A DNA stretch of 33,208 bases. It comes from Bacteroidia bacterium. Its GTDB lineage: Bacteria > Bacteroidota > Bacteroidia > Chitinophagales > Saprospiraceae. Below are positions 1 through 33,208 of the stretch, piece by piece. Position 1 is the stretch's first letter, and every line of letters begins with the position of its first letter. Location of the stretch: the NCBI GenBank assembly GCA_030433135.1, contig JAUILF010000016.1, positions 1-33,208 on the forward strand, read 5' to 3'. The notes under the pieces were generated by a model. The model saw nothing but the letters and a program-made list of their open reading frames with translations. It was not told the DNA's origin and searched no databases. The position numbers were made by a program, and so were the translations under genes.

Positions 1-114
1 ACCTGCAGTAAAGAACAGCAGGCAGCCATGATAAAAGCCGTCGAAGAACAACTGGAAACTCCCTATGGCGTTATGATGCTGGCACCCGGCTTTACCGCCA
101 TGCGCGATCTCTGA
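1..114 (+). pseudogene. Possible fragment of a GH94-like phosphorylase gene
   Basis: Frame 1 reads TCSKEQQAAMIKAVEEQL, then ETPYGVMMLAPGFTAMRDL, then TGA at 112-114. The motif TPYGVMMLAPGFT resembles the TPYG/EYG-x3-L-x-P-x-(F/Y)T segment found in the catalytic region of GH94 cellobiose/chitobiose-type phosphorylases. In that family a long C-terminal part should follow, but here a stop comes four residues later. The codons of this piece look sensible, while the opposite frame over the same bases does not. I infer a truncated gene or a chimeric join at about 106-120. The family call rests on one short motif and is weak. Confidence 0.35.
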
Positions 115-615
115 ACGCGGTGGCAATGGCGGAGCATCCTGTCTTGCCTGCGACATTTCATACTCACTCTGCTCGATCTCGTATTGACGATAGAAATATA
201 TGGCATCATTCACCGGCCATCGATCACTCAATGTCTTTACCCTGTTGAGATGGGATTTGTAAAGTGATTCTAGATTTCGCTCGGACAGTACTTTTAGTCT
301 TACCGTTTGCTCCAGCAGTTTATCTGACAGAAAAGCCTCAACACTGAGAAACTTCTCTATCATCTGGAGAACATCGGAGCACAACTTGCGAAACCTGCGG
401 TCGTCATAGTTTTTGTCACCCTCCAGGTTACTCCACAGGTCAGCCTTGCTGATCGTCTCCCCAGATCCCTCAACTCGGGCTGCACAAAGGTGATTAAGGA
501 GGATAGCCGATTTAGATTGCCTTTCATTTATCTCTCCGGAATAGAACAGTTTTAGCCTGTTAACTTCGCTTGCACTTAACGACTGAAGGACCTTGAAAAC
601 CTTTGTTTTATGCAT
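1..615 (-). CDS. Hypothetical protein, N-terminal part, runs off the window edge
   Basis: The reading frame opens with ATG (MHKTKVFKVLQSLSASEVNR) and stays open to base 1, 205 codons. The first ~165 residues are mostly charged and helical (KLFYSGEINERQSKSAILL, then DDRRFRKLCSDVLQMIEKFL). They resemble the start of a family of ~500-residue uncharacterised proteins that I associate with Saprospiraceae, recalled rather than searched. No catalytic motif is visible. From about base 120 down to 1 the composition changes abruptly to a His/Cys/Phe-rich stretch (HHNAIGSFQLFFDGFYHG), which is what the antisense of a coding region looks like. The true protein probably breaks near that point. A 143-base spacer separates it from the divergent gene at 759. 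Function unknown. Confidence 0.6.
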   Translation of the reverse strand, partial: MHKTKVFKVLQSLSASEVNRLKLFYSGEINERQSKSAILLNHLCAARVEGSGETISKADLWSNLEGDKNYDDRRFRKLCSDVLQMIEKFLSVEAFLSDKLLEQTVRLKVLSERNLESLYKSHLNRVKTLSDRWPVNDAIYFYRQYEIEQSEYEMSQARQDAPPLPPRSEIAHGGKAGCQHHNAIGSFQLFFDGFYHGCLLFFTAG

Positions 616-758
616 CTATTTTAACTTTTGACAAAACAGCTAAAGAACTTGAAACAGAGAGTTTTTTGCCGGTATTTGTTAAAGTAAAGGTTCAATATGA
701 CCAATATTTTCTAGTTCAGCAAATTAGGTTTATATTGCAGTTAGATTTAATATAATGT

Positions 759-3182
759 ATGAGACTCCCCCTGAATACACTTACCATCCTCTTGGTTGTC
801 CTGGTTGTCTGCCAGGTTAGAGGTCAGGAGCTTACACATTATGAGTTCTTACAGATGAAAGCCGGTTCTTCTATTACCGTACCGGTTAAATCAGCTGAAT
901 ACCCTTCGTTCTTAAAGATTGCCAGGCACGGTGTTGCTTCGAAGGTGAAACTGAATTTTGAAGATCAGTTTCGCATCAAGTATACGCCTGAAGTTGACTT
1001 TACGGGCCTGGATACCATCAGTTATAAAACCTACAGGTCTGAGTCAGGTGATTTGATCCCGTATTTCGAGGGTTTTGTGGTAGAGGTCAAACCGGCTATT
1101 GCTGTAAATGATTATGCGGTCATGAGTCTGGACCATGAGCGTCTGGTATTCGACGTGCTGGGAAATGACCAGTTCGACGCAAATCCGGTTGTTTCTGAGA
1201 TCATACATGTTAGCGGTGGTCAGGCTGAAGTGTCCGGGGATGGGACTGGCATAGAATTTCAATCGGCCGAGGTGGGGGTCTATTTCATAAAGTATCAGGC
1301 TTGTGCAGATGGCGTTTGTGCGGCTGCAACCCTAACTGTCCGGGTTAATGATCAGGAGGAGCTACCAGTCAGTGACACTGCCTTTTATCAGATAAGAAGG
1401 GATGCATCAAAAGTTATATTACTCCCTCCGGGATTCTCTCCGCCGTCAGATCGCTACTACCATGGAAGTTTAAAGGAGATTTCGGAGGAACAATTCCGGT
1501 ATACTCCGGAACTTGGCTTTGCGGGTAGGGAAGAATTAATTTTTCAAAAGATATATGAAGGTGATCTATTGACCTACAGAGTGGTCATAGATGTTATCGA
1601 TCATTTTAATTCCAATGGCTGGGCGAATAAAGATCATATCTATACAGAAGTTGATAACTCTGCTGTTTTCTCAGTACTGTCCAATGATCTTGGTCATGAT
1701 ATTGAGTCACTGGATGTTAGTCAGTTAAAGGGGGCTCTGGTCGAGATAGATGACGGAGTATTTTCGTACGAACCTCCCCCGGGATTTGAAGGTCAGACCA
1801 TGTTCACTTATGAGGTGTGCGGAGAGGGACGATGCGATGAGGCTTCTGCATACATCACAGTATCAAATTATCCTCCCAGAAGTGATCAATGGACATTGTA
1901 TACAACCAGGAATCATGAGCTTTATCTAGACTATGAAGTTCCGATTGATGACTACCATTTTATCACCAATGTGGCACCGTCACGCGGGATTGTTAAATAC
2001 GATTCAGACAAAAAGTTACTGATTTATCAACCTGATGAGGGGTTTACCGGTACTGACGAGGTCAGTGTTCAGTACTGTACGGTCAATAGGGGTGTAGATC
2101 ATTGTGAGACCTTGACGTTGACAGTTGTGGTACAGGATATAGAGACGGAGTTATGTCAACATGATTGTATTTGGCCGGGAGACCTCAATCATGACGGAAG
2201 TGTAGATCTCGGTGATTTGCTTCCATTGGGAGCCAACCTGGGGATAAGTGGGCCTGCTGCCGATGTTGGTATTTCGAACGGCTGGTATGGCAGACAAGCA
2301 AATTCCTGGGAAGGGCAGAGAGTAGTGGGTAGCTCAGATCTGAAACATGTGGATGCAGATGGAAATGGTACCATTGGCATGGGGGATTTGGCACGCATTG
2401 GCCGTCATTATGGCAAGGCTCATCAAATAGTGGCCAAACCTGCTCCCGCTATGGAGTCTATTCCCCTGGTTGTCGAATTGAAAACACCATATGTTTCTGC
2501 CGGAGAACAAGCCGTGGTCGAAGTTTCCCTAGGTGATGATGCACATGAGGTGGCTGAGCTAATTGGTGTTGATTTTACCATTCTGCTCAATGAACATTTT
2601 GTTGACTCTGCCTCATTTGAATTTCATCTCAATGAAGAGGGTCTGTTTGGTTTGGAAAAAGATGCGCTGGCGGAAGGGATTTCTCCACGAGACGGCCAAT
2701 TTGATGTCGGGATAGTTTCCATCAATCCAATTTCAATAACCGGACATGGAGTGCTTGGTGAAATACGATTTATCGTTGAAGAAGACTTGAATGGCTTCAG
2801 ATCATTAAAGGACCTGCTTAATATTGATGTGTTTGTTGATAGAATGAGGTTGTTGAAATCCAACGGACAATATGAAGGACTGCCGGGAGCGAAAGGATTT
2901 TTCGTTTTTCAGAAAGATCCAGTCACCAGTGAACAAAAGGTTACCTATTTCCCGAATCCTTCACAATCACACCTCAATATTGATGGTGGTCAGGATCAAA
3001 TTATTCATGTATCTGTGTATGATATGCGAGGTGGAAAAGTTGTGGATCAAACCATTGGACAAAGTGTAGAGAGAGCGATTGTGGATGTTTCTTCCTTGAA
3101 TTCAGGGTCGTACATTGTTCAGACTGTCTTGAGTAACGGGGATGTGTCTGTTCAGCAAATCCAGGTGATTACAACTCGATAG
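759..3182 (+). CDS. Secreted Ig/cadherin-like repeat protein with dockerin-like block and T9SS sorting tail
   Basis: 807 residues. A signal peptide covers about 1-22 (hydrophobic LTILLVVLVVCQV). Four tandem beta-sandwich-like repeats follow, marked by YTPEVDFTGLDTISYK (75-90), YTPELGFAGREEL (248-260), YEPPPGFEGQTMFTYEVCGEGRC (337-359) and YQPDEGFTGTDEVSVQYC (423-440). VLGNDQ and VLSNDL mark cadherin-like units. Three units carry close Cys pairs. Residues 466-552 hold two EF-hand/dockerin-like loops (DLNHDGSVDLGDL and DADGNGTIGMGDL) between Cys- and Trp-containing segments. About 568-675 is a cohesin-like beta-rich domain. Residues 729-807 are a type A T9SS C-terminal domain (YFPNPSQSHLNI, VYDMRGGKV, LNSGSYIVQ). 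The protein is therefore probably exported through T9SS and attached to or released from the surface, with an adhesive or structural role. No enzyme domain is seen. The ATG at 759 is chosen because the signal peptide begins there. Confidence 0.85.
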   Translation: MRLPLNTLTILLVVLVVCQVRGQELTHYEFLQMKAGSSITVPVKSAEYPSFLKIARHGVASKVKLNFEDQFRIKYTPEVDFTGLDTISYKTYRSESGDLIPYFEGFVVEVKPAIAVNDYAVMSLDHERLVFDVLGNDQFDANPVVSEIIHVSGGQAEVSGDGTGIEFQSAEVGVYFIKYQACADGVCAAATLTVRVNDQEELPVSDTAFYQIRRDASKVILLPPGFSPPSDRYYHGSLKEISEEQFRYTPELGFAGREELIFQKIYEGDLLTYRVVIDVIDHFNSNGWANKDHIYTEVDNSAVFSVLSNDLGHDIESLDVSQLKGALVEIDDGVFSYEPPPGFEGQTMFTYEVCGEGRCDEASAYITVSNYPPRSDQWTLYTTRNHELYLDYEVPIDDYHFITNVAPSRGIVKYDSDKKLLIYQPDEGFTGTDEVSVQYCTVNRGVDHCETLTLTVVVQDIETELCQHDCIWPGDLNHDGSVDLGDLLPLGANLGISGPAADVGISNGWYGRQANSWEGQRVVGSSDLKHVDADGNGTIGMGDLARIGRHYGKAHQIVAKPAPAMESIPLVVELKTPYVSAGEQAVVEVSLGDDAHEVAELIGVDFTILLNEHFVDSASFEFHLNEEGLFGLEKDALAEGISPRDGQFDVGIVSINPISITGHGVLGEIRFIVEEDLNGFRSLKDLLNIDVFVDRMRLLKSNGQYEGLPGAKGFFVFQKDPVTSEQKVTYFPNPSQSHLNIDGGQDQIIHVSVYDMRGGKVVDQTIGQSVERAIVDVSSLNSGSYIVQTVLSNGDVSVQQIQVITTR

Positions 3183-3194
3183 TCCTACCAAGTT

Positions 3195-4055
3195 TCAGCC
3201 ATATCTCTGCAAGATCCTCGTCACCTGTCCATAGTAAGCACTGCCGAATAGATTCAAATGGACCAACAGATAATATAGTTGATAGATATCTGATCGGTTG
3301 TCAAAACCTGGTTGAAGGGAGAAAGATTCCTGGTAGCTCTGATAGAACATAGGATCAAAACCACCAAAAAGTTGTGACATAGCCAGGTCCATTTCACGAT
3401 GGGCATATGAGACCGATGGATCCACCAAATACGGTTTTCCCTGAGCATTGCAGAGAAAATTTCCGGCCCATAAATCGCCATGTATGAGTGCAGGTGGTTC
3501 TGATGGACATATTTCTGACAAAACATTACACAGACTTTCTGCCTGCCTGGCATGTTGGTTGTTGAGCTTTCCAGATGAAACAGCCAGGGTTATCTGGGGG
3601 AGTATTCGCTGCTCTGTATAAAAAGGGACCCAGTCCTTAGATTTTTGATTTGATTGAGGTAACAGTCCGATAAAATTATCGGTATCTGCACCAAAATGGG
3701 AGCATGTTTGTCGGTGTAAGTCTGCCAGTTCACGGCCGAATCTGGACCAGAAATCATGATCCCGTTGTCCTTCCTCGATGTAGTCCAGAACGAGATACGA
3801 TGACGCTGCGTGAGCCCCCAGGAATATCACATCAGGAATCCCGATACAAGAAGCATTGCTGAGCATATCCAGCCCTTGCTTTTCTGATTGAAGCATGGCG
3901 CCGGCCTCCTGGTTATTGTTGTATTTCAGAAAATAGCTACTCTTCCCGTCACTTACCCGAAAAGCCTCGTTGATGTCACCTCCCGAAACTCTCCGAAATA
4001 CAGGGCTCTCCAGTTTGAGTATAGAGGCAACTTCCTGCTGCAGTTCTGAATCCAA
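3195..4055 (-). CDS. Fructosamine/ketosamine-3-kinase family protein
   Basis: 286 residues, full length for the FN3K family, an aminoglycoside-phosphotransferase-like kinase fold. Family members phosphorylate ketosamines (sugar adducts on protein amines), which then fall apart, so the presumed job is protein deglycation in the cytoplasm. Visible motifs: the glycine-rich start SGGDINEAF (24-32), the ATP lysine in YFLKYN (K44), catalytic-loop HGDLWAGN (192-199, Asp194), and VDPSVSYAHREMD (211-223) in place of the DFG region. Its start is TTG, directly after the TAG stop of the regulator gene and in the same frame; the first ATG would remove ~50 essential residues. It is last in the operon behind the histidine kinase and regulator and convergent with the T9SS gene (12-base gap). 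The true substrate is unknown. Confidence 0.85.
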   Translation of the reverse strand: MDSELQQEVASILKLESPVFRRVSGGDINEAFRVSDGKSSYFLKYNNNQEAGAMLQSEKQGLDMLSNASCIGIPDVIFLGAHAASSYLVLDYIEEGQRDHDFWSRFGRELADLHRQTCSHFGADTDNFIGLLPQSNQKSKDWVPFYTEQRILPQITLAVSSGKLNNQHARQAESLCNVLSEICPSEPPALIHGDLWAGNFLCNAQGKPYLVDPSVSYAHREMDLAMSQLFGGFDPMFYQSYQESFSLQPGFDNRSDIYQLYYLLVHLNLFGSAYYGQVTRILQRYG

Positions 4056-4784
4056 CTATAGCTTGTTTTCATTGACCATATTCAGCAGGTCATCACGATA
4101 ATTCTTGCCAACCGGAATGTGCTTGACCTTTCCCTCTTCAATGATTTCAACCATGTTGCCAACTATGGCCTTGATTTTCTCAAGACCTACTATATAGGAT
4201 CGGTGAATCCGCTTGAATTGATCCTGTGGTAATTTCTCTTCCAGACTTTTCATGGTCTGAAGGGTAATGACCCTTCCCTTTGAAAGTTTAATAATTACAT
4301 AGTCCTTTAGTCCTTCTATGTAGAGAATGTCATTATAGTAAACCTTCACAAACTTTTTGTCAGCTTTTACAAAAATAAAATCCTGAGACTTATCACCTTC
4401 AGCTGGTTGGCCCTGGGCATTTTGCATCTTGATCATATCTATGGCCTTATTGGCTGCTTTCATAAATCTTTCAGCAGAGATAGGTTTCAGCAGGTAGTCT
4501 ATGGCATCCAATTCAAAGCCTTCGATCGCATAATTGGGAAAAGCCGTGGTAAAGATGATCAATGGCGGGCTGGAAAGTGATTTTACAAATTCAATGCCGG
4601 TCAGTTGTGGCATTTGAATGTCCAGAAACATCAAATCCACTTTATTGTTGGACAGAGCTTCATTGGCTTCAAAGGCATTTACACACCGTCTGACTAGTTC
4701 TAACTCCGGCATCTTGTCCAGAAAGGTTTCTAATACGTCCAGAGCCAGGGGCTCATCATCTACAATAATAGTGTTGATTTTCAT
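4056..4784 (-). CDS. LytTR-family response regulator
   Basis: 242 residues with two domains. Residues 1-118 are a receiver domain: acidic pocket DDE (9-11), phospho-acceptor Asp55 in FLDIQMP, Thr79 and Lys100 (LLKP). Residues 135-240 are a LytTR DNA-binding domain (FIFVKADKKFVKVYYNDILYI, then IHRSYIVGL). Family members bind promoter direct repeats as dimers after phosphorylation by a LytS-type kinase, and the gene 12 bases upstream (4797-5849) is exactly that. TAG ends the gene and the next codon, TTG, begins the FN3K-like gene in the same frame. The length is normal for the family, so the stop itself does not look like a truncation. Targets cannot be inferred from the sequence. Confidence 0.93.
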   Translation of the reverse strand: MKINTIIVDDEPLALDVLETFLDKMPELELVRRCVNAFEANEALSNNKVDLMFLDIQMPQLTGIEFVKSLSSPPLIIFTTAFPNYAIEGFELDAIDYLLKPISAERFMKAANKAIDMIKMQNAQGQPAEGDKSQDFIFVKADKKFVKVYYNDILYIEGLKDYVIIKLSKGRVITLQTMKSLEEKLPQDQFKRIHRSYIVGLEKIKAIVGNMVEIIEEGKVKHIPVGKNYRDDLLNMVNENKL

Positions 4785-4796
4785 TTGTTAGTTTGT

Positions 4797-5849
4797 TTAA
4801 AGTTTTAGTTCGAGGCTTACCTTGTATCGGTTTGGTTCGTTTTTTATCTGAAGTTGATATTGGTTGGGGTAGATGAGATTGAGCCTCCTTCTCACGTTGA
4901 CCAATCCTATACCTCCACTTTTTCTGTGAGTTAGACGTGGTTGTGTTGGGCCCTTACTGTTTTCTATAGAAAAGGCAACTTTGTCCGGATGGATGTCCAG
5001 GTTTATCTGTACCCAGCCATGATTTATTTGATTGCCCAGGCCGTGTTTGAAACTGTTTTCTATAAACGGTATAAACAACAGTGGAGCAATGCGCTGATCA
5101 CCAATTTCACCGGTCACATCGAGGTTGATGTCGATCTTTTTATGTTGTCTTAGTCTTTCAAGGTCCAGGTAATTGCGCATATAAGTTACCTCCTTGTATA
5201 ATGGCACCTCCTTCTCATTGCATTCATACAGCATATATCGCATCATCTCGGAGAGCTTAAGCACAATTTCGGGGGCATCATCAGACTTTTTCAGCGTCAG
5301 TGCATAGAGGTTGTTCAGCGTATTAAAGAGAAAGTGAGGATTAATTTGTGACTTGAGAAATTTGAGTTCGGATTGCATAGTCTGGGTCTGCAGTTCCATC
5401 TTTTCACTCTGGTGAATAAACCAATCGGAGACAATCCCATAAATAGTGGACGAACTACCTACCATAAACATCGACATGAAGATGTAGGACTGATTTTCAA
5501 TAAAATAATTCTGGAAAGGTGGAGCATCCGAAAACAAGAGTACTTGAATAGCAATCTTGATTGGAGTCAGTATCAATACCGCCAGAATCAGGAATCCCAC
5601 ATAGATCCAAAACTTCTTCTTGGAAAGATACCTGGGAATCAGGTAGTTAAGATTGATGTAAATGATTAGCGCATAGAAGATGACATCTACCGTTTTCTGA
5701 AAGAAAACCAGAGGCCAACCAACCTGATTAAAATCTGTGATGATCAGAATGGTCAGAAGAATCAACCAGAACATAACATGTCCGATCCATCCCCGGTGTT
5801 CCCAGATAGGACTCTTTTCCAATAATCTTCGAAGGGCAAACGCTTTCAT
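4797..5849 (-). CDS. LytS/YehU-type sensor histidine kinase
   Basis: 350 residues. Four hydrophobic segments (about 24-38, 49-65, 80-106 and 121-142) place the N-terminal half in the inner membrane, with no extracytoplasmic sensor domain of note. A coiled linker (145-165) leads to the His_kinase domain, with phospho-acceptor His172 in QINPHFLFNTLNN. The ATP-binding domain shows the N box PFIENSFKHG (261-270) and the G box GGIGLVNVRRRL (312-323). It should phosphorylate the LytTR regulator encoded 12 bases downstream. The start ATG gives MKAFALRRLLEK. It is the first gene of a three-gene minus-strand operon, divergent from folE across a ~240-base spacer. Confidence 0.93.
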   Translation of the reverse strand: MKAFALRRLLEKSPIWEHRGWIGHVMFWLILLTILIITDFNQVGWPLVFFQKTVDVIFYALIIYINLNYLIPRYLSKKKFWIYVGFLILAVLILTPIKIAIQVLLFSDAPPFQNYFIENQSYIFMSMFMVGSSSTIYGIVSDWFIHQSEKMELQTQTMQSELKFLKSQINPHFLFNTLNNLYALTLKKSDDAPEIVLKLSEMMRYMLYECNEKEVPLYKEVTYMRNYLDLERLRQHKKIDINLDVTGEIGDQRIAPLLFIPFIENSFKHGLGNQINHGWVQINLDIHPDKVAFSIENSKGPTQPRLTHRKSGGIGLVNVRRRLNLIYPNQYQLQIKNEPNRYKVSLELKL

Positions 5850-5999
5850 CTACTACTCCACTAACACAGGTAAGGTAGGCTTCAGTTGCAATATAAACAC
5901 TAAAATAGATGAAGGTGATCTTTCAGCAGACAAACCTGCAGAATTCACAGGATGAGACCGGGAAGAAGGACACAGTCTAAGAGGAAATATCAAATTCCT

Positions 6000-6007
6000 T
6001 ACTTTTG
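6000..6007 (+). promoter_or_regulatory. Bacteroidota -7 box (TACTTTTG), probable folE promoter
   Basis: TACTTTTG fits the Bacteroidota sigma-A -7 consensus TAnnTTTG and is followed by GCGG, a common continuation. No convincing -33 TTTG is present. It lies inside the longest open frame of folE, which argues that translation starts downstream, at 6087 or 6114. Confidence 0.5.
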
Positions 6008-6086
6008 CGGGCTGCGGAGGGCTAAACTTTTTCTTGCAAACAGCACTTTATTAAGAAGTAGTTTCAAAACCTTAAATGTACCAATA

Positions 6087-6710
6087 GTGACGGTTATAAG
6101 TAATAATGACAGTGTGAATTACATTCGGAAGGAGGAATACAATCCCGAAGTGACATCTGAGTTGATCGATAGTTTTACGCATGTCTTACAGAGGGTGGGG
6201 GAGGATCCGGCTCGTGAGGGGTTATTGAAGACTCCGGAACGAGCTGCCAAAGCCATGCAGTTTCTCACATCTGGCTATCATACTGATCCTGCCGAGATCC
6301 TTAAGTCAGCTATGTTTTCAGAGGAGTACAGTGAAATGGTCCTGGTAAAGGATATTGAGTTGTATTCGCTGTGTGAACATCACATTTTGCCATTTTTTGG
6401 TAAGGCGCATATTGCTTATATTCCTAATGGATATATCGTAGGTTTGAGTAAAATACCGCGGGTGGTAGATGTTTTTGCCAGGAGGCTTCAGGTTCAGGAA
6501 AGGTTAACTCATGAAATCCTGAATTGTCTGCAGGAAGTGTTGCAACCATTGGGAGCAGCTATTGTGATAGAGGCCCGACATATGTGTATGATGATGCGCG
6601 GTGTACAGAAGCAAAACTCAGTCACCACTACCTCTGCATTCACTGGGGAGTTCAGAAATGAGGAAACCAGGTCAGAGTTCTTGAACTTGATTAGCTCGAA
6701 CCTGCATTAA
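6087..6710 (+). CDS. folE: GTP cyclohydrolase I (FolE)
   Basis: Catalyses GTP to 7,8-dihydroneopterin triphosphate, the first step of folate (and queuosine-type) pteridine synthesis, in the cytoplasm as a decamer. Motifs numbered from the GTG at 6087: [20 protein letters not shown] (38-57), zinc ligands Cys96 and His99 in [14 protein letters not shown] and Cys167 in [10 protein letters not shown], then [14 protein letters not shown] (172-185). The open frame extends upstream to 5952, but those 45 residues are basic, unlike FolE, and contain a promoter-like TACTTTTG at 6000. I therefore prefer GTG 6087 (207 residues) or GTG 6114 (198 residues). The usual family length is ~190-220. Followed at 15 bases by fabD. 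Confidence 0.92.
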
Positions 6711-6725
6711 AAAAGAAGATAGATT

Positions 6726-7610
6726 ATGATTGGATTTGTTTTTCCGGGACAGGCTTCGCAGTTCCAGGGAATGGGTAAGGACATTTACGAGAACTCCTCC
6801 ATTGCCAAAGACCGTTTTGAGGAGGCTAATGACTTACTTGGTTTTGATATCACCAAGGTGATGTTTGAGGGCACAGCAGAGGAGTTAAAGGAAACCAGGG
6901 TGACCCAGCCTGCGGTGTTCCTGCATGGTGTGATTCTGGTCGAAATGTATGCAGGGGAAAAGAAACCGGATATGGTTGCAGGGCATTCTCTGGGCGAATT
7001 TAGCGCCCTGGTAGCCAACAAAGTGCTGTCGTTTTCACAGGGATTAGAGTTAGTGAGGGTGAGGGCGGAAGCGATGCAGGAAGCCTGTGATAAGGTAGAA
7101 GGAACCATGGCTGCTATTGTGGGCCTGGATGATTACGTGGTAGAAAATATATGCCGGGATACACCTGGTGTCGTAATAGCAGCCAACTACAATTGCCCGG
7201 GTCAACTCGTCATTTCCGGGGAAGTTAAAGCTGTGGAGAAGGCCTGTGAAGCTATAAAAGATGCTGGTGCACGAAGAGCCATTCCCCTGGCTGTTGGTGG
7301 CGCTTTTCATTCATCACTAATGGAACCGGCCAGGAAAGAGTTGGAACAGGCCATCAAGAAGATGTCTTTCTCAGACCCATCCTGTCCCATCTATCAGAAT
7401 GTCAACGGCCTGCCTCAGACAGATCTAACGATCATCAAACAGAATCTTATCGATCAACTGACATCTCCGGTGAAATGGACCACCACTATTCAAAACATGT
7501 TGGCGGATGGCGTCACTGAATTTGTTGAGGTCGGAGGTACCGGCAAAGTATTACAAGGTATGATCAAAAGAATTGACCGGTCTATTCAGACTTCGGCTTT
7601 GATCAGTTAA
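6726..7610 (+). CDS. fabD: Malonyl-CoA:ACP transacylase (FabD)
   Basis: Transfers malonyl from CoA to acyl carrier protein for fatty-acid elongation. 294 residues, family-typical. Motifs: FPGQASQ (6-12, oxyanion hole), the nucleophile Ser88 in GHSLGEF (86-92), the arginine in RVRAEAMQEA (111-120) that binds the malonyl carboxylate, and catalytic His195 in GAFHSSLMEPA. All key residues are present. It sits 15 bases after folE and 3 bases before the YqgE-like gene, so the three genes are probably co-transcribed. Confidence 0.95.
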   Translation: MIGFVFPGQASQFQGMGKDIYENSSIAKDRFEEANDLLGFDITKVMFEGTAEELKETRVTQPAVFLHGVILVEMYAGEKKPDMVAGHSLGEFSALVANKVLSFSQGLELVRVRAEAMQEACDKVEGTMAAIVGLDDYVVENICRDTPGVVIAANYNCPGQLVISGEVKAVEKACEAIKDAGARRAIPLAVGGAFHSSLMEPARKELEQAIKKMSFSDPSCPIYQNVNGLPQTDLTIIKQNLIDQLTSPVKWTTTIQNMLADGVTEFVEVGGTGKVLQGMIKRIDRSIQTSALIS

Positions 7611-7613
7611 TGT

Positions 7614-8189
7614 ATGAGGGAATCTAAAAGAATGAAGCCTGGGAAAATTAGGAAAGGAGCTGTGCTGCTGGCAGAACCTTTTAGTATTGATGTCAATTTC
7701 AAACGGTCTGCCGTTGTATTGACTGAGCATCAAACAGAAGGTAGTGTGGGGTTTATCATGAATAAGAAGCTCGATGTCAAGATCGAGGATTTGCTCACCG
7801 ATTTTCCTGAATTTGAGTCAAGAGTCTATTTTGGTGGTCCCGTTGCTACTGACAGTATTCACTATCTGCACAATCTGGGTGATTTACTAGAAGACAGTGT
7901 CAAGGTAACCAATGGTGTATACTGGGGTGGTGATTTTGAAAAATTGAAATTTCTCATTACGTCTAAACTGGTTCACCCCCGGAATATCAGGTTTTATGTA
8001 GGTTATTCGGGTTGGTCTTCGGGTCAACTGACTAATGAACTTGACTACGGTTCGTGGGTAGTAGCAGATATGCATGCCAACTATCTCTTCAAGTCCAAGC
8101 CGGAATTTCTGTGGGAACAGATCATGCGAAACAAGGGCAATACCTATTCAGTTATCGCACGTATGCCTGACGATGTAAACTGGAACTAA
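7614..8189 (+). CDS. YqgE/AlgH family protein (DUF179)
   Basis: 191 residues. Family signatures are clear: KGAVLLAEPF near the N-terminus, FIMNKKLD, VYFGGPVATDSIHYLHN, and FYVGYSGWSSGQLTNEL. The biochemical role of the family is not established, though AlgH was named for an effect on alginate regulation in Pseudomonas. The ATG at 7614 follows the fabD stop by three bases; a second ATG at 7632 (MKPGKIRKGAVLLAEP) matches the usual family start better and may be the real one. No signal peptide, so cytoplasmic. It closes the folE-fabD operon. Confidence 0.9.
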   Translation: MRESKRMKPGKIRKGAVLLAEPFSIDVNFKRSAVVLTEHQTEGSVGFIMNKKLDVKIEDLLTDFPEFESRVYFGGPVATDSIHYLHNLGDLLEDSVKVTNGVYWGGDFEKLKFLITSKLVHPRNIRFYVGYSGWSSGQLTNELDYGSWVVADMHANYLFKSKPEFLWEQIMRNKGNTYSVIARMPDDVNWN

Positions 8190-8192
8190 TCT

Positions 8193-8200
8193 TATCTTTG
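8193..8200 (+). promoter_or_regulatory. Bacteroidota -7 box (TATCTTTG) upstream of the ABC-F gene
   Basis: TATCTTTG followed by GGCGCCC matches TAnnTTTG. It lies just after the YqgE-like stop, about 110 bases before the ABC-F start, and would give a ~105-base leader. No clear -33 element. Confidence 0.45.
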
Positions 8201-8312
8201 GGCGCCCGAAAGCACTTTCATTTTATTGTGGAATTATACCATAACAGTGCGTCCGGTTGTATGAATTGCTAATTGATCTTACACGAAAAAGCGTTGCTTA
8301 AAGTTTTACTTG

Positions 8313-10232
8313 ATGATACAGATTCAGGATGTAAGAATTCAGTATGGAGAGAGAATACTCTTTAAGGGAGTTACTTTTCAAATCAATTCCAGCGATCATA
8401 TTGCACTGATAGGACGTAACGGGGCGGGTAAATCTACCTTGTTTAGTGTGGTTGAAGGTGATCTTACACCTGATGAGGGTTTGGTTCAGTATCCCAAAGG
8501 TTTGCGGATCGGACACCTGGAGCAGACCATTGTGATCGATGGTGCATTGTCTATCAAAGAAGCTGCTCAGGAAGCATTTTCAGATGTGAAAGCTCTGGAA
8601 GAAGAACATGAGGAATTACAAGGACAACTTGAGTCATTTCACGACTATGAAAGTCCTGAGTATATGGACCTATTGGATCGGTTTAATCTTAATCTCGAGC
8701 GACTCAATCACTATGGAGTAGATGAGATTGAAAAGCAAACCGAGCTTATTCTCAAAGGTTTGGGTTTTAACCCCGATCAATTCGAACAAAAGGTAAATAC
8801 CTTGAGTGGTGGGTGGCAAATGCGGGTTCAACTGGCAAAACTATTGTTGCAGCAACCGGACTTGCTGTTGCTTGACGAGCCCACTAATCACCTTGACATT
8901 GAGGCCATTATCTGGTTAGAGAGTTTTATCAAAGAATACCCATCCGCTGTAATGGTCATTTCGCATGACCGTGAGTTTTTACGCAATACATCCAACAGGA
9001 TTATTGAGATTGAAAACTCAAAAATCTATGACTATAACCTTGGGTATGACAAATATGTGCAGCAGAAAGAACTGGTGCGTTCTCAGCAGGAAGCAGCCTA
9101 TAAAAACCAACAAAAGGAAATAGCTGAGAAAGAACGAACCATCAAGAGATTTATGGCAAAGGCTACCAAAACCAGCATGGCGCAGTCCATGCAAAAGCAA
9201 CTGGATAAGATGGAGCGTATTGAGCTGGATGCGGTTGAGGACAAAAACATGCGTATCCGTTTTCTCCCGGTTCCACGCAGTGGCCGTACGGTGCTGAAAG
9301 GTCAGAATATTACCATGAAATATGGTGACAATCTGGTCCTCAAGGATCTTTCCCTTGAAGTTGAGCGTGGTGACCGTATAGCTATAGTTGGTCAGAATGG
9401 ACAAGGTAAGACCACACTGGCCAAAATTCTTCTGGAAAAGATCATGCCTACTTCTGGCACCGTACAACCGGGAACACAATTAACTGTGGGATACTATGCC
9501 CAAAACCAATCGGATCTTCTGGACGATGATTTGACGGTGTTGCAATTTATGGAGTCAAGAGCCACGGAAAATATGCGTACGAGAGTGCGCTCTATTTTGG
9601 GGGCCTTCCTGTTTAGTGGTGAGGATGTAGATAAGAAGGTCAAGGTCCTTTCCGGGGGTGAAAAGGCAAGACTGGCCTTCGCTCACTTGCTGATGCAACC
9701 ACTTAACCTGCTTGTGCTTGATGAGCCAACCAATCACCTTGATATGGACTCCAAGGAAGTGCTGAAAGAAGCACTGCTGGACTACGAGGGAACCCTATTG
9801 GTGGTGTCACACGACCGTGATTTTCTTTCCGGACTTACCGGCAAGACACTGGAACTCAGAGACCATCATATGCATACCTACCTGGGTGATGTAAATTATT
9901 TTCTCGAAAAGAGAAGACTGGACAATCTCAGGGAAGTTGCTATGTACAAATCCGGGTCGAATGACTCGGGAAACGGAAGAGAAAAAAGGACACAACCGGC
10001 TAGTCGAGATGAAATCAAAACCATGCAGCGAAAGGTCAAATCCGCAGAAAAGAAAGTGATGGATTTGGAGAAGGAGTTAAAAGGGCTGGAAGAAAAAATG
10101 GGGGAAGAGTCGTTCTATGAGCAAGCCGGGAGTCAACAGGTGACCGAACAATATGGTGCCTGTCGTAAGAAGCTTGATCAGGCAGAGACCGAATGGGAAA
10201 CGCTGGTTGAAAAACTGGAAGAACTTGAATGA
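8313..10232 (+). CDS. ABC-F family ATPase (translation-associated)
   Basis: 639 residues with two ATP-binding cassettes and no membrane segments, the hallmark of ABC-F proteins, which act at the ribosomal E site or in ribosome assembly and antibiotic protection. Cassette 1: Walker A GRNGAGKS (34-41), signature LSGGWQMR (164-171), Walker B LLLLDEPTNHLD (184-195). The P-site tRNA-interaction linker lies at about 245-315, rich in Lys, Gln and Glu. Cassette 2: GQNGQGKT (360-367), LSGGEKAR (446-453), LLVLDEPTNHLD (466-477). A C-terminal coiled coil (565-639) resembles that of Uup or YdiF-like members. An in-frame TTG at 8310 precedes the ATG; I use the ATG. A housekeeping role is more likely than resistance, since no peptide leader with attenuator is obvious. 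Convergent with the RluA-type gene. Confidence 0.93.
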   Translation: MIQIQDVRIQYGERILFKGVTFQINSSDHIALIGRNGAGKSTLFSVVEGDLTPDEGLVQYPKGLRIGHLEQTIVIDGALSIKEAAQEAFSDVKALEEEHEELQGQLESFHDYESPEYMDLLDRFNLNLERLNHYGVDEIEKQTELILKGLGFNPDQFEQKVNTLSGGWQMRVQLAKLLLQQPDLLLLDEPTNHLDIEAIIWLESFIKEYPSAVMVISHDREFLRNTSNRIIEIENSKIYDYNLGYDKYVQQKELVRSQQEAAYKNQQKEIAEKERTIKRFMAKATKTSMAQSMQKQLDKMERIELDAVEDKNMRIRFLPVPRSGRTVLKGQNITMKYGDNLVLKDLSLEVERGDRIAIVGQNGQGKTTLAKILLEKIMPTSGTVQPGTQLTVGYYAQNQSDLLDDDLTVLQFMESRATENMRTRVRSILGAFLFSGEDVDKKVKVLSGGEKARLAFAHLLMQPLNLLVLDEPTNHLDMDSKEVLKEALLDYEGTLLVVSHDRDFLSGLTGKTLELRDHHMHTYLGDVNYFLEKRRLDNLREVAMYKSGSNDSGNGREKRTQPASRDEIKTMQRKVKSAEKKVMDLEKELKGLEEKMGEESFYEQAGSQQVTEQYGACRKKLDQAETEWETLVEKLEELE

Positions 10233-10260
10233 TAGTAGATTACGCTATTGAGGGAGTCAA

Positions 10261-10974
10261 TCAGAGACATTTCCTGAGCTGATAAATAACGGCCTTCATA
10301 TCCTTGGGAAGAGGTGATTCGATGGTATGTACTTCCCGGTTAGGCGTGGTTAGAGTCAATTGATGGGCGTGGAGTGGCGTTCTTGTGAGTAAAGGTCTTT
10401 CATCCATGCGTCCACGATAGGAGGGTTTAATCTCTGATAGCATGAATGACTCCCTACCACCATATTTTGGATCAACCAACAGAGGATGGCCAATGAACTG
10501 AAGATGTGCCCGAATCTGATGGGTGCGACCCGTGATCAAATCTAACTCCAGCACACTAAAAGCACCAAATGATTCCTCAACACGATATCTGGTAATCGCG
10601 GGTCTTCCTTTCTTAGATATACTGACCAGGTTCTGGAAGTCATGTTTTAAGATAGGCTGATCGATTTCTCCCGTTTGCGAGGATAGAGACCCCAAGACAA
10701 TGGCATAATACTTTTTGCTCACAGACCTTTCTTCGAAAGCTTTGCCATAGTGCCGGTGTGCATCCTGATTTTTGGCAAAAGCCAGTACTCCACTGGTTTC
10801 CATATCCAGCCTGTGAATGGGAATAGCGTCACTGTATCTTGCCAGCAGCCACCTCCTGGCATTAGGCCTGTCTGCGTCAAATCGATCGGGAACGGATAAC
10901 AAGCCTGCAGGTTTGTCAATAATGATCAGATCTTGATCTTCATAAATTACGACTGGATGTTGCTTACGACCCAA
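10261..10974 (-). CDS. RluA-family pseudouridine synthase
   Basis: 237 residues. Converts uridine to pseudouridine in rRNA or tRNA. Motifs: YEDQDLIIIDKPAGLLSVP (11-29), catalytic Asp57 in HRLDMETSG (54-62), KKYYAIVLG, and GRTHQIRAHLQFIGHPLLVD. It lacks the N-terminal S4 domain, as do the short RluA, RluC-like and TruC members, so the target base cannot be named. The start is TTG, nine bases after the end of the RibF-glycosyltransferase gene, with no nearby ATG in frame that would retain the first motif. The two genes are probably co-transcribed. Confidence 0.9.
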   Translation of the reverse strand: MGRKQHPVVIYEDQDLIIIDKPAGLLSVPDRFDADRPNARRWLLARYSDAIPIHRLDMETSGVLAFAKNQDAHRHYGKAFEERSVSKKYYAIVLGSLSSQTGEIDQPILKHDFQNLVSISKKGRPAITRYRVEESFGAFSVLELDLITGRTHQIRAHLQFIGHPLLVDPKYGGRESFMLSEIKPSYRGRMDERPLLTRTPLHAHQLTLTTPNREVHTIESPLPKDMKAVIYQLRKCL

Positions 10975-10983
10975 GGTGAGTTG

Positions 10984-12975
10984 TTAAATGGAATGAGATG
11001 ATATCTTACTCAAGTTACCGAACTTCTTCCTTCTCAATATAAAATACTCCCATACAATGCTACCCACATAACGACCGCTTTGCGTATTGTCAGGTCCACT
11101 GGCCTTTCGGCGAATAATCAGTAAGTCTCTTTTTCGCTTCATCCAGGTCCGGCCAAAATTGATCAGAGAATAGCCAAGGGCTCTCGAGACAGCTCTTGCA
11201 TTACCTTTTTCCCCTACTGCCATGAAGTGAAGCATGGCAACCAGATCCAGCATTATTCGGAGTGGAAAAAGCCATAACAGTCTCAACCCCTTTTCGTTTT
11301 TCAGGAGGATACTCATTCCGTTGCGAAAATTGAGATAGGTTTTTCGAGGGCTACTGTAGCTAAGTGTACCGCCACCTACATGATATACCACTGATTCAGG
11401 GAAAACTGCGATCTTATAACCGGCCCTTTTCATCCTCCAACACAGGTCAATTTCCTCCATATGTGCAAAGAAGTCCCCATCAAAACCACCCAGATCCTTA
11501 AAGACATTCTTGCGTAGCACCATAGCAGCACCACTAGCCCAGAAGATCTCTTTGATCTGATCATACTGACCCTGGTCATCCTCCAATTCCGAAAGAATCC
11601 TTCCCTGACAGAATGGATAGCCAAGGCTGTCAAGCAGACCACCTCCGGCACCCGCATATTCGAAGCTTCTCCGGTTCTTAAAAGATAGAATTTTTGGCTG
11701 ACAGGCAGCTACCTCAGGATGTGATCGCATGTAGGTCAATATAGGATCCAACCAATTGTTGGTAACCTCGACATCGGAATTGAGTAGCACAACATAGCCC
11801 GCATCAACATCCTTCAATGCCCGGTTATATCCCTCGGCAAATCCGTGATTCTTATCGAGGCTGATGGTCTTCACTTCGGGGTGTTCAGCCTGCAACCAGG
11901 TTAGGGAACCATCTGTAGAGGCATTATCTGCTACTACTACAGGGATCTGGGTGAAGCGCAGGACGGTAGGAATAAACTTTTGCAGGTGTTGAAGTCCATT
12001 GTAATTAAGAATAACCACGGCGGCAGAGTCCTTCTGGCTTTCTCTCTTCTGCAAATATGAAGTCACATCACGTTTATCCTGATCCAGTTGCAGTCGAAGA
12101 GCCTCCAGGCTTTCAAATGCCTTGTCACCTCGCATAAATTCAAGAAGACAGATGTAAATTTCCTCACCATAGATGTCTTCTCTAAAATCAAAGATGTTGA
12201 CCTCAATAGAACGTACTCCACGTTGGGTTACTGTGGGCCTGGTGCCGATGTAAAGCATTCCCTCATATTTCCTTCCTCTCGAAAGTACTTCAACCGCATA
12301 GATCCCTTCCGGAGGAATCAGTTTCAGGTCGTTGGTGATGCGTAAATTTGCCGTCGGGTACCCCAGTTTCTCACCGATTTGGTGACCTTTTATCACAAAC
12401 CCATGGATCAGATAGGGATGTCCTAGCAGATTGTTAGCTGTTTTGATATCACCTTGAGCCAGATAACTCCTGATCTTGGTACTACTCACCTGGATTTGTT
12501 CCGTCATCTGTTTCTCCAGCTCGATAACGGTAAAACCGGCATCTTTTTCAAACGATCTCAAAAAGTCTATGTTCCCACTACGGTTGCGTCCAAAACGGTG
12601 GTCATACCCGATCACAATATATCTGGGATGGAACCTGCCAATGATGAACTTGCTGATATACTCATCAGCACTGATCTGGGAAAACTCCACCGTAAACGGA
12701 CAAAATACGAGATGGTCTATCTTTAGTTTCTCAAACAGCAGAATCTTTTCTTCCTTGCTGCTGAGTAGTTTCAGACTCCGGTCACCAGGGTAGATAACCT
12801 GTCTTGGGTGGGGATGAAAGGTCACAACTACAGTCTCACCATCTACCTTTGCCGACAGTGACTTCATGCGCTGAATAAGCTCTGAATGACCGTGGTGAAC
12901 ACCGTCAAAAGAACCGAATGTTACTACCGCATTTTTAAAATCGGGTAGTTGCTTTATATCCTCGTGAATCTCCAT
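10984..12975 (-). CDS. ribF: RibF (riboflavin kinase/FAD synthetase) fused to a GT2 glycosyltransferase
   Basis: 663 residues in one uninterrupted frame. Residues 1-312 are a complete RibF: GSFDGVHHGH (21-30, nucleotidyl transfer), FHPHPRQVI (53-61), YDHRFGR (124-130), SSTKIRSYL (164-172), then the kinase motif GEKLGYPTANL (201-211) and the usual C-terminal helix ending near YLQKRESQ. RibF makes FMN from riboflavin, then FAD. Residues 318-663 are a GT-A fold family 2 transferase: VVILNYNG (320-327), DNASTDGS (350-357), LLNSDVEV (397-404, the DxD region), FWASGAAMVLRK, GGFDGDFFAHMEEIDLCWR (496-514, catalytic-base region). A hydrophobic stretch at 566-586 suggests membrane association, as in rhamnosyltransferase-like enzymes that build surface glycans. 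In-frame TTG (12052-12054) and GTG (12016-12018) codons near the junction could start a separate transferase. Only ~5-10 residues lie between the modules. A missed stop from a base error is the alternative. Confidence 0.88.
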   Translation of the reverse strand: MEIHEDIKQLPDFKNAVVTFGSFDGVHHGHSELIQRMKSLSAKVDGETVVVTFHPHPRQVIYPGDRSLKLLSSKEEKILLFEKLKIDHLVFCPFTVEFSQISADEYISKFIIGRFHPRYIVIGYDHRFGRNRSGNIDFLRSFEKDAGFTVIELEKQMTEQIQVSSTKIRSYLAQGDIKTANNLLGHPYLIHGFVIKGHQIGEKLGYPTANLRITNDLKLIPPEGIYAVEVLSRGRKYEGMLYIGTRPTVTQRGVRSIEVNIFDFREDIYGEEIYICLLEFMRGDKAFESLEALRLQLDQDKRDVTSYLQKRESQKDSAAVVILNYNGLQHLQKFIPTVLRFTQIPVVVADNASTDGSLTWLQAEHPEVKTISLDKNHGFAEGYNRALKDVDAGYVVLLNSDVEVTNNWLDPILTYMRSHPEVAACQPKILSFKNRRSFEYAGAGGGLLDSLGYPFCQGRILSELEDDQGQYDQIKEIFWASGAAMVLRKNVFKDLGGFDGDFFAHMEEIDLCWRMKRAGYKIAVFPESVVYHVGGGTLSYSSPRKTYLNFRNGMSILLKNEKGLRLLWLFPLRIMLDLVAMLHFMAVGEKGNARAVSRALGYSLINFGRTWMKRKRDLLIIRRKASGPDNTQSGRYVGSIVWEYFILRRKKFGNLSKISSHSI

Positions 12976-13066
12976 CCCGAAGGTGAATGTATAAAAAAGG
13001 TCTTTAATATGTAAAGGACTACAATTACAGCATCATAAGGCCAACGAAATGGAGCCCTCATTTGTT

Positions 13067-13074
13067 TATCTTTG
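13067..13074 (+). promoter_or_regulatory. Bacteroidota -7 box (TATCTTTG) upstream of the Mrp gene
   Basis: TATCTTTG followed by AGACC matches TAnnTTTG and lies 28 bases before the GTG start at 13102, a typical Bacteroidota arrangement. The -33 region is not recognisable. Confidence 0.55.
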
Positions 13075-13101
13075 AGACCATAAAAATAAGTACAAAAAGG
13101 C

Positions 13102-14202
13102 GTGAAAATAGACAAAAATCAGATATATGAATGTCTTCGGGAAGTGGCAGATCCTTTAACGGGGAAAGATTTGGTTTCTGCAGGCAGGGTAGGAGAAGTG
13201 AAAATTTCGAAAGATAATTTAAGTTGCTCCCTGGTTTATCCACAGGCTTTAGAGCCGGCGCAAAAGTCTTCACTCAATTTTGCCTGTATTCAAGCTATTC
13301 AGAATAGTTTTCCAAAACTACAGGTGCATGTGCATCTGGAGACCCAATTGGCAACTGGATCCCCACCGTCATCGATCTTGCCACAAGTTAAAAACATCGT
13401 GGCAGTTGCCTCAGGCAAAGGTGGGGTTGGAAAGTCAACAGTTTCAACCAATCTGGCTCTGGGACTAAAGGCGAAAGGTCATAAGGTTGGATTATTGGAC
13501 GCAGACTTGTATGGACCATCTATACCTACCATGCTCGGTTTGTCTGGACAAAGACCCAAATTGCAGGATGTGCATGGTAAACCTAAGATTATTCCGTTGC
13601 AGGCACATGGGATCCCGGTAATGTCAATCGGGTTTATTGTTGAACCCGAGCAAGCAGTGGTTTTGCGTGGCCCCAGGCTGGCAGGTATCATCAAGCAGTT
13701 TATTGCCGAATGTATCTGGCCTGATCTCGATTATCTGGTTGTCGATCTTCCTCCGGGAACGGGTGACATTCAATTGACTCTGGTCCAGACCGTGCCGCTC
13801 ACCGGAGTATTGCTCATTACCACACCCCAACAAGTGGCCGTGGATGACGCTCTCAAAGCGATGAACATGTTTAGACTTGAATCGGTCAAGGTTCCACTGT
13901 TAGGAGTGATTGAAAATATGGCATGGTTTACTCCTGCGGAGTTGCCCGAAAACCGCTACTACCTGTTTGGACAGGGTGGTGGAGAGAGACTGGCAGCAGC
14001 AGGAGATACCCAACTGGTTGGGCAGGTGCCCATTGTTCAGGATGTGATGGAAGGTGGGGAGAAAGGTGTTCCTTCCTTACTGAGTTCCTCTAATGAATCC
14101 CTCAAGGAAATTTGGCTGGATCTGGCAGATAAGGTTCACCATTTGGTTGATGAGCGCAACAAAACATTGGCACCCACCCGGATAGTGGGGATAAATACGT
14201 AA
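13102..14202 (+). CDS. Mrp/NBP35-family Fe-S carrier ATPase
   Basis: 366 residues starting with GTG. Residues 1-85 are a MIP18/DUF59 domain (EVADPLTGKDLVSAGRV). Residues 97-345 are a ParA/MinD-type ATPase: P-loop GKGGVGKSTVSTNLA (105-119), LLDADLYGPSIPTMLG (131-146), DLPPGTGD (215-222). Family members bind and deliver Fe-S clusters. The Cys-x-x-Cys found in many Mrp proteins is absent; the corresponding place reads NMAWFTPAELPENRYYLFGQGGG, which I believe is the normal Bacteroidota form. The next gene is a NifU-like scaffold, which supports the Fe-S role. It begins a five-gene operon and is divergent from ribF. Confidence 0.92.
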   Translation: MKIDKNQIYECLREVADPLTGKDLVSAGRVGEVKISKDNLSCSLVYPQALEPAQKSSLNFACIQAIQNSFPKLQVHVHLETQLATGSPPSSILPQVKNIVAVASGKGGVGKSTVSTNLALGLKAKGHKVGLLDADLYGPSIPTMLGLSGQRPKLQDVHGKPKIIPLQAHGIPVMSIGFIVEPEQAVVLRGPRLAGIIKQFIAECIWPDLDYLVVDLPPGTGDIQLTLVQTVPLTGVLLITTPQQVAVDDALKAMNMFRLESVKVPLLGVIENMAWFTPAELPENRYYLFGQGGGERLAAAGDTQLVGQVPIVQDVMEGGEKGVPSLLSSSNESLKEIWLDLADKVHHLVDERNKTLAPTRIVGINT

Positions 14203-14219
14203 TTTAGTCATTCAGAAAG

Positions 14220-14225
14220 AGGAGG
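14220..14225 (+). promoter_or_regulatory. Shine-Dalgarno-like AGGAGG before the NifU-like gene
   Basis: A perfect AGGAGG lies 11 bases before the ATG at 14237. It stands out because other starts in this window lack such a site, as is usual in Bacteroidota. The spacing is long, so it may be incidental. Confidence 0.35.
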
Positions 14226-14236
14226 TAAGATCACAA

Positions 14237-14485
14237 ATGATAGCTACAGTAAAAGTCAATCTGTTGGAAAGAGTGGATGCTGCACTGGAGTGTGTCAGGC
14301 CCCACTTAAAAGCAGATGGAGGTGATGTTGAACTAGTGGATATCACTGAGGATTTTGTGGCCAGAATCAAATGGTTGGGTGCTTGTCGGAACTGTAATAT
14401 GACACAGATGACCATGAAAGCAGGTCTTGAGGAGGCGGTCAAAAATCAGGTAAAGGAAATTGTCCGAATCGAGGCAGTGAATTGA
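14237..14485 (+). CDS. NifU-like C-terminal domain protein
   Basis: 82 residues, a single Nfu/NifU C-terminal domain. It begins with a helix (LLERVDAALECVRPHLKADGGDVELVDI) and contains the cluster-binding CRNC at about residues 51-54 in WLGACRNCNMTQMTMKAGLE, with the hydrophobic tail IVRIEAVN. The family assembles or transfers Fe-S clusters as dimers. It lies 34 bases after the Mrp ATPase gene and 13 before pyrF, in a shared transcript. An unusual AGGAGG precedes it. Confidence 0.92.
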   Translation: MIATVKVNLLERVDAALECVRPHLKADGGDVELVDITEDFVARIKWLGACRNCNMTQMTMKAGLEEAVKNQVKEIVRIEAVN

Positions 14486-14498
14486 TCTTGGAGCTTAC

Positions 14499-15311
14499 AT
14501 GACCAGAGACCAACTTATCGAACGAATTCATTTACAGAGATCCTTCCTCTGCGTAGGATTGGATACAGATCTTTCAAAGATTCCCTCCCATCTCCAACGC
14601 CAAAGTGATCCTGTTCTGACTTTTAATAAGGCCGTCATTGATGCCACCAGAGACCATTGCGTGGCTTACAAGCCCAATATTGCCTTCTATGAGTCAATGG
14701 GTAAATCCGGATGGGAAGTTCTGGAGAAAACACTTGATTATATTCCCGGTGATTACTTTACCATTGCTGATGCAAAACGCGGAGATATTGGCAACACTTC
14801 CAGTATGTATGCCAGGACCTTTTTCGAGACCTATAATTTTGACGCAATTACCGTTGCACCATACATGGGCAGTGACTCCATCTTGCCTTTTCTCGAATTT
14901 GAAGATAAGTGGGTAATCGTGCTGGCCTTAACATCAAATCCGGGCAGCCGGGACTTCCAATTTTTTGAAGATAGCACAGGATTGAGGTTGTTCGAAAAAG
15001 TGTTGGAAACTACGGTCAGGTATGGAACCACATCAAATCTGATGTTCGTTGTCGGGGCCACACAAGCGGAATACATCGCCAGAATAAGGGATATAGTACC
15101 AGATCATTTCTTGTTGATTCCCGGTGTTGGTAGTCAGGGGGGAGACCTGGGAGCAGTATATCAGTATGGACACAATGAGGATGTCGGTCTATTGGTAAAT
15201 GCCTCGAGATCGATCATTTATGCTGGTGGTGATGATCCGCAATTTGCCGCTAAAGTAGGATCAGCTGCTCACTCTATTAGTAACCGGATGTCTGAGTTGC
15301 TAAAACAGTAA
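14499..15311 (+). CDS. pyrF: Orotidine-5'-phosphate decarboxylase (PyrF, class 2)
   Basis: Converts OMP to UMP, the last step of de novo UMP synthesis, in the cytoplasm. 270 residues, the longer class 2 form. Motifs: FLCVGLDTDLSKIP (16-29), FNKAVIDAT (42-50), YKPNIAFYESMG (57-68), the catalytic charged network in IADAKRGDIGNTSSMYA (Asp91, Lys93, Asp96), and a phosphate-binding LIPGVGSQGGDLG then NASRSIIYAG near the C-terminus. All catalytic residues are present. It sits in the Fe-S operon, away from pyrB/pyrR at the other end of the window. Confidence 0.95.
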   Translation: MTRDQLIERIHLQRSFLCVGLDTDLSKIPSHLQRQSDPVLTFNKAVIDATRDHCVAYKPNIAFYESMGKSGWEVLEKTLDYIPGDYFTIADAKRGDIGNTSSMYARTFFETYNFDAITVAPYMGSDSILPFLEFEDKWVIVLALTSNPGSRDFQFFEDSTGLRLFEKVLETTVRYGTTSNLMFVVGATQAEYIARIRDIVPDHFLLIPGVGSQGGDLGAVYQYGHNEDVGLLVNASRSIIYAGGDDPQFAAKVGSAAHSISNRMSELLKQ

Positions 15312-15319
15312 TCGCGATT

Positions 15320-15679
15320 ATGGATGTTGAATCTCTTCGGACTTATTGCCTCAGCAAAAAGGGGACGACTGAAGATTTGCCATTTGGTGAGGATACCCTT
15401 GTTTTTCGGGTGATGGGAAAAATCTACGCACTTATAGGTCTCAAGAGTGAAAGACAAAGGGTAAACCTCAAGTGTGACCCCGATCGTGCTCTCCAGTTGA
15501 GAGACCAGTATCCGGAAATTGTGCCGGGCTATCACATGAATAAGAAACATTGGAATACGGTGTACCTCGAAGGTGACCTGGGAAACTCTCTGATCAGAGA
15601 TATGGTCGATCACTCCTATGAACTGGTCGCCAGGGGCCTGAAGAAATCGGATCGCGATAAGTTGGCTGGACTTGAATGA
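15320..15679 (+). CDS. MmcQ/YjbR family protein (DUF419)
   Basis: 119 residues. Small DNA-binding-like double-wing fold family. Typical features: LRTYCLSKKGTTEDLPFGEDTLVFRVMGKIYALIGL at the start, VNLKCDPDRALQLRDQYPEIVPGYHMNKKHWNTVYLEG in the middle and LIRDMVDHSYELV at the end. Family function is not established. It lies 8 bases after pyrF, and its TGA overlaps the ATG of the next gene (ATGA at 15676-15679), implying translational coupling. Confidence 0.9.
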   Translation: MDVESLRTYCLSKKGTTEDLPFGEDTLVFRVMGKIYALIGLKSERQRVNLKCDPDRALQLRDQYPEIVPGYHMNKKHWNTVYLEGDLGNSLIRDMVDHSYELVARGLKKSDRDKLAGLE

Positions 15680-16743
15680 TTCCTGAAAGTGCCACATATG
15701 ATTGTTTGATCGTAGGACAGGGATTGGCCGGTACGATACTGGCTCATGAACTGGATCAGAGAGGTTATTCGTTCCGGATCATTGATAACGGACATCGGAA
15801 CGCATGTAGCATGATCGCAGCCGGAGTGATGAACCCCATTACAGGCAGGAGATTTGTAAAAAGCTGGATGTACGATCAATTGTACCCAAAAGCTTTGGAA
15901 AAATACAAGCAACTTGAACAAAAGCTTGATTGCAAACTGATCCAACAATGCAACATCATTCGAATATTTCGAAGTCCGGGTCAGGAAACAGAATGGCTTG
16001 CCCGATCAGCCTGGCCGGGACATCAGGAGTATGTTGTAGATGAAGTACAACCCGGTGCTTTTTTGAAGATTGGTGACCCCTCATGGCGTTATGGAGAAGT
16101 ACGGCACAGTTACCAGATTGATATCCCCCAGATTGTTGGTAGGTCAAAACAGATTTGGCTAAGTGATGGGGCTTTGCACATCCATGATTTCAGATACAAT
16201 GAGTTGACCTTTAATGATCATATCATCTATCAGGACGAGAAGTACAACAACGTTATTTTTTGTGAAGGGCAACAGGCCAGATTTAACCCCTATTTCAGAA
16301 ATGATCTGTTGGCGGTATCCAGAGGGGATATCCTCATAGTCAGAATACCGAATTTGAACCTGAAGAAGATAGTGAAAAAGAAGTATTTTCTGATTCAATT
16401 GGAAGGAGATCTATTTTGGTATGGAGCTCTCAACAGTTGGGACGATACCGATATCCCCTTACAGGAAAAGGACAGAAATGAACTCATGGATCATCTTCAT
16501 CAAATGATAAAGTTGCCCTTTACTGTTGTAGAACATAAAGCAGCTATTCGTCCTACTGTTCAGGATCGAAGACCCATTTTAGGCAAGCATCCGGAGATAC
16601 AAAACATGTTCATATTTAATGGATTGGGGACAAAAGGAGCGTCAATAGGACCATATTGGGCAGACAAGTTGGTCAGCTACATGTACGATGCCGGAGGTAT
16701 TACGGACGAAGTGGACGTGAAGCGGTTTTACGCAGGGAAATAG
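15676..16743 (+). CDS. DAO-type FAD-dependent oxidoreductase
   Basis: 355 residues. A Rossmann FAD-binding motif GQGLAG is at 14-19 within CLIVGQGLAGTILAHEL, with the following acid-ended strand IIDNG. AAGVMNPITGRRFVKSW is a conserved block of a Bacteroidota subgroup of D-amino-acid-oxidase-like proteins. The C-terminal FAD-closing motif is FNGLGTKGASIGPYWADKL. No membrane segment, so cytoplasmic. The substrate is unknown: glycine/D-amino-acid oxidation is the fold's usual chemistry, but nothing here fixes it. Last gene of the Mrp operon, overlapping the DUF419 gene by four bases. FAD would come from the RibF encoded divergently nearby. Confidence 0.85.
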   Translation: MIPESATYDCLIVGQGLAGTILAHELDQRGYSFRIIDNGHRNACSMIAAGVMNPITGRRFVKSWMYDQLYPKALEKYKQLEQKLDCKLIQQCNIIRIFRSPGQETEWLARSAWPGHQEYVVDEVQPGAFLKIGDPSWRYGEVRHSYQIDIPQIVGRSKQIWLSDGALHIHDFRYNELTFNDHIIYQDEKYNNVIFCEGQQARFNPYFRNDLLAVSRGDILIVRIPNLNLKKIVKKKYFLIQLEGDLFWYGALNSWDDTDIPLQEKDRNELMDHLHQMIKLPFTVVEHKAAIRPTVQDRRPILGKHPEIQNMFIFNGLGTKGASIGPYWADKLVSYMYDAGGITDEVDVKRFYAGK

Positions 16744-16826
16744 ATGGCAGGTTAACCTTGTGTTAAACTGTGTCATTACATTGTCCATCAGAAGGACTTA
16801 GCGCATCTAGAATAATAAAGGTTTTG

Positions 16827-19800
16827 ATGTACTATCGTATCATTCAGTGTTTCAGTCTTATGATCGTTGTTGCACTATCTGTGATGACTGGGTGTAAGGC
16901 TCCGGAGGTGCAAACCGACAACAGCAATACTTTTCCATTTGTGTCATCCTGGCGTCAGGTGGATTCGCTGGTAAATATACAACAACCGGAAAGTGCACTG
17001 GCCGTCGTTGAAAAGATCAAATACGAAGCAGTTCGAATGGACCGGAAAGCTGACCTGGTGAGAGCCGTATTAACGGAGACAGCACTCCAATCTGAATTGA
17101 AAGATGATCCACTCGACTATGCCATTAACACACTTCTTGATCAGGTGGGATCATATGATCAAATAACCGATGCGATTTTATGGTCAAAACTGGGTGAATA
17201 TTGTCAGGGGTACATCAACAAGTACAGATATCGCCTTCTGAACGAACAGGGACCAACAGAGGATTCAGAGTATTCTCTTCAGTTCTGGCAGCGACGGGCT
17301 GATAGCGCCTATATCCAGAGTGTATCTCATCCGAAGCTGTCTGAGACATCGCTGGTGCAATACAAAGACCTTTTACGCCCTGAAGGCGACTCAACTGCAT
17401 TGTGGACTTCTCTCCTTGATGTATTGCTCGATCGAAGCATTCGATATTTTTCGCAGCAGCGACAGAATGAAGATGTTGGACCGGAGGTGAAGTTTGAAAG
17501 TCTGGAATACCTGAATGATGCCGGGCATTTTCTCGAGATCTCAGTGGAGGATTCGAGCCTCAACGCTTCCATTGTTACGACCATACAACTCTATCAGAGA
17601 GCTATTTCTTCCCATATGATGGATGGTAATGAAGAGCAGCTGGTAGATTGGGACCTTCGCCGCTTGAAATATGTCCATGACGAACTAGACCACCCTTCGG
17701 CTGATTCTGCTTACCTGGGTGCGCTCGATAATCTAGCAGAGATCTATAGTCATGCTCCTGCATTTGCGTTGATCGTAGGCAACAAGGCTGAATATTTGGT
17801 AAATCATGATGATGGTTCAAACCCCTGGCAACTGAAAGAGGCCTACCAGTTATGCCAGTCAGCGATCGAGGAATTTCCTGGTAGCTATGGTGCCAAACTT
17901 TGTCGGTTTTTGAGTGCTCAAATCACACAGACTTATAGTTCTATTCAAATAGAAACGGTTGAGGTGCCCGGAAAGAATCTACTCACGACGATACAACACA
18001 GAAATCATGATTCCCTTTATCTGAGAATTTATAAAGTTCCCTTTCAAACGGTACCGGATCATCAGCATGAATTTCTGGAGTTGCCTTCACAACTGCCCCT
18101 GGTTTACCGGAAAGTAATCGATTTACCTTCCGTAGGTGATTTTCGAAGTCATCGTACAGAAGTTGCCATACCGGCCCTTGAGATAGGAAACTACCTTGCT
18201 TTATTAGGTGAGAAGGACATCGACTCTATTGATGACCATCAGGAATACTCCACGTGCCGTTTTCAGGTTTCTACCCTGGCATACAGTGATATGCGTAGAG
18301 AAAATGAACGAACATTCATCGTATTCGATCGTGGATCGGGAAGTCCGGTAGAGGGTGCCTCTGTCAACTGGTTTAACGATAGCGGAATAAACAATGGTAT
18401 AAGGGGTAGTATTGTGACGGATAAAGATGGTATAGCAACGATTCCCGCTATGCCGGGAAATTACTACCAGATACTGGTAACCCGGGGAGCCGATTCGCTT
18501 TGGCTGGATGACAACTATTACGATTATCGGGTTAGCACCCCCATGTCAAAGGAGCCTACAGTGACTATCTATCCTGACCGGTCTGTGTATCGTCCCGGTC
18601 AAACGGTTTTTTTCAAAGGGATCATAGCGCAGGAAAACGGGGCTGAAAAACAAGTTTTAAGCAACAAACAAGTAACCATCACGCTGTACGATGCCAATGG
18701 TCAGAAAGTGGAGAGTCAACAACATGTAAGTAACCGCCATGGTTCATTCACAGGTAACTTCCTCATACCGGAGGGAGTGTTGACAGGTACCTTTAGCATC
18801 CGTAGTGATCCCGGTGGTCAGGGAGCACAGTTGTCGGTCGAAGCTTACAAGCGTCCGGGCTTTGAAGTCGAGATCAAAATGCCCATGACGGAATACGTTC
18901 TCGGTGATACTATCGAGATGGAGGGGGTTGCCAACACCTTTTCAGGATTGAGTGTCAAAGGTGCTACTGGGACCTACCTGGTGACCAGGCAGCCTCTGTT
19001 TTGGTGGCACTATGGTTATCGGCAGTCAGTTTGGCCACCATCTGTGAGGGAACAAAGGGAGGTTGCCAGTGGTACATTAGAGACCGATGATTTGGGGGAA
19101 TTCAGACTGTCATTCCCCAGTTATGATCACGATAGGAATGCCCTTTTTTCCACTAGATATACTTATCGTGTCACGGTCCATATAACCGACGTTCATGGAG
19201 AGACTCAAACTGGCGAGGTTTCCCTGAATCTCGGTGATGTTCCGTTCTCTGTTGACGCTGATATTGCGGAATACTGGCATGTAGATAGTAATACCATCAA
19301 TATTACGGCGCTGAACTTCGCCCGTCAGCCGGTAGAGGTACATGGAAAAATACGATTCAGGAAAATTCTTGATTCGCAGAAGTGGAAACGGGAGCGATAC
19401 TGGGAGGCTCCCGATCAACCCATATTACAGGCTCACGAGTTTGATTCACTGTTTCCCCATTATAAATACCGTGTAATGTCGGATTCCCTGACGTTAGGAG
19501 AAAGCGCCCTGGAACTAGCTTTTACAGGGACTGGGCAATTTGCAGTAGACATTCTCGAAGCGTTACCGGATCCTGGATACTATCTCATCGAGATATCCGC
19601 TGCAAACAAGGATGGTAAATCAACCACAACCCGTATTCAAACAGTGTTGGTAAAGCCCGGTGGACACTTTGTTCCGAAGGAGGAATTACTTTTTGTTCAG
19701 AATAAACAATTGACCTATGAAGCCGGAGACACAGCCGAATTATGGATTGGATCTCCTGAGAAGACTCATTTCATGTGGTCAGTAGAACGGGCTACAGGAA

Positions 19801-22505
19801 TGGAGTCCTTTGAATGGCAGGAAATTGATGGATGGACCAGGATAACGCTTCCCATCAGAACCGATGACCGCGGTGGTGTTTTTATTCATCTTCAAGTGGC
19901 CTATGACAACCGGATAATGTATGAGAAAGTGCAAATCCATGTTCCCTGGTCTGATAAAGTCCTCAGTGTGAACTATATAGATGTTGCTGAATCCATGAAG
20001 CCCGGTGAAGAAACACAAATTCGGGTATCAATCGACGGGGACAACTTTGAACCCGGTTCTTCAGAAGCCCTTTTTGCTATGTACGATGCCAGCCTGGACA
20101 AGATTCGTAGTCATAGTTGGAAGCATTCCTTTTATTCTCCAAGGGGTTCACAACGCTATTTGCAACAACACGGATACCGGGCCAGCTATCCACGGGTAGG
20201 AGGAAGAGCCGAATCCACAGCACTCCGATATCCTGAGAGCCGGTATTTGCAGATCAGGAATTTTCTGAAATACCTGACTCATGATCAGGTTGTTTATTTG
20301 AGAAGTGATGCAGCTATTGAGGCACCAGGTACGGCTGAACCCCCGCCACCTCCGGTTCTGTCCGAAGTAGCCATGGAAGATAAGATAGAGACCAAAGATG
20401 AAAGCGAAGGACGTTCTTTAGCATCTGACCCTGCAATGATTAGAGAAAATTTTAACGAGACTGTCTTCTTTTACCCTCAGGTGGAAATTGGGCAAGAAGG
20501 TGATGTGATTCTCGATTTTACTATCAATGAAGCACTGACCACCTGGAAATTGATGGGGATGGTTCACTCCAGTGATATGAAGTCAGGCTATGCTGAAACT
20601 GAGATTATTACCAGGAAAAACCTGATGATCACCACCAATAGTCCCCGGTTCTTACGCTCGGGAGATCGTTTCGAGCTCAGGACAAGAATTGACAACGAAA
20701 CAGATAGAATGACCGAGGTGCAAAGTGGTCTCATCCTCAAGGATGCATCTACTGGGGACGATCTGAGCCACTTTGTCTTGACTAAGGATGGTGTCAATTC
20801 AATTGATCCTTTTTCCAGTGCCACGGCAGCATGGACCTTGGAAGTTCCGGAAAGCTTTATGGGCACTATATCCTACCAGGCCACGGTAAGATCAGGAACA
20901 GACAGCGATGGTGAAAAAGGATTTTGGCCGGTCCTTACTACCAAAACCCTGGTCACCGAAACACGTGCCATTTCGGTATTGCCCGGCCAGAAAAAGCAAT
21001 ACACTTTTGACAACCTGACCCGGGAAAATGCTAAACAAACTAAAAGCTACGGATTTGAGTTTGTGATCAATCCTTCATGGTATGCGCTGCAGGCAATGCC
21101 CTCTATCATTTCTGATGACCGATCGAATATCGATCAATTATCAGATCGGCTTTATGTTTTAAGCCTTGGGAAATTAATGGTCAGAGACCATCCGGACCTT
21201 GTGACACTTATCAAGCAATGGCAACGGGAGAACGTCCTCAATAGTCCACTTGAAGAGGATCTTGCCAGTCTCAATAGATCCCCCTGGGTCAATCAGGCGG
21301 CAGATGACACAAGGAGGATCCGCGCATTGCAAATTTTTACCGATGCAAACAGGCTTGATTATGAAATCAACGGAGCCTGGTCGAAATTGCGGGAAAGGCA
21401 GAGAACTGATGGAGGGTTCGCATGGTTCCCGGGAGGGAGATCAAACAGGTATATGACCCAGTATGTTATACAGATGCTGCTGGAAATAGAAGAGGTCCTG
21501 AAAGAGAATGAAGGTCAAATCAGTAACGTGATCAATAGAGCACTGTCATTTCTCGATCAATCCGTTATTGAAGACTATCGAGAACTCGTGCAAAAACAAA
21601 CCTCCGATGAGATCAAAGAGCTGGATCTGCTTAGTCCGCAAATGGCACACTTTCTATGGCTGAGATCCCGGGTTGCGGAGGCAGATACACCAGGTGATGA
21701 ACTAAAACCTGTGTTGGCTCTTTACGGTGAACAGGCATTGAAGTTCTGGCCGAACAAATCACTTTACGTACAGTCCGTTTTGACTCGATACTGGTCTGAG
21801 ATTGGCAATGAAGAGATGGTAGGACTGATGTTAAAATCTTTCCGGGAAAGACTGATAGCTGATTCTGACTCAGGAGTACATTGGAATTATGATCAAGGCT
21901 ATTCTTGGCATCAAAATCCTCTGGAAACCCATGTTGCCATGATGGAAATATTTAGACATATCGCATCGGATGCAGAATTATATGAGTCATTAAAGGTGTG
22001 GCTACTCAATCAGAAACGAGCAGTAACCTGGCCAAATGCCAGGTCAACCGCTGCAGCCATCAGGGCATTAGCTCAAGGCGCAGAAGCTTATATATCAGCT
22101 AGGTTTGAACCAGTTCTCAGGATTGGTGAGAAGCACATCGAATTGGATAAAAAAACCATGTCGCTGAGTTATCAGCCATCACCCGCAAAGGTGAATGAAG
22201 ATATGTCAACCTTTTCGATTTCCAGTGATCCTGGGGCACTTACATGGGGAACAGCAACCTGGGAATATTTCCAGGACTTGAACAGCGTTGAGCAGGATGG
22301 ATCGAATGGTCAGATGCAGATTGAGAAGTACATCTACAAGCAGTCATTAACTGATGATGGTACCACGCTGGAGTCCATTTCAGACACTGAGGTTTCCATT
22401 GGTGACCAATTGATCGTCGAAATGGTTGTCAGTTCCAACATCGATATAGAATTTGTTCACATAGGTGATATGAGGCCGGCAGGTCTTGAACCAACAATGG
22501 AGTAG
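16827..22505 (+). CDS. Alpha-2-macroglobulin-family lipoprotein, frameshifted near the C-terminus
   Basis: 1892 residues from the ATG at 16827. The open frame starts with GTG at 16770, but only the ATG gives a clean lipoprotein signal, MYYRIIQCFSLMIVVALSVM then TGC (lipid Cys23). Macroglobulin features: MG2 domain with YPDRSVYRPGQTVFFKG (about 577-593) and repeated beta-sandwich domains; a Pro-rich linker (APGTAEPPPPP, ~1166); the A2M domain ETVFFYPQ then LTTWKLMGMVHS (about 1210-1250); and a helical domain from ~1416. The thioester CGEQ-type motif is absent; the equivalent region reads MPSIISDDRSNIDQLSDRLY. Bacterial homologues are periplasmic protease traps, often paired with a PBP1C gene, which is not nearby here. 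The frame ends in TAG at 22505, while the conserved C-terminal sequence continues in the +1 frame to 22716. Confidence 0.88.
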   Translation: MYYRIIQCFSLMIVVALSVMTGCKAPEVQTDNSNTFPFVSSWRQVDSLVNIQQPESALAVVEKIKYEAVRMDRKADLVRAVLTETALQSELKDDPLDYAINTLLDQVGSYDQITDAILWSKLGEYCQGYINKYRYRLLNEQGPTEDSEYSLQFWQRRADSAYIQSVSHPKLSETSLVQYKDLLRPEGDSTALWTSLLDVLLDRSIRYFSQQRQNEDVGPEVKFESLEYLNDAGHFLEISVEDSSLNASIVTTIQLYQRAISSHMMDGNEEQLVDWDLRRLKYVHDELDHPSADSAYLGALDNLAEIYSHAPAFALIVGNKAEYLVNHDDGSNPWQLKEAYQLCQSAIEEFPGSYGAKLCRFLSAQITQTYSSIQIETVEVPGKNLLTTIQHRNHDSLYLRIYKVPFQTVPDHQHEFLELPSQLPLVYRKVIDLPSVGDFRSHRTEVAIPALEIGNYLALLGEKDIDSIDDHQEYSTCRFQVSTLAYSDMRRENERTFIVFDRGSGSPVEGASVNWFNDSGINNGIRGSIVTDKDGIATIPAMPGNYYQILVTRGADSLWLDDNYYDYRVSTPMSKEPTVTIYPDRSVYRPGQTVFFKGIIAQENGAEKQVLSNKQVTITLYDANGQKVESQQHVSNRHGSFTGNFLIPEGVLTGTFSIRSDPGGQGAQLSVEAYKRPGFEVEIKMPMTEYVLGDTIEMEGVANTFSGLSVKGATGTYLVTRQPLFWWHYGYRQSVWPPSVREQREVASGTLETDDLGEFRLSFPSYDHDRNALFSTRYTYRVTVHITDVHGETQTGEVSLNLGDVPFSVDADIAEYWHVDSNTINITALNFARQPVEVHGKIRFRKILDSQKWKRERYWEAPDQPILQAHEFDSLFPHYKYRVMSDSLTLGESALELAFTGTGQFAVDILEALPDPGYYLIEISAANKDGKSTTTRIQTVLVKPGGHFVPKEELLFVQNKQLTYEAGDTAELWIGSPEKTHFMWSVERATGMESFEWQEIDGWTRITLPIRTDDRGGVFIHLQVAYDNRIMYEKVQIHVPWSDKVLSVNYIDVAESMKPGEETQIRVSIDGDNFEPGSSEALFAMYDASLDKIRSHSWKHSFYSPRGSQRYLQQHGYRASYPRVGGRAESTALRYPESRYLQIRNFLKYLTHDQVVYLRSDAAIEAPGTAEPPPPPVLSEVAMEDKIETKDESEGRSLASDPAMIRENFNETVFFYPQVEIGQEGDVILDFTINEALTTWKLMGMVHSSDMKSGYAETEIITRKNLMITTNSPRFLRSGDRFELRTRIDNETDRMTEVQSGLILKDASTGDDLSHFVLTKDGVNSIDPFSSATAAWTLEVPESFMGTISYQATVRSGTDSDGEKGFWPVLTTKTLVTETRAISVLPGQKKQYTFDNLTRENAKQTKSYGFEFVINPSWYALQAMPSIISDDRSNIDQLSDRLYVLSLGKLMVRDHPDLVTLIKQWQRENVLNSPLEEDLASLNRSPWVNQAADDTRRIRALQIFTDANRLDYEINGAWSKLRERQRTDGGFAWFPGGRSNRYMTQYVIQMLLEIEEVLKENEGQISNVINRALSFLDQSVIEDYRELVQKQTSDEIKELDLLSPQMAHFLWLRSRVAEADTPGDELKPVLALYGEQALKFWPNKSLYVQSVLTRYWSEIGNEEMVGLMLKSFRERLIADSDSGVHWNYDQGYSWHQNPLETHVAMMEIFRHIASDAELYESLKVWLLNQKRAVTWPNARSTAAAIRALAQGAEAYISARFEPVLRIGEKHIELDKKTMSLSYQPSPAKVNEDMSTFSISSDPGALTWGTATWEYFQDLNSVEQDGSNGQMQIEKYIYKQSLTDDGTTLESISDTEVSIGDQLIVEMVVSSNIDIEFVHIGDMRPAGLEPTME

Positions 22506-22716
22506 AGGGATTGGTTATTACCTGGCACACAATGATGTGGGAACTGATCTATATATTGACTATCTGCCATCTGGTAAGCATGTGATACGCTATTCTCTGA
22601 AGGTCAGTCAAAATGGCACTTTTACCAGTGGTTATGCAAAGGTCGAATCAATGTATGCTCCAGAGTTTTCAGCACATACTGAGGGAGGTAAGGTTGTTAC
22701 CGGACAGCATAATTAA
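22486..22716 (+). pseudogene. Out-of-frame C-terminal end of the macroglobulin gene
   Basis: This frame reads SRGIGYYLAHND, YIDYLPSGKHVIRYSLKV, SGYAKVESMYAPEF and HTEGGKVVTG. That is the standard C-terminus of bacterial alpha-2-macroglobulins (GxGYY, FDYLPxGxYxxEYxLxV, MYAPEFxxHxE). The only start in frame is a TTG at 22486 inside the upstream gene, so it is not a credible separate gene. Removing one base between about 22490 and 22505 would join it to the 1892-residue part as a protein of ~1965 residues. Either the genome carries an indel, the assembly has an extra base, or a +1 frameshift joins the parts. Confidence 0.8.
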
Positions 22717-22738
22717 TAATTAAACCAGGCCCAGTAGA

Positions 22739-22772
22739 AAGGGCTATCTCCTCCTGCAGGAAAATAGCCCTT
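22739..22772 (+). terminator. Hairpin after the macroglobulin gene, likely terminator
   Basis: AAGGGCTAT (22739-22747) pairs perfectly with ATAGCCCTT (22764-22772) across a 16-base loop that holds the palindrome TCCTGCAGGA. It lies 23 bases after the last stop of the macroglobulin region. The T-run is short (TT), so intrinsic strength is uncertain. Confidence 0.6.
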
Positions 22773-23113
22773 CAAACACTCAAAACCCGTAGTAAAAATT
22801 GTATCTATTGTATAGATCGCCTCAATATAGTATAAATATGTGAATATTAAGAGGTTTTCAATGACATATTTTTAACAAAACAGACAATTAACTAGTACCG
22901 TACAGGATGAGAGCCTGAGTGTCCGTTAGATCTATACTATTCAGGTCGAGGCACTTACAACGGATTTAGAACGGTTGAAGAGATGTTGCTACCTGGCAAC
23001 AATTAGTATATAACTGAAACTCCTGATACTATCATCTAGATAGATACTAAGCATTAGTATGTCGATAAATATGGATTGTGCGTTCTAAATCTTAGTAATT
23101 TAGACTGAGCAAT
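22773..23113 (+). other. AT-rich gene-free region with several inverted repeats
   Basis: No open frame or tRNA is seen here. Perfect inverted repeats are ATCTAT-TGT-ATAGAT (22803-22817), TCCGTT (22922-22927) with AACGGA (22959-22964), and a nested set at 22963-23091 listed separately. A TAATTTAG at 23096-23103, one base off TAnnTTTG, with TTG at 23076-23078, may be a promoter for the gene at 23114. If it is, the leader is very short and the repeats would act as DNA sites. Confidence 0.5.
22963..23091 (+). ncRNA. Candidate structured element: closing stem around three hairpins
   Basis: GATTTAGAACG (22963-22973) is the exact reverse complement of CGTTCTAAATC (23081-23091). Inside lie three small perfect hairpins: GTTGC-TACCTG-GCAAC (22985-23000), CTATC-ATCTA-GATAG (23029-23043) and ATACTAA-GCA-TTAGTAT (23044-23060). 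The left arm overlaps an alternative pairing, TCCGTT with AACGGA. The arrangement fits a multibranched RNA or a set of operator sites 22 bases before the DUF697-SHOCT gene. I recognise no known family. Several arms are AT-rich and could arise by chance. Confidence 0.35.
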
Positions 23114-23731
23114 ATGTTAGACAGTATGCAGACAAATACAGAAAAAGCTAATACGGTAATAAGGAACCATATGATGTGGTCGATGGGAGCCGGCTTGATA
23201 CCGGTTCCTGTTGCTGATGTTTTTGCGGTGAGTGCGGTTCAGTTGGATATGGTAAGGCAGTTGTGCAAGGTATATGAAGTGGACTACAAGGATACAGAGG
23301 GCAAGGCCGTTATTACCTCTTTGACGGGATCAGTAGCAGCTCGGGTTGGGGCAAGGGCTATTAAGTTTATTCCCGGAGTGGGCTCAGTGATTGGTGGAGT
23401 TACTCTGGCTGTTCTCTCCGGCGCATCTACCTATGCTTTGGGAGAAGTGTTCAAAAAACACTTTGAAACCGGGGGTACTTTTCTGGATTTTGATCCATCC
23501 AGGCTGAGAAAGATGTATGATGAAATGTTTGAAAAAGGTAAGAAGTATGCGAGGGAGGTCAAGGAAAATGAGATGAGAAAAGAAGCCATGCAAACGGAGA
23601 CCATGGGCGAGAATGGTCAAGAATCCGATCCAATGGACAAGATTCGTGAACTGGCGAGACTGAAAGAAGAAGGAATACTGACTGAAGAAGAATTTCAGGA
23701 ACTGAAGAAGAAAATTATCGGTGAGTTGTGA
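23114..23731 (+). CDS. DUF697-type membrane protein with C-terminal SHOCT domain
   Basis: 205 residues. The first ~120 residues match the YcjF-N/DUF697 style: NTVIRNHMMWSMGAGLIPVPVADVFAV and VQLDMVRQLCKVYEVDY, then glycine-rich hydrophobic segments at about 65-110 (FIPGVGSVIGGVTLAVLSGAST). A charged middle region is followed by a SHOCT domain at 174-205 (MDKIRELARLKEEGILTEEEFQELKKKI), a short oligomerisation module common at the end of bacterial proteins. It probably associates with the inner membrane. The family has no settled function; some relatives are fused to GTPases. Its TGA overlaps the GTG of the next gene (GTGA at 23728-23731). Confidence 0.85.
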   Translation: MLDSMQTNTEKANTVIRNHMMWSMGAGLIPVPVADVFAVSAVQLDMVRQLCKVYEVDYKDTEGKAVITSLTGSVAARVGARAIKFIPGVGSVIGGVTLAVLSGASTYALGEVFKKHFETGGTFLDFDPSRLRKMYDEMFEKGKKYAREVKENEMRKEAMQTETMGENGQESDPMDKIRELARLKEEGILTEEEFQELKKKIIGEL

Positions 23732-23994
23732 GGATCGTAGCCGAAATTCCTCACCCGAGGTATAAAATAACCATATTCAAGTCAGGTTATCGTCATTTGC
23801 TCAAATTTGAGAAAGGGGACCTGGAGCAGGTCTATCGATATCAGGATGGGGAAGGTGATCTGAAGCAAATCAAGGCCATGTTAGACATACCTTTCCTCAG
23901 TGCTGTCGACAAGATATTTGAGCAGATGCAAAGTACCAGAAAGGCCCATCTTGCATCAGATTCAGGGCACCCGGAATGGGATGAGATCATCTAG
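23728..23994 (+). CDS. Conserved small hypothetical protein
   Basis: 88 residues with a GTG start overlapping the stop of the DUF697-SHOCT gene by four bases. Sequence highlights: EIPHPRYKITIFKSGYRHLLKFEKGDLEQVYRY and MLDIPFLSAVDKIFEQM. It resembles short Bacteroidota proteins with an IPHxRxKITxFxW...K(F/L)E pattern that have no assigned function (recalled, not searched). No signal peptide or membrane segment. The overlap suggests coupled translation with the upstream gene. It is convergent with tsaD across 105 bases. Confidence 0.7.
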   Translation: MRIVAEIPHPRYKITIFKSGYRHLLKFEKGDLEQVYRYQDGEGDLKQIKAMLDIPFLSAVDKIFEQMQSTRKAHLASDSGHPEWDEII

Positions 23995-24099
23995 AACTTG
24001 GTGTTGAGACGTTCCAACCGGAATTACTCCAGGGGGGGTGTTGTAAGATAAGGTCCAGTGCTTGTTCCGGTTCAGGTTTTCTCAGCGTGAGTGCCGGAT

Positions 24100-25119
24100 T
24101 CATCCAGATGCTTCTGGGTTCCACGGCAACCTTGGGTCCGGTTGTCTGTCAAAAGGGCTTATATCACCTGCGAGATATTTATGATGAGCGGTCATAGCAA
24201 TCATGCCAGCATTGTCTGTACAATATTGCAGAGAAGGAATGTATGTTTGCCACCCCCTGTTTTCGGCTAAATACCGGAGGCCCGATCGCAATCCTTTGTT
24301 GGCGGAGACTCCGCCGGCGATGGCAACTTCAGTGATCCCGGTTTCAGCCACTGCCTTTTCGAGCTTATTGAGTAATATAGTAACGATTCTGTCCTGTATG
24401 GATGCACACAGATCTCTGAGATTGTCTTTGATAAAATCCGGATCCTTGTCGAGCTCTTTTTTCAAAAAGTAGAGAACAGCCGTCTTTAATCCACTGAAGC
24501 TGAAATCGAGTCCTGGAATTTGGGGCTCAGGAAAGTCAAAAATTACTTTTCCCGTACTGGCTATTTTATCCATTTCTGGTCCGGCAGGGTAGGGAAGCCC
24601 CAACATTTTACCGGTCTTGTCAAAAGCTTCACCGGCAGCGTCATCCAGAGTCTGACCGATCAACTCCATATCCTGATAATCTCTGACCACCACAAGTTGA
24701 GTATGACCACCAGAGACGGTCAGACACAAAAAGGGAAAACGGGGTCGCGGAGGGTCGATGAAGTGAGCTAAAATATGAGCCTGCAGATGATGGACTTCGA
24801 TCAATGGAATCTCCAGGCCACGGGCAAAAGCTTTGGCAAACGTAAAACCTACCATCAATGATCCCATCAATCCGGGGCCTCTTGTACATGCCACAGCTGT
24901 CAGGTCAGAGCGGTCAACACCGGCCTCCTCCAGAGCAGACAGAACCACGGGCACAATGGATACATTGTGAGCCCGAGAGGCTACTTCCGGTACCACTCCA
25001 CCGTACTCCCTGTGCATCTGTTGCGAGGAAGTTATATTCGAAAGTACATTCCCATCTACAATTACTGCAGCGGAGGTATCATCACAAGAGGACTCAATAG
25101 CAAGAATACAAATAGACAT
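24100..25119 (-). CDS. tsaD: tRNA N6-adenosine threonylcarbamoyltransferase (TsaD)
   Basis: Transfers the threonylcarbamoyl group to A37 of ANN-decoding tRNAs (t6A), working with TsaB and TsaE, which are not in this window. 339 residues, family-typical. Motifs: ILAIESSCDDTSAAVI (5-20), GGVVPEVASRAH (40-51), ACTRGPGLMGSLMVG (77-91), metal-binding His111 and His115 in HHLQAH, TVSGGHTQLVVV, DDAAGEAFDKTGKMLGLPYP, and AIAGGVSANKGLR with a final CTDNAGMIA. All ligands are present. Start ATG, MSICILAIES. Confidence 0.96.
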   Translation of the reverse strand: MSICILAIESSCDDTSAAVIVDGNVLSNITSSQQMHREYGGVVPEVASRAHNVSIVPVVLSALEEAGVDRSDLTAVACTRGPGLMGSLMVGFTFAKAFARGLEIPLIEVHHLQAHILAHFIDPPRPRFPFLCLTVSGGHTQLVVVRDYQDMELIGQTLDDAAGEAFDKTGKMLGLPYPAGPEMDKIASTGKVIFDFPEPQIPGLDFSFSGLKTAVLYFLKKELDKDPDFIKDNLRDLCASIQDRIVTILLNKLEKAVAETGITEVAIAGGVSANKGLRSGLRYLAENRGWQTYIPSLQYCTDNAGMIAMTAHHKYLAGDISPFDRQPDPRLPWNPEASG

Positions 25120-25140
25120 AATGACTAATATGAGAGCAAA

Positions 25141-25178
25141 GATGCTAACAATACACCAAAAAGACAGCTTGGTGCATC
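25141..25178 (+). repeat. Hairpin/inverted repeat in the tsaD-25297 divergent spacer
   Basis: CACCAA (25154-25159) pairs with TTGGTG (25169-25174) over nine bases. An outer GATGC (25141-25145) pairs with GCATC (25174-25178), sharing one G, which leaves an eight-base bulge on one side. A separate palindrome, GTTGATCAAC, is at 25186-25195. Both lie between divergent starts, so an operator or leader role is possible but unproven. Confidence 0.4.
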
Positions 25179-25296
25179 TATATTAGTTGATCAACCTGCA
25201 ACAAACTGAAAACTGGGATTATACTTTTCATTTATGAGAATTTTTAGCGAAAAGTAGTATTATTGTAGGCAAACAATTCATCTGAACTTACAACCT

Positions 25297-25884
25297 ATGA
25301 GACTAGTAATAAATCTGATTTTAGTTGCCTTGATTGCGGTGGTAGGGTACCTTTTGGTAAACAGTATCCAGGAACCCATCAAATTTAAGGCAGAAAAGGA
25401 CAGGAGACAAAATGCAGTAGTGGACAAGCTGATTACCATTAGGCAGGTTCAGGAGTTTTACCGGGATATAAGGGATGGTGAATTTGCCGGTGATTTTGAT
25501 TCTCTCTCTTACTACGTCAGAACGGGCAATTTTCGAAACATCAAGGTGATCGGAGACCCTGATGATCCCAACTTCCAGGGAGAGATCCAGTATGATACCA
25601 CTTATCGTCCAGCCATTGATACTGTACAGCAATTAGGAATTAATCTTGACTCCCTGAGATATGTACCTTATGGTAATGGGGCAACCTTTGATATACAAGC
25701 AGATACGCTTACCTATCAGAGTACCTTGGTTAATGTGGTGGAGGTAAGCACACCGATCAAGACTTTTATGGGGCCCTACGCTGATCCACGATTTAGCAAG
25801 TATGATAACTCTTACAAGCCAAATCAGCTGATTAAGTTTGGAGATATGACGAAACCGAATTTGTCAGGAAACTGGGAACGATAA
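25297..25884 (+). CDS. Conserved membrane-anchored protein, pilin-like N-terminus
   Basis: 195 residues. One N-terminal transmembrane segment (about 3-23, LVINLILVALIAVVGYLLV) is followed by SIQEPIKFKAEKDRRQNAVVDKLITIRQVQEFYRD, a long amphipathic helix, then a small beta-rich outer part (about 60-195). The plan resembles a type II/IV pseudopilin. Similar Bacteroidota proteins with an EPIxFKxEKxxRxxAVxxxLxxIRxAQ stretch often stand beside DUF3822 and rsmD, as here (from memory). No classic prepilin peptidase site is visible. The next gene begins 8 bases after its stop. Confidence 0.75.
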   Translation: MRLVINLILVALIAVVGYLLVNSIQEPIKFKAEKDRRQNAVVDKLITIRQVQEFYRDIRDGEFAGDFDSLSYYVRTGNFRNIKVIGDPDDPNFQGEIQYDTTYRPAIDTVQQLGINLDSLRYVPYGNGATFDIQADTLTYQSTLVNVVEVSTPIKTFMGPYADPRFSKYDNSYKPNQLIKFGDMTKPNLSGNWER

Positions 25885-25892
25885 GCTCTAGA

Positions 25893-26720
25893 TTGGAGGA
25901 TAATATAAGACATATACCGAACGAACTGTCCATTCTTCTCAGGATGGACAGTTTTGCATTTATGATCATCGATCAGAGTAATATTGTATCGGTTTTTGAG
26001 CATATACCCTTTAAATCAGCTACCAGGCATTTTCGTTACATTGATCCGGTGGAGATATTATCAATTGTACAGAATAATAACCTCCGTTACAACCGTTTCG
26101 AGAAAGTACACATTTCCATTGATCATGATACCTTCACCTTTGTGCCCTCTGACCTTTATGATCAGGGCGGGTGGTTTGATTATCTCAATTTTGTTTCAGC
26201 AGGTGTGCGCAAAGATGATGTGGTCAATTCACCTGTGAGAAATGACCGGGTATGTGTGTACGCTTATCCTTTAGCAATCAGAAAGTTGTTGTCTACTCTT
26301 TATCCAACTACTCAGGTTCATCACCTTAGTGAATCTCTGGCAGCCTTCTTACAAGGAGAAATTTCTTCAGATTCCACCTTGTTCTGTCTGGTACATGGGG
26401 ATGCTGTTTATATTATCGTGTTTGAACATAATTACATCACCCTGCTCAACAGGTATCATGCACCCGGAGATCAGGACAAATTGTACTACATTTTACTTGC
26501 CTGCAAACACAGGCGTCTGAACCCTCGAAAGGTTTATGTAAAACTGACAGGGACAAGGGGTCCGGTGGTAGATCTCAAGGCTTCCCTGGAGAAGTACTTC
26601 ATTCATGTCCATATGATCGATTGGAAGAATGGATGGCGTTTACCCCTTTCAGTTAAGAATCCCATGGATCTATTCGAGTTTTACTGTATGCATCATGCGA
26701 ATCATAGGGGGCAGGTTTAA
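25893..26720 (+). CDS. DUF3822 family protein
   Basis: 275 residues with features of DUF3822, a Bacteroidota family with an actin/ASKHA-like pattern: ELSILLRMDSFAFMIIDQ at the start, CVYAYPLAIRKLLSTLYP in the middle, FCLVHGDAVYIIVFEHNYITLLNRY, and YYILLACKHRRLNPRKVYVKLTG. The start codon at 25893 is TTG, and no in-frame ATG precedes the first conserved strand. The function is unknown. Its last 26 bases overlap the rsmD start at 26695. The order pilin-like, DUF3822, rsmD appears conserved in the phylum, which hints at assembly of a pilus-like structure with ASKHA support, but this is inference. Confidence 0.78.
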   Translation: MEDNIRHIPNELSILLRMDSFAFMIIDQSNIVSVFEHIPFKSATRHFRYIDPVEILSIVQNNNLRYNRFEKVHISIDHDTFTFVPSDLYDQGGWFDYLNFVSAGVRKDDVVNSPVRNDRVCVYAYPLAIRKLLSTLYPTTQVHHLSESLAAFLQGEISSDSTLFCLVHGDAVYIIVFEHNYITLLNRYHAPGDQDKLYYILLACKHRRLNPRKVYVKLTGTRGPVVDLKASLEKYFIHVHMIDWKNGWRLPLSVKNPMDLFEFYCMHHANHRGQV

Positions 26721-27255
26721 AGGAAGAAGATTTCATCCGCCAGCAGATAAATGGCCGACCAGACCGACAACCGATTTTGCAAAGGAAGCTTTGTACAATA
26801 TTCTCATGAACCGAATTGACTTTGCAGAGATCAGCATGTTAGATCTTTTTGGTGGTACTGGAAACCATAGTTATGAAGCTATTTCCAGGGGATGTGAAGA
26901 TGTAACTTATGTCGATCAACACATACCCTGCTTACAATTTGTGCGGCAGGTTGCCAAGACTCTTGAGATAGAATCATATATCAAAGTGATTCGTTCCGAT
27001 GTATCTAAATTCATTCCCAGGGCTGAGGCAAATTCGTATGATCTCATCTTTGCCGGCCCTCCCTATGGATTAAGGTGGTTGGATGAAATCCCTGACATGA
27101 TCATTACGAATGGTCTCTTGAAGTCAGAAGGGGTTCTGGTACTTGAGCACAATGCTCATCACAATTTCGAACAGCACGCTCACTTCGCTGAGCAGAGAAA
27201 GTACGGAGGGACCTACTTTAGTTTTTTCTCGGCAAAAAGTACGATTGCCACATAG
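26695..27255 (+). CDS. rsmD: 16S rRNA (guanine966-N2)-methyltransferase RsmD, altered DPPY motif
   Basis: 186 residues. Start ATG 26695 gives MRIIGGRFKGRRFHPP, the universal RsmD start. The frame opens upstream at 26629, but those 22 residues are the antisense-like overlap with DUF3822. Motifs: RPTTDFAKEALYNIL (23-37), SAM-binding LDLFGGTGNHSYEAISRG (49-66), VDQ after strand 2. The catalytic tetrapeptide, normally DPPY (FADPPY), reads FAGPPYG at 119-125: Gly121 replaces Asp through codon GGC (27055-27057), one base from GAC. That residue normally contacts the target amino group, so activity may be reduced. The rest of the protein looks intact. Confidence 0.88.
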   Translation: MRIIGGRFKGRRFHPPADKWPTRPTTDFAKEALYNILMNRIDFAEISMLDLFGGTGNHSYEAISRGCEDVTYVDQHIPCLQFVRQVAKTLEIESYIKVIRSDVSKFIPRAEANSYDLIFAGPPYGLRWLDEIPDMIITNGLLKSEGVLVLEHNAHHNFEQHAHFAEQRKYGGTYFSFFSAKSTIAT

Positions 27256-27261
27256 CTTAGT

Positions 27262-27269
27262 TATTTTTG
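27262..27269 (+). promoter_or_regulatory. Possible -7 box (TATTTTTG) upstream of argS
   Basis: TATTTTTG fits TAnnTTTG, 30 bases before the preferred argS ATG at 27300. A TTG at 27245-27247 is too close for standard spacing. The run of T makes a chance match likely. Confidence 0.35.
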
Positions 27270-27299
27270 AGCACTTTTTTCGGTGATAATCGGGGACAT

Positions 27300-29141
27300 A
27301 TGCAGTTATTTGATAAGATCAAGACGGAGATAGTTAATGTCACTCACCGGTCATATGGGACCTCCATTGACCCGGGGTTGCTCACAGTCAGTCCTACCAG
27401 AAAGGACTTTGAGGGTGACATGACTGTGGTTATTTTCCCACTTGTCAAGCTTCTAAGGAAGAAACCTCAGGATATTGGTGCTATAATAGGGGATCATCTC
27501 GTGAGCAAAATGCCGGAGATTGATCATTTCAATGTGGTTCAGGGTTTCGTCAATTTATCTCTTACCTCCGACTATTGGTTGAGCTTCCTCGAAAAATCCC
27601 TTGCTCATGATGAATATGGCAAGTTAGCCCGGAATGGTGAAAAGGTTATGATAGAATACTCATCACCCAACACCAATAAGCCTTTGCACCTTGGGCACAT
27701 CCGAAATATCTTACTGGGATCTTCCTGTGCCAACATTATGCATGCCGCCGGATTTGAGGTTGTAAAGGTGCAGGTAATCAATGACAGGGGAATCGCGATT
27801 TGCAAAAGTATGCTGGCCTGGCTCAAATATGGTGGAGGAGAAACTCCTGCTTCCACGGGTGAGAAAGGTGATCACCTGGTGGGAAAATACTACGTAAGAT
27901 TTGAAAAAGAGTTCAGGGACGAGTATCAGGAGTGGCAGCAAAGCCCCAAAGCTCAGGAGGTTTTTGAGTCGCGGAAGAAAGAAGATCAGTCAAGAGATCA
28001 GTTTTTTGCAGCCTATAAGAACGAGTACTTTAACCGATATAGTGAGCTCGGAAATGAGGCCAGGGAAATGTTGCAAAAATGGGAGGATGGTGATGCCGAT
28101 ACCATAGAGTTGTGGAGCCAGATGAACGGATGGGTCTATGCCGGATTTGATCAGACTTATGAGCGTCTTGGAGTAGACTTTGATCATTTGTATTATGAGT
28201 CGGAAACCTGGAAATTGGGCAAAAGTGAGGTCCTGCAAGGACTCGATAAGAACCTTTTCTTTCAGAAAGATGATGGATCTGTTTGGGTAGACCTTAGTCA
28301 TGAGGACAAGGATGAAAAGATCCTGCTTCGTTCCGATGGAACTTCTGTCTATATTACCCAGGATATCGGTACAGCCATGCAGCGCTATCGAGATTATGGA
28401 ATAGACAGAATGGTTTACGTAGTTGCAGATGAGCAGAACTACCATTTTCAGGTATTGTTTGAGATACTGAATATGCTGGATGAACCGTATGCCGAGGGAT
28501 TATTTCACTTATCTTATGGAATGGTGGACCTTCCATCCGGGAAAATGAAATCACGTGAAGGTACGGTAGTTGATGCTGATGATCTCATAGATGATGTGAT
28601 TTCAGAAGCCCGGCAAGTGGCAATGGAAAAGGGAGATCTGGAGGATTTGGATGAATCGGCACGTGATGAAGTTTTTTTCCGAATAGGAATGGGGGCATTA
28701 AAATTTTTCATATTAAAGGTTAATCCGGGAAAGAGAATGACTTTTGATCCTGAGGCAAGTGTGGATATGCAAGGTCAAACCGGACCTTATGTGCAGAATG
28801 CCTATGTCCGGATACAGTCAGTCTTGAGGAAGGCAGGTTCCATATCAGCCGATTTCCGATCCTGTCAAAGTTTTGGTGATACAGAAAAGCATTTATTGAC
28901 TCAGATATTTATGTACCCTGAAATAGTGAAGCGATCCGCCAACGAATATGATCCTTCTGTCATTGCCAATTTTTGCTATGATCTGGCCAAGAGCTATCAC
29001 CGTTTTTATCATGATGTTCCTATTTTGACCGCTGAATCGGATGCAGCGAGAAACTTCCGGCTTTCTCTCAGTAGTATGGTGGGAACAGTTTTGGAAAACG
29101 GTATGAATCTGCTGGGAATCGAAATGCCGCAAAGGATGTAA
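27300..29141 (+). CDS. argS: Arginyl-tRNA synthetase (ArgS)
   Basis: Charges tRNA-Arg. 613 residues from the ATG at 27300 (MQLFDKIKTEI); an upstream in-frame TTG at 27267 would overlap a promoter-like box. Class I signatures: EYSSPNTNKPLHLGHIRN with HLGH at 130-133 (HIGH variant), VQVINDRGIAICKSMLAW, and KMKSREGTVV at 415-424, the KMSKS equivalent. The N-terminal Add-1 domain (1-110) and the C-terminal anticodon-binding DALR domain (about 490-613, ending LLGIEMPQRM) are both present. Followed 10 bases later by glnS. Confidence 0.96.
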   Translation: MQLFDKIKTEIVNVTHRSYGTSIDPGLLTVSPTRKDFEGDMTVVIFPLVKLLRKKPQDIGAIIGDHLVSKMPEIDHFNVVQGFVNLSLTSDYWLSFLEKSLAHDEYGKLARNGEKVMIEYSSPNTNKPLHLGHIRNILLGSSCANIMHAAGFEVVKVQVINDRGIAICKSMLAWLKYGGGETPASTGEKGDHLVGKYYVRFEKEFRDEYQEWQQSPKAQEVFESRKKEDQSRDQFFAAYKNEYFNRYSELGNEAREMLQKWEDGDADTIELWSQMNGWVYAGFDQTYERLGVDFDHLYYESETWKLGKSEVLQGLDKNLFFQKDDGSVWVDLSHEDKDEKILLRSDGTSVYITQDIGTAMQRYRDYGIDRMVYVVADEQNYHFQVLFEILNMLDEPYAEGLFHLSYGMVDLPSGKMKSREGTVVDADDLIDDVISEARQVAMEKGDLEDLDESARDEVFFRIGMGALKFFILKVNPGKRMTFDPEASVDMQGQTGPYVQNAYVRIQSVLRKAGSISADFRSCQSFGDTEKHLLTQIFMYPEIVKRSANEYDPSVIANFCYDLAKSYHRFYHDVPILTAESDAARNFRLSLSSMVGTVLENGMNLLGIEMPQRM

Positions 29142-29151
29142 TTGTCGAACT

Positions 29152-30831
29152 ATGAGTAGTGAAGCACAAAAATCTCTAAACTTTATTGAGGAGATCATAG
29201 AGTCTGACCTCAACAGTAAGCCGGATGGTTGGAAGGTACACACGCGTTTTCCTCCGGAGCCCAATGGCTATTTGCATATTGGCCATGCCAAATCTATCTG
29301 CCTTAATTTTGGTATCGCAGAAAAATATGGGGGATTGACCAATCTTAGATTTGATGATACCAATCCCACTACGGAAGATACTGAATATGTCGACAGTATT
29401 AAGAAAGACATTCGATGGTTGGGATTTGACTGGGAAGACCGGGAGTACTACGCCTCAGATTACTTTGAGAGATTGTATGGTTTTGCCATCAAGCTGATCG
29501 AAAAGGGTTTGGCCTATGTGGATGATTCAGATTCTGATGCCATTGCCGAAATGCGTGGAACACCTACCAGGCCCGGAATCGAAAGTGACTACCGAAATCG
29601 TAGTGTTGAGGAAAACCTGATCTTATTTGCCGCCATGCGGGCGGGTGAGTTTGCAGACGGAGAAAAAGTGCTGCGGGCAAAAATTGATATGTCTTCACCC
29701 AACATGCATTTGCGTGATCCTGTTATTTACCGGATAAAACATGCTGGTCACCACCGCACCGGCAATGAATGGTGCATCTATCCGATGTATGATTTTGCCC
29801 ATGGTCAAAGCGATTCTATTGAAGAGATTACTTACTCTCTTTGCACACTTGAATTTGAAAACCATCGCCCCTTGTATGATTGGTTTATCGAAAAGCTGGA
29901 AATTTTCCCCAGCAGACAGATTGAATTTGCCCGTCTGAATGTCTCGCACATGATTACGAGCAAGCGAAAATTGCTCAAACTGGTTGAAGAAGGTTATGTG
30001 TCCGGATGGGATGATCCCCGTATGCCTACCATAGCCGGGTTGAGAAGACGTGGCTATACACCGGCTTCTCTGAGGAACTTTGCCGATCGGGTTGGAATAG
30101 CCAAAAGGGACAACCTGATAGAAATGTCTTTGCTGGAATTTAGTGTCAGGGAGGACCTCAATAAACGTGCCTCCCGGGTCATGGTCGTAAGAAATCCGGT
30201 AAAACTGGTCATTGAGAATTATCCTGATGGTCAGTTCGAGGACCTTGAAGCCGACAACAATCCGGAGGATCCCTCCTCCGGTAAACGAATGTTGCCCTTT
30301 GGAAAGGAAATTTACATTGACCGAAAGGACTGGATGGATGATCCACCTCGCAAATATTTCCGGTTGGGCCCGGACCGTACGGTAAGGCTCAAGCATGCTT
30401 ATATTATACATTGTCATAACCATGTTAAAGACGAAGACGGGAATGTCAGTGAAATATATTGTACCTACTATCCCAATAGTAAAAGTGGCAGTGATGAGAG
30501 CGGAATCAAAGTGAAAGGAACCCTGCATTGGGTGTCAGTACCACATGCCGGAAAGGGAGAGATCAGGGAATATGATCTCCTGTTTACAGATCCGGAACCC
30601 ACCAACCATGAGGATCAGGATTTTCTGAGTTTTATCAATCCTGAATCACTTAATGTGGTCAATGAGGCTGCTTTTGAACCGAGTCTGTATGAAGTGACTC
30701 CCGAGACACATTATCAATTTCTACGAATGGGATACTTTGTGACTGATCCCGACAGTAAACCGGGTCATCCCGTATTTAATATGGTGGTCGGATTGAGAGA
30801 CACCTGGGGAAAGAAAATGCGCAAGAAATAG
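29152..30831 (+). CDS. glnS: Glutaminyl-tRNA synthetase (GlnS)
   Basis: Charges tRNA-Gln directly. 559 residues. Class I motifs: RFPPEPNGYLHIGHAKS (32-48, HIGH at 42-45), RFDDTNPTTEDTEYV (66-80), and ITSKRKL (268-274) in the KMSKS position. The specificity block PMYDFAHGQSDSIEEITYSLCTLEFENHRPLYDW (211-244) is typical of GlnRS rather than GluRS. A two-beta-barrel anticodon domain follows (about 340-545). Its presence suggests the organism does not need the GatCAB transamidation route for Gln. argS and glnS are 10 bases apart and probably co-transcribed. Confidence 0.96.
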   Translation: MSSEAQKSLNFIEEIIESDLNSKPDGWKVHTRFPPEPNGYLHIGHAKSICLNFGIAEKYGGLTNLRFDDTNPTTEDTEYVDSIKKDIRWLGFDWEDREYYASDYFERLYGFAIKLIEKGLAYVDDSDSDAIAEMRGTPTRPGIESDYRNRSVEENLILFAAMRAGEFADGEKVLRAKIDMSSPNMHLRDPVIYRIKHAGHHRTGNEWCIYPMYDFAHGQSDSIEEITYSLCTLEFENHRPLYDWFIEKLEIFPSRQIEFARLNVSHMITSKRKLLKLVEEGYVSGWDDPRMPTIAGLRRRGYTPASLRNFADRVGIAKRDNLIEMSLLEFSVREDLNKRASRVMVVRNPVKLVIENYPDGQFEDLEADNNPEDPSSGKRMLPFGKEIYIDRKDWMDDPPRKYFRLGPDRTVRLKHAYIIHCHNHVKDEDGNVSEIYCTYYPNSKSGSDESGIKVKGTLHWVSVPHAGKGEIREYDLLFTDPEPTNHEDQDFLSFINPESLNVVNEAAFEPSLYEVTPETHYQFLRMGYFVTDPDSKPGHPVFNMVVGLRDTWGKKMRKK

Positions 30832-30902
30832 GAGGGACTGCCAGATATTTTAATAGAATTGCAGAATCTGAAACTGCTCATGATGTAGTATCTTTAACCA
30901 GC

Positions 30903-31451
30903 ATGCCGAAAGGAAAAGTTATTATTGAAGACGAACGATTTGCCATTACCATCGAACGGTTATGTCAACAGCTGATCGAACGTTACGGAGATTTTTCCAA
31001 CACCTGCCTGATTGGAATACAGCCCAGAGGTGTCATGCTTTCAGACCGGATTGTACAGCGACTGAGAAAAAATCTGAAGTCACCTGGTTTTCAGTATGGT
31101 AAGCTGGACATTACCTTTTACCGTGATGATTTCCGCACCCGTGACAAACCTTTGCAAGCCAATACGACCGAGATGGAGTTCCTGGTAGAAGACAAGGATA
31201 TCGTATTAATGGATGATGTTCTCTACACAGGCAGAACCATTCAGGCAGCAATGACGGCACTACAGCACTATGGAAGACCTTCCAACGTAGAGCTGCTTAC
31301 CCTGATAGATCGAAGATTTAATCGCCATTTGCCCATTTCAGGTGACTATGTTGGACTGACTGTAGATGCACTGGATGAGGCTTATGTAAAGGTAGAATGG
31401 AAAGAAAATAATGGAAGGGACAGGATTCTTATGTTTCCCGAAAAACAATAA
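30903..31451 (+). CDS. pyrR: Bifunctional pyr regulator/uracil phosphoribosyltransferase (PyrR)
   Basis: 182 residues. PRPP-binding loop VLMDDVLYTGRTIQAAM (about 102-118), IGIQPRGVMLSDRI (38-51) and LTLIDRRFNRHLPISGDYVG are typical of PyrR. The enzyme makes UMP from uracil and PRPP. In Firmicutes it also binds pyr mRNA leaders in response to UMP; whether it does so in Bacteroidota is uncertain, and I see no obvious anti-antiterminator in the 71 bases before it. A TATCTTTA at 30889-30896, one base off TAnnTTTG, sits just before the ATG. Directly followed by pyrB (8-base gap). Confidence 0.93.
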   Translation: MPKGKVIIEDERFAITIERLCQQLIERYGDFSNTCLIGIQPRGVMLSDRIVQRLRKNLKSPGFQYGKLDITFYRDDFRTRDKPLQANTTEMEFLVEDKDIVLMDDVLYTGRTIQAAMTALQHYGRPSNVELLTLIDRRFNRHLPISGDYVGLTVDALDEAYVKVEWKENNGRDRILMFPEKQ

Positions 31452-31459
31452 ACCAGACG

Positions 31460-32404
31460 ATGGCAGAAATGCAACTCAGTTCCAGGCATCTATTAGGTAT
31501 AAAATACCTTAATCATCCTGACCTGGAGTTGATTTTTGAAACTGCAGACAGTTTTAAGGAGGTTATCAACAGGCCTATTAAGAAGGTGCCTTCATTACGA
31601 GACGTCACCATAGCCAACCTGTTTTTTGAAAACTCTACCCGTACCAGAATCTCTTTTGAGCTTGCAGAGAAGCGGCTTTCAGCAGATGTGGTCAATTTCT
31701 CTTCTTCTGCATCATCAGTGAAGAAGGGAGAAACATTGCTGGACACGGTCAATAATATCTTATCGATGAAGGTCGATATGGTAGTTATGCGACATCCAGC
31801 ACCCGGTGCACCGGCATTCCTGGCAGAACACATAGATGCCCATATTATCAATGCCGGTGATGGGACTCACGAGCATCCCACTCAGGCTCTCCTTGATGCC
31901 TTTTCAATCAGGGAGCATTTCCCTGATTTCAAGAAACTTAAGATTGTTATTGTGGGTGATATCCTGCATAGTCGCGTGGCACTGAGCAATATATTCTGCC
32001 TTAAGAAGCTGGGAGCTCAGGTCATGGTTTGCGGGCCACCAACATTGATACCAAAGCATATAGAATCCCTGGGTGTTCTCAAATCCTACGATATCCGCGA
32101 AGCACTCGAGTGGGCGGATGTAGCCAATATTCTGCGTATTCAACTGGAGAGACAGGAAATCAAATATTTCCCATCCCTGAGAGAGTATCAACAGTATTTT
32201 GGCGTGAACCGGGCCCTGCTGGATAGCCTTAAGAGTGAGGTGATGATCATGCATCCCGGACCTATCAACCGGGGAGTTGAACTGGATAGTGATGTAGCTG
32301 ATTCGGACCAATCCATTATCCTCGAGCAGGTCGAGAATGGTGTTGCTGTCCGTATGGCTGTACTTTATCTGCTGGCCGCTCCCAGGTCAACAACCAAGGT
32401 CTAG
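31460..32404 (+). CDS. pyrB: Aspartate carbamoyltransferase catalytic subunit (PyrB)
   Basis: Forms carbamoyl-aspartate from carbamoyl phosphate and aspartate, the committed step of UMP synthesis. 314 residues. Carbamoyl-phosphate motif FFENSTRTRISFE at about 55-67, then SSSASSVKKGETLLDT (80s loop), MRHPAPGAPAFLAEH, GDGTHEHPTQALLDAF, IVGDILHSRVALSN (aspartate-domain start), and MHPGPINRGVEL near the C-terminus. All are present. No pyrI regulatory subunit gene follows. Coupled with pyrR upstream. Downstream is a 142-base spacer with no clear terminator. Confidence 0.95.
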   Translation: MAEMQLSSRHLLGIKYLNHPDLELIFETADSFKEVINRPIKKVPSLRDVTIANLFFENSTRTRISFELAEKRLSADVVNFSSSASSVKKGETLLDTVNNILSMKVDMVVMRHPAPGAPAFLAEHIDAHIINAGDGTHEHPTQALLDAFSIREHFPDFKKLKIVIVGDILHSRVALSNIFCLKKLGAQVMVCGPPTLIPKHIESLGVLKSYDIREALEWADVANILRIQLERQEIKYFPSLREYQQYFGVNRALLDSLKSEVMIMHPGPINRGVELDSDVADSDQSIILEQVENGVAVRMAVLYLLAAPRSTTKV

Positions 32405-32546
32405 GACAATCCCCATCTTTACATTCTTCCTTTAGTATGTCGGGGTAAGAACCTGTCATTCAATAAATGATGTAAAGTATCCGCAGTAACACATCATAAA
32501 TGCAGTGTTATTAGGGTTATAGTATCTTAGCGTTTTAAATAGAACA

Positions 32547-33208
32547 ATGAGAATTTTTCTACCTACGAAATATGTGTTGGTTTCTTGTCTGCTGTTGTCC
32601 GTTGTTTTCGGCTGGTCGCAGGACTCGACCAACATTGGTTATAAGATTGAAGGACACCTTGACCATTATCTGGAGGACTCCATTTTTCTGGGATATTATT
32701 TTGCTGATAAACAGTATCTGCTGGATACCGCAAGAGTTGAGAATGGTCGCTTTACCTTTTCCGGTACAGATACTTTAATTCCAGGTGCTTATCTGGTGGT
32801 CATACCTCCGGATAACCGGTTTTTCCAGATCATGATTAATGAGTCCAGACCAAATTTTTCCCTGGATGGTGATCTGGAGAACCTTGAAGCCTCTTTGACT
32901 TTTGAGGGGTCCAGGGACAACACTTTGTTTTATGAGAACCTCAGGTTTATTGCCGGGAAAAGATCTGAAATGGAAGCAATAAATCAAAGAAAGGCACTTG
33001 CGGGTACTCCGGAAGAGCAAGCCGGCATTGATACGTCCATTCAGGAATTAAACCGGGAAGTGATGGCTTATCAGGGAGCGTTAGTGGAGGAAAATCCCAA
33101 TACCCTTACGGCAAAACTGGTAGAAAGCGGATTCCAGATTGCGGTACCCACTTTTACCGGTACGGATGAGGAAATCCGAACCAAACAGTACCTGTACTAT
33201 AAGAAACA
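32547..33208 (+). CDS. DUF4369-type secreted protein, 5' part only (probable thioredoxin-fold protein)
   Basis: 220 codons from ATG 32547 to the window edge. A signal peptide covers about 1-24 (YVLVSCLLLSVVFGWSQ), then YKIEGHLDHYLEDSIFLGYYFADKQYLLDTARVENGRFTFSGTD, the typical start of a DUF4369 domain. A charged helical region (150-200) and the beginning of a second domain (FQIAVPTFTG) follow. In Bacteroidota this N-terminus usually precedes a TlpA/AhpC-like thioredoxin domain that works in the periplasm. The CxxC part would lie beyond 33208, so the redox role is inferred. A TATCTTAG at 32523-32530 is a weak promoter box, and no Shine-Dalgarno is seen. Confidence 0.75.
   Translation, partial: MRIFLPTKYVLVSCLLLSVVFGWSQDSTNIGYKIEGHLDHYLEDSIFLGYYFADKQYLLDTARVENGRFTFSGTDTLIPGAYLVVIPPDNRFFQIMINESRPNFSLDGDLENLEASLTFEGSRDNTLFYENLRFIAGKRSEMEAINQRKALAGTPEEQAGIDTSIQELNREVMAYQGALVEENPNTLTAKLVESGFQIAVPTFTGTDEEIRTKQYLYYKK

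Follow-up and report, generated by a model that had tools for sequence, protein, structure and literature searches.

Judged by sequence comparison across its relatives, the joined RibF-GT2 protein is a genuine, long-lived fused protein of the Saprospiraceae. It is encoded in the window, by which we mean the whole stretch of 33,208 nucleotides of Bacteroidia bacterium DNA that was analysed, and the same in-frame fusion was found in 187 of the 234 genomes of the family that were classified. The explanation that we favour, and to which we give a probability of roughly 85%, is that a complete bifunctional RibF and a complete GT2 glycosyltransferase are carried as two independent enzymes on one chain, with the GT2 half probably working at the inner membrane, on its LPS/lipid A side. 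The fusion is genuine; a functional link between flavins and glycans is unproven.

The counts for the family come from a search of 298 Saprospiraceae genomes, 274 of which matched at an E-value of 1e-60. The 234 classified genomes consist of 233 of these 274 together with G002, which came from a separate search (G, L and C numbers are our own handles for genomes, loci and contigs), and each was classified from the positions of the two halves and the DNA sequence between them. Unclassified genomes of the family (e.g. G145, G167, G194, G200, G206, G218, G257 and G299) were unfetched, broken by contig ends or contained half of the query only; G084 and G104, in which the halves lie apart, are also outside the classified set. 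The 47 classified genomes that are not fused in frame comprise 36 in which the two genes are close neighbours, seven with a larger gap and four in which the two frames are out of register.

Architecture and predicted structure of the fused protein

The first-pass annotation had read a single frame as a complete RibF followed by a complete GT2 transferase, and Pfam and NCBIfam matches to both parts bear this out. The strand, which that annotation did not give, is the minus strand (Table 1). No stop codon separates RibF (residues 1 to about 308) from GT2 (residues 318–663). In the window protein the Pfam family FAD_syn matches residues 13–167 (E 1e-45; 155.8 bits against a cut-off of 27), Flavokinase matches residues 184–307 (E 4e-37; 127.6 bits against 19.6) and Glycos_transf_2 (PF00535) matches residues 320–493 (E 3e-16; 60.2 bits against 23.3). 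The NCBIfam ribF model TIGR00083 spans residues 18–308 with 252.3 bits against a cut-off of 184.35, and of the NCBIfam sub-models NF004162 scores above its cut-off (266 against 241), NF004160 falls narrowly below (291 against 295) and the remaining ones are below too. Membership of the RibF family is indicated by the presence of both domains in order with scores above the curated cut-offs. A search of the 577-contig assembly that contains the window found this to be the single RibF of the genome, so a loss of its FMN/FAD-making activity is unlikely; other GT2 matches in the genome are only 24–37% identical to the GT2 half.

Table 1. Positions in the window of the fused gene, its parts and its two neighbours.
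Feature	Position	Strand	Basis or remark
Fused ribF-GT2 gene	10984..12975	minus	663 aa, stop codon included; start ATG 12975-12973, stop TAA 10986-10984
FMN adenylyltransferase (FAD synthetase) domain, residues 13-167	12475..12939	minus	PF06574 and invariant residues
Riboflavin kinase domain, residues 184-307	12055..12426	minus	PF01687 and invariant residues
Junction, residues 308-317, first codon TTG (Leu308)	12025..12054	minus	Predicted end of continuous helix 290-315
GT2 glycosyltransferase half, residues 318-663	10987..12024	minus	PF00535; nearest solved relatives are polypeptide GalNAc-transferases
GT2 N-S-D motif, residues 399-401, presumed DXD position	11773..11781	minus	N399 and D401 invariant in 40 fused orthologues
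GT2 E-E-I-D motif, residues 507-510, putative catalytic base region	11446..11457	minus	E507, E508, I509 and D510 invariant in 40 fused orthologues
Downstream neighbour, RluA-type pseudouridine synthase, probably co-transcribed with ribF-GT2	10261..10974	minus	PF00849
Divergent neighbour, Mrp/NUBPL-type P-loop ATPase	13102..14202	plus	PF10609

The RibF motifs GxFDGxHxGH, SSTKIR and PTAN and the kinase glutamate, to which we assign the active-site roles, are all present in the window protein. Across 40 fused orthologues residues G21, F23, D24, G25, H27, H30, S164, S165 and R169 of RibF are invariant, as are T208, A209, N210 and E258 of the riboflavin kinase and D350, D355, N399, D401, E507, E508 and D510 of the GT2 half, the acidic residues among the last group being presumably catalytic. 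From these residues both halves look active.

An AlphaFold model of the full chain has a mean pLDDT of 88 and a pTM of 0.58, and because of the latter value the relative orientation of the RibF and GT2 domains is not fixed by the model. The modelled helix of residues 290–315 runs straight into the first GT2 strand (residues 318–324), and helices are also predicted within residues 563–623. The best Foldseek matches of the RibF half are the RibF/FAD synthetases 3op1 and 2x0k, while GalNAc-T2 and related transferases are among those of the GT2 half, which combines a GT2 fold with the invariant acidic residues. Conservation, taken as the mean share of the commonest letter, is 29% in the linker, whereas the two domains reach 64% and 66%; the linker has 18 distinct lengths among the 187 fused genes. 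A typical RibF ends after the kinase domain. The window protein resembles such proteins (TIGR00083; the Corynebacterium ammoniagenes FAD synthetase 2x0k) in its full domain set, motifs and fold, but differs in having a second enzyme after the kinase domain.

Two other places in the window are recorded here as separate observations. Two plus-strand reading frames, 25893–26720 and 26629–27255, differ in phase and share 92 bases, and the product of the latter resembles an RsmD-type rRNA methyltransferase. A protein of 1911 aa that contains MG2 and alpha-2-macroglobulin domains is encoded at 16770–22505; it is listed with a GTG start, and a lipoprotein-like stretch near its N-terminus was read by eye.

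Adenine runs and internal starts at the junction

In 31 of the 234 family genomes the junction contains an uninterrupted run of nine to eleven adenines (A9–A11). When densities were compared for the 227 loci with at most 130 nt between anchors, runs of nine or more adenines numbered 32 in 16.0 kb of junction against three in the bodies of RibF and GT2 (434 kb), and runs of ten or more numbered 20 against none. Of the other bases, examined in a smaller first set, only T reached nine or more in a junction, and did so once; C and G had no such run. The sections of PMC1088944 cited here describe long A or T runs as under-represented in the coding regions of some prokaryotes, above all AT-rich ones. 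In 17 of the 31 genomes the distance from the end of the last run to the GT2 core is 16–20 nt, a common position that looks as if the runs were homologous. The tree described below requires 22 changes of the A9 label, so the run has been gained and lost often.

Composition accounts for part of the excess of adenine runs, but not for all of it. Shuffling the codon order of the 187 fused junctions gave runs of nine or more in a mean of 6.0 loci and a highest value of 13 (500 rounds), against 27 observed, and redrawing the lysine codons at the AAA share of each gene gave a mean of 13.9 and a highest value of 22. Lysine triplets in the fused genes are pure AAA-AAA-AAA in 12 of 21 cases in junctions against 1 of 46 in bodies (Fisher p 5e-7). 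After a run of nine or more, stops in the other two frames are reached at medians of 6 and 4 codons, with both inside 20 codons in 81%. In the remaining 160 fused loci, counted from an arbitrary matched point, the medians are 8 and 12 codons and the share is 63%; the somewhat sooner off-frame stops after the run lend weak support to slippage. A downstream RNA structure of the kind that stimulates frameshifting was not found in the 60 nt after the run (31 loci; mononucleotide shuffles; mean z −0.23, lowest −3.5), which leans towards transcriptional over structured ribosomal slippage.

The frame is joined across the run in 27 of the 31 genomes, and in the 18 of these that belong to the first set the gain or loss of one A would give a chain ending 3 to 114 codons after the run start. 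The other four genomes are out of frame (G091, G150 and G183 with A10 and G250 with A11; loci L095, L106, L111 and L118). In these the RibF frame stops 4 to 13 codons past the start of the run and GT2 lies in the −1 frame, such that one extra A, or a −1 slip, would give a chain of 666–672 aa. An ATG, GTG or TTG for GT2 before its core is absent in three of the four, and G183 has a TTG. GT2 in these four genomes seems to need a one-base slip, in G183 with a possible TTG start besides, which marks them as candidate recoding genes. As a control for sequence error, the ABC-F protein lies in one open frame in all four, and so does glutaminyl-tRNA synthetase, which in G183 is cut by a contig end and in G250 has one TAA counted, with an open frame of 565 aa against 558 matched residues. 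The out-of-frame state may still stem from a homopolymer miscall at the junction itself.

The adenine runs suggest a second reading of the joint, as a switch between two products. Slippage on A9–A11, by RNA polymerase or the ribosome, would yield free RibF and RibF-GT2 in part of the Saprospiraceae and would be the sole route to GT2 in G091, G150, G250 and probably G183, with the window genus hard-wired to the long form. We put the chance of such dnaX-like recoding at about even. The sections of PMC3711429 cited here describe dnaX genes in one-frame and two-frame layouts with A9–A10, and the likeness lies in the A9–A11 run that 31 of 234 family genomes have at a domain joint, 27 of them in a one-frame layout and four with the second frame at −1. 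The differences are that the enzymes are other ones, that the window gene has no such run and that slippage here is a prediction. No run of seven or more adenines occurs in the window junction (12025–12075), and the window gene does not belong to this slippage type, although its relatives may. Slippage in ribF was not found among the titles and abstract starts listed (best 10 of 90).

An improbable alternative is that the fusion is merely apparent, with internal initiation at TTG 12054 or GTG 12018 in the window yielding two separate proteins out of the joined frame. The first-pass annotation had placed both codons correctly (TTG 12054–12052 is Leu308 and GTG 12018–12016 is Val320). Some relatives, such as G002, G006 and G025, do have an in-frame ATG just ahead of the GT2 core, and 96 of the 187 fused genes have some ATG, GTG or TTG within the 60 nt upstream of it. 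However, this stretch holds none of the three codons in the other 91 and no ATG in 161 of the 187, and an internal GT2 start is rejected as a general explanation because of the 91 genes without any candidate. Nor is the window TTG conserved in the genus as a start for GT2: of five congeners it is present at the position of Leu308 only in G004, and is absent there from G001, G002, G003 and G005; G116, which belongs to a neighbouring genus, has it as well. In the AlphaFold model GTG 12018 falls within the strand that opens the GT2 fold. As an observation apart, locus L086 (G009) has a separate GT2 without ATG, GTG or TTG before its core, the sole obvious start being a CTG that overlaps the TGA of RibF.

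Probable role and source of the GT2 half

Stand-alone GT2 proteins (PF00535) of other Bacteroidota (loci L254–L314) resemble the window GT2 half, with 46–55% identity, and differ from it in being unfused and in their neighbours. Neighbourhoods were collected for 71 stand-alone loci (61 named and ten of the order), and the 66 with at least 900 nt upstream were counted. GT2 lies directly behind a same-strand homologue of the lipid A acyltransferase in 25 of these 66, four query loci included, and PF03279 was confirmed for the acyltransferase on the four query loci. A homologue search did not find an acyltransferase upstream in 41 of the 66, and for this reason the LPS link is suggestive only. 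The PF03279 gene is kept in 33 of 37 Saprospiraceae genomes examined, and in the window genome it lies on another contig (C315). Since GT2 stands alone outside the family and follows the acyltransferase in 25 of 66 loci, the GT2 half is probably an LPS-type transferase that was formerly beside the acyltransferase, moved next to ribF and became fused. Surface glycan transfer, the role first suggested for it, is plausible, and it is gene neighbourhood alone that narrows this to an LPS-type activity. The order of lipid A acyltransferase then GT2 recurs in several Bacteroidota groups (e.g. L260, L301, L307, L185 and L195), and the pair is a possible uncharacterised LPS step.

A role of the GT2 half in modifying flavins or flavin-linked glycosides, which would place both halves in one pathway, is very improbable. 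Fusions often unite enzymes of the same pathway, as is generally known and as the sections of PMC4921024 cited here also indicate, and the catalytic residues are intact in both halves. However, the GT2 orthologue occurs alone in other Bacteroidota, often behind the lipid A acyltransferase, and the two parts are separable within the Saprospiraceae. The B-vitamin gene fusions of PMC4921024 are similar in that a riboflavin-pathway enzyme is fused to another domain, but no glycosyltransferase partner is named in those sections. No report of a RibF-GT2 fusion was found among the titles and abstract starts listed or in those sections.

Distribution, history and meaning of the fusion

No near full-length match at E 1e-130 or better was found outside the Saprospiraceae in an order sample of 298 genomes and a phylum sample of 395; the matches at this level, in 78 and 5 genomes respectively, all belong to the family. 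A joined match is absent from 23 genomes of other families in the same order. In nine of ten fetched genomes of other families RibF and GT2 are on different contigs, and in G055 they lie about 400 kb apart. None of 219 matching plasmid records covers 80% of the query in one place.

Within the family the frame is joined in all five congeners sampled, two of them cut by contig ends, and the fusion is also present in the high-contiguity assemblies G090 (one contig) and G152 (four contigs) and in Neolewinella persica DSM 23188 (L245). Of the options first offered for this gene, the joined frame across genus and family supports a true fusion, and its conservation refutes both a sequence error and a recently lost stop. 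An error of sequencing or assembly in the window genome is scarcely credible as the cause of the missing stop. The assembly is fragmented (577 contigs), but every one of the five congeners has the same joined frame, as do 187 of the 234 classified genomes of the family, G090 with its single contig among them. A stop does separate the two parts in 43 of the 234, with four more out of frame. The first-pass annotation had taken relatives of this kind as a sign against fusion, yet they represent an alternative state of whole lineages and give no sign of an error here. Fusion is not required for either activity, because 47 of the 234 genomes are unfused in frame and the halves lie about 80 kb apart in G084 and on two contigs in G104. 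An rluA homologue adjoins the ribF/GT2 pair in 66 of 90 Saprospiraceae loci over 4 kb, and a divergent mrp homologue does so in 53; the 90 include truncated loci and count some genomes twice.

To follow these states we used a FastTree phylogeny of concatenated RibF and GT2 from the 234 family genomes and ten outgroups, with the out-of-frame adenine-run loci scored as joined. The family genomes cluster against the ten outgroups (support 80), and genus g25, in which the genes are separate, is sister to all other family genomes. The window genus, g111 and g61 are fused, and their sister g109 is separate. There are about 13 changes between joined and separate, the same number with either root state, so the tree fits a fused and a separate ancestor of the family equally and cannot decide between them. 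Two placements were noted in addition. G150 (genus code g17) lies apart from other g17 genomes, beside g129, for which transfer, contamination and a polyphyletic genus label are alternatives. G260 has two different fused copies, on contigs C202 and C56, one ending at residue 559; the double copy is possibly contamination, and only the short copy is in the tree.

In the explanation that we favour, two independent enzymes on one chain, the RibF half would convert riboflavin to FMN and then FAD, both of which it supplies to the cell, and the GT2 half would add a sugar to an LPS precursor at the inner membrane. The GT2 gene would have left an ancestral pair of lipid A acyltransferase and GT2, settled just downstream of ribF and then fused with it, and the long protein would be held at the inner membrane through its GT2 half. 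Fusion would fix a 1:1 ratio of the two enzymes and may bring RibF near the membrane, with no substrate channelling expected. Separate genes recur within the family, so the link would be useful rather than catalytic. In lineages with A9–A11, and with less certainty, slippage may yield RibF alone as well as RibF-GT2.

Slippage, if confirmed, would mean that bacteria make two products in this way from a further housekeeping gene besides dnaX, and a two-product switch, if true, would extend dnaX-like recoding to vitamin and envelope metabolism. In most sampled Saprospiraceae an essential vitamin enzyme is tied to a probable envelope glycosyltransferase, and mutants or annotation of one half will be misread when its partner is ignored. 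The repeated occurrence of fused, separate and slippage-prone states among relatives offers a natural test case for gene fusion and splitting.
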